Shown here: in pieces, positions 1-64,000 of the stretch | Layout of the letters: each line of letters begins with the position of its first letter | Position numbering within the stretch: position 1 is the first letter of the stretch | IMG/VR virus record: IMGVR_UViG_3300010389_000007 | Location: 1-64,000 of that record | Source of the DNA: a virus | Strand: one strand, 5' to 3' | Length of the DNA stretch: 64,000 bases | The notes under the pieces: generated by a model | Told to the model about the DNA's origin: nothing | Databases searched by the model: none | What the model saw: only the letters and a program-made list of their open reading frames with translations | Made by a program: the position numbers and the translations under genes

Positions 1-3000
1 AATCTACATCATATGGACCAGATCCAGATACAGAAACACTAAGAATTCTAATTCCATTACTATTATTAATTGGAACAATTCTATTGTCAGTGGTTTTTAA
101 ATTAGTTCCTGGATCAACTATTGTAATTTTATCTACAGATTGAGATTTAAGTTCAACATTTGCAGAAAAAGTATTTGAAACAACATCATCAGTTTCATTA
201 TACAATATTAATGTTGGTGGATTTATATATTTTCTTCCTGGATCTACTAAAAGAAGATCAGAAACTTTATAGTTATTTTTTACTCTTACTGCTGAGAATA
301 AAGTTGATACTGGAGAAAGAGTTTTATCACTAGAATAGATTGCCTCAATGTTTGATATTTTCACTGCATTGACATTTCCAATAGTTGTAGTTTTTGGATA
401 AAGATTGCAACCTTCTCCAGTTTGAGTTATAATATTCTTTACTCCAGGAACTTTTTGATATGAATTTCCACCATATAAAAGTTTAACTTTAGATATTGGT
501 CCTTTTACGCCACTATCTAAAACTTCATATGATAATTTAGAGTTAGAACTACTATAATCTAATAGTTCTGGGTTGGTACTCATATTATATGTAAATGTGT
601 TGGTTGTAATTCCAATCACAATTCCTTCTGATTGCTTATAGAGACTTTCTTCTATTTTTAATTGATTATTATTAGAAACAGTTGAATCTGAATATATTTC
701 ATCAGATGTTGTAATGTTAGTCAATGTATAATATAAAAGTTTTGGAGTATAGTCTGTAATTGTTAGACTTAGTTCTGTTGAAGATTTTACAACTTCTATT
801 CCATTTTCATTACCAAAATAAGAATTTCTAAAAACATCATCACTGTATAAATTAAAATCTTTTCCTATAATGCTGGAATCTGTCAAATCAAACTTAACTA
901 TTTGATTTTCAAATACTTTAATATTTGGATTTACTTTACCATCTATCAAAACTCTTTTTTCTGTAGATGAATAACCAACAACATATGTTGTAGTTACCCC
1001 AGAAATCACATTAGTGTTTATTTTATTATTAACACTTAAACCATGACTTGATGCAGTAGAAACATTTACATTAATTTGACTGACTGTTCCAGTTACAACA
1101 TCTCTTTGAGTTCTAAATCTATGGTAAATTCCTGTTCCTAGTGCATTATATCTCAATAAATTTTCTCTATTTTTGAGATCTTGCTTACTCTGGACTAATC
1201 CAATTACGTCTGGGGATAATTTAACCACATACAGATCAGGAAGATCTACAAGATTTCCTGCATTAGTAACTATAGAAGAAGCATCTGTTGTATAGGATAC
1301 TTTTTCCCCATCTCTAAATTGATTGAATGGTAAGAATATGCCACCATGTTCAACATATCTTGTAATTGATACCCCATAACCAAGGGGTTTAGTTGATAAA
1401 GTATTTCCAATACCAGCTATGGTACTTATTCCAACAGAAACTGATTCTATTGGTTTAAAATAGTAAGAAATGTCTTGTTCAGTTAAATTTTTCTCTAGAT
1501 CTGGATATGAAAATGTAAATTTAGTTACAAAGTCATAGACTGGGGTGCTAATGGCATATCCAGGAGATCCAGCCTGCCTTAAAACATTTAATTGATTGTT
1601 TAAGTTATCAACTCCATAAATTGTTAAAGTTTCTGTGCCAATGACTAGTCTATCATCTACTCTATAGTTACCAATTGGAGCTTTGACTTTTATAGATGTT
1701 ACTATTCCTGTAGTGGGTTCATCCCCCAAAGGTTGAGTTAGTACTGTAGATGGTGTTTCTACATTAATTTTCCTAAATCCTTCTATTTCTGAAAAATCTG
1801 ATGTTGAAATTCCAGTTATATTTACAAATGTTTGAGATTTAAAGTTATGGGTGGTTGTTGCTATTCCAATTATTCCATCTTCAGTTGAAATAAAAACAAT
1901 ATCATTGAAAGTAGTAATACCAGCAGATATTGAAGTTACTGCTACACCAGAAATACTTTCGACTTCACCAAATGCACCTAAATCAACTTCTTCTTCTTCA
2001 AATTCAACTTTATCTCCAACTTCATATCCAAGACCACCGTCTAAAACATCAACAGAGTCAATAGATCCTTGAGAAACTGCTGTAACATAAGCATCAAAAG
2101 CAGAATCTGTAGTAACATTATCAAAATACTCATAATAATTCTCTTTATCATCAACTCTATATGGCTTAGTATATTTGATGATTCCTAACTCATTAAAGTC
2201 TAAGTTTTGGTTTAAGTCTAAATCAAAATTTGAACTTTCTGGAATATAGTTATAAGTATTTCCAATTATGTATGGGAATTCTGGATTATCTGTAGTATCT
2301 AAAGTGCAATAGTATGCATAGATGCCTTTTGGGTATTCTGGGGTTATGGCAAATCTCCCATTATTTTCATCTAAAGTTCCATTATTTGTGAAAACATAGT
2401 CTTCAATACATTCTAAGGTTGGTGGTGGGCTAATTTTACTTCTGGTATATCCACTTCTCATTTTTATGATATTTCCAGTTCCATCCACATTTTCATATGC
2501 ATATGGACCATAAATTGGGCATCCATCAAAAGCCCATCCAACTATTGGGGAGTGCTTAGTTGAATCTATCCCAAAAGATTGTCTTAAATTTGAATCTAAG
2601 AAAAATGTTCCATAGGTATTTCCAAATCTTGAATATTTTGCACCAAACAAAAATCCATTTTTAAGATTTGATGTTCCAAGTTTAGCAACTTCATTAAGAG
2701 TCCAATCAGTTAAATTAGCGGTTAGATTTAAATCTTTTCCTGATGACTTTATTCTAACTGTAGTATCTGATGAAGCATATCCAACTCCACCATTCACCAC
2801 ATCAACAGATATTATTTGATTATAACTTACAGCACCATTATAAATTTCTCCATTACTGACAACTGCAGTTAATTCTGCACCATATCCCTGACCTAAGATT
2901 TCAAATTCAAAATCATTGACATAATCTTGTCCAGGATTTTTTACTATGACTTTAATTATTTTTCCACGATCAATTAGAGGTAAAAATTCTGCATCATAAC

Positions 3001-6000
3001 CTTCTTTAACTTGAATTTTAGGTCTTTTGTGGAGGTTTACAACGTCTAAAGAACCAAGAAGTTCTTTTGCTGGTTTTGCCAGACCCTTTTGAACATGTAC
3101 TGATTTTACAGATCCTTGTACTACTGGTATAATAGTTGCTCCATATCCAGTTACTGCAGCAGCAGTTTTTTTGTACTTACCAGATACTGTAACTTCAATT
3201 GGAGGATACTGAACAAAATAAGTTGTGGCAAAATCCAATCCAGAAATGTTTAAAATATTTTTCCTTGCAAAATCTGTAGTTAATCTAAAACTGTCATCAT
3301 CAATTTTGTCAATATAATAAATTTGTCCAGCAGTAACCCCACCAAGAAGAGATCCATCTGCAGTAACTACAACCTCTTCTCCACTCCTATATTGGTGATT
3401 TTTAAAGGTAAAGATATTATCAAAAATATTAATGTCTTCTGGAGCAAAAGAAAGTTTTTTATATTTGAATCCAGTTTGAACACCAACAAAAGAAACTTCA
3501 TCAATAATTTGAATTTTTTCTAATGCTCTGAAGTTTTGTACTCCACCTCCAGTAGTTCTAATATCTATTAAATTAGTTTTATTTACAGCATCTAGTCTTG
3601 ATGGTGCTAATCTAAATGAAGTTGCAGCACCAACTTCAGTAATATAATAAACTGACCTATCTAACAGTGTACCATCCTCAACTACAGTTCCAATTCCAAT
3701 GGGAAATGTTCCATTGGTTTCATACACAACTGCTTCTCCCTCTGTAAATGGATGGACAGAATCAAACTGGAAAGTATTGTCTACTGTTCTAACTACAGTA
3801 TCCCTAGTTGTAGCATTAAACTGCAATTCCTTATCAATGTATCTCATTTTCACTGTGGTGGGAATATCTTTTCTATTTCCACCAGTAACTGTCACAGTTG
3901 GAGATTCTTCATAGTTATATCCAGGGTTTTTAACTTTAAGAGATTTTAATTCACCTTCCATTTCTGGAATTAAGAAAGTTTGAGTGTCTTCATCAAAGGT
4001 ATCATTGAATATTCTAAATTGTGGTGGATTTGTTAGGCTGTATCCATTACCACCATTTAAAACTTCAACAGTATCAATTTTTCCATAAAAAATCTTGTCA
4101 TAAGATTTGTAATTTTGTATTTCAACTCCATTACAAAATATTCCCAAAGGTCCAGGTTCTGTTATTACCTTATTTTTTTGGAATCTTGGAGTTTTTGGTA
4201 TTTTTTTGAATACTTTTGGAGTTGAAAATTCATTACCATAAATTTTAGAACTTTGGAGAATTATATTCTCATAATATCCAGCAATAAATCCATTTTCAGT
4301 TAATTCTAGAAAATTTAATTGAACTGTATCTAAACTTTCTCTACTTTCTGATAAAGATATTAGTGCTGGACCAAACTTCTTAACATAATAAGTATTGCCA
4401 GTATTAAATCCAACAGAATCAATAAATTCACTAGTCATGTCTCCAGTGATTCCATATCCAACAACTTTTACTGCTTCCCCATTGTAAAAATTGTGGGATC
4501 CCACTAAAGTGGCAGTATTGTTTGAATTAGCATCAAAAGTAAATTCTTTGATGTATGGACTTACTTCATAATCTGGAAGTCCATTTGAAGTTATGTAGTT
4601 GTAATTATCATCAGCATAAGCATCTTGAATATTTGCAGTATATTTGTCATTAATTTGATTGAATAATTTAGTAAAAGATATTGCTTTTGATTTTTTTAAT
4701 TTTCTTCTAAAAAGAATTTCTTTACCTAAAATACTTGTGTCTTCAATTTTTTGGGTACTAAATTCTTTGGATAAAGCAGTTGAAACCTGTAAGTTAGAAA
4801 GATATACTTGATAAGTTCCTTGAGACCTAACATAAAGATCAACTAAATCATTATTTTTTAAGTTGTGTTCATATTTACTTAAAGCAAGTCCATTAGAAAT
4901 TGCAAATCCTTGCTCTGAAAAAGATCTAACTCCAGCATCAATTTCTTGTACTGCTTCTCCACAATATATGGAAATTGGATGATTAAATTTTAAAGATCTT
5001 ACAAAAATATTATTATCAGTATATCCAACATTATCTACTCTAAGTGGGTCATCAACTAAAGAGTAAGTAGAAGTTTCTGGGGCAAAAACTGAAAGTACAT
5101 TGTTTACTCTAAGTTTTACTACATTGTTAACATCACCATCTTCATAAGAATAGACATAGTTAGTAGAGTATATTTCAGATTTTCTTTCTACCAAATCTGT
5201 AATATTTGCCTCACCAACTTTTGATACATGTAAAAACTGATTGTTGGTTTTATCTGTGTATTCATATTGATTTTCCCCAATGTTAAAGATTCCAGATTGG
5301 GGAAATCCAATAGTTGAATCTACAAAAATAGTATCAGATCCAGATGGAGCATCTTCAACAACATATGTTTTGTATGTTGGAATGAAAGTTCCAGATATTG
5401 ATCCCTTTGGATTTAAGTTGTTTGAGTATCCAGAAAATATTCTAATTTTATAAAGAATTTTTCCATTTAGTTGATATGAGTCAACTGCATATATTGATCC
5501 ACTTGCAGGTAAAACTTTAGAATTGTATGGATCTGAATCCTGATATAAAGTCTGACCAGCAAGTTTATATGGATTCCCTTCAATTAAATCACAAACAAAA
5601 GTTTCAGTAACTATCCACTTGTCATCAGATGGAGTGAAACAATATTCTCTTGGTTTTATAACCTTTACATCTTCTCCATAGAGAACCCTGAATAAAATTT
5701 TATACGCTTCATCAGTTCCTTTTGACTGATAAAATGTTTTTGCTTTGCTGATGAAATTTTGTGGATTAATTTCTTCAGCAAAATCTACATTTTCAAATCC
5801 AGGAGTGTATAAGTTTTTTTGTTTTTTGAAAAATTCTATAAGGAATAAGTTACTTAAGTTATTAACTGTATCTCCAGATGAATGATCACTAGATTCAGTG
5901 GTGGTAAAAACTAAAAACTCATCATTTGTCTCTTGTTGAAGAGAATCTGCTCCACTAAACCCTCTAATGCATCCAGTGAAAGAATTTGTAGTTATTCCAG

Positions 6001-6325
6001 TATAAGTGATAATCTCATCATTTATTTTTAAGAGACCATATGATTGAGGCCAACCATTAGTAGATTCTACATAAATTGTATCACTAAAAAAATCTACATC
6101 ACCAACTAAAGTTGTTGATGTGATTAAATTGGTAGAATTAAAAGATGAAATATTTCTATACGATACCAAGTTTTCAGAGAGATCAACTGGTCCTCCCTGA
6201 AATTCCTGAGAATGATAATATTGCTTTAAGAATTCTGAAAAGTTAGGATTATCTTCTAAAATAAACTCTGGGATTTGGTTATCAACTAAATCACTAATCT
6301 TTACTAGCTTCTGATTTTCTACCAT
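1..6325 (-). CDS. Large baseplate-associated structural protein, VrlC-like with YHYH-type domain (partial, C-terminus off the window)
   Basis: The frame is open without a stop from its ATG at 6325 to the window edge, giving about 2108 residues. It starts 2 nt after the gp6 stop, so it is co-translated with the baseplate genes. In marine T4-like cyanophages a very large protein often annotated VrlC follows gp6, and position and size fit that. The sequence is rich in Gly/Ser/Thr and aromatic beta-strand motifs such as GGxGYxxxPxV. Around residue 1250 it carries a block with KHSPIVGWAFDGCPIYGPY, characteristic of the YHYH domain. It is probably a virion protein of the baseplate periphery or a fibre. 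The exact role is unknown and the YHYH domain's function is not established here. Confidence 0.8.
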   Translation of the reverse strand, partial: MVENQKLVKISDLVDNQIPEFILEDNPNFSEFLKQYYHSQEFQGGPVDLSENLVSYRNISSFNSTNLITSTTLVGDVDFFSDTIYVESTNGWPQSYGLLKINDEIITYTGITTNSFTGCIRGFSGADSLQQETNDEFLVFTTTESSDHSSGDTVNNLSNLFLIEFFKKQKNLYTPGFENVDFAEEINPQNFISKAKTFYQSKGTDEAYKILFRVLYGEDVKVIKPREYCFTPSDDKWIVTETFVCDLIEGNPYKLAGQTLYQDSDPYNSKVLPASGSIYAVDSYQLNGKILYKIRIFSGYSNNLNPKGSISGTFIPTYKTYVVEDAPSGSDTIFVDSTIGFPQSGIFNIGENQYEYTDKTNNQFLHVSKVGEANITDLVERKSEIYSTNYVYSYEDGDVNNVVKLRVNNVLSVFAPETSTYSLVDDPLRVDNVGYTDNNIFVRSLKFNHPISIYCGEAVQEIDAGVRSFSEQGFAISNGLALSKYEHNLKNNDLVDLYVRSQGTYQVYLSNLQVSTALSKEFSTQKIEDTSILGKEILFRRKLKKSKAISFTKLFNQINDKYTANIQDAYADDNYNYITSNGLPDYEVSPYIKEFTFDANSNNTATLVGSHNFYNGEAVKVVGYGITGDMTSEFIDSVGFNTGNTYYVKKFGPALISLSESRESLDTVQLNFLELTENGFIAGYYENIILQSSKIYGNEFSTPKVFKKIPKTPRFQKNKVITEPGPLGIFCNGVEIQNYKSYDKIFYGKIDTVEVLNGGNGYSLTNPPQFRIFNDTFDEDTQTFLIPEMEGELKSLKVKNPGYNYEESPTVTVTGGNRKDIPTTVKMRYIDKELQFNATTRDTVVRTVDNTFQFDSVHPFTEGEAVVYETNGTFPIGIGTVVEDGTLLDRSVYYITEVGAATSFRLAPSRLDAVNKTNLIDIRTTGGGVQNFRALEKIQIIDEVSFVGVQTGFKYKKLSFAPEDINIFDNIFTFKNHQYRSGEEVVVTADGSLLGGVTAGQIYYIDKIDDDSFRLTTDFARKNILNISGLDFATTYFVQYPPIEVTVSGKYKKTAAAVTGYGATIIPVVQGSVKSVHVQKGLAKPAKELLGSLDVVNLHKRPKIQVKEGYDAEFLPLIDRGKIIKVIVKNPGQDYVNDFEFEILGQGYGAELTAVVSNGEIYNGAVSYNQIISVDVVNGGVGYASSDTTVRIKSSGKDLNLTANLTDWTLNEVAKLGTSNLKNGFLFGAKYSRFGNTYGTFFLDSNLRQSFGIDSTKHSPIVGWAFDGCPIYGPYAYENVDGTGNIIKMRSGYTRSKISPPPTLECIEDYVFTNNGTLDENNGRFAITPEYPKGIYAYYCTLDTTDNPEFPYIIGNTYNYIPESSNFDLDLNQNLDFNELGIIKYTKPYRVDDKENYYEYFDNVTTDSAFDAYVTAVSQGSIDSVDVLDGGLGYEVGDKVEFEEEEVDLGAFGEVESISGVAVTSISAGITTFNDIVFISTEDGIIGIATTTHNFKSQTFVNITGISTSDFSEIEGFRKINVETPSTVLTQPLGDEPTTGIVTSIKVKAPIGNYRVDDRLVIGTETLTIYGVDNLNNQLNVLRQAGSPGYAISTPVYDFVTKFTFSYPDLEKNLTEQDISYYFKPIESVSVGISTIAGIGNTLSTKPLGYGVSITRYVEHGGIFLPFNQFRDGEKVSYTTDASSIVTNAGNLVDLPDLYVVKLSPDVIGLVQSKQDLKNRENLLRYNALGTGIYHRFRTQRDVVTGTVSQINVNVSTASSHGLSVNNKINTNVISGVTTTYVVGYSSTEKRVLIDGKVNPNIKVFENQIVKFDLTDSSIIGKDFNLYSDDVFRNSYFGNENGIEVVKSSTELSLTITDYTPKLLYYTLTNITTSDEIYSDSTVSNNNQLKIEESLYKQSEGIVIGITTNTFTYNMSTNPELLDYSSSNSKLSYEVLDSGVKGPISKVKLLYGGNSYQKVPGVKNIITQTGEGCNLYPKTTTIGNVNAVKISNIEAIYSSDKTLSPVSTLFSAVRVKNNYKVSDLLLVDPGRKYINPPTLILYNETDDVVSNTFSANVELKSQSVDKITIVDPGTNLKTTDNRIVPINNSNGIRILSVSVSGSGPYDVD

Positions 6326-6326
6326 C

Positions 6327-8210
6327 TTAACTTCTTATTTTAGTTCCAGTGGAATGACTTGATTCTGGTTGGAATCTGCTTCCTGAAGCATTTTCTCCAG
6401 AGGATATAATATCTTTCACCATACTTATTGAACTCTTTCCAATATCTAATTTTAAGTAAATTGATTTTTTAGCAACTACATCATTGGAGTATGGAGTTGC
6501 TTCAATTTCAATGATATTATTGGGAAGAGCAGTAGAAGATACATTTATATTATCTATATCAATTTCACCAGTAATATAATCTACTGTTCCTATGTCTTGC
6601 TGCTCTGTTGATTCAGTTTCCCCATCAACAGAAAACAGATACAATCTTCCAGTTTTTAAGTCTGATTCTGGTTTGTCTGAAATGTAAACCTTTCTAGACA
6701 GACCATTAATAAAGAATCCTGAACTTCTTATATTATATCCAGATGGATCAACATAAAATCTATTTTCAAAACATACAAGATACTGTGTTGGTTCACCAAT
6801 AATAGTACCAATATTTCTTCTTATTCTAACTTGTGTAATATTTGATGTTACAGAATCACTTGCTGTATCAATAAGTCTGACTGACTTACTGTACTTAAAT
6901 CTTCCTCCAAATTTGTTTAGATCAGTTGAATTTGCATATGTTTGAAGTGAGTTGGAAATTTTTGTCTTCAAATCATTTGGAGCACCAACAAAATTTGAGT
7001 TATAGTAAACAGTTGATATCAATTCAACATACAGGACATTAATATCTACGAAGTTTGGTTGAATTCCTGCAACAGAATATTTCTTTAGTTCAGAGATTAA
7101 AAACTCTTTTGTTTGTTCAGAAAGGTAATCTGAATTTTTTGGTTTTGCTGCTATGAAAACTTTGCCAAATTGTGGTGGACTTAATTCTTCCCCACCATAT
7201 GCAGTTACAGACTCTATGTTAGGATATATTGATGGTAGCAGTGATTCATAATCAGATGCAGTTACTGCTCTATATTGGGTGGAATATAATCTAGGAGCAT
7301 AATACCTTACTGATTCTATAGATTGAATATCATCACCATTATTTGCTGATTCTGTGGTTATGATGACACCAACTGCTGATGAAATATTTGCACCAGTATC
7401 TGATACTATGGTTCCAGAGAAATCAAAATCATTAGCCCCATTACCCTCTTTGCCATTTGTTGTGATGTATGTGATGTTTACTTGATTATTGTTTTCAAGT
7501 TTCTTTCCAATTACCCCATCACCAAAGAAAACTTCATATTTTTCATCAGATATCTCTTGAATCAGAAAAACTGCAGAATTTTTATCTACGCCAATAATAT
7601 TTTCTATTGGCAAATATTCTCTTGAGGTTGTTGATTCTGAAGTTTCCTTTACATTAACTCTAATTGTAGATGTATCAATGTAAGGATTTGGTAAAATATA
7701 TTTTTGATTTGGTTGGGAATTATCTACAACAAAGGTTTTTGATAAAAGAGTTCCCTCATAGATGGTTATATTTTCAAAAGATGCTTGTCCATTAGACACA
7801 CCAACAGTAATATCCTCTGGAATAGAAAAGATATAACTGGTATTATCTAAATTTCCTGTACAAACTACACCTTTCTTTAAAGTTGCTGTGTTATAACTTG
7901 TATTTACGTCTGTTAAACTAAAGGTTATATTTGCTGTTGCTGCTCTTCTTGATAGTGGAACATACCCAACATTCTTTGCAAGAGATACTACGTTCTCTCT
8001 GAGGGTAGCACTATCAATAAATGACTCATTAACCACCATGTTGGTGTTGAATGCAGTCAGATAGGTATTATAGGCAAGTACATCAATTAATACAGAGAAG
8101 TTTGAACCTTCAAAATCAAAGTCACTGAAGGTTGAATTTGCTCTTAGATAGTCTTTAATTGATGTTCTAATCTGAGAAAAGTCTAGATTAGTGAATTGAG
8201 TAACTGCCAT
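6327..8210 (-). CDS. 6: Baseplate wedge subunit gp6
   Basis: A 627-residue protein whose N-terminus (FTNLDFSQIRTSIKDYLRAN, then a region with NTYLTAFNTNMVVNESFI) is typical of T4 gp6-family baseplate wedge proteins, which form the inner ring of the contractile-tail baseplate. The length is close to T4 gp6. The start codon overlaps the last base of the upstream gp25 stop (TAATG), indicating translational coupling. The downstream neighbour is the giant VrlC-like protein, the usual cyanomyovirus order gp25-gp6-VrlC. It is probably expressed late from the NATAAATA promoter upstream of gp25. Confidence 0.93.
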   Translation of the reverse strand: MAVTQFTNLDFSQIRTSIKDYLRANSTFSDFDFEGSNFSVLIDVLAYNTYLTAFNTNMVVNESFIDSATLRENVVSLAKNVGYVPLSRRAATANITFSLTDVNTSYNTATLKKGVVCTGNLDNTSYIFSIPEDITVGVSNGQASFENITIYEGTLLSKTFVVDNSQPNQKYILPNPYIDTSTIRVNVKETSESTTSREYLPIENIIGVDKNSAVFLIQEISDEKYEVFFGDGVIGKKLENNNQVNITYITTNGKEGNGANDFDFSGTIVSDTGANISSAVGVIITTESANNGDDIQSIESVRYYAPRLYSTQYRAVTASDYESLLPSIYPNIESVTAYGGEELSPPQFGKVFIAAKPKNSDYLSEQTKEFLISELKKYSVAGIQPNFVDINVLYVELISTVYYNSNFVGAPNDLKTKISNSLQTYANSTDLNKFGGRFKYSKSVRLIDTASDSVTSNITQVRIRRNIGTIIGEPTQYLVCFENRFYVDPSGYNIRSSGFFINGLSRKVYISDKPESDLKTGRLYLFSVDGETESTEQQDIGTVDYITGEIDIDNINVSSTALPNNIIEIEATPYSNDVVAKKSIYLKLDIGKSSISMVKDIISSGENASGSRFQPESSHSTGTKIRS

Positions 8211-8614
8211 TAGTATCTGGTTGGTTGTAATACAAAGGTTATTGCTTGTTGTGGTACACTTAGTCCAACAATATCATAGTTAATACTCACTTCCATGGCA
8301 TTGTCTTCTGGATAAAGAGCAACATCCACACTTCTCAATACAACTCTTGGTTCAAAATTATTAATTACATTCCTGATTTCATCCCTAAGAGGTTCTACAA
8401 TGGTAAAATCTGCTAGTTCAAAAAAATAATTATCAACTTTAGACCCTAAAAGGGGATTAAAGAACCTCTCACCAACTCTAGTTCTCACTAGATTGATGAC
8501 TGATCTCTTAATGGCATCCTCATTTCTTAGTGAAATGATGTCATTAGTGACTGGATTCCTCTTAAAAGACAGGCTTATATCTTTAAATCCCCTTGAGACA
8601 GATTCTAAAGGCAC
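8210..8614 (-). CDS. 25: Baseplate wedge subunit gp25 (GPW/gp25 family)
   Basis: A 134-residue protein of the gp25/lysozyme-like baseplate family, recognised from the SRGFKDISLSF start, the RVGERFFNPLLGSKV block and the EPR-containing core motif (NNFEPRVVLRSVDV). gp25 joins gp6 and gp53 in the wedge and is needed for sheath nucleation. The length matches T4 gp25 (about 132 aa). A late-promoter motif lies 23 nt upstream, and its 3' end overlaps the gp6 start. Confidence 0.94.
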   Translation of the reverse strand: MPLESVSRGFKDISLSFKRNPVTNDIISLRNEDAIKRSVINLVRTRVGERFFNPLLGSKVDNYFFELADFTIVEPLRDEIRNVINNFEPRVVLRSVDVALYPEDNAMEVSINYDIVGLSVPQQAITFVLQPTRY

Positions 8615-8636
8615 TTTGAGAGTCTATATTTACTTT

Positions 8637-8644
8637 TATTTATT
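8637..8644 (-). promoter_or_regulatory. T4-type late promoter (AATAAATA) for gp25-gp6-VrlC
   Basis: AATAAATA on the minus strand matches the T4 late -10 box (TATAAATA, NATAAATA in cyanophages) recognised by gp55/gp33-modified RNA polymerase. It overlaps the stop codon of the upstream gene and ends 23 nt before the gp25 start. Confidence 0.7.
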
Positions 8645-8885
8645 GGGGTTTTCCATAAATTGGTTCAGTCCCATACTCCCAATCATCATAGTCCTCATCA
8701 TTTCTAATTTTTTCATGAATCTCTGCCTGTTCTTTTAAGTGATGGTCTTGATATTCCATCACTTCTTGTAGAAATTTTCTTTTTTCTTCATACACATTAA
8801 TGTGTTTCATTGATCCATAGTCAGATACAAGTCTATTTGTACCCCACATCTTCATCATGTACTCTTGATCTCTGTCTGATTGCAT
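8640..8885 (-). CDS. Hypothetical 81-aa charged protein upstream of gp25
   Basis: A charged, helix-prone protein (EEKRKFLQEVMEYQDHHLKE) with an acidic tail (NDEDYDDWEYG). I recognise no family. The ribosome site GGAG sits just upstream, next to a perfect 8-bp hairpin (8894-8913). Its position directly before gp25 is compatible with a small baseplate or tail-assembly factor, but this is only context. Confidence 0.7.
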   Translation of the reverse strand: MQSDRDQEYMMKMWGTNRLVSDYGSMKHINVYEEKRKFLQEVMEYQDHHLKEQAEIHEKIRNDEDYDDWEYGTEPIYGKPQ

Positions 8886-8893
8886 AATTGCTC

Positions 8894-8913
8894 CTGATTT
8901 TGGTTAAAATCAG
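8894..8913 (-). other. Perfect 8-bp stem-loop abutting the ribosome-binding site
   Basis: CTGATTTT and AAAATCAG flank a 4-nt loop. On the minus strand the GGAG ribosome site of the 81-aa gene begins at the last base of the stem. It could act as a 5'-end stabiliser, a translational control hairpin or a weak terminator; no long T-run follows on the minus strand. Confidence 0.45.
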
Positions 8914-8936
8914 AACTTTTTAAGGGGTTGCTATCC

Positions 8937-9641
8937 CTAATCAGAGTTTATACAACGTGGATCACAAGGATTTTGTCCGCAATTTGGACAAGATTCACGT
9001 TCTTTAGGTGTTTCCCAAAAATATTCATCAGTATCTCCCAATCTTCCCCAGTCTACACCATTTTCTACCTGATATTCTATGGTAGAAACCTTAAAATCTG
9101 GAATTTTTGGAGTTTCAGGTGTCAAACTGTTGTCAAAGATTCTGCATCTATTGTTTGGATATAGTGCAAACTGTCCATTGACCAGTTCAATGAGATTAAA
9201 TGACTTATGTTCTTCTGGAATTTCACTTGTACTGTAATCTATCACATCAGCACTGTTATGATAGTTGTCTAAGGTGCAGATATAATGCCCTCTAAGGGTG
9301 CCAAAATGCCTTGACCTTATCTCCCAGTCCATTGATGCAACAAACTGCTTACAGACTGTTGTAACACCATAATCCATACAGTTCCAAAACTGTAAATTTG
9401 GAAGGTCTAGGTCAGGGGTTGGAGTCTCAGGTCTAGATACAAATGCTGATATGGGCAACTTATCATACATTGCACCATACTCAGGTAAGTATGTCTCAAA
9501 ATAAAAAGCACGCCCAGGCATCGACTTTGCCGATACCCAGACGCCCTCTACAAATTCTCCATGACCATCATTTAGGTCTCTGAGATATTCTTTTCTTACC
9601 CAGACTTTCTGTGCAGGTAGGTTAGTGATTAAACAACTCAT
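8937..9641 (-). CDS. Conserved-type hypothetical protein with C-terminal Cys cluster
   Basis: 234 residues. The N-terminal two thirds resemble a mixed alpha/beta globular protein without motifs I can name. The C-terminus has CPNCGQNPCDPRC, a CxxC/CxxxC cluster that could bind zinc. An all-beta stretch with NGQFALYPNNRCRIFDNSLTP precedes it. The protein lies between late genes and small accessory genes. I assign no function. Confidence 0.8.
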   Translation of the reverse strand: MSCLITNLPAQKVWVRKEYLRDLNDGHGEFVEGVWVSAKSMPGRAFYFETYLPEYGAMYDKLPISAFVSRPETPTPDLDLPNLQFWNCMDYGVTTVCKQFVASMDWEIRSRHFGTLRGHYICTLDNYHNSADVIDYSTSEIPEEHKSFNLIELVNGQFALYPNNRCRIFDNSLTPETPKIPDFKVSTIEYQVENGVDWGRLGDTDEYFWETPKERESCPNCGQNPCDPRCINSD

Positions 9642-9661
9642 GCATAGTCAGTGGACTAATA

Positions 9662-9805
9662 CTATTTACCCTGACCACGATACTTCTTTTTAGCAGTATT
9701 ACGAGAGGTTGCAGCATACTTAGTATTTTTGCTGTTGCCCTGACGAGTGGTCTTAGGCTTGGATTCAATTTTTTGCCCACCAGTGAAAGAAGGACGCTTT
9801 GCCAT
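9662..9805 (-). CDS. Small very basic protein (47 aa)
   Basis: An ATG-to-TAG frame of 47 codons beginning MAKRPSFTGG and ending KKKYRGQGK. It is rich in Lys, Arg, Ser, Thr and Asn with no acidic stretch, so it is likely to bind nucleic acid or an acidic partner. It follows the 61-aa gene by 2 nt, indicating the same transcript. Confidence 0.6.
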   Translation of the reverse strand: MAKRPSFTGGQKIESKPKTTRQGNSKNTKYAATSRNTAKKKYRGQGK

Positions 9806-9807
9806 GA

Positions 9808-9993
9808 TTAATTCTCCTCTTTAATAATTTCAACTTTAAGATCCTGTGGATCAGGTTTCCCTACCTGGAAGTATGACTCAGATAGATCGTCCATAATACT
9901 GAACATCTGCTCTTCTGTCAACTCCTCAGGTATGGGTTTGTCCCTGTGTTTCTGTAGGGGAGTTCCTTTATACAGAATACGATACTTATCCAT
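9808..9993 (-). CDS. Hypothetical 61-aa protein
   Basis: A small acidic protein (ELTEEQMFSIMDDLSESYFQ) whose ATG overlaps the last base of the upstream glycosyltransferase stop (TAATG), which implies translational coupling. No family is recognised. Confidence 0.65.
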   Translation of the reverse strand: MDKYRILYKGTPLQKHRDKPIPEELTEEQMFSIMDDLSESYFQVGKPDPQDLKVEIIKEEN

Positions 9994-10745
9994 TAGATAA
10001 CCCTTGTCTTTTCGTGACCAACTCTAATTGCTGGGTGACACCAGATATCAAAACCACACTTACGCTTGGCATCAAGACAGAATGAGACATCTTCGCCACA
10101 CATGTCTTGTACTTCACCTGAATCAAAGACTTGCATCTGAGGAGCAAACCAAGGATACTTCATCTCAGGGTGCTCAAAGACGCCCTTCTTAATCAGTACC
10201 CAACCAAATCCAGTATAGTCAACAGTAAATGGTTTCTTTCTATTCTGAATGGTATCAACCATCTCATGATTCATGACGCCACCATTATTCTTGAAGTCAT
10301 CCTCATCCAACCAATGAGCAACAGAAGTGGTTCTACCATCCTCTGTGGCATACCAACCACAGGAAATGTCCTTGTCCATGTCAAAGACTGCCCAGAAGGC
10401 ATTGGTGTTGAATACGATGTCACTATCAATCCAGAGTTGATAATCATACTGCAGTTTACCTTGCCAGGGCACTTGATCAGGACCTGCAAGTACATTAGCA
10501 CCAAGACACTTACAACGTGCAAAGTTCACCATGGAACTATAGTCTTGAGAAATCTGAATACTTGCTCCTGACTGTACTAGATCAAAGCACAGTTGTACAA
10601 AGTTCTTTAAAAAGGTATATGATACACCACGACCAGGAAGGCAGAATACAATTGTCTTACCCCTAATACGCTCCTTACAACGCTCAATGTCAAATAGGGG
10701 CTGCTGCTCTGGTTCTTTTGCTTTTACTGTAAATCCTTTAGCCAT
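9993..10745 (-). CDS. Glycosyltransferase-like protein with DxD-type motif
   Basis: 250 residues. After a ~30-aa leader, the fold opens with a beta-strand/loop (TIVFCLPGRG) and has a DSD motif at residues 107-109 (YQLWIDSDIVF), the metal/nucleotide-sugar binding signature of GT-A glycosyltransferases. A second conserved-looking block (DYTGFGWVLIKKGVFE, then MCGEDVSFCLDAKRKCG) is like the catalytic C-terminal half of family-2/Anp1-like enzymes. Such proteins are frequent in cyanomyoviruses; the acceptor is unknown (virion protein or host surface sugar). It has both a sigma70-type promoter and a late-promoter motif upstream, so expression may be early and late. Confidence 0.72.
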   Translation of the reverse strand: MAKGFTVKAKEPEQQPLFDIERCKERIRGKTIVFCLPGRGVSYTFLKNFVQLCFDLVQSGASIQISQDYSSMVNFARCKCLGANVLAGPDQVPWQGKLQYDYQLWIDSDIVFNTNAFWAVFDMDKDISCGWYATEDGRTTSVAHWLDEDDFKNNGGVMNHEMVDTIQNRKKPFTVDYTGFGWVLIKKGVFEHPEMKYPWFAPQMQVFDSGEVQDMCGEDVSFCLDAKRKCGFDIWCHPAIRVGHEKTRVI

Positions 10746-10786
10746 AAGATTAATTCAATGTTGTGATGACGTACGTATCACTTCAT

Positions 10787-10815
10787 ATGATACTGGATTA
10801 TTTATCCCCTGTCAA
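10787..10815 (-). promoter_or_regulatory. Composite promoter: sigma70-type with a late box inside its spacer
   Basis: On the minus strand TTGACA (10810-10815) and TATCAT (10787-10792) are separated by exactly 17 nt. The spacer contains GATAAATA (10799-10806), a T4-type late box. A 6-bp dyad GTATCA/TGATAC includes the -10. It lies about 42 nt upstream of the glycosyltransferase start. Confidence 0.75.
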
Positions 10816-10851
10816 TGAAAGAGATATTGGGGTACGAGCCCCTATAAGAAA

Positions 10852-11097
10852 CTATGAGTCTTCTTGAAGATCTGGATGAGGTGCATACAAAGGACCTTCA
10901 TAATCATGAGATTCCTCAGGAAGGCCATCACCATCCTCCTCTACATGAGTGTCAATATTAATAGTAAACTCTTCTACCTGAAAGTCTGTCTTGATTCCTG
11001 CATGGATCATCTGGGAAAGTTCTGTGAGCGACTGCTGGCATTCTGCCAATGAACCCTCACAAAACACCCTGTCTCTTGCAATCAACTTGTAGGGCAT
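10852..11097 (-). CDS. Hypothetical 81-aa acidic protein
   Basis: Starts MPYKLIARDRVFCEG with a strong GGAGG ribosome site. The second half is acidic (THVEEDGDGLPEESHDYEG). It overlaps the end of the upstream gene by 16 nt. No family is recognised. Confidence 0.65.
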   Translation of the reverse strand: MPYKLIARDRVFCEGSLAECQQSLTELSQMIHAGIKTDFQVEEFTINIDTHVEEDGDGLPEESHDYEGPLYAPHPDLQEDS

Positions 11098-11330
11098 TTT
11101 TTACCTCCAAAAAATTTTTTCTTATAATGGGACCCAATTATATTTAATCCCTCCCACAGGCAAATTCCAATATAACTGAACTCATCCAAGGGGCTGGTCT
11201 CTGTGCCATACACATCATTATAGAGCAACCTTACAGGGGATTTTTCACCCCAGAAAATTTTTTTAATCACTTGAAATATCTCTCTCTGTTTCAAAGTTTT
11301 GTAGGTTAGGGATGTTTGCTTTTTTCGCAT
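11082..11330 (-). CDS. Hypothetical 82-aa basic protein (start uncertain)
   Basis: The frame begins MRKKQTSLTYKTLKQ and is Lys/aromatic-rich, with FSYIGICLWEGLNIIG near the C-terminus. I chose the ATG at 11330, which lies ~46 nt downstream of a strong sigma70-type promoter. The frame stays open further upstream (to 11459) and would encode a CxxC-x8-CxxC pattern, but that extension runs through the promoter and the CACTGAGA repeats, so it is probably not translated. Just before the start, TTACCC/GGGTAA can form a hairpin that includes the purine-rich region. Confidence 0.4.
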   Translation of the reverse strand: MRKKQTSLTYKTLKQREIFQVIKKIFWGEKSPVRLLYNDVYGTETSPLDEFSYIGICLWEGLNIIGSHYKKKFFGGKKCPTS

Positions 11331-11375
11331 TACCCCTTCAGGGTAACACAAAGGGCACAAAAACCCTGCTAATTC

Positions 11376-11404
11376 ACTATAGCATAGATCACACATTTTG
11401 TCAA
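11376..11404 (-). promoter_or_regulatory. Strong sigma70-type promoter flanking the repeat block
   Basis: TTGACA (11399-11404), 17-nt spacer, TATAGT (11376-11381), with an extended TGC before the -10. It reads left, away from the DnaA-box/CACTGAGA cluster that starts 9 nt upstream. Confidence 0.75.
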
Positions 11405-11412
11405 CCCCTTGA

Positions 11413-11738
11413 CACTGAGACCCACACATTTCACTGAGACTAACACTGAGATTCCACACTGTTTTATACTGTTTTCCACAAGTTTTCCACAGAATTATAC
11501 ACAGTTTTCCACAGGTTTCTTATACTGAGTTTCACTGAGATTGTGTCACTCACTGGTGTCTCACTGTTTTATCACTGAGACCTGTGGAAAACTATAACAC
11601 TGTGCCACTAATTTGGGTGTCCTGGGGGTGTTGACTTCTGGGAGGGTTTGTGATACAATGGGGGCCAAGATCACTAGACTATGAGACATTTACTGTGTTT
11701 TCCACAAAATATACAATAATTGTGGAAACTGTGGAAAA
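11413..11738. repeat. Origin-like non-coding block: DnaA-box-type repeats and CACTGAGA repeats
   Basis: There is no convincing gene from about 11331 to 11798. Perfect TTTTCCACA boxes occur at 11472-11480, 11483-11491, 11505-11513 and 11698-11706 (plus) and 11583-11591 and 11730-11738 (minus); 11721-11729 is a one-mismatch copy. TTTTCCACA is the DnaA-box form described for cyanobacteria. CACTGAGA occurs at 11413-11420, 11432-11439, 11444-11451, 11533-11540 and 11573-11580. The copies at 11698 and 11721 form a 9-bp inverted repeat. Two divergent sigma70-type promoters frame the cluster. An origin of replication or a DnaA-titration/regulatory site is my inference. Confidence 0.7.
11631..11659 (+). 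promoter_or_regulatory. Plus-strand sigma70-type promoter in the repeat block
   Basis: TTGACT (11631-11636), 17-nt spacer, TACAAT (11654-11659), with extended TGA before the -10. It reads right, against all neighbouring genes. No plus-strand gene follows, so the product would be a non-coding, antisense or primer-type RNA; two DnaA-type boxes forming a hairpin lie in its first ~70 nt. Confidence 0.65.
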
Positions 11739-11798
11739 CTCAACTATATTTAATTTGACATTTTTATTGATTCCAACATATCTTACGGAAGACACATT

Positions 11799-11999
11799 TC
11801 AGACTAGTTGATGCCTATAGTCAATGGATTTAATACACCAACCAGATGCACTTGTGATCTCTTCAACTAGATCATCTCCATCATCTGCCTCCCAGGTTGT
11901 ACCAATGTAATCATCATAAACTTCACTCTTTTCCTGCTCAGTCATGGGGTACAAACTATCATCAAAGTCAAACTCAATTTCAGTGACTTGATATAACAT
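11799..11999 (-). CDS. Hypothetical 66-aa acidic protein
   Basis: Starts MLYQVTEIEFDFDDSLY; strongly acidic, ending SIDYRHQLV. It is the last gene of a coupled three-gene unit (start overlaps the upstream stop as TAATG). No family is recognised. Confidence 0.65.
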   Translation of the reverse strand: MLYQVTEIEFDFDDSLYPMTEQEKSEVYDDYIGTTWEADDGDDLVEEITSASGWCIKSIDYRHQLV

Positions 12000-12121
12000 T
12001 AGTTCTGTACCTTCTTAATAGCAGTCATGATAGATGTGGTCAACAAAATACAAACATCATCTTTACAGACAGCATAGACAGGTTGCTTAGTGTTGACATC
12101 AAAAGTGTACTTAATGGTCAT
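11999..12121 (-). CDS. Hypothetical 40-aa protein
   Basis: MTIKYTFDVN...KKVQN, 40 codons. Both ends overlap neighbours (TGATG at the start, TAATG at the stop), which strongly supports translation as part of the unit driven from the 12413 promoter. Confidence 0.6.
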   Translation of the reverse strand: MTIKYTFDVNTKQPVYAVCKDDVCILLTTSIMTAIKKVQN

Positions 12122-12414
12122 CAAACTTGCTCCTCTTTGTGCATATCAATCATCATCTCATTGATCTCATCTTGGTTGATACTTTCATCATCCCATGCAA
12201 CACTATCAGCAGTGGTGAAGTTATCAACATTGTGCATGTTTCTGATGAACTTTTCATAGGCAGTTTCATCATCATTTTTATACTCTACACATGCCACAGC
12301 AGTGTTATAGAGAAACTGATTGTTTTGAATCCAGAGACTAACATTCCAGGTCTCATAATTTGCCCAACCATTGTAAGTTTGTTGGGTCATTTGTGTTGTT
12401 CCTTGATTTTCCAT
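12121..12414 (-). CDS. NYETWNV-motif small phage protein (DUF7249-like)
   Basis: 97 residues. YNGWANYETWNVSLWIQN near residues 14-31 is the hallmark of a small protein family common in diverse phages whose function is unknown. The rest is acidic and ends DMHKEEQV. I place the start at the ATG of MENQGTTQ, where the repeated promoter/inverted-repeat element ends; an in-frame GTG six codons upstream lies inside that element and is unlikely to be used. It heads a three-gene coupled unit. Confidence 0.75.
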   Translation of the reverse strand: MENQGTTQMTQQTYNGWANYETWNVSLWIQNNQFLYNTAVACVEYKNDDETAYEKFIRNMHNVDNFTTADSVAWDDESINQDEINEMMIDMHKEEQV

Positions 12415-12449
12415 GCTGTAAGCATAGCACACATTTCAGGATCCTGTAG
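12413..12449 (-). promoter_or_regulatory. Start-codon inverted-repeat promoter (ATGCTtacAGCAT family), copy 1
   Basis: Minus strand TGTGC-TATGCT-TACAGC-ATG: the putative -10 TATGCT (12421-12426) is followed by exactly 6 nt and the start codon, and ATGCT/AGCAT form a dyad. The -35 position (12444-12449) is CTACAG. About 75 bp of this upstream region is nearly duplicated at 14784-14860. There is no Shine-Dalgarno sequence before the ATG. Confidence 0.7.
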
Positions 12450-12492
12450 TTCATGGTGATACACTTTGGGAGATCCATTGATCAGTGCTGCT

Positions 12493-12515
12493 GATGGGTC
12501 TAGGTGAGACCCATC
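12493..12515 (-). terminator. Stem-loop between two small-gene units
   Basis: GATGGGTCT and AGACCCATC form a perfect 9-bp stem with a 5-nt loop, downstream of the 12532-12744 gene and upstream of promoter copy 1. No T-tract follows, so it may be a Rho-type/pausing or 3'-end stabilising hairpin. A related imperfect hairpin is at about 14866-14886. Confidence 0.4.
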
Positions 12516-12531
12516 ATGCTAAATCTAACTA

Positions 12532-12744
12532 TCAGAAGGCAATTTCTTCAAGAGTTGGTTCAGCAACCATAGGAACTTGATCCTCTTGAGTGTCAATAAC
12601 AGCATCAAGAATCTCTAGCATTTGAGCACCATTCTCTGCCTTGGAGAGCATACCAATAGCAGCAGACTTAGGCATGGAAAGAGTAGCAGTCATGTTGTTT
12701 GTTAGTGTGAAAGAAAGTTGGAAAGTTGGTGCTTTTAGAGTCAT
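12532..12744 (-). CDS. Hypothetical 70-aa protein
   Basis: MTLKAPTFQLSFTLTNN..., ending EPTLEEIAF; amphipathic helices with Ala-rich segments (KSAAIGMLSKAENGAQMLEILDAV). A second ATG one codon upstream is equally possible. No family is recognised. Confidence 0.65.
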   Translation of the reverse strand: MTLKAPTFQLSFTLTNNMTATLSMPKSAAIGMLSKAENGAQMLEILDAVIDTQEDQVPMVAEPTLEEIAF

Positions 12745-12759
12745 CACCAGGACTAAAGA

Positions 12760-13167
12760 TTAGAAGTTAGAGTTGAACACAAAACCCTCATTGAAGGTGA
12801 AATCATAACGCAAATTGGTCTCCCAAGTTGCAGTCCAATCAATCACAATAGGAAGATCTTGCAGTTGATGAGAATAGGCATCGCCAACATATTGCTCAGA
12901 AAACTCTTCCTCACTGTCATATTGTCCATAATAGGCATCTTCAAAAGATGCAAGGCAATCAATACCAAATGCATCAATGAAGGCGTCTACTGCCTCATAA
13001 CAGTGATCCTCACCAAAGGTCACATATTCCTCATAAAATTGAACAAATGCATCTTGCCCATATTCTTCAATAAAGGCATACATGTCATCTTGAGCATAAT
13101 TCTCTTCTGCGAGTTCTTGAATCTTTTCTTCAGTGATTTGGTTGTATTTGATGAGAGTTGCAGTCAT
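12760..13167 (-). CDS. ArdA-like antirestriction protein (DNA mimic)
   Basis: 135 residues, highly acidic throughout. The C-terminal part (about residues 74-135) has the ArdA signature pattern FEDAYYGQYDSEEEFSEQYV followed by LP..IDW and a terminal beta segment (YDFTFNEGFVF). ArdA proteins mimic bent B-form DNA and block type I restriction enzymes. This copy is shorter than the usual ~165 aa, lacking part of the N-terminal domain, so activity is uncertain. It lies 16 nt upstream of the 70-aa gene and 40 nt downstream of the MENQ-type gene at 13208-13354, suggesting one early transcript. Confidence 0.72.
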   Translation of the reverse strand: MTATLIKYNQITEEKIQELAEENYAQDDMYAFIEEYGQDAFVQFYEEYVTFGEDHCYEAVDAFIDAFGIDCLASFEDAYYGQYDSEEEFSEQYVGDAYSHQLQDLPIVIDWTATWETNLRYDFTFNEGFVFNSNF

Positions 13168-13207
13168 TTGTTTGGTGAAAAAGTGTTAATTGAAAAGGGT
13201 AAAAGTG

Positions 13208-13354
13208 TCAGACAAAGGCAACACAGAAGTGACCTAACTTGCTTGCTATTGTACGCAATGCAGTGTCATGGTTTGTTGCATCAATGTGGTGAACTTTGTT
13301 GGTGTGACAATCAACAATCTTGAAAGTGGTTTGAGTTGTTTTCTGATTTTCCAT
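13208..13354 (-). CDS. Hypothetical 48-aa protein with MENQ start
   Basis: MENQKTTQTTFKIVDCHTNK..., ending GHFCVAFV. The start is set by the inverted-repeat promoter whose last codon is this ATG. It is the first gene of the unit containing the ArdA-like protein. No family is recognised. Confidence 0.65.
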   Translation of the reverse strand: MENQKTTQTTFKIVDCHTNKVHHIDATNHDTALRTIASKLGHFCVAFV

Positions 13355-13403
13355 GCTGTAAGCATAGCACATTTTATGGGGTTTCGGGAGATTTGTGTGC
13401 CAC
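13353..13403 (-). promoter_or_regulatory. Three-part promoter with start-codon inverted repeat, copy 2
   Basis: Minus strand: GTGGCACA (13396-13403), 6 nt, TCCCGA (13384-13389), 17 nt, TATGCT (13361-13366), 6 nt, ATG. The -10 forms half of the ATGCT/AGCAT dyad. Nearly identical over about 50 bp to copy 3 (13905-13955). Confidence 0.75.
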
Positions 13404-13427
13404 CTTGTTGACTGGCACAATTTCTCT

Positions 13428-13628
13428 TCATCCTAGCATCAGATTTGCAGTAGAATCCATTACATCATCCTGAATCAGTTTGAGATTGCTAATGGTGAGA
13501 CTTTGCCAGTTCCATTCATCATTAAGAGTGAACAGTTCGTCACACCAAAAGTTGAAACTCATCTCATTCCATTCTCTCAAGATGTCAAGAGATGATGTAA
13601 AACTTGAGATCAATTCTTCAGTGGTCAT
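13428..13628 (-). CDS. Hypothetical 66-aa protein
   Basis: MTTEELISSFTSSLDILREW..., Trp-rich (EWNEMSFNFW, NDEWNWQSL). The ATG lies 2 nt after the upstream stop; an in-frame ATG three codons earlier overlaps that gene. No family is recognised. Confidence 0.6.
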   Translation of the reverse strand: MTTEELISSFTSSLDILREWNEMSFNFWCDELFTLNDEWNWQSLTISNLKLIQDDVMDSTANLMLG

Positions 13629-13630
13629 AA

Positions 13631-13906
13631 TCAACATGCACCCATCATAGGATTACCAATTTGAGGAAGATTGCTGTTGTCTTTGATGACAACATACTTG
13701 TGAGATTGATACTCTCTGAGTTGCATTTTCTTCTCAAAGTTGTTAATGAACTTCTTTGAGATTGTCTCAATTCCTTTCCACTCTAGCACCTTAAGAGTCC
13801 ACCTATCAGATACATCACCAAAGGGCAATTTGACAGGATAGAATGACACTACCATAGTGCCATCTTTAGATTGAAAAGTGGGGAAGTTGCTTGTTTGATT
13901 TTCCAT
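13631..13906 (-). CDS. Hypothetical 91-aa protein with MENQ start
   Basis: MENQTSNFPTFQSKDGTMVV..., mixed alpha/beta composition, ending QIGNPMMGAC. It shares the first four residues and the promoter with neighbours that are otherwise unrelated, pointing to a duplicated expression cassette. An in-frame upstream ATG lies inside the promoter element and is rejected. Confidence 0.68.
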   Translation of the reverse strand: MENQTSNFPTFQSKDGTMVVSFYPVKLPFGDVSDRWTLKVLEWKGIETISKKFINNFEKKMQLREYQSHKYVVIKDNSNLPQIGNPMMGAC

Positions 13907-13955
13907 GCTGTAAGCATAGCACATTTTATGGGGTTTCGGGAGATTTGTGTGCCAC
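13905..13955 (-). promoter_or_regulatory. Three-part promoter with start-codon inverted repeat, copy 3
   Basis: GTGGCACA (13948-13955), 6 nt, TCCCGA (13936-13941), 17 nt, TATGCT (13913-13918), 6 nt, ATG on the minus strand. Same geometry as copy 2. Confidence 0.75.
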
Positions 13956-13979
13956 TAGTCCAGGTGGCACAATTTCTCT

Positions 13980-14468
13980 TTACTGATCCCCATAATCTGC
14001 CCAAAATGCATCATTATGTGAGGGACGAATACAATCTACACCATGGTCACGAATTACAGCAGCATTGTAAGGAGAATCATCAACCCAGAACTGTATATCA
14101 TCCCAGAAACGTAGGATGTCCATGAGTTGCTCACCCTTGCACTTTGAACCAGTAGAATCATCCTCTGCGTTCTTCATGTAGAGTGCATCAAACTCAGGCA
14201 AATGCTCTTGCAACCAATACCCAGTGCCTTCCATGTAGACGTCAGGACGTGCAGTAGCAATTACTAGATCAAATCCCTTAGATTTGCAGTGCTTGGCAAC
14301 ATCAACAACAGCATCAATAGGTTGAAATTGGTCACAATCTTCAAACCCTGATTGATCACCATGGTGGCAAAGTGTGGCATCAAGATCAAAGACAACACAC
14401 TTGGGATTGCTGATGTTGTAGATAACTTTGGAGAAAGATTTGGTTTTGAGCATTGTAGTTTGAGTCAT
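13980..14468 (-). CDS. HAD-superfamily phosphatase (Pnk 3'-phosphatase-like)
   Basis: 162 residues. HAD motif I is DLDAT (nucleophile D28, acid/base D30), motif II is VIATARP with T72, and motif IV is FWVDDSPYN (D130/D131). The arrangement resembles the phosphatase half of T4 polynucleotide kinase and related phage HAD proteins, without the kinase domain. A possible role is 3'-phosphate removal in nucleic-acid repair or nucleotide metabolism. I use the ATG at 14468; a TTG three codons upstream is in frame but less likely. Confidence 0.78.
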   Translation of the reverse strand: MTQTTMLKTKSFSKVIYNISNPKCVVFDLDATLCHHGDQSGFEDCDQFQPIDAVVDVAKHCKSKGFDLVIATARPDVYMEGTGYWLQEHLPEFDALYMKNAEDDSTGSKCKGEQLMDILRFWDDIQFWVDDSPYNAAVIRDHGVDCIRPSHNDAFWADYGDQ

Positions 14469-14500
14469 GGTATGCAATTAAAATTGAAGGAAATTATTGA

Positions 14501-14785
14501 TTATGCGTATGCTTGTTCCCACACACTGTAGAACATATTCCAAGCAGGTTCATCTGCAACAAAACTGCTAACATTTGCCTGGTCACATACCCAGTCATAT
14601 GCATCATCAGCGTCAGACTCAGTTTCTACAACAAAGTCATAAAGAGATTCAATAGCATTGCGGAACTCTTTATCTTCAATCAAAGACTGCCAAACATTGT
14701 CAGTTTGATTGTTGCGAATCATCATCTTGCCAGAGATGTTGTAGAAAGTGGTGAAAGTGGGGAAAGTGGTTTCTTGATTGTTCAT
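14501..14785 (-). CDS. Hypothetical 94-aa acidic protein with MNNQ start
   Basis: MNNQETTFPTFTTFYNISGK..., then acidic helices (VVETESDADDAYDWVCDQ). The FPTF tetrapeptide near the N-terminus is shared with the 13631-13906 protein, again suggesting copied 5' ends. The start is fixed by promoter copy 4. Confidence 0.68.
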   Translation of the reverse strand: MNNQETTFPTFTTFYNISGKMMIRNNQTDNVWQSLIEDKEFRNAIESLYDFVVETESDADDAYDWVCDQANVSSFVADEPAWNMFYSVWEQAYA

Positions 14786-14820
14786 GCTGTAAGCATAGCA
14801 CACATTTCAGGATCCTGTAG
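14784..14820 (-). promoter_or_regulatory. Start-codon inverted-repeat promoter, copy 4
   Basis: TATGCT (14792-14797), 6 nt, ATG; -35 position CTACAG (14815-14820). The sequence out to about 14860 is a near copy of the region upstream of the 12121-12414 gene. Confidence 0.7.
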
Positions 14821-14852
14821 TTCAGGGTGATACAGTTTTCAGGATTGATTGA

Positions 14853-14999
14853 TCAGTGCTGTTTATGGGTCTCATCTAGACTCATAAGTTGATACATTTG
14901 CTGTACTTTTTTGGTTTGCATTTCAGTTGCAACTGTGACAGTGTGGTTCACAAGATTTGCACCAAAGATAGCAAACATTACAAGGAAAGCAATTCTCAT
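14853..14999 (-). CDS. Small protein with N-terminal membrane segment (48 aa)
   Basis: MRIAFLVMFAIFGANLVNHT begins with a hydrophobic helix resembling a signal anchor; a charged tail (TKKVQQMYQ) follows. Its ATG overlaps the upstream stop (ATGA). It overlaps promoter copy 4 at its 3' end. Confidence 0.5.
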   Translation of the reverse strand: MRIAFLVMFAIFGANLVNHTVTVATEMQTKKVQQMYQLMSLDETHKQH

Positions 15000-15178
15000 T
15001 TAATTCTGTGCTTGATTGAGTTTAACTGTGTGATGGCAGATTGCATTGCTGCCCTAGAATATCCAGTGGCATAAGGATAACCTTCATCATCCTTTTCTGG
15101 AGCATTATAACAAACATCAACTGCTCTTTGAAGAGTTTCAATGATAGAAACTAGATCCATTTCAATATACTTATTCAT
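14996..15178 (-). CDS. Hypothetical 60-aa protein
   Basis: MNKYIEMDLVSIIETLQRAV..., ending LNSIKHRIK. Its start overlaps the previous stop (TGATG), so it is coupled to the 61-aa gene. No family is recognised. Confidence 0.65.
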   Translation of the reverse strand: MNKYIEMDLVSIIETLQRAVDVCYNAPEKDDEGYPYATGYSRAAMQSAITQLNSIKHRIK

Positions 15179-15363
15179 CAGAAGTGTGCCTCCTCATCAT
15201 CACAAACAGCAATCCAATCCATTGCCCTAGACAATGCTAACTCTCTCATCTGGTAATCATCACCACAGTTCTCATCATAGAAGATGAAAGCGTACTTAAT
15301 GCGATTTTCTGGAGTGTTCATGAACTTCTCCAATTTGGTGAGTTGTCTTGTTTGATTTTCCAT
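15178..15363 (-). CDS. Hypothetical 61-aa protein with MENQ start
   Basis: MENQTRQLTKLEKFMNTPEN..., ending CDDEEAHF. Here no in-frame ATG or GTG exists upstream of the MENQ codon within the promoter element, which shows that the element itself is not coding. Confidence 0.7.
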   Translation of the reverse strand: MENQTRQLTKLEKFMNTPENRIKYAFIFYDENCGDDYQMRELALSRAMDWIAVCDDEEAHF

Positions 15364-15398
15364 GCTGTAAGCATAGCATGGATTTGGGCATTTCGGTA
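15362..15398 (-). promoter_or_regulatory. Start-codon inverted-repeat promoter, copy 5
   Basis: TATGCT (15370-15375), 6 nt, ATG; -35 position TACCGA (15393-15398) with 17-nt spacing. The upstream GTGGTCGC is a poor match to the GTGKCACA box; TGTGACAGTTG lies further upstream (near 15417-15428). Confidence 0.7.
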
Positions 15399-15436
15399 AA
15401 TATAGCGACCACTTCTACAACTGTCACATCATTATA

Positions 15437-15649
15437 TCAATATCCCAAAGATTTGGGTAGACCTACAACAATGAAGAATGAGAGCAGTGCAACAATGTCC
15501 CAACACTTATTGCGGACCATATACGGAATTGCTAGAGCATTACCTACAATATACAATCTTGAACCAGACAAAGGATCAAGATAAAGAGTAAAGAAGTATG
15601 CAACACAGAGAATCAAACTAGAGAAGATTCTTGCTTTGTTTTCCATCAT
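15437..15649 (-). CDS. Small integral membrane protein (70 aa)
   Basis: MMENKARIFSSLILCVAYFF begins the protein; hydrophobic segments at about residues 8-24, 32-43 and 48-65 suggest two or three membrane helices. Its start overlaps the upstream stop (ATGA). The function is unknown. Confidence 0.65.
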   Translation of the reverse strand: MMENKARIFSSLILCVAYFFTLYLDPLSGSRLYIVGNALAIPYMVRNKCWDIVALLSFFIVVGLPKSLGY

Positions 15650-16206
15650 CAAATGACCTGAGTTTTAGTGTAATCCAATTCATCAATTTCCAGGAATCTG
15701 CGAACAACAGATTTGCCTGATTTAGTTAAGGGATAGAGTGAGGGATTCTTATACAGAATCTTGGTGTTTTCTTTCTTCAACCACACACTATGTGAGCAGG
15801 CAGGTGATACCCTTCCACCCTTTGCAGTTTTAATAGCAGCATCCTCTACAAGTTCATCCATGATGTCAGAAACTGCAACCTCTGCAACATAGATCAACTG
15901 ACCTTCTTTTGTGAACTCATGTACAAGACAAACCCAATCATGCTTCTTGGTAATACTAACTGCACCATCAGGAAATATAATGTTAGGACCAGACTTGTTA
16001 TCTACACAAGTGCCATCTGGTTTGTATCCATCAGGGTGACCAGCACCACCATATGAGGGAGTATATCCCATGAGAGAGCATACAAAATCCTCTCTGAGTT
16101 TGTTATTATCAAGAGCAAGATGTGTCTTGATGAGATCAATCAAGCACACAAACTGTTCAGGAGTTTGTTCACTCCCTAGAATCCATTTTACAGTTTGAAT
16201 GTCCAT
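15649..16206 (-). CDS. Hypothetical 185-aa protein
   Basis: Starts MDIQTVKWILGSEQTPEQF. It contains GYKPDGTCVDNKSGPNIIF and a later beta/alpha block (HDWVCLVHEFTKEGQLIYVA). The D...DNK arrangement faintly recalls nuclease-like cores, but I cannot place it in a family. The ATG at 16206 is preferred over an in-frame TTG at 16218; it lies downstream of a promoter with the -10 dyad. Confidence 0.7.
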   Translation of the reverse strand: MDIQTVKWILGSEQTPEQFVCLIDLIKTHLALDNNKLREDFVCSLMGYTPSYGGAGHPDGYKPDGTCVDNKSGPNIIFPDGAVSITKKHDWVCLVHEFTKEGQLIYVAEVAVSDIMDELVEDAAIKTAKGGRVSPACSHSVWLKKENTKILYKNPSLYPLTKSGKSVVRRFLEIDELDYTKTQVI

Positions 16207-16235
16207 TGATTTGATCAATTTGTCTGATGCTATGC

Positions 16236-16278
16236 ATCATAGCATGAATAGCAGAGTTTTGGTAATTTACTGTGACAC
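16236..16278 (-). promoter_or_regulatory. Three-part promoter with -10 dyad
   Basis: GTGTCACA (16271-16278), 6 nt, TACCAA (16259-16264), 17 nt, TATGAT (16236-16241) on the minus strand. The GAT of the -10 starts a GATGC-ATA-GCATC dyad. Unlike the ATGCT copies, the start codon lies about 24 nt beyond the -10. Confidence 0.72.
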
Positions 16279-16302
16279 TTTAACTTGTGGCACATTGTAT
16301 AA

Positions 16303-16373
16303 GCCCCAGATAGGATTTGAACCTACGACCTATCGCTTACAAGGCGATTGCACTACCACTGTGCTACTGAGGC
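16303..16373 (-). tRNA. tRNA-Thr (UGU)
   Basis: Cloverleaf on the minus strand: acceptor GCCTCAG pairs with CTGGGGC, anticodon stem ATCGC/GCGAT with loop CTTGTAA (anticodon TGT), T-arm with GGTTCAAATCC. No encoded CCA. It reads ACA/ACG codons and lies 8 nt after the 105-aa membrane gene. Confidence 0.93.
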
Positions 16374-16381
16374 AGAAAAGA

Positions 16382-16699
16382 TTAGTTCCTGATGGTATAG
16401 ATCACACCCCAAATCAGGGCAGCAATAGCAACAATCAGGAGGATCTGTTTCCATGCAAATGCAATGAAGAACAGACAGAGAAGGAATAACAAACCAGCAC
16501 CATCAAAGGATGAACTAGAGGTGCTATCTTCATCATCATTGTCATCACTGGAAGTGATAGAATCAGGCACTGCCATGATACAATCACCACCAGTTCTTGA
16601 CTCTGCTGATATAACTGCATCAGCACGAGTGTATGCAGTTACATATACAGTTTGCAGGTAGTTAGATTGTGTTCTAACTGTGCATTTCCAATCAAGCAT
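16382..16699 (-). CDS. Membrane protein with Ser/Asp linker (105 aa)
   Basis: The N-terminal ~45 residues look soluble (DWKCTVRTQSNYLQTVYVTA), followed by an acidic Ser-rich linker (SSDDNDDEDSTSSSS) and two hydrophobic helices in the last 40 residues. It is probably anchored in the host inner or thylakoid membrane. It overlaps the end of the upstream nuclease gene by 8 nt. Confidence 0.7.
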   Translation of the reverse strand: MLDWKCTVRTQSNYLQTVYVTAYTRADAVISAESRTGGDCIMAVPDSITSSDDNDDEDSTSSSSFDGAGLLFLLCLFFIAFAWKQILLIVAIAALIWGVIYTIRN

Positions 16700-17360
16700 T
16701 GTTGTATTCTACAATATACTGCTTAAGAGTGTCAACATAGTCAGCAGGGTTCTTGACAAAAACTTGTGTCTCACCTGAGTGACAAGAAATCAGAGTGACA
16801 ATTTGTTCAATCTTATTGCCAGTCATTTCCTCATACATCATAGCATAACCTGTCTCCTGCACAAAATAGTTTTGGATTTGATTCTCATGCTTTGGTTTAG
16901 AAGAACTCTTGAAGTCAATTACAGACAGTTTGCCATTGTATTCTGCAATGCAGTCAACACGACCAGCAATGCCAAGAGTTTCAGAATAGAGAGCACATTC
17001 TTGATAATGAATGTTATCTACATCATCAAGGATAGACTGGAATTGATTGAACAATTTGAGTGCAATCTCATACTTTTCAGTATCATAGTCTGCATCAATG
17101 TTGTTGAGATAGTCCTCAACAATTTTGTGGAACTTAGTGCCATTGGTAGATGCAAAATGACTGATCTTGTTTGCAACTTCCTCACCTACACGTTCCCTCC
17201 ACTCAGCAATAGATTGACGATTCTGATAGGAAGTAACTGTGGTGACAGAAGGCAACAGTTTGCCATTCACACAGTAACGACGAGAACCATTGACAGTTTC
17301 AGTAGGCAGATCTGCAAGAGTAGGCAGGTTGAGGTGATTGAACTTGGTTTTGGTTTGCAT
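16692..17360 (-). CDS. PD-(D/E)XK exonuclease (RecB/Cas4-like)
   Basis: 222 residues with the core of the PD-(D/E)XK superfamily: GTKFHKIVEDYL (H78, E82), then AGRVDCIAE (D136) and VIDFKSS (D149-x-K151), followed by a Q/Y-containing helix (QETGYAMMYEEM). Similar proteins are common in cyanophages, where they are candidates for host DNA degradation or recombination end processing. The N-terminus (VNGKLLPSVTTV) also resembles the lead-in of these phage nucleases. The nuclease core is clear; substrate polarity is unknown. Confidence 0.82.
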   Translation of the reverse strand: MQTKTKFNHLNLPTLADLPTETVNGSRRYCVNGKLLPSVTTVTSYQNRQSIAEWRERVGEEVANKISHFASTNGTKFHKIVEDYLNNIDADYDTEKYEIALKLFNQFQSILDDVDNIHYQECALYSETLGIAGRVDCIAEYNGKLSVIDFKSSSKPKHENQIQNYFVQETGYAMMYEEMTGNKIEQIVTLISCHSGETQVFVKNPADYVDTLKQYIVEYNNA

Positions 17361-17398
17361 AATGTTGTTAGTGAAAGTTTGGTTGGTGGTGTTAGTTA

Positions 17399-17548
17399 TC
17401 AGAGAAACTCTGCCATGTAATAATCAACAGTGACTTCAAGTTCTGCTGCTTTTGCTTCTAGTTCTAGAGTATATTCTTCTGCCATTTGTTCATCTGCATG
17501 ATCACAGAATAGATCAAGGGTGGATTGGTGCATCATTTTATCTTTCAT
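17399..17548 (-). CDS. Hypothetical 49-aa acidic protein
   Basis: MKDKMMHQSTLDLFCDHADE..., ending VDYYMAEFL. The ATG at 17548 is exactly 6 nt after the TATCAT -10 of a sigma70-type promoter, predicting a leaderless mRNA. The frame is open for 13 more codons upstream, but that part contains the promoter. Confidence 0.6.
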   Translation of the reverse strand: MKDKMMHQSTLDLFCDHADEQMAEEYTLELEAKAAELEVTVDYYMAEFL

Positions 17549-17554
17549 ACAAGT

Positions 17555-17583
17555 ATGATACCATAGATTTACAAGAAAGTCAA
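17555..17583 (-). promoter_or_regulatory. Sigma70-type promoter with -10 dyad
   Basis: TTGACT (17578-17583), 17 nt, TATCAT (17555-17560) with extended TGG; CATAC/GTATG dyad includes the -10; start codon 6 nt downstream. Confidence 0.78.
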
Positions 17584-17609
17584 TCATGTGTGTGCCAGTT
17601 TGTCAAGTG

Positions 17610-17813
17610 TCACAGATATGCATCCATAAACTGTTTTAGTGTAAAGATGTCGTCAGTCTGAGTTTCTACAATCAAATCATCATAACTTAACTCTTTGAGC
17701 ATATCTAGATATTCTTCTGGAGTGGCATCAATAGACTCATCATAATCATCATGAATAAGGAACAAATACTCTCTATAGAGTGCTTCAATCAGTTGTTCTT
17801 TAGTATAAGTCAT
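17610..17813 (-). CDS. Hypothetical 67-aa acidic protein
   Basis: MTYTKEQLIEALYREYLFLI..., helix-rich and acidic, ending LKQFMDAYL. ATGA overlap with the upstream 31-aa gene. No family is recognised. Confidence 0.68.
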   Translation of the reverse strand: MTYTKEQLIEALYREYLFLIHDDYDESIDATPEEYLDMLKELSYDDLIVETQTDDIFTLKQFMDAYL

Positions 17814-17905
17814 TTTTCAATGTTATCGAGATGATTAAACCAAGGGGAAAAGAGTGCTAGTGCTGCCCATACAACACTAGCAGAAATAATGATAAAGTAT
17901 ATCAT
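17810..17905 (-). CDS. 31-aa single-span membrane peptide
   Basis: MIYFIIISASVVWAALALFS is hydrophobic, followed by a short polar tail. ATGA overlaps at both ends couple it to its neighbours, which is the main evidence that such a short frame is translated. Confidence 0.55.
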   Translation of the reverse strand: MIYFIIISASVVWAALALFSPWFNHLDNIEK

Positions 17906-18315
17906 TTGTAGAGGTAACCACCTGCCCAATCTGCACGCTGATACATCTCCATGCGAGACTTTTCATCCATCAGATTATACCTAACACCATTCTTTGCAGG
18001 TGCTTTCCAAGTTGCTGGTTTGTAGACATCACCATTGGTAATATCTACAAAAGCATGAACACTTTTCTGTCCAGCAGGAGTTTGCATCACAATCTTTGCA
18101 TACTTCCTACCCTTAACATAAGAGAACTTGTAGCAACCTTCACCCATAGAGAGTTCTTCAATCATCTTCTGATGATAATCCATATTGATGTCATTTTCAA
18201 TGGATTTGCGATGCCTTTCAATAGAACTTGACTGATAGTTAGTGTAGAGAACTTGACACATTTGATCAATCTTGTCAAGAACTTGTTCAGTCATTAAAGT
18301 GGTGTTTTTCATCAT
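17902..18315 (-). CDS. Conserved-type hypothetical protein (137 aa)
   Basis: The N-terminal half is helical. The C-terminal half has a compact motif set (KGRKYAKIVMQ, HAFVDITNGDVYKPATWKAP, VRYNLMD) that I associate with a small phage protein family of unknown function. The start is the ATG of MMKNTT at promoter copy 6. It heads the 17610-18315 coupled unit. Confidence 0.75.
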   Translation of the reverse strand: MMKNTTLMTEQVLDKIDQMCQVLYTNYQSSSIERHRKSIENDINMDYHQKMIEELSMGEGCYKFSYVKGRKYAKIVMQTPAGQKSVHAFVDITNGDVYKPATWKAPAKNGVRYNLMDEKSRMEMYQRADWAGGYLYK

Positions 18316-18350
18316 GCTGTAAGCATACCATGGATTAGGGTGCTTTGGGG
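18314..18350 (-). promoter_or_regulatory. Start-codon inverted-repeat promoter, copy 6
   Basis: TATGCT (18322-18327) with extended TGG, 6 nt, ATG; -35 position CCCCAA (18345-18350); CTGCACA-like box just upstream and TGTGACAGTTG at about 18371-18382. Confidence 0.7.
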
Positions 18351-18380
18351 AAAAAGGTGTGCAGTTCTCCAACTGTCACA

Positions 18381-18473
18381 TCAATACTTTTTTGACCCAT
18401 TCTTTGTGGGAAAAGTGTAGTTCATTGTCCAACACAATAGGATAGCAAATCCAAAGACAAATAGGTGTTCCAT
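18381..18473 (-). CDS. 30-aa membrane peptide
   Basis: MEHLFVFGFAILLCWTMNYT is hydrophobic with a basic tail (TKNGSKKY). The ATG is 2 nt after the upstream stop. Short, so moderate confidence. Confidence 0.45.
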   Translation of the reverse strand: MEHLFVFGFAILLCWTMNYTFPTKNGSKKY

Positions 18474-18475
18474 TG

Positions 18476-18670
18476 TTAGTATCTGTGTGGGATTTGATAA
18501 TCTGAACCATCAATCAATGATGCTCTCATGTTATGAATATCTTGTGCTCTCTTGTATAAACTACCTAGTTCTTCCTTTAAACAACACAAATCATCATCAG
18601 TTCTACCTGCTAAAGCATCCTCAATTCTTCTAAATGCTTCTGTTGTTTGATGACTGTAGTTGTTTAACAT
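18476..18670 (-). CDS. Hypothetical 64-aa helical protein
   Basis: MLNNYSHQTTEAFRRIEDAL..., charged helices (CCLKEELGSLYKRAQDI). It lies 15 nt downstream of tRNA-Arg, so it is probably on the same primary transcript. Confidence 0.65.
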   Translation of the reverse strand: MLNNYSHQTTEAFRRIEDALAGRTDDDLCCLKEELGSLYKRAQDIHNMRASLIDGSDYQIPHRY

Positions 18671-18685
18671 AATTCTCTAAAATAA

Positions 18686-18758
18686 CAGGCACAGAGGGAC
18701 TCGAACCCCCACTCAACTGCTTAGAAGGCAGTGGCATTATCCATTATGCTATGTGCCC
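18686..18758 (-). tRNA. tRNA-Arg (UCU)
   Basis: Acceptor GGGCACA/TGTGCCT (with a G-U first pair), anticodon stem ACTGC/GCAGT, loop CTTCTAA (anticodon TCT), T-arm GGGTTCGAGTCCC, discriminator G. Reads AGA/AGG codons. Confidence 0.93.
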
Positions 18759-18762
18759 ATGG

Positions 18763-18780
18763 AGGGGCATCTCTGCCCCT
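18763..18780 (-). other. GNRA-loop hairpin 4 nt upstream of tRNA-Arg
   Basis: AGGGGCA/TGCCCCT stem of 7 bp with a GAGA tetraloop on the minus-strand RNA. A CTAAATA late-like motif overlaps its upstream edge. Similar hairpins precede tRNA-Ser and tRNA-Leu(UAA). Confidence 0.6.
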
Positions 18781-18786
18781 ATTTAG

Positions 18787-18933
18787 TTAGTCTGTGAGAC
18801 CTAGTTTAACCTCACAATCAAACTCATCTTCATCAGGAAGACGATAAATCAACTGATAGAAATCATCATAATCAACACCAAGATAAGATGCAAAATCTTC
18901 TAAATCATCATGCAATTTACAAGTGTCAATCAT
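18787..18933 (-). CDS. Hypothetical 48-aa acidic protein
   Basis: MIDTCKLHDDLEDFASYLGV..., strongly acidic, ending EVKLGLTD. Lies between the 81-aa gene and tRNA-Arg. No family is recognised. Confidence 0.5.
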   Translation of the reverse strand: MIDTCKLHDDLEDFASYLGVDYDDFYQLIYRLPDEDEFDCEVKLGLTD

Positions 18934-18971
18934 TGTCCTCAACTGTTGGTGAAATAATTATAGCACAGGTG

Positions 18972-19217
18972 TCAATCACCAGGCATCAAACTGTGAAGAG
19001 TTTCCTCATCATAGAGATCTAAAACCTCTGCCTTGATGTCATCTTCAGTACAATCTTTGTATGCATCAAGTAACAGATCAAATGCCATTTGGCAAAGAGT
19101 ATCCATATCCATGCCATCAATAATCATGTTGGCATAGTTCTCTTTAAGGGTAAAGAGTTGAGATTCAGAAAGTGGCATGTTTTCGTATTTAAGGATTTCA
19201 GAGTAAAGGTCAGACAT
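18972..19217 (-). CDS. Hypothetical 81-aa acidic protein
   Basis: Starting at MSDLYSEILKYENMPL, whose ATG overlaps the upstream stop by 8 nt. Contains DMDTLCQMAFDLLLDAY and ends HSLMPGD. An earlier in-frame start would give a 42-nt longer overlap and is not preferred. Confidence 0.65.
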   Translation of the reverse strand: MSDLYSEILKYENMPLSESQLFTLKENYANMIIDGMDMDTLCQMAFDLLLDAYKDCTEDDIKAEVLDLYDEETLHSLMPGD

Positions 19218-19425
19218 CAACTTCTGCCAGTTTCTTTTGTTTACGCAGGTCTTGGACAATCATTTGCAGTTCAACTACATCTTGTCTACACTCTTCCAAA
19301 TCTTCAACTAAGATTTCATATTGATATTCTGACTTGCATCTTTTAATTTGCTTTGCCAGTTTATCATATTTTTTCTTAGCAGTCTTGAGTTCTTTTTCAC
19401 ACTCTTGAATAGAATTGTAGTTCAT
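19210..19425 (-). CDS. Coiled-coil protein (71 aa)
   Basis: Nearly all charged heptad-like helix (ECEKELKTAKKKYDKLAKQI and LEECRQDVVELQMIVQDL), so likely an elongated oligomer. A sigma70-type promoter with exact 17-nt spacing lies just upstream. Function unknown. Confidence 0.72.
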   Translation of the reverse strand: MNYNSIQECEKELKTAKKKYDKLAKQIKRCKSEYQYEILVEDLEECRQDVVELQMIVQDLRKQKKLAEVDV

Positions 19426-19446
19426 TTGTCTTTAGATTACCTTGTA

Positions 19447-19475
19447 ATAGTAACACAAATAATTGGAAAAGTCAA
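19447..19475 (-). promoter_or_regulatory. Sigma70-type promoter with palindromic initial transcript
   Basis: TTGACT (19470-19475), 17 nt, TACTAT (19447-19452), extended TGT; ATTAC-AAG-GTAAT dyad begins inside the -10. Confidence 0.78.
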
Positions 19476-19500
19476 GTGATAGTGGACAGTTTGGAGATTG

Positions 19501-19677
19501 TCATGGGGTGGGATCAAAATATACTATTTCCTCTAACATTGGCAAGATTTCATACTGTAAATCATCCAGATGTTGAGGAATAATAGTTTGATCCATCATG
19601 TGCAATTTGTTCTCACGCTCTACAACTTGCTTGAGAACTTTGTATGCATTTTCTATATCACTGTAAGAATATACCAT
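19501..19677 (-). CDS. Hypothetical 58-aa protein
   Basis: MVYSYSDIENAYKVLKQVVE..., ending IVYFDPTP; the ATG overlaps the upstream stop (TGATG). No family is recognised. Confidence 0.62.
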   Translation of the reverse strand: MVYSYSDIENAYKVLKQVVERENKLHMMDQTIIPQHLDDLQYEILPMLEEIVYFDPTP

Positions 19678-19958
19678 CACCATTCTCCACGCTGAACCAA
19701 GATCTTGCGAATCTCAATGTATGCAAACTTCTTGAGTTTAGGATCAGAAGTAGTATCAAATACCTGATACATTTTCTTCAGATATGCATCTGGAGTGGTA
19801 ACATTGATGACCTTTGCTTTAGTCACACCCAGACCAGAGATAGGAGAACCTGCCTTAACTTTGTTCTTACCAAAGTTACCAGAAACACGACCCTGAGTAC
19901 GAAGTTTGGGTTTGATTTTGGAGAGATTGGAGTAAGTAGTCATGTCTGATTTGATCAT
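19677..19958 (-). CDS. Hypothetical 93-aa basic protein
   Basis: MIKSDMTTYSNLSKIKPKLR..., Lys/Gly-rich N-terminal half (VSGNFGKNKVKAGSPISG), helical C-terminal half. The start is set by promoter copy 7; MTTYS five codons later is an alternative. The basic character suggests nucleic-acid contact, but this is inference. Confidence 0.68.
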   Translation of the reverse strand: MIKSDMTTYSNLSKIKPKLRTQGRVSGNFGKNKVKAGSPISGLGVTKAKVINVTTPDAYLKKMYQVFDTTSDPKLKKFAYIEIRKILVQRGEW

Positions 19959-20007
19959 GCTGTAAGCATATCACACTTAGAGGGCAAATGGGGATTTACT
20001 GTGCCAG
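19957..20007 (-). promoter_or_regulatory. Three-part promoter with start-codon inverted repeat, copy 7
   Basis: CTGGCACA (20000-20007), 6 nt, CCCCAT (19988-19993), 17 nt, TATGCT (19965-19970), 6 nt, ATG. Confidence 0.72.
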
Positions 20008-20184
20008 TTTGCGAATTGGTCTATCAAACTTCTCTAATTGATACCCTTCCCTCAATGCTTGAGTAATAATCACATCATAGGAATGTGATGCCAATGGAAT
20101 GTGCCTATGCAACAAATAGTCCTCACAATCCTCTGCAAGTGCTTCTTTGTATGGGTGGGACAACTTATCAAGATTGATAGTCAT
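19996..20184 (-). CDS. Hypothetical 62-aa protein
   Basis: MTINLDKLSHPYKEALAEDC..., ending FDRPIRKLAQ. Overlaps the upstream gene by 17 nt. No family is recognised. Confidence 0.62.
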   Translation of the reverse strand: MTINLDKLSHPYKEALAEDCEDYLLHRHIPLASHSYDVIITQALREGYQLEKFDRPIRKLAQ

Positions 20185-20350
20185 TGCCTTTGATTTCCTC
20201 TATTGAAGTTTGAAGTTTGTTGTACAAATTACTAAGGGTCACTTTACCAGAACTCTCCATCAATTTTTGCTCTTTCTTAGACAACAGTTGGAGTGCAGTT
20301 TGTAATGCTTCCAACTCATCAACATTAAGATTCACAAACTCTTCAGTCAT
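20168..20350 (-). CDS. Hypothetical 60-aa helical protein
   Basis: MTEEFVNLNVDELEALQTAL..., amphipathic helices. The ATG overlaps the upstream stop (ATGA). Confidence 0.62.
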   Translation of the reverse strand: MTEEFVNLNVDELEALQTALQLLSKKEQKLMESSGKVTLSNLYNKLQTSIEEIKGNDYQS

Positions 20351-20553
20351 TTGACAATCTTCCAATTAGGATCATTTGTTTTATCAATCCAGAAGAAGTT
20401 CTTCCTGTTGATTGATGCAAGAAACAACTTATCTTCTGTCTCTTGTTCTACATGACACCCATGAAGTCTGTCCATCATGTTAGCAAACCTGTTCTTTGCT
20501 TTGCTAGAGATTGGTTCAACATTCACCATTTTACGTTTCACTTTAGTTGTCAT
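20347..20553 (-). CDS. Hypothetical 68-aa basic protein
   Basis: MTTKVKRKMVNVEPISSKAK..., basic N-terminus, C-terminus with NRKNFFWIDKTNDPNW. Coupled to the upstream gene by TGATG. No family is recognised. Confidence 0.65.
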   Translation of the reverse strand: MTTKVKRKMVNVEPISSKAKNRFANMMDRLHGCHVEQETEDKLFLASINRKNFFWIDKTNDPNWKIVK

Positions 20554-20960
20554 CAATTAACTCCACAAAAAGACCAGAATGGTTGATCAAGTTCTACATC
20601 ATCAAAGGTGTAGATATATTCACATCCACAACCTTTAGCATACTTAAACAGTTGCTGATGATTCTTGAAGTGCTTAGGATAGATTGTATCCTCATCAGTT
20701 TCACCCCTTTCATGATAATAAAGAGGTTGCTCTTCACGAGTATTACTATACTCATCATCCTTGAATGTAGACTCCCAGGTAGTTTTAGTCTTGAGTGAAG
20801 ACATATCACCACCATCAATAAGATCAACAACCTTACTGCGTGCCTGGTAATCTTTCTTCAAGATTTCACCATTCCACTCAGGATAACCATCCCAGTGACA
20901 ATATACACCAGAATAGGTATTGTCTTTGTGTTTGATTGAAATGAAACTACGAGTTCCCAT
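20553..20960 (-). CDS. GTRSFI-type conserved phage protein (135 aa)
   Basis: Begins MGTRSFISIKHKDNTYSGVY with CHWDGYPEWNG following, a signature seen in small phage proteins of unknown function that begin with GTR and carry a YxHWDGYP element. The C-terminus has CGCEYIYTFDD and QPFWSFCGV. It heads the coupled genes 20168-20960. Confidence 0.75.
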   Translation of the reverse strand: MGTRSFISIKHKDNTYSGVYCHWDGYPEWNGEILKKDYQARSKVVDLIDGGDMSSLKTKTTWESTFKDDEYSNTREEQPLYYHERGETDEDTIYPKHFKNHQQLFKYAKGCGCEYIYTFDDVELDQPFWSFCGVN

Positions 20961-20980
20961 TGTTTTGTTGAATAATAAAG

Positions 20981-21133
20981 TCAGTCTTCAATCAGAATCC
21001 ATTCATCTTCATCACTCTCAGTGATGGATTCCCAATTATCTTCAAAGAGGTCAAACATTGCCTCATTAGGCACTACACAATCAAACTCATCAATTTGAAT
21101 ATCCTCAAGAAATGCAGTAGACATGAATCTCAT
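20981..21133 (-). CDS. Hypothetical 50-aa acidic protein
   Basis: MRFMSTAFLEDIQIDEFDCV..., ending DEDEWILIED; extremely acidic. The ATG at 21133 has an AGG ribosome site at good distance and lies just after a three-part promoter. Confidence 0.6.
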   Translation of the reverse strand: MRFMSTAFLEDIQIDEFDCVVPNEAMFDLFEDNWESITESDEDEWILIED

Positions 21134-21147
21134 TTGATTACCTAGTA

Positions 21148-21190
21148 ATCATAGCATGAGATCCCCCTGTTTGGAGATTTATTGTGACAC
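21148..21190 (-). promoter_or_regulatory. Three-part promoter with -10 dyad
   Basis: GTGTCACA (21183-21190), 6 nt, CTCCAA (21171-21176), 17 nt, TATGAT (21148-21153) with extended TGC; GATTAC-TA-GGTAATC dyad begins inside the -10. Confidence 0.73.
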
Positions 21191-21215
21191 TAGTACATGT
21201 GTCACATCAGTATAA

Positions 21216-21413
21216 TCAATCTGCCTTTTTAGTTTTTCTTTTTCTAGTTTTCTTGGGTGCTACTCCACCTTCCCATGCTTCATTTTCAGGGGTGCTAGGA
21301 TCATCTGCAATAAAGTGTCCATTCTCATCCTTTGCTCTCTTAGGAGTTTCTGTTACTTGCTCCTCAGGATCTGGCGTTGGAGTATTACCAATCAAATTAA
21401 GAAATCTGCTCAT
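21216..21413 (-). CDS. Small protein with basic tail (65 aa)
   Basis: MSRFLNLIGNTPTPDPEEQV..., disordered Pro/Glu-rich middle and a very basic end (KKTRKRKTKKAD). Follows the tRNA-Ala gene. It may bind nucleic acids or the membrane; no family is recognised. Confidence 0.65.
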   Translation of the reverse strand: MSRFLNLIGNTPTPDPEEQVTETPKRAKDENGHFIADDPSTPENEAWEGGVAPKKTRKRKTKKAD

Positions 21414-21443
21414 TTTGCTATAGCAACTTAATTTTATTTAGAA

Positions 21444-21514
21444 TGGAGGATACCAGAGTCGAACTGGTGACTAATGCTTGCAAAGCACTCATTTTACCAC
21501 TAAACTAATCCCCC
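21444..21514 (-). tRNA. tRNA-Ala (UGC)
   Basis: Acceptor GGGGGAT/ATCCTCC has a G3-U70 wobble pair, the alanine identity element; anticodon loop TTTGCAA (TGC); discriminator A. Confidence 0.94.
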
Positions 21515-21516
21515 AA

Positions 21517-21598
21517 TGCACATGAAAGGACTTGAACCTTCATGGATTGCTCCACTGGAACCTAAACCCAGCGCGTATACCAATTCCGCCACATGTGC
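21517..21598 (-). tRNA. tRNA-Leu (UAG)
   Basis: Acceptor GCACATG/CATGTGC, anticodon stem CTGGG/TCCAG with loop TTTAGGT (TAG), long variable arm typical of class II tRNAs, discriminator A. Only 2 nt from tRNA-Ala. Confidence 0.92.
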
Positions 21599-21601
21599 AG
21601 A

Positions 21602-21674
21602 CTCCCCCACCTGGATTCGAACCAGGAACCAAGTGATTAACAGTCACCTACTCTGCCTGTTGAGCTATAGGGGA
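21602..21674 (-). tRNA. tRNA-Asn (GUU)
   Basis: Acceptor TCCCCTA/TGGGGGA, anticodon loop CTGTTAA (GTT), T-arm GGTTCGAATCC, discriminator G. Confidence 0.93.
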
Positions 21675-21681
21675 ATGAAGT

Positions 21682-21852
21682 TTATTCAGATTGCTTACAC
21701 TCTAGCATGTATTCTACAGTGTTAGCAACATCTTCCATTGCATCTCTAAGAAATGGTCTCTGTCCTGACTCCTGACGCATTGTATCAGAATCATCACAGA
21801 GAGTCCATCTCCATTGTTGTTGAGATGTGGAATACCATAAGTTAATTTTCAT
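21682..21852 (-). CDS. Hypothetical 56-aa protein inside the tRNA cluster
   Basis: MKINLWYSTSQQQWRWTLCD..., ending EYMLECKQSE. It fits exactly between tRNA-Pro and tRNA-Asn. I use the ATG at 21852 because the longer frame would run into tRNA-Pro. No family is recognised. Confidence 0.6.
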   Translation of the reverse strand: MKINLWYSTSQQQWRWTLCDDSDTMRQESGQRPFLRDAMEDVANTVEYMLECKQSE

Positions 21853-21870
21853 AGTCTTGTTAATGACTAA

Positions 21871-21944
21871 TCGGAATGACAGGATTCGAACCTGCGACAT
21901 CTCGCTCCCAAAGCGAGTGCTCTACCAAACTGAGCTACATTCCG
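21871..21944 (-). tRNA. tRNA-Pro (UGG)
   Basis: Acceptor CGGAATG/CATTCCG, anticodon stem CTCGC/GCGAG with loop TTTGGGA (TGG), discriminator A. Confidence 0.93.
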
Positions 21945-21947
21945 TGG

Positions 21948-22019
21948 TGGGAAATACTGGATTCGAACCAGTGACATACTGCGTGTAAAGCAGGCACTCT
22001 ACCACTGAGTTAATCTCCC
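21948..22019 (-). tRNA. tRNA-Val (UAC)
   Basis: Acceptor GGGAGAT/ATTTCCC with one G-U pair, anticodon loop TTTACAC (TAC), discriminator A. Confidence 0.93.
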
Positions 22020-22021
22020 AA

Positions 22022-22107
22022 AGGAAGGTTAGGGATTCGAACCCTAGGAGGTTATTAGCCTCAGTAGTTTTCAAGACTACCACCATCAACCACTCGGTCA
22101 ACCTTCC
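22022..22107 (-). tRNA. tRNA-Ser (UGA)
   Basis: Acceptor GGAAGGT/ACCTTCC, anticodon stem GTAGT/ACTAC with loop CTTGAAA (TGA), long variable arm. The base after the acceptor stem is U, whereas bacterial tRNA-Ser normally has a G discriminator. Confidence 0.92.
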
Positions 22108-22114
22108 AAGTATA

Positions 22115-22132
22115 AAGGGGATTGCTCCCCTT
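22115..22132 (-). other. GNRA-loop hairpin 7 nt upstream of tRNA-Ser
   Basis: 7-bp stem AAGGGGA/TCCCCTT with a GCAA tetraloop on the minus-strand RNA, directly downstream of a late-promoter box. Confidence 0.6.
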
Positions 22133-22139
22133 ATTTATC
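22132..22139 (-). promoter_or_regulatory. Late-type promoter box ahead of the tRNA cluster
   Basis: GATAAATA on the minus strand, overlapping the stop codon of the 76-aa gene and 25 nt upstream of tRNA-Ser; suggests the tRNAs are also expressed late. Confidence 0.55.
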
Positions 22140-22368
22140 AGTTCTGAATGGGAATCAGAACCTTATTGTTTTTGAGTTTTGCAATCAGTTTGCCAACACT
22201 CTCAGCAGTACGAATTTGATCTTCAACACTCAGAGGATTGTCACATGCAAAGACATAGGACTTGTCAGGATTGCTAAGATAAGTCACACCAACTTGATTT
22301 TCATCATAGTCAAAAGAGACTTCAGAGATAGCAGAAGACTCAACATTGAGAATAACAGAAACAGACAT
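22138..22368 (-). CDS. KTSC-like small protein (76 aa)
   Basis: MSVSVILNVESSAISEVSFD... The pattern SAI-x-V-x-YD...V-x-Y...YVF followed by a SVGKLIAKL helix resembles KTSC-type domains, though the match is by eye. Expressed from a clear sigma70-type promoter and continuous with the downstream tRNA cluster. Confidence 0.65.
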   Translation of the reverse strand: MSVSVILNVESSAISEVSFDYDENQVGVTYLSNPDKSYVFACDNPLSVEDQIRTAESVGKLIAKLKNNKVLIPIQN

Positions 22369-22392
22369 TTGCCTTTGATTGATTACTTTGTA

Positions 22393-22421
22393 ATGATAAC
22401 AGATCTGGAGGGAAAAGTCAA
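22393..22421 (-). promoter_or_regulatory. Sigma70-type promoter with palindromic initial transcript
   Basis: TTGACT (22416-22421), 17 nt, TATCAT (22393-22398), extended TGT; ATTAC-AAA-GTAAT dyad begins inside the -10, as at 19447 and 27305. Confidence 0.8.
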
Positions 22422-22435
22422 GAGGTTTGTGCCAC

Positions 22436-22570
22436 TTAGAGGAGTGTCACATCCTCCCAGTTCTCTTTGAATATAAGCATCAATGCTTTACTGTTGAATG
22501 GATTAAAGGTTGCATATTGATCACAAACAAATACAATTTGCCCCTTAAACCCATCATAATTAATACACAT
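22436..22570 (-). CDS. Hypothetical 44-aa protein
   Basis: MCINYDGFKGQIVFVCDQYA..., ending NWEDVTLL, with a strong AAGGAGA ribosome site. Short but well initiated. Confidence 0.55.
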   Translation of the reverse strand: MCINYDGFKGQIVFVCDQYATFNPFNSKALMLIFKENWEDVTLL

Positions 22571-22599
22571 TTTCTCCTTAAGAATCATAGTATCAAAGA

Positions 22600-22899
22600 T
22601 CAATAGTTCCAGAAATCATCATAGTCATCTTGTGTTGCCAAAGATATGTTATGTGTGGAAATGCCTGTAGGAAGATCAGAAAGATCAATGTCTAACTTCT
22701 TATATCCCATGAGCAGTGATTTCACATCAACTGCCCTATTCATTTGCTTTTTGTGGTAATCAATCCAAGAGTCAACTTCTTCAATCAACTCATCATAAAA
22801 CTCTTGTGGAGTTGTATCATCTTCATTAAGATACTCAGAGACTAGATCTTCTAATCTCTTTTTCCTTTCAATTTTGTAGTTATCAGGATTCATTTTCAT
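22600..22899 (-). CDS. Hypothetical 99-aa charged protein
   Basis: MKMNPDNYKIERKKRLEDLV..., helical, ending DDYDDFWNY. Overlaps the upstream gene by 17 nt; MNPD two codons later is an alternative start. Confidence 0.65.
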   Translation of the reverse strand: MKMNPDNYKIERKKRLEDLVSEYLNEDDTTPQEFYDELIEEVDSWIDYHKKQMNRAVDVKSLLMGYKKLDIDLSDLPTGISTHNISLATQDDYDDFWNY

Positions 22900-23071
22900 T
22901 AGTCTTTTTCCATGATTTACGAACTCTCTTCAACTCCTTGAGTTCCATTTTGATGTTCTGATAGGCAGTTTCACTGTCAATCTTGTCTGCCATTTCCATG
23001 GCAATGATAACATCAACTCTGGTGCCAAAGTGTTTAAGAGCAGTCTCAAAATTGTCTAAATCTTCATACAT
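22883..23071 (-). CDS. Hypothetical 62-aa helical protein
   Basis: MYEDLDNFETALKHFGTRVD..., ending with a basic/acidic helix (LKELKRVRKSWKKTNENES). The ATG at 23071 overlaps the upstream stop by 8 nt. Confidence 0.65.
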   Translation of the reverse strand: MYEDLDNFETALKHFGTRVDVIIAMEMADKIDSETAYQNIKMELKELKRVRKSWKKTNENES

Positions 23072-23423
23072 TTTTTGATTCCTCAATGTTGTAAACTACT
23101 GGATGGATTTGGTCCATCTTAGACTCTAATCTGTTCTCTGCTTCATATAAAGCATTTGTAAGTCCAATGTTCTCATCCTGAAGAGATTTGACTTCATCAG
23201 AGAGTCTGTGGACTTCACTCTTTAACCACAGAATATCATCTAAATTGCCAACAATTCTTTCATCAAAAGACTTGATCCAATCCATAATGAAATGTTCCTC
23301 ACCTGTCAAATCATTCTTTACTTTGTAATAGTAATCTTCTTCAGGATCAGAGTCATAAGGATACAACCAATTTTGTAACTCTAAAGACCACCCCCAAAGT
23401 ATAACTCTAATAGATCTAAACAT
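23064..23423 (-). CDS. Coiled-coil protein (119 aa)
   Basis: The N-terminus is basic and hydrophobic (MFRSIRVILWGWSLELQNWL, possibly membrane-associating), followed by a long coiled coil (LKSEVHRLSDEVKSLQDENI). The ATG overlaps the upstream stop (TAATG). Function unknown. Confidence 0.7.
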   Translation of the reverse strand: MFRSIRVILWGWSLELQNWLYPYDSDPEEDYYYKVKNDLTGEEHFIMDWIKSFDERIVGNLDDILWLKSEVHRLSDEVKSLQDENIGLTNALYEAENRLESKMDQIHPVVYNIEESKNV

Positions 23424-23599
23424 TAGATCACTCCTACTGATTTTAGATAGTTTCTATATGCTGCATACCTCTGCCATTTTGGTTGGTTTGGTACATCTAA
23501 TTGATGACATATTTCACAGTACATTAACCATTCATACCATGGAGTTGTTGGATCCAGGACATGATATGGGTACGATGTAGTAGTTGTTTGTGGGTTCAT
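23423..23599 (-). CDS. Hypothetical 58-aa protein
   Basis: MNPQTTTTSYPYHVLDPTTP..., with WYEWLMYCEICHQ and a basic aromatic end (KWQRYAAYRNYL). A CxxC pair is present. A second ATG one codon upstream is possible. Coupled to the next gene by TAATG. Confidence 0.6.
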   Translation of the reverse strand: MNPQTTTTSYPYHVLDPTTPWYEWLMYCEICHQLDVPNQPKWQRYAAYRNYLKSVGVI

Positions 23600-23882
23600 C
23601 ATTCCAGTGCCTAATTACTCCAGCAACAATAAAACAGTTAGTAATGAAATAAGTCAGTAAAATTACTGTCCTAATTTTTGCTACTTCGTCTGCTTCCTTG
23701 TCGCACTCGCTTGCTTTTTGTCCCAGGGATTTTGCCCACAATCTCCACACCTTTGGTTGAGATAGTGTATTGTTTTGGGGCAAGACTTTCTCTTTCGATG
23801 AGTTTGAAAAGATGCTCTTGACACTGGAACCAGCAGATTCTATTCTCTTCTTTAATGTCGAGACGAATTGGAAAAGATACAT
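23532..23882 (-). CDS. Uncertain frame: membrane peptide overlapping the next gene
   Basis: The last ~55 codons encode a plausible membrane helix (IRTVILLTYFITNCFIVAGV) and overlap the 58-aa gene. The first part runs in a different frame through the 23671-23898 gene, so the annotated ATG start is doubtful; a non-ATG start near 23700 may be used. Treat the N-terminal half as unsupported. Confidence 0.3.
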   Translation of the reverse strand: MYLFQFVSTLKKRIESAGSSVKSIFSNSSKEKVLPQNNTLSQPKVWRLWAKSLGQKASECDKEADEVAKIRTVILLTYFITNCFIVAGVIRHWNDEPTNNYYIVPISCPGSNNSMV

Positions 23883-23898
23883 ATGGAAATTTACTCAT
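23671..23898 (-). CDS. RLDIKEENRICW-type cyanophage protein (75 aa)
   Basis: Begins MSKFPYVSFPIRLDIKEENR and continues ICWFQCQEHLFKLIER; I recognise this motif from small cyanophage proteins of unknown function. The C-terminus is very basic (SKRVRQGSRRSSKN). The start overlaps the upstream stop (8 nt). Confidence 0.68.
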   Translation of the reverse strand: MSKFPYVSFPIRLDIKEENRICWFQCQEHLFKLIERESLAPKQYTISTKGVEIVGKIPGTKSKRVRQGSRRSSKN

Positions 23899-24055
23899 TG
23901 GTCTTCTTATTCTTTTCAGTGAAGTACACGTGAAATGTCTTATTTAAGACATCTTCACAAAGTTTGTACTCTTTTCCATTAAAGGGTACACCATGGATCT
24001 GATAATACCTAATTGCATCATGAATAATTTTTGTTTGTTCAGGTGTGAAATCCAT
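23891..24055 (-). CDS. Hypothetical 54-aa protein
   Basis: MDFTPEQTKIIHDAIRYYQI..., ending TEKNKKTNE. Helix-rich; coupled to the downstream gene. Confidence 0.6.
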   Translation of the reverse strand: MDFTPEQTKIIHDAIRYYQIHGVPFNGKEYKLCEDVLNKTFHVYFTEKNKKTNE

Positions 24056-24076
24056 TAGAATCCTTTGATAAAACCA

Positions 24077-24337
24077 TTATACAGCATCAGAATCTTTTTT
24101 GGAAAGTTCTTGTGCCAGTTTTTTTGCTGTCCTCATATACTTCCTATCCATCCACCATTTACCTATAGGAGAAGAGAGAATGACTGGATGAAATCTAATC
24201 ATCCAGAACATCCTCTCTACATTTACCCTTGCAGTTTTAGATAGAATGACAATAAATGTCCCTACATTGGGATCTATTATTACCATTCCAATTATGATAG
24301 CAAATATACTCAACCACACATACTCTACAGTCATCAA
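24077..24337 (-). CDS. Small membrane protein (86 aa)
   Basis: MMTVEYVWLSIFAIIIGMVI opens with a hydrophobic span and a second lies at about residues 23-35; the C-terminal half is basic and helical (MRTAKKLAQELSKK). Probably inner-membrane with a cytoplasmic tail. Confidence 0.68.
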   Translation of the reverse strand: MMTVEYVWLSIFAIIIGMVIIDPNVGTFIVILSKTARVNVERMFWMIRFHPVILSSPIGKWWMDRKYMRTAKKLAQELSKKDSDAV

Positions 24338-24513
24338 TGAAACTCCTCGTTCCTTCGTCTATCTAGGTACTCTAGAACTTCAGATCTCCACTCCATTAAC
24401 TCGTTGAAACACTTTTGATTGTGTGCACATTGACGCAGTGCTGGATCTGGTTTCAATACACTCTCATAGAACAATCCCAGGGCATCACGACGCTTTTCAT
24501 GTTTTTCTGACAT
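24334..24513 (-). CDS. Hypothetical 59-aa charged protein
   Basis: MSEKHEKRRDALGLFYESVL..., ending DRRRNEEFH; its stop overlaps the start of the membrane protein (TGATG). No family is recognised. Confidence 0.6.
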   Translation of the reverse strand: MSEKHEKRRDALGLFYESVLKPDPALRQCAHNQKCFNELMEWRSEVLEYLDRRRNEEFH

Positions 24514-24516
24514 AGA

Positions 24517-24714
24517 CTATTCTCCAATAGGTGTGTTAAAGCAAGAGGGATCTGTTCCATCAGCAAATCTTGAGATAAACTCAACTTTCTGATATGGAGT
24601 GAGTAACTCACTGGACATTACTCCTTCCACCAACCAATCAAAGTCATCACAACTTAAGAGTAATTTTTCTGGAACTGGTTGTGCTAGTGCAAGAAGCAAT
24701 GGTAGTTGAATCAT
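24517..24714 (-). CDS. Hypothetical 65-aa protein with hydrophobic N-terminus
   Basis: MIQLPLLLALAQPVPEKLLL resembles a short signal or membrane-associating segment; the rest is acidic (CDDFDWLVEGVMSSE). One base from the RmlB-like gene stop. Confidence 0.62.
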   Translation of the reverse strand: MIQLPLLLALAQPVPEKLLLSCDDFDWLVEGVMSSELLTPYQKVEFISRFADGTDPSCFNTPIGE

Positions 24715-24715
24715 T

Positions 24716-25744
24716 TTAGATTGTAATCCATCTACTATTATTTAATGTCCAGTTAGTAACTTCTGCAATCCTTTGTCTTACAGACATAGCAGGTTCCCAC
24801 CCAAGTTCTTTCATCTTACTACCATCAAGAGCATACCTTAGGTCATGTCCTGGACGTGAAGAATGGAAGTCAATCAACTCATACTTGAGTTCTTTTCCTT
24901 GTGCTTCTGCAATGATCTGTGCTAGTTCTAGGTTGTTAAGTTCCTCAGATCCAACAATGTTGAACTTAGGACACTTAGCACCAGTTTCATCTGGTTTGAA
25001 ACTACCTTTGTAATTCAATAGGAATAGAATTGCACTGGATACATCCTCTGCATGTATATAATGCCTGGATCCTGGAATTGTGCAACTACTGTCGCTATGA
25101 ATCGTTACAGTTTCACCATCCCTTGCTTTTTTAATACACATTGGAATGTATTTCTCAGGATGCTGTCTCTCACCAAACACATTCATTGTGTGGGTGATAT
25201 AGACAGGGAGACCATAAGTATTCTCATATGCTACAGCAAGTTCTTCACCACCTGCTTTAGTTGCACTGTATGGATTGGTAGAGTTGTACCTATCATGCTC
25301 CTTATACTTAATACCATTAGGAGCAGGACCAAATACTTCATCAGTGCTGAAGTAAATGAACCTTTCTAGGTGTGGTTGTTGAGTTCTAGCAAACTCTAGG
25401 ATGTTGCAGGTAGCAACAACATTATCCAGAACAAACTCCATTGGATATTCAATACTGCGATCCACATGTGAACCAGCAGCAAGGTGGAGAATGTAATCTA
25501 CTTTGCCAATCTCAGATCTAATAAGTGGATTAAGTTCTGCCTTTAGATCATGGAAAACAACCTTCACACGCTTACGATCCTCTGCTGTAAAGTCAGCAAG
25601 GATGTCATTCAACCTGTTCAGATTGCCACTATAATCCAGTCTGTCTAGGGTGACAATTTCCCAGTCAGTGTGTTTAAGAACATAACCAATTAGATGGTGC
25701 GCAATAAAACCTGCACCACCTGTAATAAGAGCTCTCTTTGTCAT
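24716..25744 (-). CDS. dTDP-glucose 4,6-dehydratase-like SDR enzyme
   Basis: 342 residues of the extended short-chain dehydrogenase family. TGGAGFI at residues 8-14 binds NAD; STDEVFG supplies the T134-D135-E136 triad that marks 4,6-dehydratases such as RmlB; YSATK gives Y159 and K163. The expected reaction is conversion of a nucleoside-diphospho-glucose to its 4-keto-6-deoxy form. No RmlA, C or D homologue is visible here, so it probably feeds host enzymes or the phage glycosyltransferase. The start is the ATG at 25744; an in-frame TTG two codons earlier is not preferred. Confidence 0.87.
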   Translation of the reverse strand: MTKRALITGGAGFIAHHLIGYVLKHTDWEIVTLDRLDYSGNLNRLNDILADFTAEDRKRVKVVFHDLKAELNPLIRSEIGKVDYILHLAAGSHVDRSIEYPMEFVLDNVVATCNILEFARTQQPHLERFIYFSTDEVFGPAPNGIKYKEHDRYNSTNPYSATKAGGEELAVAYENTYGLPVYITHTMNVFGERQHPEKYIPMCIKKARDGETVTIHSDSSCTIPGSRHYIHAEDVSSAILFLLNYKGSFKPDETGAKCPKFNIVGSEELNNLELAQIIAEAQGKELKYELIDFHSSRPGHDLRYALDGSKMKELGWEPAMSVRQRIAEVTNWTLNNSRWITI

Positions 25745-25746
25745 AT

Positions 25747-26007
25747 TCAATCAAGATAGTAATCTGAAGTATCCACCAATTCCCAACTTAAATCAAGATC
25801 TTCTAGGAATTGTGTCAACTCATGTTCAGTTGTAGGAAGGATCTCGTCTTCCTCTAGTGTGAATACCGCCTCACACAATGCAGGACCATATTCAGCAGGT
25901 TCAAAGTAAGTTTGTGCATGTGTTTGCACTGCATCATCAATTATGGCAGCAACATAGATGCTACCATCTTCATGCTGGTTGATAGTGTCAATGTTAATAA
26001 TGCTCAT
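25747..26007 (-). CDS. Hypothetical 86-aa acidic protein
   Basis: MSIINIDTINQHEDGSIYVA..., acidic throughout (FTLEEDEILPTTEHEL), ending TSDYYLD. Immediately upstream of, and coupled to, the dehydratase. No family is recognised. Confidence 0.7.
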   Translation of the reverse strand: MSIINIDTINQHEDGSIYVAAIIDDAVQTHAQTYFEPAEYGPALCEAVFTLEEDEILPTTEHELTQFLEDLDLSWELVDTSDYYLD

Positions 26008-26011
26008 GAAA

Positions 26012-26143
26012 TCAATAACTGTACTTGGAAATCATTTGGTCCAGTTTATCCTCTCTATATTCATCTTCTGCTTCTTCTAAATTATCTTCTTCTAGTTCTT
26101 CATAGATGGTATCACCATCTTTTTCTAGAAAGATTGAAGGCAT
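26012..26143 (-). CDS. Hypothetical 43-aa very acidic peptide
   Basis: MPSIFLEKDGDTIYEELEED..., about 40% Asp/Glu. I use the ATG at 26143; a longer frame would overlap the cobS end by 80 nt. Confidence 0.55.
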   Translation of the reverse strand: MPSIFLEKDGDTIYEELEEDNLEEAEDEYREDKLDQMISKYSY

Positions 26144-26183
26144 GGAGATAGTGAGTGCAAAGGATAATGTATTTAGAGGGAGA

Positions 26184-27281
26184 TTACTCTCCCTCTTGCT
26201 GCTGAAACTCAGCATCAATTTTATCATACAATTCCACAAAAGTGGACTTTGTTTCATCATCAAAACGATTCAGGCAGACCTTGAGTGCCTTATCTTTCTT
26301 GCCAAAGATAGAATATGCCTTGATGATATGAACAAGACGACGAGTAGAGATCACTTCATCAATACCACCATCATCAAAGGTTTTGCGAATAATCTCAGAC
26401 CAAGTGCACAGATGCTTGATAAAATCTGTGTGCTCACGAATCATAGGAATACTGAGAGATTCTGCAACCTTAGTGAGAATCTTAGTCTCTACAGTAATGG
26501 TAGGATACTCCTGTTCAAAGGTGATAGGGAACCTCTCAAGAAATGCCTCATTGAGCACATTAGTGCCAATGAAACGTCCATCATCAGAACCCTTACCTTT
26601 GGTGTTAGCAGTAGCAAACACATTGAATCCTGCCTTAGGAACAATATGCTTACCAATCTTCTTCAAGAAGACACCTTTACCCTCAAGAATAGACTGAAGA
26701 CACATGATCTTATTGGATGCAAGATCAATCTCATCAAGCAGAAGAATTGCACCCCTTTCCATTGCCTCAACAACAGGACCATTGTGCCATACAGTTTCAC
26801 CATTAACTAGACGAAAACCACCAATGAGATCATCTTCATCAGTTTCAATAGTGATATTGACACGAATCAATTCACGACCAAGTTGTGCACAAGCCTGCTC
26901 AACTCCAAAGGTTTTACCATTACCACTGAGACCAGTAATAAAGGAAGGATAAAATAAACCAGAGGATACAACTTTCTTAATATCACTAAAGTTACCAAAG
27001 TTGACGAAGGTATCATCTTTAACAGGGATTAGATTTTGTTGAACAGGTGCAATAGTTTGAACAGTGTCCACACCTTCAGCAGCAGGAGCATTATAGGTTT
27101 CTTCCAGTTCTTTCACAGTTGCCTCAAGATTCCATTTACCACGACCAACTTTGTAAGTTTGAAGATACTTACTTGCAGTTGCATAAGAAGTATTAAGTTG
27201 ATCTGCTACAGTACGAACTGCTTGAGTATCAACCTCAACACCAAATTGTTCTTTGAGTAGGTTGACAATCTGTTCTTGCAT
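26184..27281 (-). CDS. cobS: CobS-like AAA+ ATPase (MoxR/cobaltochelatase type)
   Basis: 365 residues. The N-terminal ~110 residues are a helical adaptor; Walker A is GLSGNGKT (117-124), Walker B is ILLLDEID (about 179-186), and a conserved arginine-containing block (EAFLERFPITFEQEYP) follows. CobS is the ATPase subunit of aerobic cobaltochelatase and is a hallmark cyanomyovirus gene. I correct the start to the ATG at 27281: the frame is open 33 codons further, but that stretch holds the promoter at 27305-27333. Its partner is probably the VWA protein upstream, matching MoxR-VWA pairs. Confidence 0.88.
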   Translation of the reverse strand: MQEQIVNLLKEQFGVEVDTQAVRTVADQLNTSYATASKYLQTYKVGRGKWNLEATVKELEETYNAPAAEGVDTVQTIAPVQQNLIPVKDDTFVNFGNFSDIKKVVSSGLFYPSFITGLSGNGKTFGVEQACAQLGRELIRVNITIETDEDDLIGGFRLVNGETVWHNGPVVEAMERGAILLLDEIDLASNKIMCLQSILEGKGVFLKKIGKHIVPKAGFNVFATANTKGKGSDDGRFIGTNVLNEAFLERFPITFEQEYPTITVETKILTKVAESLSIPMIREHTDFIKHLCTWSEIIRKTFDDGGIDEVISTRRLVHIIKAYSIFGKKDKALKVCLNRFDDETKSTFVELYDKIDAEFQQQEGE

Positions 27282-27304
27282 GTCTTTAACTTGATTACTT
27301 TGTA

Positions 27305-27333
27305 ATAATACCATGGATGGAGGGAGAATGGGA
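27305..27333 (-). promoter_or_regulatory. Extended -10 promoter with palindromic initial transcript (cobS)
   Basis: TATTAT (27305-27310) with extended TGG; -35 position TCCCAT (27328-27333), 17-nt spacing; ATTAC-AAA-GTAAT dyad after the -10. TGTGACAGTTGG lies at about 27351-27362. Confidence 0.68.
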
Positions 27334-27363
27334 GAAATAGTAGACAGTCCCCCAACTGTCACA

Positions 27364-29508
27364 CTAGGCAATAGTATCAATGAAGGAAGACAAAAGTTTC
27401 TTATTTGTTTTCTTTTTGCTCAGCATTTTAACAAATGCAGTCTTGATCTGTGCCTTAGATGCATCCTCAGGAACAACAAAATCCTCATCCTGTGCTAGAG
27501 CAGTGGAAGGAAGAATGTTGAACTGATCATAACCAGTTCCAGTGAAAGTGATGTACTGATTCTTCTTGAAAGTTTTCTTCACTGCCTCATAATCACCACT
27601 CTCTCTTCCATACCATTCATAGCAAGTTCTAAACTCCCTGCTAGGAACAATCCTGAAGTTGATAAAGTTCACTGTAGGAAACTTATCCTTCAAAGTAGAA
27701 AGAAGAACCTTAGAATACTGAGGGAAGTTGCCATAAGAATATGACTGATAGATTCTACCATTCTTCCTGTTACGAATAGTGGTGTTGTATGCTCTGGAAT
27801 AACCAATATACTCTTCACCAACATGATTCTTTCTCACCTTGGTAATAGAGTTGACATATCCCTCACCATCAGTAAGGAAGACTACATTAACTTTCTGAAG
27901 TTTGTTCTTCTTTTGGAAGTCAGGAATTAGAGAATGTAGGGTGAGCATGGTATCACCAAGAGGAGAACCAGAGAGATCAAGATGTCTGGGAGCAGCACCA
28001 TTACCATACTGAAATGACCAGCAACATGCCCAGATGTTCTTCATTTGCTCTTCTAATTGACGAGCATTTGATTTACTAGAGAAGAAATTCATCAGTCTGA
28101 AAGACTTTTCTGGAGCAACAATTCCTGCCATTCTGTCATACAAAGGAGGATGATCTGGTTGCACTTCAACATAAGAACTAGGATCAACAGTGAAAGCATA
28201 CACTTCAAAGGGAATGTTTGCTTTCTTACAGAACCAAATCAGGTTGTACATTTGCTTGCAGGTATCAAGAATCCAGCGTGCCATAGATCCAGACCAGTCA
28301 AGAATAAAGATCAATCCATGATTCTTACCATCAGGAACTACAGAAATCTTCTTGAACAGATCCTCATTGTACTTGTAAGTATGCAGTTTGCTGGTATCAA
28401 GAACACCAGTGCGTGCAGTGCTAGAACGAGCATACTGATCTGCTGACTTCTTACACTCAAACTCTTTCATCAAGTAAGAAACTTCTTTCTCAGCAGACTT
28501 CTTATACTTAACATACTCAGAAATGACTTGAGTATGCCATTCTTTTACCCAAGAAGAAGAGTTGGCATAGTATTCCTTAGTTGCATTATGGATATACTCA
28601 TTAGGAACAATTACATTCTCAAGTTTAATCTCAGGTAATTCAGCATAGACAGTTTCTTCGCCAAACTTGTTAGTCAGTTCTTCTGCCTTCTCTTCAAATG
28701 ATTGGGCAGTCTTTGACTCAAACTCACCATGTTCTTTGCTTGGTTCACTACCACCACCAGAGGGAATCTCTTGTTCCATAGTGGTTTCACTTTCATTGTT
28801 ATCGCCAACAGAAGATTGCTCATTGGCATTAACTTCTTCATTGGCATTGTCGTTGGTGTTTTCACTAGCACCTTGCTGATTCTCAGGAAGTTCAACTTCT
28901 TCACCACCAACTTGACCCTGATCCTGAGAAATATCAGGCATTTCACTCAGTTTCTTTTTCTTGTAGTTGAGGAAATCAACAATCTCCTGAGAGATCTTGA
29001 GAACTTCTTGGAAGGTTTCAACTGCACTAATGCGAGTCACAAAATCATCCTCAGCATCAGAGAATGCAATGTTATGGAATGCACCAATCTTAAAGTACAG
29101 ATTGATACGATCAATGAATGAAAGTTCATCTAGATTCTCATCCTTAGTGGAAAAGAAATCATCAGTATTCAGTTCATTGTAACCATGATAAAAAGTTTTA
29201 GATAGACCAGGATATTTCTTCTTCATTAGACGCTCTACACGAACATCTTCAATCACATTAACAAAATCTTTAGGTACATTAGGATATTCTTCACGCCAAT
29301 CAATGTTATCTGTAAAGATAGCATGACCTACCTCATGACCCACCAGAAGGTCATAAACAGTGGCAGATGCCCTATCCCACATAGGAAGAGTTAGAACCCT
29401 CCTATCAACATCGAAAGAGGCAGTAGAGACCTTTTTATGCTCAACGATAAGGTTCTCTGTTGCCAGACACTTAGCAAGGGATCCTTTTACTTCTAAATTG
29501 ACTGGCAT
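27364..29508 (-). CDS. cobT: HExxH metalloprotease-like/VWA-domain protein, CobT-like
   Basis: 714 residues. Residues 58-62 are HEVGH, a zinc-protease-type motif in a minigluzincin-like N-terminal domain. An acidic, Gln/Asn/Glu-rich linker spans about 195-285. The C-terminal half has a von Willebrand A domain with MIDAS sequence DWSGS near residue 402 and a later LTDGEG. In cyanophages this gene is annotated CobT-like or as a peptidase; with CobS it forms a MoxR-type AAA+/VWA pair. Whether it works in cobaltochelation or as a protein-remodelling machine is not settled by sequence. Preceded by a leader RNA with a terminator and a second -10 (29531-29536). Confidence 0.78.
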   Translation of the reverse strand: MPVNLEVKGSLAKCLATENLIVEHKKVSTASFDVDRRVLTLPMWDRASATVYDLLVGHEVGHAIFTDNIDWREEYPNVPKDFVNVIEDVRVERLMKKKYPGLSKTFYHGYNELNTDDFFSTKDENLDELSFIDRINLYFKIGAFHNIAFSDAEDDFVTRISAVETFQEVLKISQEIVDFLNYKKKKLSEMPDISQDQGQVGGEEVELPENQQGASENTNDNANEEVNANEQSSVGDNNESETTMEQEIPSGGGSEPSKEHGEFESKTAQSFEEKAEELTNKFGEETVYAELPEIKLENVIVPNEYIHNATKEYYANSSSWVKEWHTQVISEYVKYKKSAEKEVSYLMKEFECKKSADQYARSSTARTGVLDTSKLHTYKYNEDLFKKISVVPDGKNHGLIFILDWSGSMARWILDTCKQMYNLIWFCKKANIPFEVYAFTVDPSSYVEVQPDHPPLYDRMAGIVAPEKSFRLMNFFSSKSNARQLEEQMKNIWACCWSFQYGNGAAPRHLDLSGSPLGDTMLTLHSLIPDFQKKNKLQKVNVVFLTDGEGYVNSITKVRKNHVGEEYIGYSRAYNTTIRNRKNGRIYQSYSYGNFPQYSKVLLSTLKDKFPTVNFINFRIVPSREFRTCYEWYGRESGDYEAVKKTFKKNQYITFTGTGYDQFNILPSTALAQDEDFVVPEDASKAQIKTAFVKMLSKKKTNKKLLSSFIDTIA

Positions 29509-29541
29509 GTGCTTTCTTAACTGTCCTTACAGGATAGCATG

Positions 29542-29566
29542 AAAAAGGGGGGTCACCACTCCCCCC
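29542..29566 (-). terminator. Rho-independent terminator upstream of cobT
   Basis: On the minus strand GGGGGG and CCCCCC form a 6-bp GC stem with an 8-nt loop followed by TTTTT. It ends 34 nt before the cobT start and terminates either the structural-gene transcripts or the short leader RNA. Confidence 0.82.
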
Positions 29567-29639
29567 TAGTACACTAATTAAACTGTCCACCACCAAGGAC
29601 AGGTCTTTGGATCTCAAAGCTACAAAGAATCCTCAAGAC
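29542..29639 (-). ncRNA. Candidate ~98-nt small RNA or leader/attenuator upstream of cobT
   Basis: A near-consensus sigma70 promoter (29646-29674) is followed after ~98 nt by the terminator, with no ORF between. The RNA can form a CTTTG/CAAAG hairpin and a CTGTCC/GGACAG hairpin. Its CTGTCCTT (complement of 29595-29602) is also perfectly complementary to AAGGACAG just after the terminator (complement of 29521-29528), at the second -10 and 5' leader of cobT. It may be a trans-acting RNA or a cis attenuator; the fold is by eye. Confidence 0.6.
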
Positions 29640-29645
29640 TTTTAT

Positions 29646-29674
29646 ATAGTATCATGACTGAATATAAATGTCAA
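29646..29674 (-). promoter_or_regulatory. Strong sigma70-type promoter for the leader RNA
   Basis: TTGACA (29669-29674), 17 nt, TACTAT (29646-29651) with extended TGA. Confidence 0.8.
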
Positions 29675-29741
29675 GTTGACAGAAACTTAAACTATGAGTA
29701 GGATAACTCTGTCAGGTTTCAAGATAATACTATTTAAAAAC

Positions 29742-30125
29742 TTAATCTCCAATAAACATTATTAATACTCTAGCGTGATCCGAAGCTCCAGAACCACTGG
29801 ACTTGGTCATAATGACAGCACTAGTTGAAGTGTCAGCATTTGTGCCTTGAGGAACAATGTTGGGCACTGAAGTTCCTGTACTGTAACCATCATCACCTGT
29901 CCCAGCATAAACATAGTTAGCATTAGAGAAAGCAGAGCTAAAATTGACTGTATATTGACCTCCTCCTCTGTCTGTAATACTAGAGACATTAGAACTGGCA
30001 TTAATTGTTACAGTTCCAGTGCCTTTGAACTGTACCCAGGCACTCACTTTACCTTCAATATTTATATCTACTGGAGTAGAAGCTCCAGCAGTATTTTCTA
30101 TAGTATTTACTCTTAAGGTACTCAT
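29742..30125 (-). CDS. Fibre-associated protein, MSTL-VNT paralogue 1 (127 aa)
   Basis: Starts MSTLRVNTIENTAG. The middle carries the phage fibre/adhesin motif AWVQFKGTGTVTINASSNVS followed by SITDRGGGQYTVNF, shared with the next two genes. All-beta and Ser/Gly-rich; the C-terminal part is unique. Probably a receptor-binding or fibre-tip protein. Good AGGAGA ribosome site. Confidence 0.75.
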   Translation of the reverse strand: MSTLRVNTIENTAGASTPVDINIEGKVSAWVQFKGTGTVTINASSNVSSITDRGGGQYTVNFSSAFSNANYVYAGTGDDGYSTGTSVPNIVPQGTNADTSTSAVIMTKSSGSGASDHARVLIMFIGD

Positions 30126-30168
30126 TCTAAATTTCTCCTATTTGATTTAAATACTATGGGTTAGTTAA

Positions 30169-30540
30169 TTAGCGGAAAACTGCTGCAAAAACATAATCAC
30201 TGTTGCTGAAAGCGTTAGCTCTGGTTCTGACTTCTAGCCTAAATCCACCAGTTCCAACAAAAGCATTTGAAAGATCTCCAGCTGCTCCACTATAATTGTT
30301 TGGATTTGCTCCACAAACAGCAACATAACTTGAATCAGAAAAAGCAGTGCTAAAATTGACTGTATATAGACCAGTACCATTATCTGTAATGCTGCTCACG
30401 TTGTTACTAGAGCGAATTGCAACAGTTCCAGTGCCATTGAAGTTCACCCATGCTTTTGCAATTCCATTTGAAATTTGAGCTGGAGTAAGACCGTTGTTCC
30501 CAGCAGCATCTTGTAATGTGTTTACTCTTAGTGTGCTCAT
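30169..30540 (-). CDS. Fibre-associated protein, MSTL-VNT paralogue 2 (123 aa)
   Basis: MSTLRVNTLQDAAGNN..., motif AWVNFNGTGTVAIRSSNNVS and SITDNGTGLYTVNF. The C-terminal third differs from the other two copies, as expected for a variable binding end. Confidence 0.75.
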   Translation of the reverse strand: MSTLRVNTLQDAAGNNGLTPAQISNGIAKAWVNFNGTGTVAIRSSNNVSSITDNGTGLYTVNFSTAFSDSSYVAVCGANPNNYSGAAGDLSNAFVGTGGFRLEVRTRANAFSNSDYVFAAVFR

Positions 30541-30575
30541 AGTATTTCCTGTTTATTTTGTTTGGATGTCTGGAA

Positions 30576-30989
30576 TCAGTTGAATGCAGCAGCAGTAACC
30601 CACTCATGATCAACGTTGCTTCCACTAGAATTAGTAGCTCTAAGCGAGATAGATCCTACAGCGGGAGTATTAACTCCCTGTCCACCAAATTGATCACTAT
30701 CATGTTGAACATATCCAGAACTAGTTTGTCCACCAGTCCCACAAACTAAACTGCAGTAATTAACATTTGGAAAATTATTAGCCCAGTTTACTCTATAATG
30801 TCCTGTTCCAACATCAGTAATACTAGAAACATTAAACGATCCATTAATAGAAATAGCACCAGTACCATTAAATCTAACCCATGCACGACATAAGGTTCCA
30901 TTTTGAGTTCCACTTCCATCAGTGAACTGAACTACATTATTAAAACCAGATGTAATGTGTTGAACTGTATTGACCTTAAGTGTGCTCAT
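30576..30989 (-). CDS. Fibre-associated protein, MSTL-VNT paralogue 3 (137 aa)
   Basis: MSTLKVNTVQHITSGF..., motif AWVRFNGTGAISINGSFNVS and SITDVGTGHYRVNW. The most diverged of the three tandem copies, with two Cys residues in the C-terminal half. Confidence 0.75.
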   Translation of the reverse strand: MSTLKVNTVQHITSGFNNVVQFTDGSGTQNGTLCRAWVRFNGTGAISINGSFNVSSITDVGTGHYRVNWANNFPNVNYCSLVCGTGGQTSSGYVQHDSDQFGGQGVNTPAVGSISLRATNSSGSNVDHEWVTAAAFN

Positions 30990-30992
30990 ATC

Positions 30993-31277
30993 TTATACCA
31001 GTGGGTTTTCTCCAAGGACATTAGCATCCCATACTGCCTTGAGTTCATTAGTCACTCCAGTAACATCAGTAGAAGTAATGCTAGTATTATCAACGATACC
31101 AGTAGCATCTCTGAGTGCCTGCTTGCGTGTAGCAGATGCTGCTTGAGCAGTTGAGTCTGCTGCTTCAACAGCTCTCATGAAGGTTACATCTTCTGCTTGA
31201 AGCAGTGGGTTGCGAACCTCACGAATCTTATCCTTATGGATTGCTTTTGCTTTATCTACATTAATTCCAATAGGCAT
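30993..31277 (-). CDS. Tail-fibre-assembly-like protein, C-terminal-domain type (94 aa)
   Basis: INVDKAKAIHKDKIREVRNP followed by LLQAEDVTFMRA resembles the C-terminal helical domain of phage tail-fibre assembly chaperone-like proteins. With the 31291-31488 product it looks like one protein split in two. Confidence 0.68.
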   Translation of the reverse strand: MPIGINVDKAKAIHKDKIREVRNPLLQAEDVTFMRAVEAADSTAQAASATRKQALRDATGIVDNTSITSTDVTGVTNELKAVWDANVLGENPLV

Positions 31278-31290
31278 TGTTTAAATCTCC

Positions 31291-31488
31291 TTAATTAAAA
31301 GTCCAAGCATCTCTGTAAGTTCTATCTGAAGGAACTTCAGATACATCAATAACTTGATAAGGTTTTCCTGGAGGAAGATCTCTCAGCAACCTTTCAAGAG
31401 ATGGGCATTCTGGTGAAGGTACAATAATACTAACTCCACCGTCATCATTGGGATAAATTACCCTTGTATTTGGATTTAGTTCAGACAT
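31291..31488 (-). CDS. Tail-fibre-assembly-like protein, N-terminal-domain type (65 aa)
   Basis: IYPNDDGGVSIIVPSPEC and PSDRTYRDAWTF match the N-terminal part of phage proteins whose C-terminal part is the neighbouring gene's domain. Expressed from the consensus late promoter at 31511-31518. Confidence 0.68.
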   Translation of the reverse strand: MSELNPNTRVIYPNDDGGVSIIVPSPECPSLERLLRDLPPGKPYQVIDVSEVPSDRTYRDAWTFN

Positions 31489-31510
31489 GATTTTAAAATT
31501 TTTGTACTTT

Positions 31511-31518
31511 TATTTATA
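31511..31518 (-). promoter_or_regulatory. Consensus T4-type late promoter TATAAATA
   Basis: Exact TATAAATA on the minus strand, 23 nt upstream of the 65-aa gene and overlapping the stop codon of the 57-aa gene. Confidence 0.8.
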
Positions 31519-31687
31519 CAACAGTCCAGTTGGCACCAGAGTTAACTGTAACTGTGACACCACTATTTATAGTAATTGGGCCAACACTCATATAGTTGGT
31601 TCCATTAGAGAGTGTAGTGTTTCCTGTTACTTGTTGACTAGATTCAAAAAAAACTCCTCCACTACCTCCCCCTATAGTTTGTGACAT
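31514..31687 (-). CDS. Mini fibre-tip protein (57 aa)
   Basis: MSQTIGGGSGGVFFESSQQV..., ending SVGPITINSGVTVTVNSGAN and a few more residues. The C-terminal ~25 residues match the end of the 911-aa collagen-like fibre (SIGPILINSGVTVTVPSGAE), a common phage fibre C-terminal motif. It looks like a free-standing copy of that tip. The start follows an AGGAGG-like site near 31692. Confidence 0.62.
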   Translation of the reverse strand: MSQTIGGGSGGVFFESSQQVTGNTTLSNGTNYMSVGPITINSGVTVTVNSGANWTVV

Positions 31688-32110
31688 TTAGACCTCCTGT
31701 GCTCCAGAATAGTATTCTGTAGATTTCAAATGATTGTATGCCTGAGTCAGAATTGAATCTGAACTATTGGGATCAATCATAAATTTAATCTCATAAGATT
31801 CTCCTTCAGTTACAATCCCATCAGGAATTTGTTCACGAACAGTATCACCAAATTTACCAACAAATTTTCTACCATTTGATCTTGCTTCTGCAGAGGCAAA
31901 CACAGTTACCTCAATAGATCCAACATATCCTGCTCTCCAATAGACCTCAGGACCCCTATCTCCAACAGTTAATCCATCTTCTCTAGAAGAATCTGGAGGT
32001 GGAGCGATGTCCTGAAGTCTTTTCTCAGTTCTGACGTTAGTGACAAGATGATAGGCATTATCTACCACTACGCCAGTTCCAGGAATTTCAAAATCTCTCA
32101 GTAATGCCAT
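31688..32110 (-). CDS. Structural protein of the fibre module (140 aa)
   Basis: MALLRDFEIPGTGVVVDNAY..., with YVGSIEVTVFASAEARSNGR and a helical end. Adjacent to the giant fibre gene (1 nt apart). Probably a virion or fibre-attachment protein; no named family. Confidence 0.68.
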   Translation of the reverse strand: MALLRDFEIPGTGVVVDNAYHLVTNVRTEKRLQDIAPPPDSSREDGLTVGDRGPEVYWRAGYVGSIEVTVFASAEARSNGRKFVGKFGDTVREQIPDGIVTEGESYEIKFMIDPNSSDSILTQAYNHLKSTEYYSGAQEV

Positions 32111-32111
32111 T

Positions 32112-35100
32112 TCACTCTCCTAATTTTTTCTTGAGTTCGTCAAGTTCTCTTCTCATAGTATTTATTATTTCATTCTGTTCTTTAACTGCTTCAATTAACA
32201 GTGCAGTTAAGTTTCCATACTCAACTGAATACTCATCAACGTCCTTAGCATGAGTGACAACTTCAGGTACAATTTGCTCAACTTCCTGAGCAATCAGACC
32301 CATCTTGATTCCTTCCTTACGGTTCTTAGCTTTTGTAAGATCCCATTCAAAAGTAACACCACGAAGTTTGAGAACCTTATCTAATGGACTCTCAATAGTT
32401 TCAATGTTCTTCTTGAGTCTGACATCAGATGCAGCAGTGATTGTGCCAGTTGCATATACATCACCACTAACATAAAGTTCATATGCAGATGATGTTGTAG
32501 ATCCAGTAATACCAACACAATTATCGCCATATGAATAGTAAACAGGCCATATTCCACCAGCAGAATAGTAAATTCCACCATTACCAGTGGCACTCTGAAA
32601 CATTAAATGTGGACCTCTTCCTGAATCAAATAAAAATCCAAAATATCCACCTCTATTGCCATCTACTTTCCATGCACCATAAGATGTAGTTTCATTTGCT
32701 CTAAGGTCAGCATCATTAGTTGACTCATAAATTCCTTCATCAACTCTCAGTCTTTTGTAAGAATAGTTGTTGTTAGAAGTTCCATTGATCTGGAATCTAG
32801 CAGTGAGACTGTTATAGTCGTCCATGAACCTATAACCACCATAATTAGAATTAGCACCAAAACTAATACCAGTATGGAAGTTAATTCTCAGATCTGGATA
32901 TGGAGAATTCCATGTACCATCTTCTTGGAAAATATCATAGGCATATGAACTAATTGAAAGGTTAGAATCACCACCAACATTCCTAGGTTTTAGAGTTCTA
33001 TAAAGAAGTCTAGTTCCATCATAAGTGAGATTAGCAGCACCAGCAGGTGAACCATTGTTATTATAGATTAATTGTGTATCTGATCCTGCTACTGGACCAG
33101 GAATACCTTGGAATCCTTGAGCACCCTGACGACCTTGAGCACCTTGAGCACCAGCAGATCCTTGTCTACCTTGAGCACCTTGAGCACCTGCTGTACCCTG
33201 TCTACCTTGAGCACCTTGAGCACCTGTTGCACCTTGAGGACCTCTAGGTCCAGCAGATCCTTGTCTACCTTGTGCACCTTGTGCACCTGCTGATCCCTGT
33301 CTTCCTTGAGCACCCTGAGCACCTACAGCACCTTGTCTACCTTGAGCACCTTGAGCACCAGCAGCACCCTGGGCTCCAGCAGCACCTTGAGCACCTGCTG
33401 TACCTTGTCTTCCTTGAGCACCCTGAACTCCAGCAGCACCTTGGAAACCTTGGAATCCTTGTGCACCAACTGATCCCATAGGACCAAATACTATAGTATA
33501 AACTCCAGTAGTGGTGTTTATTGATGATGAAACATGAAGTCCACCAGAGTGAGTAATAGATCTACTTCTTTGGAGAACACCATCCTTATAATACTTTACA
33601 GTTGATCCATCATAAGTTATTGAGAAAATAGTTGAAGTGGTATATGAACCATAAGTTCCAATATTGGATCCATTCTCATAAATTCTTGCTGTTCCAGCAT
33701 TCACATACCAAGCATAATCAAGTGTTGTATATGATGTAGATGCTGTTGGATCAGCAGTCAATGCAATCATTCCAACGCCACTAGTATTATTAACTTGGAA
33801 TGCCATGTATGCATATTCATACTCTTCTGCAGAGTAAACCCTTGCATTCCATCCACTACCAGATGTTCTTTGGAATTGATTTGGTCCAGTTTGAGTTACT
33901 GTTGACAATACTGGTGTCCAAGAACCTCCTCCAAGTTGTCCTTGAGCACCCTGAGCACCACCAGATCCTTGAACTCCAGAATTTCCTTGAGCACCTTGTC
34001 TACCTTGTGCACCTTGAGCACCAGCAGCACCTTGAGCACCTGCTGCACCTTGTCTACCTTGGGCACCCTGAACTCCAGCAGCACCTTGTCTGCCTTGAGC
34101 ACCTTGAGCTCCAGCAGCACCTTGTCTACCTTGAGCGCCCTGAGGTCCAATTGCACCTTGAGCACCTGTAGTTCCAGAAGCACCCTGAGCACCAGCAGCA
34201 CCTTGAGCACCTGCTGCACCTTGTCTACCTTGAGCACCTTGTCTGCCCTGATATCCTTGTGCACCTTGTACACCTTGATTTCCTGTGGCACCTTGAACGC
34301 CTTGATTTCCTTGTGCACCTTGAGGTCCAATAGCACCTTGAGCACCTGTAGTTCCAGAAGCACCTTGAGCACCCTCTACACCAGGAGATCCTTGTCTACC
34401 TTGAGCACCTTGAGCACCTGCTGCACCTTGAACCCCTTGGTATCCTTGAGCACCTTGTCTACCTTGGTGTCCTTGAGCACCTTGTCTACCTTGAGCACCT
34501 TGGACACCTGCAATTCCCTGTGGTCCTATGGATCCTTGAGCACCTACAGAACCTTGTCTACCTTGAGCACCTTGTCTACCTTGGGCACCTTGAGCACCTG
34601 TAGATCCTTGTCTACCTTGTGCTCCTTGTATTCCTTGAGCACCCTGAGCACCTGTAGATCCTTGAACACCTTGAGCACCTTGAACACCTTGAGAACCCTG
34701 AACACCTTGAGCACCTTGTCTACCTTGTGCTCCTTGTACTCCCTGTGCACCCTGAGGTCCAATTGCACCTTGAGCACCAGCAGATCCTTGTCTACCTTGA
34801 GCACCTTGAGCACCTACAGCACCTTGTCTGCCTTGAGCACCTTGAACTCCTTGAGCACCCTGAGCACCTGTAGATCCTTGAACACCTTGAGCACCCTGAA
34901 CACCTTGAGTACCTTGAGCACCTACAGCACCTTGTCTACCTTGAGCCCCTTGTCTACCCTGTGCACCTTGAGGTCCAATAGCACCTTGAGCACCTACAGC
35001 ACCTTGTCTGCCTTGAGCACCTTGAGCACCTACAGATCCTTGTCTACCCTGAGAACCCTGAATACCTTGTGCACCCTGGGCACCTACAGCACCTTGTCTA

Positions 35101-38100
35101 CCTTGAGCCCCTTGTCTACCCTGAGCACCTTGAGAACCTTGGGGTCCTAAGAATCCTTGAGCACCTTGAGCACCTACAGCACCTTGTCTACCCTGAGAAC
35201 CTTGTCTTCCTTGTGCACCCTGAACACCTTGGAATCCTTGTGGTCCAATAGCACCCTGAACACCTTGGGATCCTTGTCTACCTTGAGCACCTTGGAATCC
35301 TTGGGCACCTTGACGACCTTGTGCACCTTGAACTCCTTGGAATCCTTGGAATCCTTGTGGTCCAATAGCACCTTGTCTACCCTGTGCACCCTGAGCACCT
35401 ACAGAACCTTGTCTACCCTGAGCACCTTGAACACCTTGTGAACCCTGCCTACCTTGGAATCCTTGAGCACCCTGAGGTCCTTGGAATCCTTGAGCACCTT
35501 GAGCACCTACAGCACCTTGTCTACCCTGAGAACCTTGTCTTCCTTGTGCACCTTGAGCACCTACAGTTCCTTGTCTTCCTTGTGCACCTTGAACTCCTTG
35601 GAAACCTTGAGCACCCTGAACTCCTTGGAATCCTTGTGCACCTTGAGGTCCAATAGAACCTTGAGTTCCATTTGTTCCTTGTACACCTTGGAATCCTTGA
35701 GCGCCTTGAGGTCCAATAGCACCTTGAACACCTTGAGCACCTTGTCTTCCTTGTGCACCTTGGAATCCTTGTGCACCCTGAACACCTTGGAATCCTTGTG
35801 CACCCTGAGGTCCATTTAGAGGTTGTGTCCACTTAACACCAGTTCCTGTAGATGCAAGAACAGAGTTTGCAACACCTACAGTTCCTGGAGTATCATATAG
35901 AGGTCCATTGATCTTTAGATTTGTTGTAGTGGTAAATCCAGAAGATCTAATATCATGAACTCTAATGCTTGGAGTTAGAGTTACAATTCCAGAAGATACT
36001 GATAGGTTAGTGGAATCAAAGGATGCAATACCTTTTGTAGAGCTTGTTGCTAATGTATGGGTGTTGCTAGTTACTCCAACAACCCTACCATAAGCATCTA
36101 CAGTAAGATGTGAAATAAATTTGTCAGTCCCTGCAGATAGAGAAGTAACAGGAGTTGATACAGTTGCCAGATCAATATCATCAGGATTAATTACAATTCT
36201 TAGAGTGCTTGCAGTTCCAACATTAAAGTCTGCACCAGAATCATATAAACCAAGACCAGCACCTTTCTGAGATGGTGATGAAATCTGAGTAAATTCAATT
36301 GCAGAAACACCAATTGCAAGTGCATAAGTGTCTCTGGTAACAAGAGCAAAACCTTTTCCTTGCTCTTCTACACCACCAATAATGAAAGCAAAGTCTCCAG
36401 TTTCAATTTCCCCAACTTGGTCATAGTCACTAGCTCTTGTTAATTCCCAAGAAGTTGATCCATTACCAACTCTGGTTACAGTGTAGAAACCATTTTCATA
36501 TAGATTTGTCTGCTCTTTAATTAGGATTCTTTCATCTAAGAATAAAGTGGTATCATCAATGGAAGTTGTACCTACACCAACACCATAGAGTTTTGCTCCA
36601 ACACCACTAGCGCCATTATCATAATTTGAAACTAAGTTAATTGTAGATCCAAGAGAAACTGCCTTCTGAACCTGAATGCCTTGTGCAAAGGCATCAACAT
36701 AATTCTTGGATGCAAGTTCTGCATTTTGTAGAGGGATTTGCTCATTGACAAATACTCTATCAACATAAAGATTGCTGCTGATTCCAACATCACCCTTGAC
36801 CTCAAGGGTTCTTGTCATTACAGAAGTATTAACACCAACCTTGTTTGTAGAATCATTGAAGTATAGTTCAGCACCACCAAAGTCTCCGCCATCATTATAT
36901 TGAATCTGACCATCAGCACCGCCTGGAGTTACATCAACTGTGATGGTTACACCAACTCCAGTTCCATCATTGGTTGCAGTAATATACTGTCCAACAAAGT
37001 TGAGTGCAGTTACACTTCCTGCAGTACCTACAATAGATCCTTCATCTTTAATGGTTAGACCATTGAAGTTATTGACTGTTGCAAGTGGAACCCAATCAAC
37101 ACCAGTTCCAGTTGAAATTAGAACTTCATTAGCATTACCAGTTTCTGCATTTCCATCATACAATCCACCAGAAACATAAAGACTGTTGGTTGCAGTTACA
37201 ATACCAGCAGTTACATCACCATTCAGTGCACCAGAGAATCCACCAGTGGATGTTGTGACTCCAGTGATCTGAACTCCATTGTTTGTGGTCTCAAATTTCT
37301 TGGATCCGTTGTAGTAGAGTTCTACTGCACCATCTGTGATGAATTTTGCTTTAGTTTCAGTTCCATTGGTATTTTTTACTTCTAAATTATCAGCATTGAT
37401 ATTAAGATTTCCAGAACCAGTTTCTGAAATAATAGAATTATTATTGGAAGAGTTGTGGAAAATCTGTAAGTCAGTACCATCACCAAATCTCAATCTATCA
37501 TCATCACCAAGATTTACATTACCTTGGAATGTAGAAACACCAGAGACATTCAGTGATGTGATTCTTGCATCAGCAACTGTACCAACACCAGAATAATTGA
37601 GATCTGTACCAGACAGAGTTGTTACAATACCAGTAACTATTCTTGCTTCTGTTGGTACATGGAGGTTGGTTACTGTTCCTGTTGTTGATGAAAGTGTGGT
37701 TACAATACCAGAAACAATTCTTGCCTCTGTAGGAACATGCAGTGTTGGTGATGTAGTTACTCCTGAAACCTTGAGAGTATTTGCAATAACTACATTATCT
37801 GGGAGTCCAACTGTAACTGTAGCACCTTCACCAGTACCAGTAACTTCAATTTCATTTGTAGTTCCAGAAACTGATTCAACATAATCTCCAGTAGTATCAG
37901 TTCCAAGTTCTACTGAGTTTGGTTGAATAGTTGCTGCAAAAGATACATTACCTGTGCCATCAAAGCTAATGGGAGAAGCAAGTATATCTCCAGTAATTTG
38001 GAAAGTTCTTGCTGTTTCTAATTTTGTTGCATCTGTTGCTAATCCTGCATTAGCAGCATACACAGCATAAGTTGCTATATCTGCATTAGTTGCTATTCCA

Positions 38101-40961
38101 GCAGAAGCAGCATAAGTTGCATAGGTAGCAATTCCTGCTACATCAGCATAATCTGCTCTAGTGGCATTAGTTGAATCTGTAGCAAATCCAGCATTGGCAG
38201 CATAAGTTGCAAAAGTAGCAGCATCTGCATTGGTAGAAACTCCAGCAGAAGCAGCATAAGTTGAGTATGTAGAAACTCCAGAAGAAGCAGCATAGGTTGC
38301 ATAAGTTGCTATATCTGCATTAGTTGCAATACCAGCATTAGCAGCATATGAAGCAAAAGTTGCTATATCAGCATTAGTGGAAACTCCAGCATTAGCAGCA
38401 TAAGGAGTATAGGTAGCAACACCAGCATTTGCAGCATAAGTTGCATAGGTTGCTATATCTGCATTAGTGGATATTCCTGCATTAGCAGCATAAGTTGCAT
38501 AAGTTGCAGCATCAGCATTAGTGGCAATACCTGCAGAAGCAGCATAAGTTGCATAAGTAGCAGCATCTGCATTAGTTGCTATTCCAGCATTAACTGCATA
38601 AGTTGCTATTCCAGCACTGATGGCATATGTTGCAATACCTGCTGAGACTGCATAAGTAGATTCTGTAGAAATACCAGCAACTGCAGCATAATATGAGAAT
38701 GTGCTAATTCCAGCATCAGCAGCATACACAGCATAAGTTGCTATATCTGCATTTGTGGAGATACCAGCATTTGCGGCATAAGTTGCATAAGTAGCAATTC
38801 CTGCTACATCAGCATAATCAGATCTCGTGGCATTATCTGCATTAGTAGAAACTCCAGCATTAGCAGCATATACAGCATAAGTTGCTATGTCTGCATTTGT
38901 AGAAACTCCTGCAGAAGCAGCATAGACTGCATAAGTAGCTACATCAGCATTGACTGCATTTGTGGCATCTGTTGCTAATCCTGCATTAGCAGCATAAGTT
39001 GTGAAAGTAGCAATATCAGCATTAGTTGCTATTCCAGCAGTTGCTGCATAGTTAGAATACGTTGAAATTCCAGCAACATCAGCATAATCTGCTCTAGTGG
39101 CATTGTTAGCATCAGTAGCAATTCCTGCTGTTGCTGCATAAGTTGCATAGGTAGCTGCATCTGCATTGGTAGCAATACCAGCATTAGCAGCATAAGGAGT
39201 ATAGGTAGCAACTCCAGCATTTGCAGCATAAGTAGCAAAGTCTGCATCTGTAGATAGTCCAGCATTAGCAGCATATACAGCATAGGTTGCTATGTCTGCA
39301 TTAGTAGCTATGCCTGCATTTGCTGCATATGGAGTGTAACTAGAGACTCCAGCATTAGCAGCGTAGGTAGCATAAGTTGCCACACCTGCTGTGCCAGCAT
39401 AGGTAGAATAAATTGCAATATCAGCATTAGTTGCTATGCCAGCAGAAGCTGCATAAGTTGCATAGGTTGCAATACCTGCTACATCTGCATAATCAGATCT
39501 CGTGGCATTAGTTGAATCTGTAGCAAATCCTGCTGTAGCAGCATATACAGCAAAAGTTGCTATATCAGCATTAGTGGAAACTCCAGCATTTGCTGCATAT
39601 GGAGTATAAGTAGCAACACCAGCATTAGCAGCATAAGTGGCAAAAGTGGCATCAGTAGAAACTCCAGCAGTTCCAGCATATACAGCATAAGTTGCTATAT
39701 CGGCATTAGTTGCTATACCCGCATTAGCAGCATATGGAGTATAGGTAGCAACACCAGCATTAGCAGAATAGGTAGCATAAGTTGCTATGCCAGCAGTTCC
39801 AGAATATACAGCATAAGTTGCTATATCAGCATTGGTAGCAATACCAGCAGAAGCTGCATAAGTTGCATAGGTTGCTATTCCAGCTACATCTGCATAATCA
39901 GATCTAGTGGCATTAGTGGCATCAGTAGAAAATCCTGCATTAGCAGCATATACAGCATAAGTTGCTATATCAGCATTGGTAGCAATACCAGCAGAAGCTG
40001 CATAAGTTGCATAGGTTGCTATTCCAGCTACATCTGCATAATCAGATCTAGTGGCATTAGTGGCATCAGTAGAAAATCCTGCATTAGCAGCATATACAGC
40101 ATAAGTTGCTATATCAGCATTGGTAGCAATACCAGCAGAAGCTGCATAAGTTGCATAGGTTGCTACACCAGCATTAGAAGCATAAGTTGCAGTATCTGCA
40201 TTCCCAGTTAAATTTCCAGTAATATTACCAACAAAATTGCTTGCAGTAACTACTCCAGTAAAGTCAGCATCAGTTCCCTTTACATAATCAATAGTGCCAA
40301 TACCAGAATAGTTAATATCTACACCAGAAAGGGAAGTTACAACACCAACTCCAATATCTGCTGTTCCTACATAAGCATTTGCATAACTTAAAGTGCCACC
40401 ATCAAGAGTTTGTAGGGTACTAATGCCAAGAAACTTGGCAGAAGTTCCTGTTAGAATATCAATATCACCAGTATCATAATCTAAAGAGGTTCCACTTAAA
40501 GATGTTACAACTCCAGTGTTAATATAACCATTGGTAAAATTGCCATTAGTATAGGTAGCAGTAGTTCCTTCTACTGTTGTTATCGTACCAATGCCATTAT
40601 AATTTAAATCTCTTCCAGAAAGTGATGTAACTACACCTACTTCAAAATATCCAGTTTCTCCATTGACTAAAGTAGATGTAAGAGTTGTAACTACACCTAC
40701 TTCAAAATATCCAGTTTCCCCATTAACTACAGTTCCCTGTAGAGTTGTGACTGTAGCAACACCAGCAGAAATATCACCACTAAATTGAGAAGCAGTAACT
40801 ACCCCAGTTACTAATTGATCACCCTCAACTTGTAGTTCTGCAGTTGCATTGGTTGTGCCAATTCCAACCTTGCCAGTTACCTCTAATACTGTATCAGTAT
40901 CATTGTAACCAGATAGACCAACCTTAATATCTCGTTGTCTTCTTGATAAAAAATCTGACAT
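32112..40961 (-). CDS. Giant collagen-like tail fibre with S74 chaperone domain (2949 aa)
   Basis: Modular fibre. After a ~250-aa beta-rich N-terminus, residues ~257-980 are about 40 degenerate Ala/Tyr/Thr repeats ([18 protein letters not shown] type). A head region follows, then a collagen-like G-x-Q triplet tract (about 1714-2344), a globular beta-sandwich-like insert (about 2345-2493), a second collagen tract (about 2494-2623) and a C-terminal head. The end carries an S74 intramolecular chaperone starting with [10 protein letters not shown] near residue 2843 and a terminal coiled coil; these domains fold fibres as trimers and may self-cleave at the Ser. Probably a receptor-binding fibre. 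Confidence 0.85.
39817..40165 (-). repeat. 144-bp tandem repeat (48 codons), ~2.4 copies
   Basis: Two copies starting at 39817 and 39961 appear identical over 144 bp, and a third from 40105 matches for about 60 bp. They encode three AxIATxADxAT units plus spacer. Near-identity at DNA level indicates recent amplification inside an older degenerate repeat array. Confidence 0.8.
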
Positions 40962-40965
40962 TTAA

Positions 40966-41307
40966 TTACCTCTTGGCACTTTCTAGAACGCTAAGAACAA
41001 TCTCCAGGGTTCCATCTACACTCCCCTGAACCTTAAAAACGTCACCTGTTTCCAAAATTAATCTTCCAGATAATAATGAAGTAGAATCATTTGCTGGAAT
41101 TGGAGTTTCTTTTACTAACCTTGCATCAACTCCACTTCTGGAGTGTGCTGCAGTAACTGTCTGGGTTGAGGTTCCTGTACCTACATTACTGACCTGAGCA
41201 AGCAAAATAATAGAGGCAACTCCAGTTGGAGCAGTATAAATCCCTACATTAGAAGTAGTGACATTATGCCTGATGGTCAAAAATTTATTAAGTGCTATTT
41301 GTGCCAT
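40966..41307 (-). CDS. Structural protein paralogue A1 (113 aa)
   Basis: MAQIALNKFLTIRHNV..., beta-rich, with IILLAQVSNVGTGTSTQTVT and GRLILETGD. Same fold pattern as the 48604-48987 gene. Sits between the giant fibre and a beta-helix protein, as its paralogue does. Confidence 0.72.
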   Translation of the reverse strand: MAQIALNKFLTIRHNVTTSNVGIYTAPTGVASIILLAQVSNVGTGTSTQTVTAAHSRSGVDARLVKETPIPANDSTSLLSGRLILETGDVFKVQGSVDGTLEIVLSVLESAKR

Positions 41308-41308
41308 A

Positions 41309-43540
41309 TTATCCTAACTGATCCAGGGCAATAATTAGGGGTGTTACTGTATTTAGAAGACTCTGATCGAAGTCCCTACCACTGATTGTTCCTGTAAATT
41401 GGTTCACAGAAACACCATCACCAATTCTAAAGTTACCTGCCTGATCTGTGCTGGTATAGACTACCAATCCACCATCTCTAAATACAACTTCATTATCTTG
41501 AATTGTTACTCCACCAAGAGCAGGTTTTGCTGTAAAGATGTTAGTTCCAGATCCAACATATTCAAATGAGTGTGATGAAGCAATTTGTAAACTTTGTCTG
41601 GTAAAATATGCAGTAGTCCCAGACCCAACTTCAAAATCAAGAACAGTTTTGAGAACAACTGTGCTAACACCAGCAATTGGTAATGATGCACTCTCAATAG
41701 AATAATAAATTGGTTGTAAAACAACAGTTCCAGATGCTCCACCAGTTCCACCAACTGAAATGTTTGGTGGATTTTCTATTTCATACTGAGATCCAGTTGC
41801 AATAATTGTAAATCCAGTAACTGTTCCATCTAGTGAGACATCAGCAACTGCTTCTGCCCTAATACCAGATGGACCAGTTGGTGCATCAATAGTAACTGTT
41901 GGTGGATTGTTTAGATCATATCCAGATCCAGGATTATCCACAATAATAGAATCTACTGTATAGTATAATTTTCCAAAGTACAGTGCCTGACCATCATAAG
42001 GTCTGTAAGAACCAATTCCAGAAATTGCAATTGTATCAGTATCTTCTGCTGCAGTAGTGGAAACTTCCCCAGTCATTCTATAAATTGATCCAGAATCTGT
42101 ACCACCAACACCAATTGAGACTAGACCTTCATTTCCAAATGATGAGTTTGAGTTTGTAATATCACACTGACCACCATTTCCTGTGTAAATTGCAATATCA
42201 TCACAAATAGTAAATATAGAAACTAACTGTGCATATGCACCATTTGTGATGGTAACACCAATGCCACCCTGGTTATATTGGGTATAGGAGTCAACTGACA
42301 TTGTGCCAGTAACACCAATGTCATCTTGATCTCCTGGTTCTGCATGGAAACCATCAACTTTCATTCCAATACTATCTGGAATAAAGTTAGTGCAGTTTCT
42401 AATATATGGACCCTGAGTGATTGGACCTACACCTGGGGAGAATGAAGGATCATTTTCAACTGAAGTTCCTAATCCAGAATTTCCTGGATAAGTTGTATTG
42501 AATCCTACTCCAAGAACTCCTAATCCTTGATCAATAATTGCAGTTACAACACCAACACAAGAATAGATGGCAGATACTACATTGGCACATCCATCAACAC
42601 TTTGATTTCCATATGCACCATCTGGTTGAATACTTAGGTCTCTTACTTGGAAATACTCATTTTGATAATTTCCATCCCAGACTACATTATTGATACATGA
42701 TTTTGCAATGCCTGCTGCATAATACATTGCATCAATTGTTTCAGTCTTAACTCCAACAATGTGTTGAAGTGCTCCTGCTTGTGTGTAATATGATTTTCCT
42801 GCTCCAACACACTTAGAGTTTCCACCTCTTGTTATGTCATAACAGACTGCTTTGAATACTGATTTAATATCTTCTGCGCATTCTTTGGCAGTTCCAATGC
42901 CCATTGAGAATGCACCACCATTATAGTCAGTGCTAGTTAAATATCCTACTGTTTCTTTTGCAATAAAATCAAGATTCATCCTGATCATTCTTGCAGCATC
43001 AAAATATCTGAATGATGAAACTCCAACTAATGGTTGGAATGCAATAACTGATGCTCCATTGGACATTCCTGGTCCAACAAAACTTAAATCTGTAACATGA
43101 ACACCATTGTTCACATGAAACAGATCTTCAGTTGTATTCTGTGGAGTTACCTGACAGTTTCTTAGTTCAGTTCCCTCAACAGATACATTTCTAGGAATAA
43201 CTACTGGATTATTTTCTGCATAATAACCAGGATAGATCTTGATAGTATCACCAGGAAGTGCTATTGCTGCTGCAGCCTTAATGGTTGCTTTTGCATCTCC
43301 TTGGTTTAATCCTGTATTATCATCATCTCCATTAGTATTGACAAATATTGTTTTTCCTACTGATGATCCAGCACCAACTTCAATAACTCTTGTACCTACA
43401 CCTACAGCACCTTGATCCTGTTTAAGAAAAAGTTTACCATCATACAAGTTGATGGCTAATTCTCCTGCCTGGAGTTGATCTATAGTGGGTTTCTTTGCAG
43501 GAACAGAAGACCTTCTTATCCTGATCTTAGGATCTGCCAT
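41309..43540 (-). CDS. Beta-helix virion protein (743 aa)
   Basis: VNTNGDDDNTGLNQGDAKAT followed by GDTIKIYPGYYAENNPVVIP is the DUF1565/pectate-lyase-type right-handed beta-helix signature at about residues 78-115. The central part (QDDIGVTGTMSVDSYTQYNQ, CDDIAIYTGNGGQCDITNSN) is shared with the 48995-53470 protein. Likely a fibre or tailspike-like adhesin; no catalytic residues are evident. Confidence 0.78.
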   Translation of the reverse strand: MADPKIRIRRSSVPAKKPTIDQLQAGELAINLYDGKLFLKQDQGAVGVGTRVIEVGAGSSVGKTIFVNTNGDDDNTGLNQGDAKATIKAAAAIALPGDTIKIYPGYYAENNPVVIPRNVSVEGTELRNCQVTPQNTTEDLFHVNNGVHVTDLSFVGPGMSNGASVIAFQPLVGVSSFRYFDAARMIRMNLDFIAKETVGYLTSTDYNGGAFSMGIGTAKECAEDIKSVFKAVCYDITRGGNSKCVGAGKSYYTQAGALQHIVGVKTETIDAMYYAAGIAKSCINNVVWDGNYQNEYFQVRDLSIQPDGAYGNQSVDGCANVVSAIYSCVGVVTAIIDQGLGVLGVGFNTTYPGNSGLGTSVENDPSFSPGVGPITQGPYIRNCTNFIPDSIGMKVDGFHAEPGDQDDIGVTGTMSVDSYTQYNQGGIGVTITNGAYAQLVSIFTICDDIAIYTGNGGQCDITNSNSSFGNEGLVSIGVGGTDSGSIYRMTGEVSTTAAEDTDTIAISGIGSYRPYDGQALYFGKLYYTVDSIIVDNPGSGYDLNNPPTVTIDAPTGPSGIRAEAVADVSLDGTVTGFTIIATGSQYEIENPPNISVGGTGGASGTVVLQPIYYSIESASLPIAGVSTVVLKTVLDFEVGSGTTAYFTRQSLQIASSHSFEYVGSGTNIFTAKPALGGVTIQDNEVVFRDGGLVVYTSTDQAGNFRIGDGVSVNQFTGTISGRDFDQSLLNTVTPLIIALDQLG

Positions 43541-43589
43541 ATATTATAGTGGTATATACCGTACCCCTGATATGTATCAGGATTTCTTT

Positions 43590-43597
43590 TATTTATT
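43590..43597 (-). promoter_or_regulatory. Late-type promoter AATAAATA
   Basis: AATAAATA on the minus strand 50 nt upstream of the beta-helix gene, overlapping the end of the coiled-coil gene. Confidence 0.62.
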
Positions 43598-43787
43598 CAA
43601 AAGATTCTGACTCAGTTTCAGTTTGTTGCTCTATTTCTTTTTCAAGAGATTTAATTCTTTCATTCAATTCAGAAACTACTGTAGATAAAGCATTTATTTT
43701 TGCCTCATATACAATGTTTTGGTTAATTAATTCTGTTACTTTCTTTTGATAGGAAGCAAGTAGTGCATTATAATCTATATCAACCAT
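43593..43787 (-). CDS. Short coiled-coil protein (64 aa)
   Basis: MVDIDYNALLASYQKKVTEL..., a continuous heptad helix (LNERIKSLEKEIEQQ) with an acidic end. It could be a fibre trimerisation or connector piece. Coupled to the upstream fibre gene (TAATG-type overlap). Confidence 0.65.
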   Translation of the reverse strand: MVDIDYNALLASYQKKVTELINQNIVYEAKINALSTVVSELNERIKSLEKEIEQQTETESESFE

Positions 43788-45184
43788 TAGAATGTTCCAG
43801 CATCAACAGTAATATTTTCTAGGAATCTTTCTGATCCTGTGCAAGAAACTAATTGAGATTGTCCAGCACAATCATTGACCCAGATAGATTCAATCTCTAT
43901 AGCAGCATATGTGTTAATTGTCAACACACTACTAGATTCTGTTACATCTTTTGCTAATACAATTCTTTGAGCACTGTCATCCCAGAATGCAGCAGCTTTC
44001 TTTGCACTTCCATCATACCAGTGCATCAATAGACCAACATCAATATTTAAATCTGATGCTGGAACATCAAGAAGACCACCACTATTGATAAGTCCAACCT
44101 CAATCAGACTATCTTCAACCTTCATGCTTTCAGCATTCACTTCTACAGTGGTGCCTAATACATAAAGATCACCATTAACAGTTAGGTCATTAGTTGCACT
44201 TATGTTTCCAGTAAATGTGGATACTCCAGTAACTGCAAGATTTGATTGGAATCTTACTTCTCCACCAACATCAAGAGCATATCTATCTCCCAAAGCTGGG
44301 TTATCAATAATAACACCATCTTGGAATGTTGAAACTCCAGTTACTTTTAGATCATTTGATTCTAATGCATTAGCAATATCTACACTTCCATTAACATCTA
44401 GATCAGTTGTTATGGTTGCACCAGCACCAACTATAAGATCTTGAACATATAAATTTCTCCACTGTTTATCTGTGGCACCTAAATCATATGAATTTGTTGT
44501 AGATGGACCTACATTAGATGCAAATTCCCCACCAACAATAATATCATCAGTATCATTATCGCCAATGTTAATTGTTCCACCTTTGAATGTTACTTCTCCA
44601 ACAAAGGTTGAAACTCCAGCAACTTCTAAATTTCCTCCAATATTAACACTCTTTTCTACCCCAATACCACCTTCTACTACAAGTGCACCAGTATCCTTAT
44701 CTGTAGAATCTGTTACATCCTGGAACTCTACTAACTGAGTAGCAGTTAAGAATCCTACAGTTAAGTTATCAACTTCTAAATTTGTAAATTGATTGGACCA
44801 AGATAGTGATCCAGTTCCATCAGTTTTTAGGAATGTGTCATCAATTGGTGTGGGTGGGAAAGTATATTGTACGTTTGCATCCAACCCATTTGGTGCTGCC
44901 AAAGTTACATAATTTTCTCCATTGTCTGATGCTTCTAGCAGATTAATACCACCACCAGTAGTGGAAGTTTCTTTTGACCAATACCTAGAAGAACCAAAAA
45001 ACTTATTATTTGGTGCAGTAATAAGTTCACTGGTAATGGTATTGATACCAAGAGTTATGGTAGTGCCAGTGCCAATGTAAAAATCATAACTATCTGTGGT
45101 AAATCCTGGCTCCCCTGCTCTGAAAGTTACCAGTCCAACATTAGCAGCAGGGCCTCTCTTGAATTGTAATACAGCAGAAGCCAT
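43787..45184 (-). CDS. Tail fibre protein (465 aa)
   Basis: The N-terminus LQFKRGPAANVGLVTFRAGE is the attachment motif typical of many phage fibre proteins. The body is repeated beta units (GVSTFVGEVTFKGGTINIGD, GVSTFQDGVIIDN, GVSTFTGNI). The C-terminus has a globular part with WVNDCAGQSQLVSC. Late promoter 20 nt upstream. Confidence 0.75.
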   Translation of the reverse strand: MASAVLQFKRGPAANVGLVTFRAGEPGFTTDSYDFYIGTGTTITLGINTITSELITAPNNKFFGSSRYWSKETSTTGGGINLLEASDNGENYVTLAAPNGLDANVQYTFPPTPIDDTFLKTDGTGSLSWSNQFTNLEVDNLTVGFLTATQLVEFQDVTDSTDKDTGALVVEGGIGVEKSVNIGGNLEVAGVSTFVGEVTFKGGTINIGDNDTDDIIVGGEFASNVGPSTTNSYDLGATDKQWRNLYVQDLIVGAGATITTDLDVNGSVDIANALESNDLKVTGVSTFQDGVIIDNPALGDRYALDVGGEVRFQSNLAVTGVSTFTGNISATNDLTVNGDLYVLGTTVEVNAESMKVEDSLIEVGLINSGGLLDVPASDLNIDVGLLMHWYDGSAKKAAAFWDDSAQRIVLAKDVTESSSVLTINTYAAIEIESIWVNDCAGQSQLVSCTGSERFLENITVDAGTF

Positions 45185-45203
45185 AGTTATCCCTAGTTTT
45201 TAC

Positions 45204-45211
45204 TATTTATT
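45204..45211 (-). promoter_or_regulatory. Late-type promoter AATAAATA
   Basis: AATAAATA on the minus strand 20 nt upstream of the 465-aa fibre gene. Confidence 0.68.
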
Positions 45212-45518
45212 AAAAGGACCCACCGTCTAAATCTATATTATCTCCTCTGGAAGAATTTGTATCCAAAGCATTAATGAATACTCCAGGAAGACCATCACCA
45301 GAAGACGAAGATGATTGTACAGTAGATGCAGCAGAAACTAAAACATCATCAGGATCAATGAAAGTGAATTTGCTTGATGTAGTGTCATATGCAAGAACAT
45401 AATTAAATGATTCTGATGTAATGCCAGTAGCATTAACATCTATAAGATCTGTTAATCTGTTTGCCACGTTAGTTAAGACCTCTACTTCTGTTGTTGAGTT
45501 TAAATTAAGCTCTATCAT
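45210..45518 (-). CDS. Structural protein (102 aa)
   Basis: MIELNLNSTTEVEVLTNVAN..., with Ser-rich TVQSSSSSGDGLPGVFI and acidic end. In cyanophages similar pieces form parts of fibres. Overlaps the upstream gene by 14 nt. Confidence 0.62.
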   Translation of the reverse strand: MIELNLNSTTEVEVLTNVANRLTDLIDVNATGITSESFNYVLAYDTTSSKFTFIDPDDVLVSAASTVQSSSSSGDGLPGVFINALDTNSSRGDNIDLDGGSF

Positions 45519-45849
45519 TAGATGCAGATCCTCTTACTAGAACATTGCCTTCTAGAACTTTTGTCTTAACCCCAGAAACATTAATTGTAAAGAAGTCATA
45601 AACATGCCTTCCAACTGGAAGTTCAGTAGTCACTGCATTTGCCAGTTCAATTCTAACAACTCCAGCACTTTCTGGTGGAAGAACTGTTGTACTAAATGCA
45701 TATCCAACTGGAGATCCATAATGTTTTCTCATTACACAAGAGAATCCATAACCAGTTAAGTTTACCACTGCTCCATCAGTCTTAATCTTGAGGGCAGTGG
45801 AAAAGTCAGCACCCTTATCAATAGTAAAATTTACTGCAGATACTGCCAT
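45505..45849 (-). CDS. Baseplate/fibre upper-protein-like beta domain (114 aa)
   Basis: VNFTIDKGADFSTALKIK and ELPVGRHVYDFFTINVSG are typical of immunoglobulin-like phage virion domains (BppU N-terminal-like). Likely a fibre attachment protein adjacent to the collagen-like fibre. Confidence 0.65.
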   Translation of the reverse strand: MAVSAVNFTIDKGADFSTALKIKTDGAVVNLTGYGFSCVMRKHYGSPVGYAFSTTVLPPESAGVVRIELANAVTTELPVGRHVYDFFTINVSGVKTKVLEGNVLVRGSASNDRA

Positions 45850-45868
45850 ACTACTTACTTTATTTTAT

Positions 45869-48604
45869 TTAGATGATGACCCACTCTGCCCCAGATGGCA
45901 CAGTAACTGTAACCCCAGAATTAATAAGTATTGGACCAATACTCATGTTATTGTAAGATGCGGAAACTGAGTAATTTGATGAAATTGTACCAAGACTTCT
46001 AAAGAAAGGTACACCAGTCAAAGTAATTTCTGCAGAAGAATTGACTCCTCCAGATGTTAAAGGTCCTGCAAAAGATAATGCTCCAGTTCCTGGATTAAAT
46101 TGGAATGCAGTAGCAGAAGCTCTTACTCTTGGAGTTGCATTGACTCCAGCAGAACTTACAAATACTGGATAGTATGTTCCATTTGAAGTGGTGTTTGTTG
46201 CATTAACAACATTAGATGGTCCTGGAGCACCTTGGAAACCTTGGAAACCTTGTGGTCCCTGGGGTCCAATAACACCATCAGTTCCCTGATTTCCATTTAT
46301 ACCCTGGAATCCTTGAGCACCTTGTCTACCTTGATTGCCTTGGTTTCCTTGTGCCCCCTGAGGTCCTCTTGGTCCCTGTGGTCCAATTGGACCAGGAGTT
46401 CCAGCACCACCATCAAGTCCTGGTGATCCTTGAGATCCTTGAGGTCCAACTGAACCTTGAGGTCCTAGTCCACCAAGAGCACCCTGAGGTCCTCTAGCAC
46501 CTTGTGGTCCAATTGGTCCCTGTGGACCTTGGAATCCTTGAGGTCCTTGAACACCTTGAGGTCCAATATTTCCTTGAGGACCATATGGACCTTGAGGACC
46601 TTGGCGTCCTTGGGCACCCTGAGGTCCTGCAGATCCCTGTGGTCCAGTTCCTTGAGGTCCAATGGCACCTTGTATGCCTTGATATCCTTGAGCACCTTGT
46701 GGACCAATATTTCCTTGTGGTCCTTGGAATCCTTGTGGCCCTTGAACACCTTGAGGACCTCTAGATCCTTGTGGACCAATTTGCCCCTGTGGTCCCGCTA
46801 ATCCTTGTGAACCCTGAACACCTTGAGGACCTTGGAATCCTTGAGGACCTCTAGATCCTTGAGGTCCTTGTGCACCTTGTGGACCAGTTACATATCCAGC
46901 ATCAACATAAGAAACTCCATTACAAACATATAAATGTCCATCTGCATTTACAATGTAAGCATCACCTTGAGTTCCACCAGTACAAGCTGGCAAATCTCCC
47001 ACTGTAGCTACTGCACCTAAGATGTTAATTGCAGTTCCTGGTGCACCTTGAGGACCTTGGAAACCTTGAGGTCCCTGAACACCTTGAGGTCCTCTTAATC
47101 CTTGTGGTCCTTGTGGACCAAATCCTTGTGGTCCTTGGATACCTTGAGGACCTAAGAATCCCTGTGGTCCTTGGAAACCTTGGGAACCTTGTACACCCTG
47201 GTATCCCTGAACACCTTGAGGTCCTTGTGCACCTTGTGGTCCTTGGAAACCTTGAGCACCTTGGGGTCCAACTGGTCCTTGAGGTCCTTGGAATCCTTGT
47301 GGTCCTTGAATTCCTTGAGGACCTTGTGGTCCAATTCTTCCCTGAACACCTTGAGGTCCCTGAACACCTTGTGGTCCTTTTTGGCCAACTTCACCTGGGA
47401 GACCTTGAGATCCTTGAGGTCCTTGGAATCCTTGTGGTCCTTGAACACCTTGAGGTCCTCTTAATCCTTGTGGACCAGTATTTCCTTGTGGACCTTGGAA
47501 TCCTTGAGGTCCAATAAATCCTTGAGGACCTTGGGAACCTTGAGGACCTTGGAAACCTTGTGGTCCCTGAACCCCTTGTGGACCTATTTCTCCTTGAGGA
47601 CCTTGAACACCTTGAGGTCCAAGATCTCCTTGTGCTCCTTGAGGACCTTGGAATCCCTGTGGACCTTGAATGCCCTGAGGACCTTGTGCACCTTGTGGTC
47701 CTGTCCCCTGTGGTCCAATAAATCCTTGTGGTCCTTGGAATCCTTGAGGACCATATCCTTGTGGTCCAATGAATCCTTGTGCACCTTGAGGACCTTGGAA
47801 TCCTTGAGGACCTCTAGATCCTTGTGGACCTTGGAAACCTTGAGGTCCTTGTGGTCCAATTGGTCCCTGTGGACCTTGATAACCTTGGAAACCTTGAGGT
47901 CCAATAAATCCTTGAGGACCTTGGAATCCTTGAGGTCCTTGTGGACCCAATCCACCAGCAACATTAGTCCAAGTAAATCCTGCTCCTGGTCCTAATGATG
48001 TTAATACCTTTGGAAATGTTCCTACATCTCCAGCGTAGTTTGCAATATCTCCACTAACTCTTACTGTAGTTACGCCAATATCAACTCCAACAGTTGGATC
48101 AGTGCTACCAATTCCAAGTCTTGATGATCCTGGAATGAAAACTAAATGTGTTGGTGCAATGTCAAATGCAGTTACAACACCTGGAGCTCTTTGATCTGTA
48201 AATCCAAGATAATATGGATTTAAATCTGCAGGTTCATCTGCAGAAATAGATGCTGTGATGGTAATTGTAGCAACACCTACGCCACCTGGCTCAATTGGTG
48301 TTACAGTTACACCAGAACCAACAAAATTTAACTGGGTGACAGATCCAGCTAAACCTACAATATTTCCTTCATCTCTAACAGTAATTCCTCTATCAATAAC
48401 ACCTGGAGGAAGTTGCTGCCAATATCTTCTTCCAGGATCAGTATCTACAGCAACAAGGATATATTGTTGTCCAATAGGTGGATTATCACCAGGGGGATCC
48501 CCCAAATTGGGTTCAGCCTGATTTAATCCAAGATATTGGTATCTATCAGCTGTTAATCTATCTTGGGGGGACTTAATTACCCTGCGACTAAGATACTTTG
48601 CCAT
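45869..48604 (-). CDS. Collagen-like fibre (911 aa)
   Basis: The N-terminal ~215 residues are globular (SRRVIKSPQDRLTADRYQYL). Residues ~216-796 are G-P-Q/G-F-Q/G-x-x collagen triplets with proline mostly in the X position and Gln in Y. A non-collagen insert at about 521-571 (LPACTGGTQGDAYIVN) interrupts them, resembling a hinge domain seen in other phage fibres. The C-terminal ~115 residues form a tip ending in the SGVTVTVPSGA motif. Collagen-like phage fibres form trimeric rods. Confidence 0.85.
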   Translation of the reverse strand: MAKYLSRRVIKSPQDRLTADRYQYLGLNQAEPNLGDPPGDNPPIGQQYILVAVDTDPGRRYWQQLPPGVIDRGITVRDEGNIVGLAGSVTQLNFVGSGVTVTPIEPGGVGVATITITASISADEPADLNPYYLGFTDQRAPGVVTAFDIAPTHLVFIPGSSRLGIGSTDPTVGVDIGVTTVRVSGDIANYAGDVGTFPKVLTSLGPGAGFTWTNVAGGLGPQGPQGFQGPQGFIGPQGFQGYQGPQGPIGPQGPQGFQGPQGSRGPQGFQGPQGAQGFIGPQGYGPQGFQGPQGFIGPQGTGPQGAQGPQGIQGPQGFQGPQGAQGDLGPQGVQGPQGEIGPQGVQGPQGFQGPQGSQGPQGFIGPQGFQGPQGNTGPQGLRGPQGVQGPQGFQGPQGSQGLPGEVGQKGPQGVQGPQGVQGRIGPQGPQGIQGPQGFQGPQGPVGPQGAQGFQGPQGAQGPQGVQGYQGVQGSQGFQGPQGFLGPQGIQGPQGFGPQGPQGLRGPQGVQGPQGFQGPQGAPGTAINILGAVATVGDLPACTGGTQGDAYIVNADGHLYVCNGVSYVDAGYVTGPQGAQGPQGSRGPQGFQGPQGVQGSQGLAGPQGQIGPQGSRGPQGVQGPQGFQGPQGNIGPQGAQGYQGIQGAIGPQGTGPQGSAGPQGAQGRQGPQGPYGPQGNIGPQGVQGPQGFQGPQGPIGPQGARGPQGALGGLGPQGSVGPQGSQGSPGLDGGAGTPGPIGPQGPRGPQGAQGNQGNQGRQGAQGFQGINGNQGTDGVIGPQGPQGFQGFQGAPGPSNVVNATNTTSNGTYYPVFVSSAGVNATPRVRASATAFQFNPGTGALSFAGPLTSGGVNSSAEITLTGVPFFRSLGTISSNYSVSASYNNMSIGPILINSGVTVTVPSGAEWVII

Positions 48605-48987
48605 TATTGATTAAGAGTCTCCAGGATGCTTACTGTATATTTCATGTGGTTTGGATCAGATGTAGAAATTCCACTAATGGAAATTGCATCTGTTTTCAGT
48701 GCAGTTCTTTCAAGAACAAGTCTTCCCTCAATAAGAACTAAAGCATCATTTGGTGGGACTAAACCACCTTGAATAAGTTCATTGAAGTCTGTAGTAACCC
48801 CAGATTGAGATCTATTTGTTCTCTTGTGGGAGAAAGTGACTGTTCCAATGCCAGTTCCAGTATTTGCAACTTGGGCATAAAGTACAATACTTGTATAACC
48901 TGTTCTTGTAGTATAAATTTCAGTATTTTCAGTAGTGCTGACAATGCCAGTTACTGTTTTGTATGTATTTAGTGGTTGTTGTGCCAT
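48604..48987 (-). CDS. Structural protein paralogue A2 (127 aa)
   Basis: MAQQPLNTYKTVTGIVS..., with SIVLYAQVANTGTGIGTVTF and GRLVLERTA; paralogue of the 40966-41307 gene. Its stop overlaps the start of the collagen-like fibre. Confidence 0.72.
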   Translation of the reverse strand: MAQQPLNTYKTVTGIVSTTENTEIYTTRTGYTSIVLYAQVANTGTGIGTVTFSHKRTNRSQSGVTTDFNELIQGGLVPPNDALVLIEGRLVLERTALKTDAISISGISTSDPNHMKYTVSILETLNQ

Positions 48988-48994
48988 CTAGTTT

Positions 48995-51900
48995 TTAACC
49001 TCCTCCTAGGGCAATGATGAGTGGAGTTGTTTCAGCTTGAAGACTCTTACTGAATGCGGTACCACTGATAGTACCTGTATTTTGGTTGATAGTAATACCT
49101 TCACTGATTCTGAAGTTTCCTCCCTGATCTGTACTAGTGAAAGGTACTCTTCCACCATTTGTAGCTACAATTTGATTTTCATCAATTGGTACTGCAGCCT
49201 TAGAAGGAATAGCATTAACAATGTCTGTTCCTGTTCCTATATATTCAAATGTAATGCCAGATGCAATAATCTTACTTGCTTGGAAGAAGTTGACTGAAGC
49301 ACCTGCAGATACTGGATAAGTAATAAACTGATCAAAAGTAACAGTAGTAATTCCAGTTGGATCAACTGGGGTTGAAGAAACTACATTGAAGAATAAATTC
49401 TCCATAACAGCAGTTGCTGTTGCAGTAGATCCAATTCCAGGGGTAGCATCTGGGGGTGGTGCAATTGTCACAGTTGGTGGAGACAGGTAACCTGTACCAG
49501 AAACTAAGATAGTAATTTCACCAATTGTACCATCTGGATTGACACCATCTTCAAAAATTGTTGCTTCTGCAGCAATAGCATCATCACCAAGTTCAGGTAA
49601 TGAAAGTTGTACCTCAACTGGTGCACCAACTACATATCCAAATCCAGGACTATCAATTCTGATTGTATTGACAGTAAAGTATTGAGTGTCAATAAATGTA
49701 ACTTGACCATCATAAGGTCTTTGACCTCTTGGCAATTGTCTTTCTGGAAGTGATCCAGTTCCAAGTCCAATTACACTAGTAATAATTCCTGCACTTGTTG
49801 TAATAATACCAACAATTAGAGGACTGTATCCATTCTTATTGGTATCTTTAATTTGGGGGATGCTATTAATTCCACTTTGGTAAGATTCTGGCAGATTTAA
49901 GTTTTGAATAACATAAGTTGAAATGCCAGCAAGGTAATTGATTGCTGAAATTTCACCATCTGCAACATATCCTGGAGTGAATCCAGTTGGGACTGGACTA
50001 CTATCTCCAAGGTAAGAAACTGAATAATCTGCAGAATCTCTATATGCAAGTGCAGTATCAATAGAATTAATATTACTTTGTTGAATTAGATCAAGAGCAA
50101 ATGTTTCTACAATAATCTTAGTATCTCTCTTACACTTGTCTCTACCTGCTGCCACACCACCATAATCAAATGCTGTTCCTAGACCACCATAAGGACCATC
50201 AGTGCTAGTAACAAATCCTACAACCTCATTTGCTAAGAAGTCTGCATTTGCCCTGAGCAAATCAACAGCATCATCATATGCCTGAGTTGCACCTGCACCA
50301 ACATTAAGGACAAGGCTATCAATGTTATCTCCTTCAGGAGTAACAGTAACAATGCCAACATATTGTAATGGGGTTGTTCCATTTGCCCATAGACCAAAAT
50401 TACCAAAGGAAGCATTACTATTGTTCATGTCACAGACACCACCTGTGTCATTGTAGACTGCAATGTTACAACAAATTGTGAACAGAGAAACTAACTGTGC
50501 ATATCCAAAGTTAGTAATTGAAACACCAATTCCATTTTGGTTATATTGAGTGTATGCATCAAGAACCATGGACTTGAATCCACCTGCTCTTGCACCATCA
50601 ATTCTCATTCCAACACTATCTGGAACAAAGTTTGTGCAGTTCTGAACATATGGTGACTGCCAATTCTTTTCAGTTCCATCTGCATAACCCAATCCAACTG
50701 TTGGGAATGAAACCATTGCATTTGGATTTGCTTCACCAACAAAAGATTGTTGTGCAATATAGCAACCTCTTCTTACATGGTATAGATCAGTTTTTGCTTT
50801 TGTGGAAACAAGAGTTCTTCTTAGATCTTCTCCAACAACAGCAACTCTTTCTGGAACTTGAATAGGACCATCTTCAACATAAAGACCAGCAAAGACTTTA
50901 ACTGTGTCTCCTGGTTGTGCAATAGAACATGCTTTCTTAATGGTTAGGAATGCTCCACCTGGAGTATCTCCAACATTACTATCATTGCCATACTTAGCAA
51001 CAAACCACTCATTACCAACCTTTGCTCCTGGTGGTTGCCAAGTTAATTCTCCTACTGGATTATTAATTTTTGGTGTTTCTGCTAATCCTTCTCCAATAAT
51101 TGTAGTAACAATTCCAACGCAAGAGTGGATAGCAGAGTAAACATTAGCACAAGCAAATGGATTTGTGTTGCTATCTCCATCTGGAAGAAGTTCAGTGTCT
51201 ACAACTTGTGCAATGCTTGCGACACCAGTAATAGTTCTGGTTGCTGGAAGTGTACCAAACTCAATTGCCTCAGTTATAATTTGAATAAATACTGTGATTG
51301 CAGATGCCTGGGTTGCACAATCTCCAGATACATAAACTCCAGGTAATCCTGACTGATCTCCAACTACAGAATTATCAATATATTGGACTTCAGAAGTATA
51401 TCCACCAAGAGTAATAGTCTCATTGCGCATGGCTTGAATTGCCATGTCTCTTGCCTGCTGATAAGCATAGATAGACTCTGTTTCTTCTCCAGAGAGATAA
51501 TCATTGTCTACATAAATCTTTGCTGCATCATATACTTGATCATTTCCACCAAATTCTAAGTTGAAGCACATTGCTTCAAGTACATCAATAATATCATCAA
51601 TACACTCTTGATTTCCACCTGGGACAGAGAATCCAGAGAAGTTGGCAAGCATTCTACCAACTGCAACCTCAGCAATGAGAACTTTATTTGCAAGAATTAG
51701 TCTTGCTGCATCTGCATAAGTTCCATTGAGTGGTGGAGTTTGATAAGACTTTGGAAGTCTTGAGTTATTAATTACATATCTGGCAAGAGTTGAAATGCTG
51801 CTGAATCCAACCAAAGTTGCCTGTTTAACATATCCAGTGCTAAATCCTGTTGGAATTACAGCAGAATCATCAAGATATTTTAGAACTGCTCCCTCATAAT

Positions 51901-53470
51901 ATGAAAGACCAGCACCAACTGACTTGGAGTTTCCTCCCTTAGAAATGTCAAATGCAATTGCATCAATTAAATATCCAATATCTCTTCTACACTTTACTCT
52001 ACCAGTAGCAACTCCAACTGCACCATAATCAAAGTCTGGACCATAATAACCAAATGGACCATCAGTGCTGGTAATGAAACCTACAATTTCATTAGCAATG
52101 AATTCCTTGTTTCTGACCAGTAGATTTGCAGCATCAAGGAATCTACCAGGAATGTTATATTTTGAAGATAATACAGAGTATGCAAAACCTACATTATTGT
52201 CACCATCTACAACTTCACCACCAATTCTTACATCACCTTGAACATCTAAGGTTCTAGTTGCAACATTGGTTCCAATTGCAACTAATGGTTGAATAGTTTT
52301 TACGAAATCTGTTCCAAGAGTTCCATATACTTCTTCTGATGTGAAGTACTCAGAAGCAGAAAGGACAGTTCCTGCTATACCTACATCTAATTCTCCAGTT
52401 GTGGTAATTCCTAAAACATTCAGATTATCAATTGTTGAGATTCCTACTCTTTCTTCTCCAATGGAAGCAAAGTCAATAGTAGAGATCCCAACTACAGACT
52501 CTCCAATAGTTGCAAATCCTACAGTTGCAATACCAGAAAGTAATTGTGAAATTGTACCAATACCAATTGTTGAAACTCCAACAGTTTCTGAATCAATAGT
52601 TGCTGTTGTGACACTTGCAATGCCAATTGTGGCAATTCCAGCATATACATCAGTTACAGTTGCAAATCCAACTGTAGCAACTCCGATTGCAGCATCAGTT
52701 ATAGTTGCAAATCCAACTGTGGCAATACCAGAATATAGGGTGGTGGCAGTAACAAATCCTACAGTTGCAATGCCAATATTGGCATCAGTTACATCTGCTA
52801 AAGATATTGTTGCAATACCAATATTGGCATCAGTTACATCTGCTAAAGTTATTGTTGCAATTCCAATTGCAGCATCAGTTATGGTTGCAAATCCAACTGT
52901 GGTCAATCCTACTGTGGATTGTAGGACATCTGAATACTCAACTGTTGATATACCAACTATCTCTTCAGCTACAGTAGCAAATCCAACTGTTGATACTCCA
53001 ACAGTCTCTGCAGAAATATCAGCAACTGCAACTGTTGCAAATCCTGAGATTGTGGCAAAGGTCATGGATGTAAATCCTTGAACCCTTGCGTTCTGTAAAA
53101 TGTCTAAATTATATTCAGGAACAGTAGAACCAATACCAACAGAACCAAGACCAGTTATAACTACTGATTCTGGAGCAAATACATTGACTTTAAATTTATT
53201 GGTTCCAGGATCTTCATCAATACCAATGCCATCAGTTACATATACCTTACCATCTACATCTAATTCAAAATTTGGTGCTGCTACATTAACACCTAGTCTA
53301 TCCCCAACAGTCAGATTTGTTTCTACATTAGCATCACCAACAACATCTAAACTAAAATCTGCTAGAGTTTTACCTATTGCTACTCTTTTTGTTGTAGAAT
53401 CAGCATATAATGCTTCTGTTCCTACACCAAGACCTGTTCTAACTACAAAATAGTTTTCTTGTGATGCCAT
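48995..53470 (-). CDS. Large repeat/beta-helix adhesin (1491 aa)
   Basis: The N-terminus has a fibre-type beta domain, then residues ~133-357 are a degenerate (G)IATVGFATITDA repeat. Two IxFVxSTDGPxG elements occur (NEIVGFITSTDGPFGYYGPD and NEVVGFVTSTDGPYGGLGTA), each followed by a CKRD-type block. A DUF1565-like beta-helix segment (YGNDSNVGDTPGGAFLTIKK) and a C-terminal head shared with 41309-43540 follow. Its late promoter TATAAATA is at 53500-53507. Confidence 0.78.
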   Translation of the reverse strand: MASQENYFVVRTGLGVGTEALYADSTTKRVAIGKTLADFSLDVVGDANVETNLTVGDRLGVNVAAPNFELDVDGKVYVTDGIGIDEDPGTNKFKVNVFAPESVVITGLGSVGIGSTVPEYNLDILQNARVQGFTSMTFATISGFATVAVADISAETVGVSTVGFATVAEEIVGISTVEYSDVLQSTVGLTTVGFATITDAAIGIATITLADVTDANIGIATISLADVTDANIGIATVGFVTATTLYSGIATVGFATITDAAIGVATVGFATVTDVYAGIATIGIASVTTATIDSETVGVSTIGIGTISQLLSGIATVGFATIGESVVGISTIDFASIGEERVGISTIDNLNVLGITTTGELDVGIAGTVLSASEYFTSEEVYGTLGTDFVKTIQPLVAIGTNVATRTLDVQGDVRIGGEVVDGDNNVGFAYSVLSSKYNIPGRFLDAANLLVRNKEFIANEIVGFITSTDGPFGYYGPDFDYGAVGVATGRVKCRRDIGYLIDAIAFDISKGGNSKSVGAGLSYYEGAVLKYLDDSAVIPTGFSTGYVKQATLVGFSSISTLARYVINNSRLPKSYQTPPLNGTYADAARLILANKVLIAEVAVGRMLANFSGFSVPGGNQECIDDIIDVLEAMCFNLEFGGNDQVYDAAKIYVDNDYLSGEETESIYAYQQARDMAIQAMRNETITLGGYTSEVQYIDNSVVGDQSGLPGVYVSGDCATQASAITVFIQIITEAIEFGTLPATRTITGVASIAQVVDTELLPDGDSNTNPFACANVYSAIHSCVGIVTTIIGEGLAETPKINNPVGELTWQPPGAKVGNEWFVAKYGNDSNVGDTPGGAFLTIKKACSIAQPGDTVKVFAGLYVEDGPIQVPERVAVVGEDLRRTLVSTKAKTDLYHVRRGCYIAQQSFVGEANPNAMVSFPTVGLGYADGTEKNWQSPYVQNCTNFVPDSVGMRIDGARAGGFKSMVLDAYTQYNQNGIGVSITNFGYAQLVSLFTICCNIAVYNDTGGVCDMNNSNASFGNFGLWANGTTPLQYVGIVTVTPEGDNIDSLVLNVGAGATQAYDDAVDLLRANADFLANEVVGFVTSTDGPYGGLGTAFDYGGVAAGRDKCKRDTKIIVETFALDLIQQSNINSIDTALAYRDSADYSVSYLGDSSPVPTGFTPGYVADGEISAINYLAGISTYVIQNLNLPESYQSGINSIPQIKDTNKNGYSPLIVGIITTSAGIITSVIGLGTGSLPERQLPRGQRPYDGQVTFIDTQYFTVNTIRIDSPGFGYVVGAPVEVQLSLPELGDDAIAAEATIFEDGVNPDGTIGEITILVSGTGYLSPPTVTIAPPPDATPGIGSTATATAVMENLFFNVVSSTPVDPTGITTVTFDQFITYPVSAGASVNFFQASKIIASGITFEYIGTGTDIVNAIPSKAAVPIDENQIVATNGGRVPFTSTDQGGNFRISEGITINQNTGTISGTAFSKSLQAETTPLIIALGGG

Positions 53471-53493
53471 AATCGGGTTCCACTATCCCCCTT

Positions 53494-53521
53494 TTGATTT
53501 ATTTATAAGATATGGTATAAT
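53494..53521 (+). promoter_or_regulatory. Sigma70-type promoter for the oxygenase gene
   Basis: TTGATT (53494-53499), 16 nt, TATAAT (53516-53521) on the plus strand, 21 nt before the oxygenase start. It overlaps the opposing late promoter, so the two could interfere. Confidence 0.62.
53500..53507 (-). promoter_or_regulatory. Consensus late promoter TATAAATA
   Basis: Exact TATAAATA on the minus strand, 30 nt upstream of the 1491-aa adhesin gene. Confidence 0.75.
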
Positions 53522-53542
53522 AACTTAAGAGAATCAAACATC

Positions 53543-54028
53543 ATGCAAGTAATAGATAACTATTTACCAGAGGAAATTTTCAAACCTATTCAAACAATGA
53601 TTCTTAGTGATGGATTTCCCTGGTATTGGAATGATGCAAAATCAACTTATGAAAATTATTCATGCAATGATTTAGACAATTTTCAGTTAACTCATAGATT
53701 TTATGATCAATATAGCAAATGCAGCACTGCTAATATTGATCAAATTATAGTAAAATTAAACCCACAAGCAATTGTTAGAATTAAAGCAAATTTAAATCCA
53801 AAAACAACCAAAATTATAAAATATGGATTTCATGTGGATACTCATATTAATTGCAAGACTGCAATCTATTATTTAAACACTAACAATGGATATACAGAAT
53901 TTAAAAATGGGGAAAGGGTTGAGAGTGTAGAAAATAGAATGGTGTTTTTTGAGTCCCAGTTAGAGCATACTGGGACATCATGCACAAATCAGAAAAGAAG
54001 AGTTGTTATAAATTTTAATTATTTTTAA
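53543..54028 (+). CDS. 2OG-Fe(II) oxygenase-like protein (161 aa)
   Basis: The C-terminal half fits the double-stranded beta-helix 2-oxoglutarate oxygenases: H97-x-D99 (GFHVDT), distal H142 (LEHTG) and a 2OG-binding Arg at 152/153 (KRRVVINF). Prolyl-4-hydroxylase-like proteins of this type are common in cyanophages. The target is unknown; collagen-like fibres nearby are a plausible substrate. It is transcribed opposite to its neighbours and its stop overlaps the adhesin stop on the other strand by 3 nt. Confidence 0.78.
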   Translation: MQVIDNYLPEEIFKPIQTMILSDGFPWYWNDAKSTYENYSCNDLDNFQLTHRFYDQYSKCSTANIDQIIVKLNPQAIVRIKANLNPKTTKIIKYGFHVDTHINCKTAIYYLNTNNGYTEFKNGERVESVENRMVFFESQLEHTGTSCTNQKRRVVINFNYF

Positions 54029-57000
54029 GAAACTCTCATAATGTATGCAAGAGCATAGTATGGAGGTAAGTTTGCATTGGTTGCAGGTGAACCTTCAGTG
54101 GAAATTGTGGTTGTAGTTGATGTTGATGCTGTAGGTTGTGTGTAAGATACATTACCAGATGAAGTACTTAGACTTACTCCATCAACAACTTGTCCTCCAC
54201 CACCAGAAACACCTTCAGTGCTTGTGCTAACAGATGCTCCTGTCAAGAATGTGCCACTTGCATCTCCACCAGTTAGGGTTGTTGTTGATGATGAAGAGGC
54301 AGTGTGATTGTGTGAAACCAAAGTAGCATCTGCACTACCACCAGTTGCTCCTGCAGAAAGTCCTGGATATGTAGTATCTCCAGTTCCACTGCTAGCACCA
54401 ACAACAAATCTGTTTCTTAAGTTTGGAGTTCCATTTGTTCCATCGCATAGTGCCCAGTTTGAAAGATCTCCAGTCCCAACAGAAGATGCTGCACCAGACC
54501 AAAGAATAATTCCACCAACAGGAATTGTTCCATATCCATGAAGTGTTGTTGATGGTGGAACAATTACTTTTCCACCAGCAGAATTCAAGTATAAGTTATC
54601 TGATGTGGTAGTAATTGTGGTTGCTGAAGAGACCCCAACTGTAACATTACCAATTGTTGCATCATTATTAACTAAAAGGTTATTTCCAACTGCAACTCCC
54701 CCAGAAACTACAACAGCAGCAGTTGTTGAGTTAATTCCTGGTTGAGTGTTTGCAAAAGTTACTATTCCAACAAATTCAGACTCACCTTCAACAGTTAATG
54801 ATTGTAAGGTGGTTATTGCAGTGGATGCATCTAAAATATCATTTACAATTAAAGTATTAACTTCAAGGGTATCTGCTACTGCAGTATCTTCATCCTCTAC
54901 TGGAACACCAACTGCAGTTTGATCTCCTGTAATTGCATCAAACTTAGTTCTTCCAATAAAGAACTCCCCATTGCTATTCATGCCAGTGTAAACAACTAGT
55001 CCGCCTTGAGAAACTAAAGATTGTGAAGTTAATATCTCATCTTCATTTAGAATTCTATCTTGGTTTGATGGCATACCAGTAGAATAGTTACCAGGACCAA
55101 AACCAACATATTCAAATGTATGACCTGATGCTCTAAGAATGGAGTTTCTTCTAAGTTCAATTGGAACTACTGAAATTCTCTTAATTGCAGATCCAGTTAA
55201 GTGCGAAGATATTCTGGTTCCTAACTGACCTCTCTTAACATAAATTTCACCACCAGAAACTTTAGTCACCAACATAATTTCAGTATTTACCTGAATTATG
55301 TCTCCCTTTTGCAATCCATAAATGCTTGATACTAAGAAGTTAATATCAGATACTGAAATTGCTTGATTTGTTTTTGACTTATATCCATCATAAAGGGCAA
55401 AATGTCTTGATGCTAGATTTTCATTTTCAGCATTAGTTTCTTTTGAATTAGATGAAAGACCATATGCATAAACTCTATTTGCAGCTCCAGCATCTCCTCT
55501 AACAGTAAATGATGTGATTCCAATCACATTAGAAACTGTGGATATTCCAATAGTTGGATCTGATCCAATTTGGTCATCAAACAATACTTTATTTCCAACT
55601 GCAAAATTATGTGGTTGTTGGGTTATAATAGTTGTTGTATTAGTTCCAGAATCATATACTGCTCCATCTGGAGAAGTTTGTAGTTGATATCCTGGACCAC
55701 CAAATAAGATAACAGATTGCTCTGGAGTCTCTGGAATTCCTAGATTATTATAGTATGTTATAGTATTTGATGTTACTGACTTGATCAAGAAAGTTCCATT
55801 ATTTCTTGAATTTTCACATCCAAGAATTTGAATAGTGTCTAAATCAGAAGATTCTTGATTTGTAGATGCAACAATAACACTTGCAGTATTTGAAGATCCT
55901 GGAATTCCTCTTAATGTTAGGGAATCTCCAACAGTATATCCAGAACCAAAGTTTTGAATTGCAGCAGTAGTTACACTATTTGAAGAAACTGTTATTGTTG
56001 CAGTTGCATCTTGCCCAGTTCCTCCACAAAGAGGAATATCATAATAAGTTCCATTTAAAAATCCAGATCCACCAGAACTAATAGTCAATCTCTTAATACC
56101 ACCTAATCCATGATTTGTTGCAGTTGTTGCTGTACAAACACCAACTGGACTAAATGTTGTTGTGTCTTGATAGGTAGTAATTCCAGTTATTACTTTTCCT
56201 AGATTAAAATCTGCTAAGAAAGATGATACAACTTCCTTAGTACTGCTATTCTTAGGGTCATTGACATTTACTACACCAATAATTGATCTAGATGCTTTTG
56301 TAATTGTTCCTTCAGGGTCTGAGTTTGGATTATCCTCATCAACCTTTGGATACAATCTTTCAATACTTTGTGATAGTTTGTATGTATCTGTATCAAATGG
56401 AGATACAGTTGGAACATTTTTAAATGCATTAACTGTTACATGATAAACTCCATCAGTAATTCCTTCCTCATAAGAAGTGATGGTGTCAATGTCATAAAGT
56501 TGATAATCATTTTGTACAGATTTCTGAACAAAATATGGCAAACTATTTCTGTTTGCATCATAGATTGTATAAGGTGGAATTCTATAGTTTGAAGTTTGAG
56601 CACAATCTCTTACAGTTAACCAAGATTCTGCAGTAGAAATGCCAACTGTAATTTCTCCAGGATCTCTAGATATTGCATAAGTAAATCTTAATTCATTAAC
56701 AACTGCTGCAACAGTGAATTCCCCATTATATCCAGTTCCAGTACCAAGACCCACTGGAGCAGGTTCTGCAGAACTCTTTAAGTCATAAACTTTTATAGAA
56801 TCTCCAACTTTTAAGTTGTGTGGTTTACTCGTTACAATGGTAACAAATCCAGCACTATACCATGCATCAACAATTGCACCATTATTTCTAATTAAGGATA
56901 ATTCATTGTTTGTAGCAGAAACCAAATCAGTGCTTTCTGCCTGTGGAAGTAAAGAACTTAGAGCATTTGATGCCCTCTCAATAATAAAACCAGAGGTGAT

Positions 57001-59334
57001 GTCAGAAGCAGCTGAAGATTCTTTAGGGATAAAAATTCTAAATCTATATGCTTTATCTTGATTTACTCTACTATCTAAGGTTCTCTTGATGTATGAAAGT
57101 GGTGCACTAACTGTGGCAAGATTGCTAAAGAATGAAGTTGCACCAGAACCTACAGAGTTTACTCCAACATACCAATTTTGATTTGCTGAGTCCCACTGAA
57201 TTGGATGACCAATATCCCCAACATTCTTCTCATTAACAGAACTTCTGAAGACTAGGTTTCCAGTAGCAAAACCTACTTGGTTTTTAATATCTACTACAAA
57301 AACATCATTTTCTGCATTATTTACATTATCATATAATTTAATTCCAGTTCCACCAGTTAATCTAACATTATACAGTTTATCATGTTCTATACCATCTGGA
57401 AGAACCCCATTTTTTGCAATTATTTTCCCAGAAATTCCAGTAGAAATGCCTGTTATTCCAGATAAAGTAACTATATTGGTTGTGGTGTCAATTGTATTGA
57501 TATCATATTCAATTTTATATGATGGAGTGATGGGAATTTGATATTCTACGTTAGCTGCTCTATAGTATAAAAGATCTTGATTCTTACCACCTACAGAAAA
57601 TCCTCTAACTTTATTAGTTGGTGGTGAAAGTAAGTCTGTAAGATCGTTAAAATATACCCTGGTATTTTGATTTGATGCTGCAAGTGAATTTGTTAAAGTG
57701 GCATTAAGTTTTTCATATCTAATAACATTATCTGCTGCTGGGAGTTCTTTTGGTTGAAGTATATGAGTGATGTACGCATGATTATCTTTAGATAAAGCGT
57801 CTTTTTTATATCTTGATGAAAATAGTGCATTTTGACCAAAATTACTGTTTGAGTTAGTAATTGATTGATCACCACCAATGTCAGCAACAAACTGCTTTGC
57901 ATATCCAATAGCAAAGATAGAAACACACTGAATGAATGCATCATTAGATGCTTTTATGTGGAAAGTTTCCCATTCAGGTCTATATCTTGCTCTTGATGAT
58001 TGGTGCAAGAATTTGTCTACACCAAAATTAGTTTGGAATTTATATGCTCCAGAAGTTGCATCATATTCTGCAAATGCTCTATCATCCTTTTGTAGAGAAA
58101 TTCCAGTAAATTGTGCTGTGACCATGGATCTAAATCCTTTGGCCTTTGATCCATCTGCATGGAGACCATTCATACCATAAACAGACTTCAAACTACAGTT
58201 GAAGACGTATGGAGATGCTGAGGAAACAGTATCTGAGATTACTTTTACCGATGCTCCAGTTACACTTGGGTTTAGAGTCTGAGTAGGAACATTAGATAGT
58301 AAATATGTAAATTCTGTTTCGCTTGTTACCTGAGCAACAACAAAATTTCCATTATACTCTAGTTCTGAGGTTGGACCTTCAGCCTGAGCTAATCCAGATA
58401 TGATAATTGGGGTGAATGGTGATAGATTGTGTGGTGATTGAGTCTGAACAGTGATTACAGGAGTTCCGGATACACCATTTCCAGAAATTGCTGATGTAAT
58501 AATGATAGAACCAGTTCCAAGTTCACCAACAATTCTATTTTCATCTACGTTAGGTTGGAAGTTATCATATCCATCTATGATACTTCTAGATGATTGGGAA
58601 CCAAATCCCAAACTCAATTTGTAGTAGTAGTTTTCTAAATCTGTGTGACCAGTGCTAGTATTATTTTTTACTATTATATTAGTATCATCTGCATATTCAA
58701 ACGCAGTAAGTTTATGGTGTGAAAAGTTTGGTACAGTTGTATTTGTTGAATAATTATTATATACTTTTCCAATTGGATCACCATCAAAAATAGTAAATCC
58801 AAAGATATAACAAGCACCAGTTAGTTTGAATATTGCTGCTGGATCAATATTGTCATCTACTGGACTTGGAACAAATTTTGGTCTTATCTTTGTCTTTCTT
58901 AAATCATGAGCAACAAGAGAAGTTCCCTTTGGTACTATGACCCCACCATCTACACTATTATAAATGTATAATTGGTTTGCAGGATCATTAATATCAAAAT
59001 TAGTGGAAACGTTAAATTCAGTAATAGTTCTGGTGGCACTATTTACATCCTTTAATACGTTGGAACTATCTACCCAATATCCAGGTCTGTTGTCAATAAA
59101 GTGAGTTCCTGGGGAAAGTAAAATGGTGGTTTGGTCAAAAAGATCATTATTAGTTCCAGGAACATAAGAGAATCTTGCAGCTTCAATTAATGCCCTTTGA
59201 ATGGTTTTAAAAGGTCTTAACCTTGAGTTTCCCCTATTATCAATAGAATCTGAAGCATCTAACTCATTTGGATCAACATATAGGGTATTACCATTGAGAT
59301 TCTTCAAAAAGTTCTCTAATCTCGCTAAAGGCAT
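54025..59334 (-). CDS. Large tail fibre/tailspike-like protein with collar domain (1769 aa)
   Basis: The N-terminus MPLARLENFLKNLNGNTLYV is followed by a beta-helix-type segment (RPFKTIQRALIEAARFSYVP). A long body contains repeated PHNLxxGDSI-type and GYTVGDSLTLRG-type beta units. The C-terminus (about 1598-1769) is a phage collar domain: PVGGIILWSG, NWALCDGTNGTPNLRNRFVV, SHNHT and PPYYALAYIM. Collar-domain proteins are receptor-binding fibres such as T4 gp12-like proteins. Confidence 0.83.
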   Translation of the reverse strand: MPLARLENFLKNLNGNTLYVDPNELDASDSIDNRGNSRLRPFKTIQRALIEAARFSYVPGTNNDLFDQTTILLSPGTHFIDNRPGYWVDSSNVLKDVNSATRTITEFNVSTNFDINDPANQLYIYNSVDGGVIVPKGTSLVAHDLRKTKIRPKFVPSPVDDNIDPAAIFKLTGACYIFGFTIFDGDPIGKVYNNYSTNTTVPNFSHHKLTAFEYADDTNIIVKNNTSTGHTDLENYYYKLSLGFGSQSSRSIIDGYDNFQPNVDENRIVGELGTGSIIITSAISGNGVSGTPVITVQTQSPHNLSPFTPIIISGLAQAEGPTSELEYNGNFVVAQVTSETEFTYLLSNVPTQTLNPSVTGASVKVISDTVSSASPYVFNCSLKSVYGMNGLHADGSKAKGFRSMVTAQFTGISLQKDDRAFAEYDATSGAYKFQTNFGVDKFLHQSSRARYRPEWETFHIKASNDAFIQCVSIFAIGYAKQFVADIGGDQSITNSNSNFGQNALFSSRYKKDALSKDNHAYITHILQPKELPAADNVIRYEKLNATLTNSLAASNQNTRVYFNDLTDLLSPPTNKVRGFSVGGKNQDLLYYRAANVEYQIPITPSYKIEYDINTIDTTTNIVTLSGITGISTGISGKIIAKNGVLPDGIEHDKLYNVRLTGGTGIKLYDNVNNAENDVFVVDIKNQVGFATGNLVFRSSVNEKNVGDIGHPIQWDSANQNWYVGVNSVGSGATSFFSNLATVSAPLSYIKRTLDSRVNQDKAYRFRIFIPKESSAASDITSGFIIERASNALSSLLPQAESTDLVSATNNELSLIRNNGAIVDAWYSAGFVTIVTSKPHNLKVGDSIKVYDLKSSAEPAPVGLGTGTGYNGEFTVAAVVNELRFTYAISRDPGEITVGISTAESWLTVRDCAQTSNYRIPPYTIYDANRNSLPYFVQKSVQNDYQLYDIDTITSYEEGITDGVYHVTVNAFKNVPTVSPFDTDTYKLSQSIERLYPKVDEDNPNSDPEGTITKASRSIIGVVNVNDPKNSSTKEVVSSFLADFNLGKVITGITTYQDTTTFSPVGVCTATTATNHGLGGIKRLTISSGGSGFLNGTYYDIPLCGGTGQDATATITVSSNSVTTAAIQNFGSGYTVGDSLTLRGIPGSSNTASVIVASTNQESSDLDTIQILGCENSRNNGTFLIKSVTSNTITYYNNLGIPETPEQSVILFGGPGYQLQTSPDGAVYDSGTNTTTIITQQPHNFAVGNKVLFDDQIGSDPTIGISTVSNVIGITSFTVRGDAGAANRVYAYGLSSNSKETNAENENLASRHFALYDGYKSKTNQAISVSDINFLVSSIYGLQKGDIIQVNTEIMLVTKVSGGEIYVKRGQLGTRISSHLTGSAIKRISVVPIELRRNSILRASGHTFEYVGFGPGNYSTGMPSNQDRILNEDEILTSQSLVSQGGLVVYTGMNSNGEFFIGRTKFDAITGDQTAVGVPVEDEDTAVADTLEVNTLIVNDILDASTAITTLQSLTVEGESEFVGIVTFANTQPGINSTTAAVVVSGGVAVGNNLLVNNDATIGNVTVGVSSATTITTTSDNLYLNSAGGKVIVPPSTTLHGYGTIPVGGIILWSGAASSVGTGDLSNWALCDGTNGTPNLRNRFVVGASSGTGDTTYPGLSAGATGGSADATLVSHNHTASSSSTTTLTGGDASGTFLTGASVSTSTEGVSGGGGQVVDGVSLSTSSGNVSYTQPTASTSTTTTISTEGSPATNANLPPYYALAYIMRVS

Positions 59335-59366
59335 TTTAGAGTATCCTTACGTATTTTCTTCTGTCT

Positions 59367-59374
59367 TATTTATC
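59367..59374 (-). promoter_or_regulatory. Late-type promoter GATAAATA (left half of a divergent pair)
   Basis: GATAAATA on the minus strand, 33 nt upstream of the 1769-aa fibre. Confidence 0.72.
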
Positions 59375-59382
59375 AATAAATA
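59375..59382 (+). promoter_or_regulatory. Late-type promoter AATAAATA (right half of a divergent pair)
   Basis: AATAAATA on the plus strand, 23 nt upstream of the esterase-like gene, directly abutting the minus-strand box. Confidence 0.72.
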
Positions 59383-59404
59383 CCATTATCAATCTTTTGT
59401 AATT

Positions 59405-61087
59405 ATGGAATTTCGTTCTCCTAAAGAATGTTTGTTGTCACTATATCAAGATAAAGTAAAATCAGATAATGAGCAAATAAAACAAATAGAACAAACTGAA
59501 TCTGGATTTAGTATCCAATTGCCAGATGGAACAAATTTTGAACTTCCTGCAATACAAGATACCCTAGATTGTTTTACTGACCCAATCAATAAAATAGACA
59601 CTAGAATAGTCACTCTGAACAATCAAATTGTAGACTTACAAAATTCTATTCTTCAAGTTGGACAGACTGCTAATAGTTGTGGGTGTGGTGGGTCTGTTGG
59701 ATTTGGGAGCACTGGGGTTCCATTCTTTATTGGGATTAATACAGTAACTGTATACGCAGATTCATTGCTTTGGAGAGGTTGGTCATACACTTCTCCAAAT
59801 CCATTCTCACAAATCAGTGGAACCTTATCAGTTGGAATAGATTTTGCAATAACATCAGCAGAATATACTATCGGATCAACAACTTATCCAGTAAGAGGAT
59901 ATTTGTATGTTCCTCCAATATTAAGCACGTCTGTTGATGTGATAGTCCTTTATCATGGAACAATCTCAGATACTACAACAACAGTTCTTGAAGCTGCATC
60001 AAACTTCATGCAAATTGCAAAAGATAACATTAGACTAAAAGATAAAATTATCTTTAGTGTTGCTTATCCACAAGACGCAATCCCTACAGCAAACTCTCTT
60101 GATGGAACTTATGGTGGTGTTGGAAATGCTGGATTCTTATTTGAGGATAATTTGCCATTTGCCAGAGCAGCATTACTCTGGGCAAAAAATTCCTTGAATT
60201 CTTATATAGCATCTCAAGGTCTTAATAAGAGTATTAATAGAGTTTTCATGTTTGGACATTCTCAGGGAGGTTCATTGGTCCATAAATTGAACACTTTAGA
60301 ATCTACTGATGGTGTTATTGCAAATGCTCCAGGTCCAATAAGATTAGATTTAACTTGTCAAAACCAAGAAACTCTAGGATTAGTTGGTGCAGGAAAACCA
60401 ATAACTTTACAAAATGCTGTTTGTCAGAAGTTATACAATGTCTATGGATCAGCATTTACATCATCTCAATATTTTGACAGATCTGTTCAAGCATACACTA
60501 CTGGTTTAATATCTCCAACCTTATACATTCAAGGTCAGCAAGATACTACTGGTGCAGGTAGCCAAATTGATTGGATCAACACTTTATTTGCAGATGTGGA
60601 ATCTCAAGTAGTCAGTGATGGAAAAGGTGGTTTGTTGAAAGTTCAAGGTGGTCATGATGCATTTGTCAACAATCCAATTGCACAACAAGCAATTAGAGAC
60701 TTTGTAGAATCAACTGGGTCTGATGTAACAACGACTGCAGCAGGAACTGTTGGTCTTGGTACTGAAGATCTAGTTGGACAATCCCTAATTGGAATTTACT
60801 ATGGTGATGTTGGTGTTGCTAGAACAACTTTGACAATTTGTCCAGGAATTACAACTTGTGATGCATATCCTAGTCAGATTGCAAGTTTACAGGCACAAAT
60901 TACACCTTTAAGATCTGAGAGAAATTCGTTAATAGGAAAAGTAAATTACCTTAAGAGTGAAAGGAGTAAGTATGAAATAAGAAAATATGGGTTCAACAGA
61001 CAAAAAGAGGAATTAAATGCAGATATTGCATCTAGCAATGCAGTGCTTAATTTCCTTAACGATCCTGCGAATGAAGAATGGTTATAA
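59405..61087 (+). CDS. Virion-type alpha/beta hydrolase (esterase-like) with coiled-coil ends (560 aa)
   Basis: I start at the ATG of MEFRSPKECLLSLYQDKVKS (59405), which follows the late box; a longer frame exists but overlaps the opposite fibre gene. Residues ~1-90 contain a coiled coil; a Cys/Gly-rich turn (NSCGCGGSVGFGS) follows. From about 150 to 435 it is an alpha/beta hydrolase: VIVLYHGT oxyanion region, GHSQGG nucleophile elbow (Ser ~285), an Asp in GQQDTTGAG, and GGHDAF as the His. A C-terminal coiled coil (SQIASLQAQITPLRSERNSL) resembles cyanophage structural tails. Probably a late virion protein able to hydrolyse an ester, but activity is inferred. Confidence 0.75.
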   Translation: MEFRSPKECLLSLYQDKVKSDNEQIKQIEQTESGFSIQLPDGTNFELPAIQDTLDCFTDPINKIDTRIVTLNNQIVDLQNSILQVGQTANSCGCGGSVGFGSTGVPFFIGINTVTVYADSLLWRGWSYTSPNPFSQISGTLSVGIDFAITSAEYTIGSTTYPVRGYLYVPPILSTSVDVIVLYHGTISDTTTTVLEAASNFMQIAKDNIRLKDKIIFSVAYPQDAIPTANSLDGTYGGVGNAGFLFEDNLPFARAALLWAKNSLNSYIASQGLNKSINRVFMFGHSQGGSLVHKLNTLESTDGVIANAPGPIRLDLTCQNQETLGLVGAGKPITLQNAVCQKLYNVYGSAFTSSQYFDRSVQAYTTGLISPTLYIQGQQDTTGAGSQIDWINTLFADVESQVVSDGKGGLLKVQGGHDAFVNNPIAQQAIRDFVESTGSDVTTTAAGTVGLGTEDLVGQSLIGIYYGDVGVARTTLTICPGITTCDAYPSQIASLQAQITPLRSERNSLIGKVNYLKSERSKYEIRKYGFNRQKEELNADIASSNAVLNFLNDPANEEWL

Positions 61088-61094
61088 AAACCCT

Positions 61095-61134
61095 AGGGGC
61101 AATTTTTACCCAGAATTTTTTTTGCCCCTTTTTT
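61095..61134 (+). terminator. Bidirectional terminator between convergent transcripts
   Basis: AGGGGCAA and TTGCCCCT form an 8-bp stem with a T-rich loop, followed by TTTTTT on the plus strand; on the minus strand it is preceded and followed by A/T runs. It ends the esterase transcript and probably the tRNA-Leu transcript. Confidence 0.78.
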
Positions 61135-61157
61135 GGAATTAAAAGTCAATTTTGAAA

Positions 61158-61242
61158 TAGGAGTGGGGAGACTTGAACTCCCACGACCTTGATGGTCAAC
61201 AGATTTTAAGTCTGGTGTGTCTACCTATTCCACCACACTCCC
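61158..61242 (-). tRNA. tRNA-Leu (UAA)
   Basis: Acceptor GGGAGTG/CACTCCT, anticodon stem with loop CTTAAAA (anticodon TAA), long variable arm (TTGACC...GGTC), discriminator A. Reads UUA/UUG. It is separated from the other tRNAs and has its own promoter. Confidence 0.93.
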
Positions 61243-61247
61243 AAAGT

Positions 61248-61269
61248 GGGAAGAGATCTCTCTCTTCCC
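61248..61269 (-). other. GNRA-loop hairpin 5 nt upstream of tRNA-Leu(UAA)
   Basis: A perfect 9-bp stem GGGAAGAGA/TCTCTTCCC with a GAGA tetraloop on the minus-strand RNA. Confidence 0.65.
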
Positions 61270-61291
61270 TGCACTTCCTTCACACTTGGAT

Positions 61292-61320
61292 AGTATAAGT
61301 CAAACCCCTTTGACTGTCAA
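61292..61320 (-). promoter_or_regulatory. Sigma70-type promoter for tRNA-Leu(UAA)
   Basis: TTGACA (61315-61320), 17 nt, TATACT (61292-61297) on the minus strand; the predicted RNA begins near 61286, with the hairpin and the tRNA directly downstream. The -35 overlaps the stop of the 56-aa gene. Confidence 0.78.
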
Positions 61321-61487
61321 CCATCATAAGCAAGTTCACCTCTGAGTTCTGCAACCTTGGCAGTTGCAAAACACTCCACACAAGTCCAGAAAGTTTCACC
61401 ACTGACCATGTTCTCACCACAGAAATGGGAGGCAACATCCTCAAGAATGCCATTGAGTTCTTCCAGTTGGTCACGAGTGATTTGCAT
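61317..61487 (-). CDS. Hypothetical 56-aa protein with Cys pair
   Basis: MQITRDQLEELNGILEDVAS..., with HFCGENMVSGETFWTCVECF. Cys residues at about 23, 36 and 39 could bind metal. No family is recognised. Confidence 0.6.
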   Translation of the reverse strand: MQITRDQLEELNGILEDVASHFCGENMVSGETFWTCVECFATAKVAELRGELAYDG

Positions 61488-61523
61488 GGTGGGTACTGTC
61501 TTGCTTACCCATCCATCATAGCA

Positions 61524-62219
61524 CTAGGAGCAGCACTCTGCAAGTTTGGTGGACAGTTCAGCAACTGTCTCCTTCAAGGTATCAATTTGCTTTTGCTGTT
61601 CTTTGATTGCTTCTACCAGAACAGCAGTTAAATGAGGGTAATCTAAAACTTTATTTCCCTCTGAATTATCTCTGACTAAATCTGGAATGACTTCCTCAAC
61701 TTCTTGAGCAATCATTCCAATTTCATGCCAACCATAGTCATTTCTATCATATTCAACACCCCTCAAAGTCATTACTTTCTCTAAAGAATTCTCAAGAGGT
61801 TTAATATTTTCTTTTAGTCTGATGTCAGATGTTAGTTCTACTGGAACTCCATTTGCAGTAAGACTTCCAACAACATTAAACGTTCCAAAAAATGTTCCTA
61901 CTGGAGATGCTGCACTCCATGAAGGAGTTCCTTCAAACTTTTTAATGATAGCATCTGCTTTAACTCCAAGGTCTGCTTTCATTCCAAAGGATGAGCTAGC
62001 ACCAAACTTTAAATGAGATCCAAATGCATTAGAGAGTCCAAAGGCATTATGGGTGCCAATTTGATTGGTCAATCCATTGAGGTTGTTGACTCCAGTTGTC
62101 TGAAGAGCAAATGGTTTTGTTGGATCAATGCTTTGCCAAATATCAACAGTTGCTAGTGGTGGAACAAGTGCTGCACCTGCCTGGATACCTTCAGCATCTA
62201 TACTATTAATGTATGCCAT
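61524..62219 (-). CDS. S74-chaperone-domain virion protein (231 aa)
   Basis: MAYINSIDAEGIQAGAALVP..., short fibre-like N-terminal half, then an S74 intramolecular chaperone from SDIRLKENIKPL (about residue 130) through GMIAQEVEEVIPDLV and a terminal coiled coil. It is related in this domain to the giant fibre's end. Its start overlaps the upstream gene by one base. Confidence 0.8.
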   Translation of the reverse strand: MAYINSIDAEGIQAGAALVPPLATVDIWQSIDPTKPFALQTTGVNNLNGLTNQIGTHNAFGLSNAFGSHLKFGASSSFGMKADLGVKADAIIKKFEGTPSWSAASPVGTFFGTFNVVGSLTANGVPVELTSDIRLKENIKPLENSLEKVMTLRGVEYDRNDYGWHEIGMIAQEVEEVIPDLVRDNSEGNKVLDYPHLTAVLVEAIKEQQKQIDTLKETVAELSTKLAECCS

Positions 62220-62797
62220 TATAATCCTCCAAATACTACTGTTTCTATTATTTTATCTACAAAATCTCCAAGATTTGTTGGGATCAAAGCTGCCTTTGGT
62301 TCTATAATTGTAACCCCACCAGTTCCTTTCATATAAATTGCACCTTTTGATGCAAGTAGGAGTTTATTTCTAGCACCAATAGCAACATTGGCAGCATTAA
62401 TCTTAACACTATCTGCTGCTTCAATAATAATATTTTGTCCAGATCTAATGACCATTGGTTCATCAGCTGCAGTGCATTCATATCTAATTTCTCTAGCAGC
62501 AAGAGTTAAAACACCATTGCCAGCATCAATCTTAATTCCACCACCACCATCTGCAATAACAAATAAACCCTCTTTGGATCTACTTACTATATTATCTCCA
62601 GTATCATTTGGTTGACCACTTAACTCAAAACCACCATCCTTGTACAGTTTTAAGTGAGCACCAGATGTAGAATGTAATTCTACCTGTCTTGTTCTTTCCT
62701 TAGATACAGACTCTCCAATGAAAAGAGTTCCATCTTTGGGATCACTAATTACAAATCCTGTTACTTCTTTTTCTTCAGGTTTTTTGGGTGTTGCCAT
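62219..62797 (-). CDS. Spike/needle-like structural protein (192 aa)
   Basis: The sequence is short beta repeats (GGGGIKIDAGNGVLTLAARE, SVKINAANVAIGARNKLLLA) resembling a membrane-piercing spike/needle prism such as the C-terminal part of gp5-type proteins. A conserved-looking charged N-terminus precedes it. The match is structural intuition, not a named family. Confidence 0.55.
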   Translation of the reverse strand: MATPKKPEEKEVTGFVISDPKDGTLFIGESVSKERTRQVELHSTSGAHLKLYKDGGFELSGQPNDTGDNIVSRSKEGLFVIADGGGGIKIDAGNGVLTLAAREIRYECTAADEPMVIRSGQNIIIEAADSVKINAANVAIGARNKLLLASKGAIYMKGTGGVTIIEPKAALIPTNLGDFVDKIIETVVFGGL

Positions 62798-64000
62798 TAT
62801 CTATCAGCACAAAGAATAACTTTTCTTACTGGTTGTCTATCCTCTGGGATTTCACCAACCTCTACAAACTTCAGAACAGGAACTAATATTGCACCTGATC
62901 CTGTTGTAGTATTTATTGCCAACTCAGGAACAGTTCTTATGACACCTGCATTTATGATTCTAGTGTCTACTATTCTACCATCAGGATCTACTACTGGATA
63001 AATTTCAACTCCACTATCACAATAGATGTTATAAATTAAGTCCTCCTCAGTATATCCAATTCCAGTATTGATGATGATAACATCAGAAATATATGCAGTA
63101 TATTCTTTACCATCATCTCCAACTGGATTAACAAAGCAGATATCATCTCCCTCAGCATCACTTGTAGGACCAAGATAGTCCATACCATTGCTAACCATGT
63201 AGACAGAATCTATTCCACCAGTTGTGGGATTTAAAATTGCATTGCCTCGTGCACCACCTCCAGTATTACAGGCATCTTCAAATGAAACATATGGTGCTGT
63301 TGTATAATCTGCCCCAGGATCCTTAATGTTTACTCCCATCACCTGACCAAGAACGTCAACAACAACTGCTCCAGTTCCACCACCTCCACCAAATCCACCA
63401 AAGAATGTTACCTTTGGTAGACCACAATTTAAAGTAGTTCCATCACAGTCAAAGTATGCAGCAAATTCATCCTTACTTACTCCTAATGCAGCAAGAACAT
63501 CATCACTAGGATCTCCTCCACTATTTTGTCCCAACCAACTTGAGAATTGTTGTGTTCCATCTGAGAAAAGATTCCTCACCCCTTGTGCTGGTGAATAATT
63601 AAGAATCTTTTGGAAGTTTACTGCACCCTTAGGAACATATCCTTTATTCATCTCATAATCAAACTGTTTCTTACACTTATTGTCTTCACATGTGAAGAAT
63701 GAAAGAACAGTTTTTGCATATCCAATTGCTTGTGAAATATATCCTGAAATTTGACCAACACCCTCACCAATAACTGAGGTTAATTCTTGTAGTGCTGGAC
63801 CAATAGCATTTGCAATTTCATTTCCAATGGTTTGCATCATGCTTCCAATGAATGATTCTACTGCACAGAGGGGGACACTCACAACCTTCCCTACCATTTG
63901 TCCAATAAAATCAAAAACAAATTTTCCTATTTTCTTTAAAATGTTCTGGAATAAACACCAGATACCATCTACAGCTTTGTCAACTGCTAATTTCTTGGCA
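62797..64000 (-). CDS. Structural protein, probably baseplate-hub-associated (partial, N-terminus off the window)
   Basis: The frame stays open past the ATG at 63897 to the window edge, so this is the C-terminal ~400 residues of a longer protein. A helical region (VRNLFSDGTQQFSSWLGQNS) is followed by a Gly-rich hinge (VTFFGGFGGGGGTGAVVVDV) and GADYTTAPYVSFEDAC-type beta repeats like those of the VrlC-like protein. It overlaps the next gene by one base. Hub or spike association is inferred from neighbours. Confidence 0.6.
   Translation of the reverse strand, partial: AKKLAVDKAVDGIWCLFQNILKKIGKFVFDFIGQMVGKVVSVPLCAVESFIGSMMQTIGNEIANAIGPALQELTSVIGEGVGQISGYISQAIGYAKTVLSFFTCEDNKCKKQFDYEMNKGYVPKGAVNFQKILNYSPAQGVRNLFSDGTQQFSSWLGQNSGGDPSDDVLAALGVSKDEFAAYFDCDGTTLNCGLPKVTFFGGFGGGGGTGAVVVDVLGQVMGVNIKDPGADYTTAPYVSFEDACNTGGGARGNAILNPTTGGIDSVYMVSNGMDYLGPTSDAEGDDICFVNPVGDDGKEYTAYISDVIIINTGIGYTEEDLIYNIYCDSGVEIYPVVDPDGRIVDTRIINAGVIRTVPELAINTTTGSGAILVPVLKFVEVGEIPEDRQPVRKVILCADR

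Follow-up and report, generated by a model that had tools for sequence, protein, structure and literature searches.

A conserved promoter-linked DnaA-box locus and candidate replication origin in T4-like cyanophages

Features of the locus

The window, that is, the whole stretch of DNA analysed here, comprises bases 1–64000 of an IMG/VR virus record of 84,834 bp that is itself incomplete. Judged by the baseplate genes gp25 and gp6 (8614–6327) and their best relatives, the window belongs to a T4-like cyanophage of the Kyanoviridae; the closest isolate gp6 shares just 54% identity with that of the window. The features of the locus are listed in Table 1. A first-pass annotation had described six exact copies of TTTTCCACA, in both orientations, and the near-copy TGTGGAAAC in ~270 bp, and the counts bore this out. 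Six of the seven exact copies in the whole record sit in 267 bp (11472–11738), the seventh lies within the window at 37454 on the minus strand, and none occurs beyond the window. The expectation is 1.39 copies per 64 kb, and at least seven were reached in none of 100 dinucleotide shuffles; six copies inside ~270 bp far exceed chance.

Table 1. Coordinates of the features of the locus in the window.
Feature	Position	Strand	Remarks
Small ORF, MRKKQTSLTYKTLK...	about 11082..11330	-	leftward; from the ORF list; related ORFs translated in several relatives, degraded in some
Leftward sigma70-type promoter, TTGACA-17-TATAGT, TG before -10	11376..11404	-	promoter scan, 11/12 match
Five CACTGAGA copies	11413, 11432, 11444, 11533, 11573 (span 11413..11580)	+	specific to the window's sublineage
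Partial box TTCCACA	11452..11458	+	left end of the array; many relatives have full boxes further left
DnaA box TTTTCCACA	11472..11480	+	upstream array, -180
DnaA box TTTTCCACA	11483..11491	+	-169; 11 bp from the box at 11472
DnaA box TTTTCCACA	11505..11513	+	-147; 22 bp from the box at 11483
DnaA box TTTTCCACA	11583..11591	-	opposite orientation; -69 (-80 where the relatives' spacer is 11 bp longer)
Rightward sigma70-type promoter, TTGACT-17-TACAAT, extended -10 TGTGATACAAT	11631..11659	+	promoter scan, 10/12 match
Conserved core GATACAATGnnnGCCAAGATCAC, the -10 box and beginning of the transcribed region	11652..11674	+	exact pattern in 38 IMG/VR stretches; wider Kyanoviridae by profile
Conserved ACATTTA, transcribed strand	11686..11692	+	alignment of relatives
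A+T-rich stretch, possible unwinding element	11690..11790	.	downstream of promoter and boxes
DnaA box TTTTCCACA	11698..11706	+	+46; member of the downstream convergent pair
Near-copy of the box, TGTGGAAAC	11721..11729	-	read from sequence
DnaA box TTTTCCACA	11730..11738	-	+78; member of the downstream convergent pair

The CACTGAGA repeats fared differently. The five exact, clustered copies were found as annotated, but a reading as general iterons was not supported. The window has seven copies against 3.9 expected, a number that 7% of shuffles attain, so that the clustering (five of seven copies at this locus) is unusual and the overall number is within chance. Since most relatives hold 0–3 copies, a role as a conserved iteron was rejected and the repeats are lineage-specific.

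Two outward-pointing sigma70-type promoters had also been annotated as perfect. The 17-nt spacing and the TG before the -10 were found in both; the matches, at 11/12 and 10/12, fall short of perfect. The TGTCAA...ACTATA of the leftward promoter recurs at the corresponding position in many relatives, and this promoter can serve the small leftward ORF. The rightward promoter reads into the element, as judged from the promoter scan and the alignment of relatives. As the annotation had remarked, it has no evident gene to serve: no sizeable rightward gene lies downstream in the window clade. The isolates S-8S53/55/56 carry a gene directly downstream on the same strand as the promoter, and there the element may be an ordinary gene promoter or have a regulatory role.

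Other repeated sequences were seen in the window. Seven small minus-strand ORFs (12426, 13366, 13918, 14797, 15375, 18327 and 19970) have a leader with TATGCTTACAGCATG in common, which is probably an early promoter/start cassette present in several copies. At 34.0–35.8, 38.2–38.9 and 47.1–47.9 kb there are dense short repeats, CCTTGAGCACC and its relatives, which are likely to be low-complexity or collagen-like coding repeats.

Conservation of the element among Kyanoviridae

A blast search of phages with the whole element returned a short S-PRM1 match over the rightward promoter, along with short microvirus matches that were taken for chance. A 66-nt core query found S-8S53/55/56 and S-SM2. 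The pattern GATACAATGnnnGCCAAGATCAC was used to search IMG/VR, and the 38 stretches obtained were aligned. The aligned elements share the order TTGAC, a 17-nt spacer with the extended -10 TGTGATACAATG, GCCAAGATCAC, a variable stretch, ACATTTA and a TTTTCCACA/TGTGGAAAA pair. In most of the 38 stretches the boxes stand at -201/-179/-168/-147, followed by a reversed box at -69 and then by +76/+99. Other loci of the window clade have the upstream box set 11 bp further out, about one helical turn, and the sequence between the boxes is far more variable than the boxes themselves. Among 28 distinct relatives the rightward promoter is nearly invariant, its -10 part having belonged to the search pattern, and the initial transcribed sequence is strongly conserved. 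In a set that includes loci retrieved with boxes as bait, the density of CATTTA is 6.0 per kb downstream, compared with 0.47 per kb elsewhere and, on the opposite strand, 0.64 per kb.

When a DnaA-box pair pattern served as bait, many other phages and bacteria matched. Box clusters alone are thus not specific, and the enrichment figures given below were restricted to loci collected without regard to boxes. The box-blind anchor was a neighbouring protein (10745–9993), 78–80% identical between the window and four isolates. Where this protein is at least 86% identical, the box cluster is present wherever there is enough upstream DNA, except at L295, L297 and L014; neither cluster nor core was found at the former two, and L014 has the core and no boxes. 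The promoter is likewise kept without intact boxes at L036, L046, L024 and L030. Relatives more distant by the anchor protein gave weaker core matches in unchanged orientation. A profile search yielded 199 loci with 165 distinct elements. The element adjoins gp25/gp6 and mostly opposes the flanking genes, and all above-background profile hits lie in one orientation. The DnaA-box cluster is a recurrent feature of a family-wide Kyanoviridae locus and no peculiarity of one phage. Tandem repeats of ~22–33 bp, transcribed and located just downstream of the core, were observed at L022, L024, L030, L316 and L480.

Among isolates, the profile detected the element in S-PRM1, S-8S55, S-CAM9, S-SM2, S-SKS1, Bellamy, S-SSM7, S-SRM01 and DSL-LC02. 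The match in Sf-CH5 was below significance, and the element was not found by profile in S-T4 or in P-SSM2, where gap and locus were both checked. The core is accompanied by one to three boxes in S-SM2, S-SKS1, DSL-LC02, S-PRM1 and S-8S53/55/56: S-SKS1 has TTTTCCACA, TTATCCACA and TTATCCACA in 21-bp steps, S-SM2, with its element at 58.08 kb, two boxes 21 bp apart, DSL-LC02 a convergent pair and S-PRM1 a single box. In Syn9, where the element is placed at 52.57 kb, the core match is weak and a convergent TTTTCCACA pair is found at the same locus ~120 nt further on. This pair lies inside gp86, a small annotated ORF of Syn9 (NC_008296, 52477–52635) that may be spurious. In the 180.8-kb relative G001, taken as complete from its 138-bp end overlap, seven of the eight TTTTCCACA copies are at the element. 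L331, L052 and L120, of one other lineage, have the same 22-11-21 four-box array, reversed relative to a promoter-like sequence.

The enrichment was measured in 92 non-redundant box-blind elements (72.7 kb), which contain 179 copies of TTWTCCACA where about 2 are expected. The background in the rest of the loci is 0.030 per kb, and a reversed control pattern has an equal background rate. At least one copy is present in 50 of the 92 elements and at least two in 47; at the W position, 165 copies read TTTTCCACA and 14 TTATCCACA. Spacings between same-strand neighbours tend to be multiples of 10.5 bp (n = 65, 22 distinct patterns, R = 0.85), with a p-value that is too small because the elements are related. 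A phased array of host-type DnaA boxes is, by these counts and alignments, carried by the window's lineage and several others.

The remaining 42 elements have no box, and DnaA is therefore not essential family-wide. Some of them have TCTCGWCGAGA or GCGCAGG repeats upstream instead, an arrangement that would fit a swappable binding module. Arrays of the TCTCGWCGAGA palindrome were seen upstream of the core at L316, L326, L334, L362, L372 and L480. This motif occurs at 0.62 per kb upstream of the core against 0.011 per kb elsewhere and could serve the locus as an alternative binding site. Clusters of 6–12 DnaA-type boxes within 400 bp were also noticed in viral contigs that lack the cyanophage core (L075:6892, L067:1764, L064:6063 and L117:11759).

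The candidate binding protein and tests of origin function

The cyanobacterial DnaA box, which has been footprinted, is TTTTCCACA/TTWTNCACA, and domain IV of Cyanothece DnaA preferred a pair of perfect boxes with a 2-nt gap to a pair of imperfect ones with a 10-nt gap (PMC4674748). The boxes of the window at 11472 and 11483 show the 2-nt arrangement. In 23 loci of the Vulcanococcus family of picocyanobacteria, all 23 copies of TTWTCCACA in those loci lie in the 800 bp upstream of dnaN, the usual place of oriC in cyanobacteria. The 9-mer thus marks this region in the host family, which supports host DnaA as the binding protein. Its earlier identification as the cyanobacterial form of the DnaA box agrees with both the published consensus (PMC4674748) and the dnaN-upstream test. 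None of six phage records, among them the incomplete one of the window, yielded the DnaA domain PF08299, and in the isolate annotations no dnaN adjoins the element; G001 has genes for a DnaB-like helicase and a family-B polymerase. Taken together, these sequences make binding of host DnaA to the array likely. Searches of the open literature returned no report of DnaA boxes in cyanophages; a mention in the Syn9 genome or transcriptome paper is possible.

Other signs of an origin gave mixed results. An inflection of GC skew, proposed in the first-pass annotation as a mark of the origin, is absent at the element in the five complete genomes inspected (Syn9, S-SKS1, DSL-LC02, S-SM2 and G001). The T4 origins oriA and oriC likewise lie outside skew shifts (PMC3016281). 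Across 86 relatives, A+T content is about 0.70–0.74 at +100 to +220, and the least stable 60 bp is downstream of the promoter in 95% of the elements. Compared with its own genome, the downstream stretch is exceptional in S-SM2 (P = 0.002) and S-SKS1 (P = 0.025) and not in G001 (0.68), DSL-LC02 (0.18) or Syn9 (0.12). In the window an unwinding element that is a genome-wide extreme was rejected (P = 0.15), and the window's clade shows no clear sign of a strong unwinding element. A search with the covariance models of Rfam 15 produced only two sub-threshold MIR396 matches (20 bits, the gathering score being 80), and folding of the gappy element alignment gave no structure.

Interpretation of the locus and its implications

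We lean, on balance, towards reading the element as a replication origin that is linked to a promoter, conserved among T4-like cyanophages (Kyanoviridae) and assisted by host DnaA; at the least, it would be a promoter locus that binds host DnaA. The promoter, the boxes with their phasing and host-type sequence, the synteny and the lack of a phage DnaA can be read from the genomes compared. The first-pass proposal of a candidate origin keeps the support of the host-type boxes, their concentration, phasing and conservation and the link to a promoter, and loses that of the CACTGAGA iterons and the skew inflection. Early in infection, unmodified host RNA polymerase would start rightward at the extended -10 promoter, at a position predicted near 11666, and transcription would pass the DnaA-box pair and enter the A+T-rich stretch. 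Cooperative binding of host DnaA to boxes that flank the promoter on either side and are separated by one, two or three helical turns would bend or melt the DNA and stabilise the opened region. The transcript could then prime leading-strand synthesis before the phage's own T4-type replisome takes over. From this arrangement we infer that DnaA binds in vivo, that the strands open, that the transcript acts as primer and that the element is active as an origin.

Titration of DnaA and transcriptional control both appear less likely than an origin. In the latter case host DnaA would be an activator or repressor of both the rightward transcript and the leftward promoter, and the locus would not fire as an origin, the rightward transcript being a non-coding RNA or, in some genera, that of a downstream gene; transcription would then be coupled to the replication state of the host. 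Fixed box positions on both sides of the promoter, the strongly conserved initial transcribed sequence and the same-strand gene in S-8S53/55/56 are compatible with this account, as is the regulation of transcription by DnaA in E. coli (PMC4674748). The window clade, however, has no sizeable gene after the promoter and Rfam gives no match at a meaningful score, and we regard transcriptional control alone as unlikely, though deserving of attention. A decoy that titrates host DnaA and halts host chromosome replication as phage copies build up is a distinctly improbable alternative. Perfect boxes are dense, and in nearly all of the examined genomes of the host family the region upstream of dnaN has fewer of them than a phage locus. 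Nonetheless, titration needs neither a single syntenic site, nor a promoter amid the boxes, nor a conserved distance, and many relatives keep the promoter with one or two boxes or none.

The remaining accounts concern what recognizes the repeats. If a phage-encoded protein bound the 9-mer, its likeness to the DnaA box would be fortuitous. The unrelated TCTCGWCGAGA and GCGCAGG repeats at the same place in other lineages look as if binders differ, but the exact host consensus is kept, including the permitted T/A change (165 TTTT and 14 TTAT), and it is this 9-mer that marks the region upstream of dnaN in the host; we consider such a binder rather improbable. The convergent pair TTTTCCACAG...CTGTGGAAAA could also act in RNA, as a hairpin or terminator with a stem of about 10 bp, and most of the window clade has the downstream pair in inverted orientation. 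This reading is weakened by the direct repeats of S-SKS1 (three boxes 21 bp apart) and S-SM2 (two), by the single box of S-PRM1 and by the absence of a following U-tract, which leave an RNA structure with very little credibility.

The proposed DnaA-assisted origin has partial parallels in known systems. T4 oriF (uvsY) and oriG consist of a promoter with an A+T-rich DUE downstream and are primed by an R-loop (PMC3016281). The cyanophage element resembles them as a short promoter-linked element of a T4-like phage with A+T-rich DNA downstream. The T4 origins, however, have a MotA middle promoter and no DnaA boxes have been described there, whereas the cyanophage element pairs host DnaA boxes with an extended -10 promoter of sigma70 type. 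According to PMC2984593, motA is missing from cyanomyoviruses, which are presumed to rely on host sigma70 early on. The iterons of T4 oriE, direct repeats of 12 nt at even spacing, have no assigned role and keep their synteny among close relatives (PMC3016281). The cyanophage repeats are similarly phased, direct and syntenic in a T4-like genome; unlike those of oriE, they are host DnaA boxes, which gives a candidate binding protein. Cyanobacterial oriC beside dnaN also has TTTTCCACA clusters, including two boxes 2 nt apart (PMC4674748), but here the genome is that of a phage with its own helicase and polymerase, a promoter is interleaved and neither dnaN nor dnaA is nearby. At the phage lambda ori, host DnaA sites by a phage promoter influence origin firing (PMC3985674 and references therein); lambda has its own initiator O and iterons, and the likeness is a functional analogy only.

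A wider claim, which we hold tentatively as somewhat short of probable, is that a family of T4-like phages, whose model T4 begins replication independently of the host initiator, recruits host DnaA at a single promoter-linked origin in which promoter and leader are conserved and the binding module (DnaA boxes, TCTCGWCGAGA or GCGCAGG) is swapped between lineages. If this is true, phage replication would respond to the replication state of the host. Cyanomyoviruses are abundant in lakes and oceans. Experimental mapping of the start site and mode of their replication appears to be absent, and a single theta origin has only been predicted, for Syn9, according to a review (PMC2984593). The locus described here provides a precise position that is open to testing in isolates for which laboratory hosts exist (Syn9, S-SM2 and S-SKS1), together with a named candidate protein. 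Should it act as a DnaA-assisted origin, the replication of lytic phages would be tied to the host's own replication initiator.
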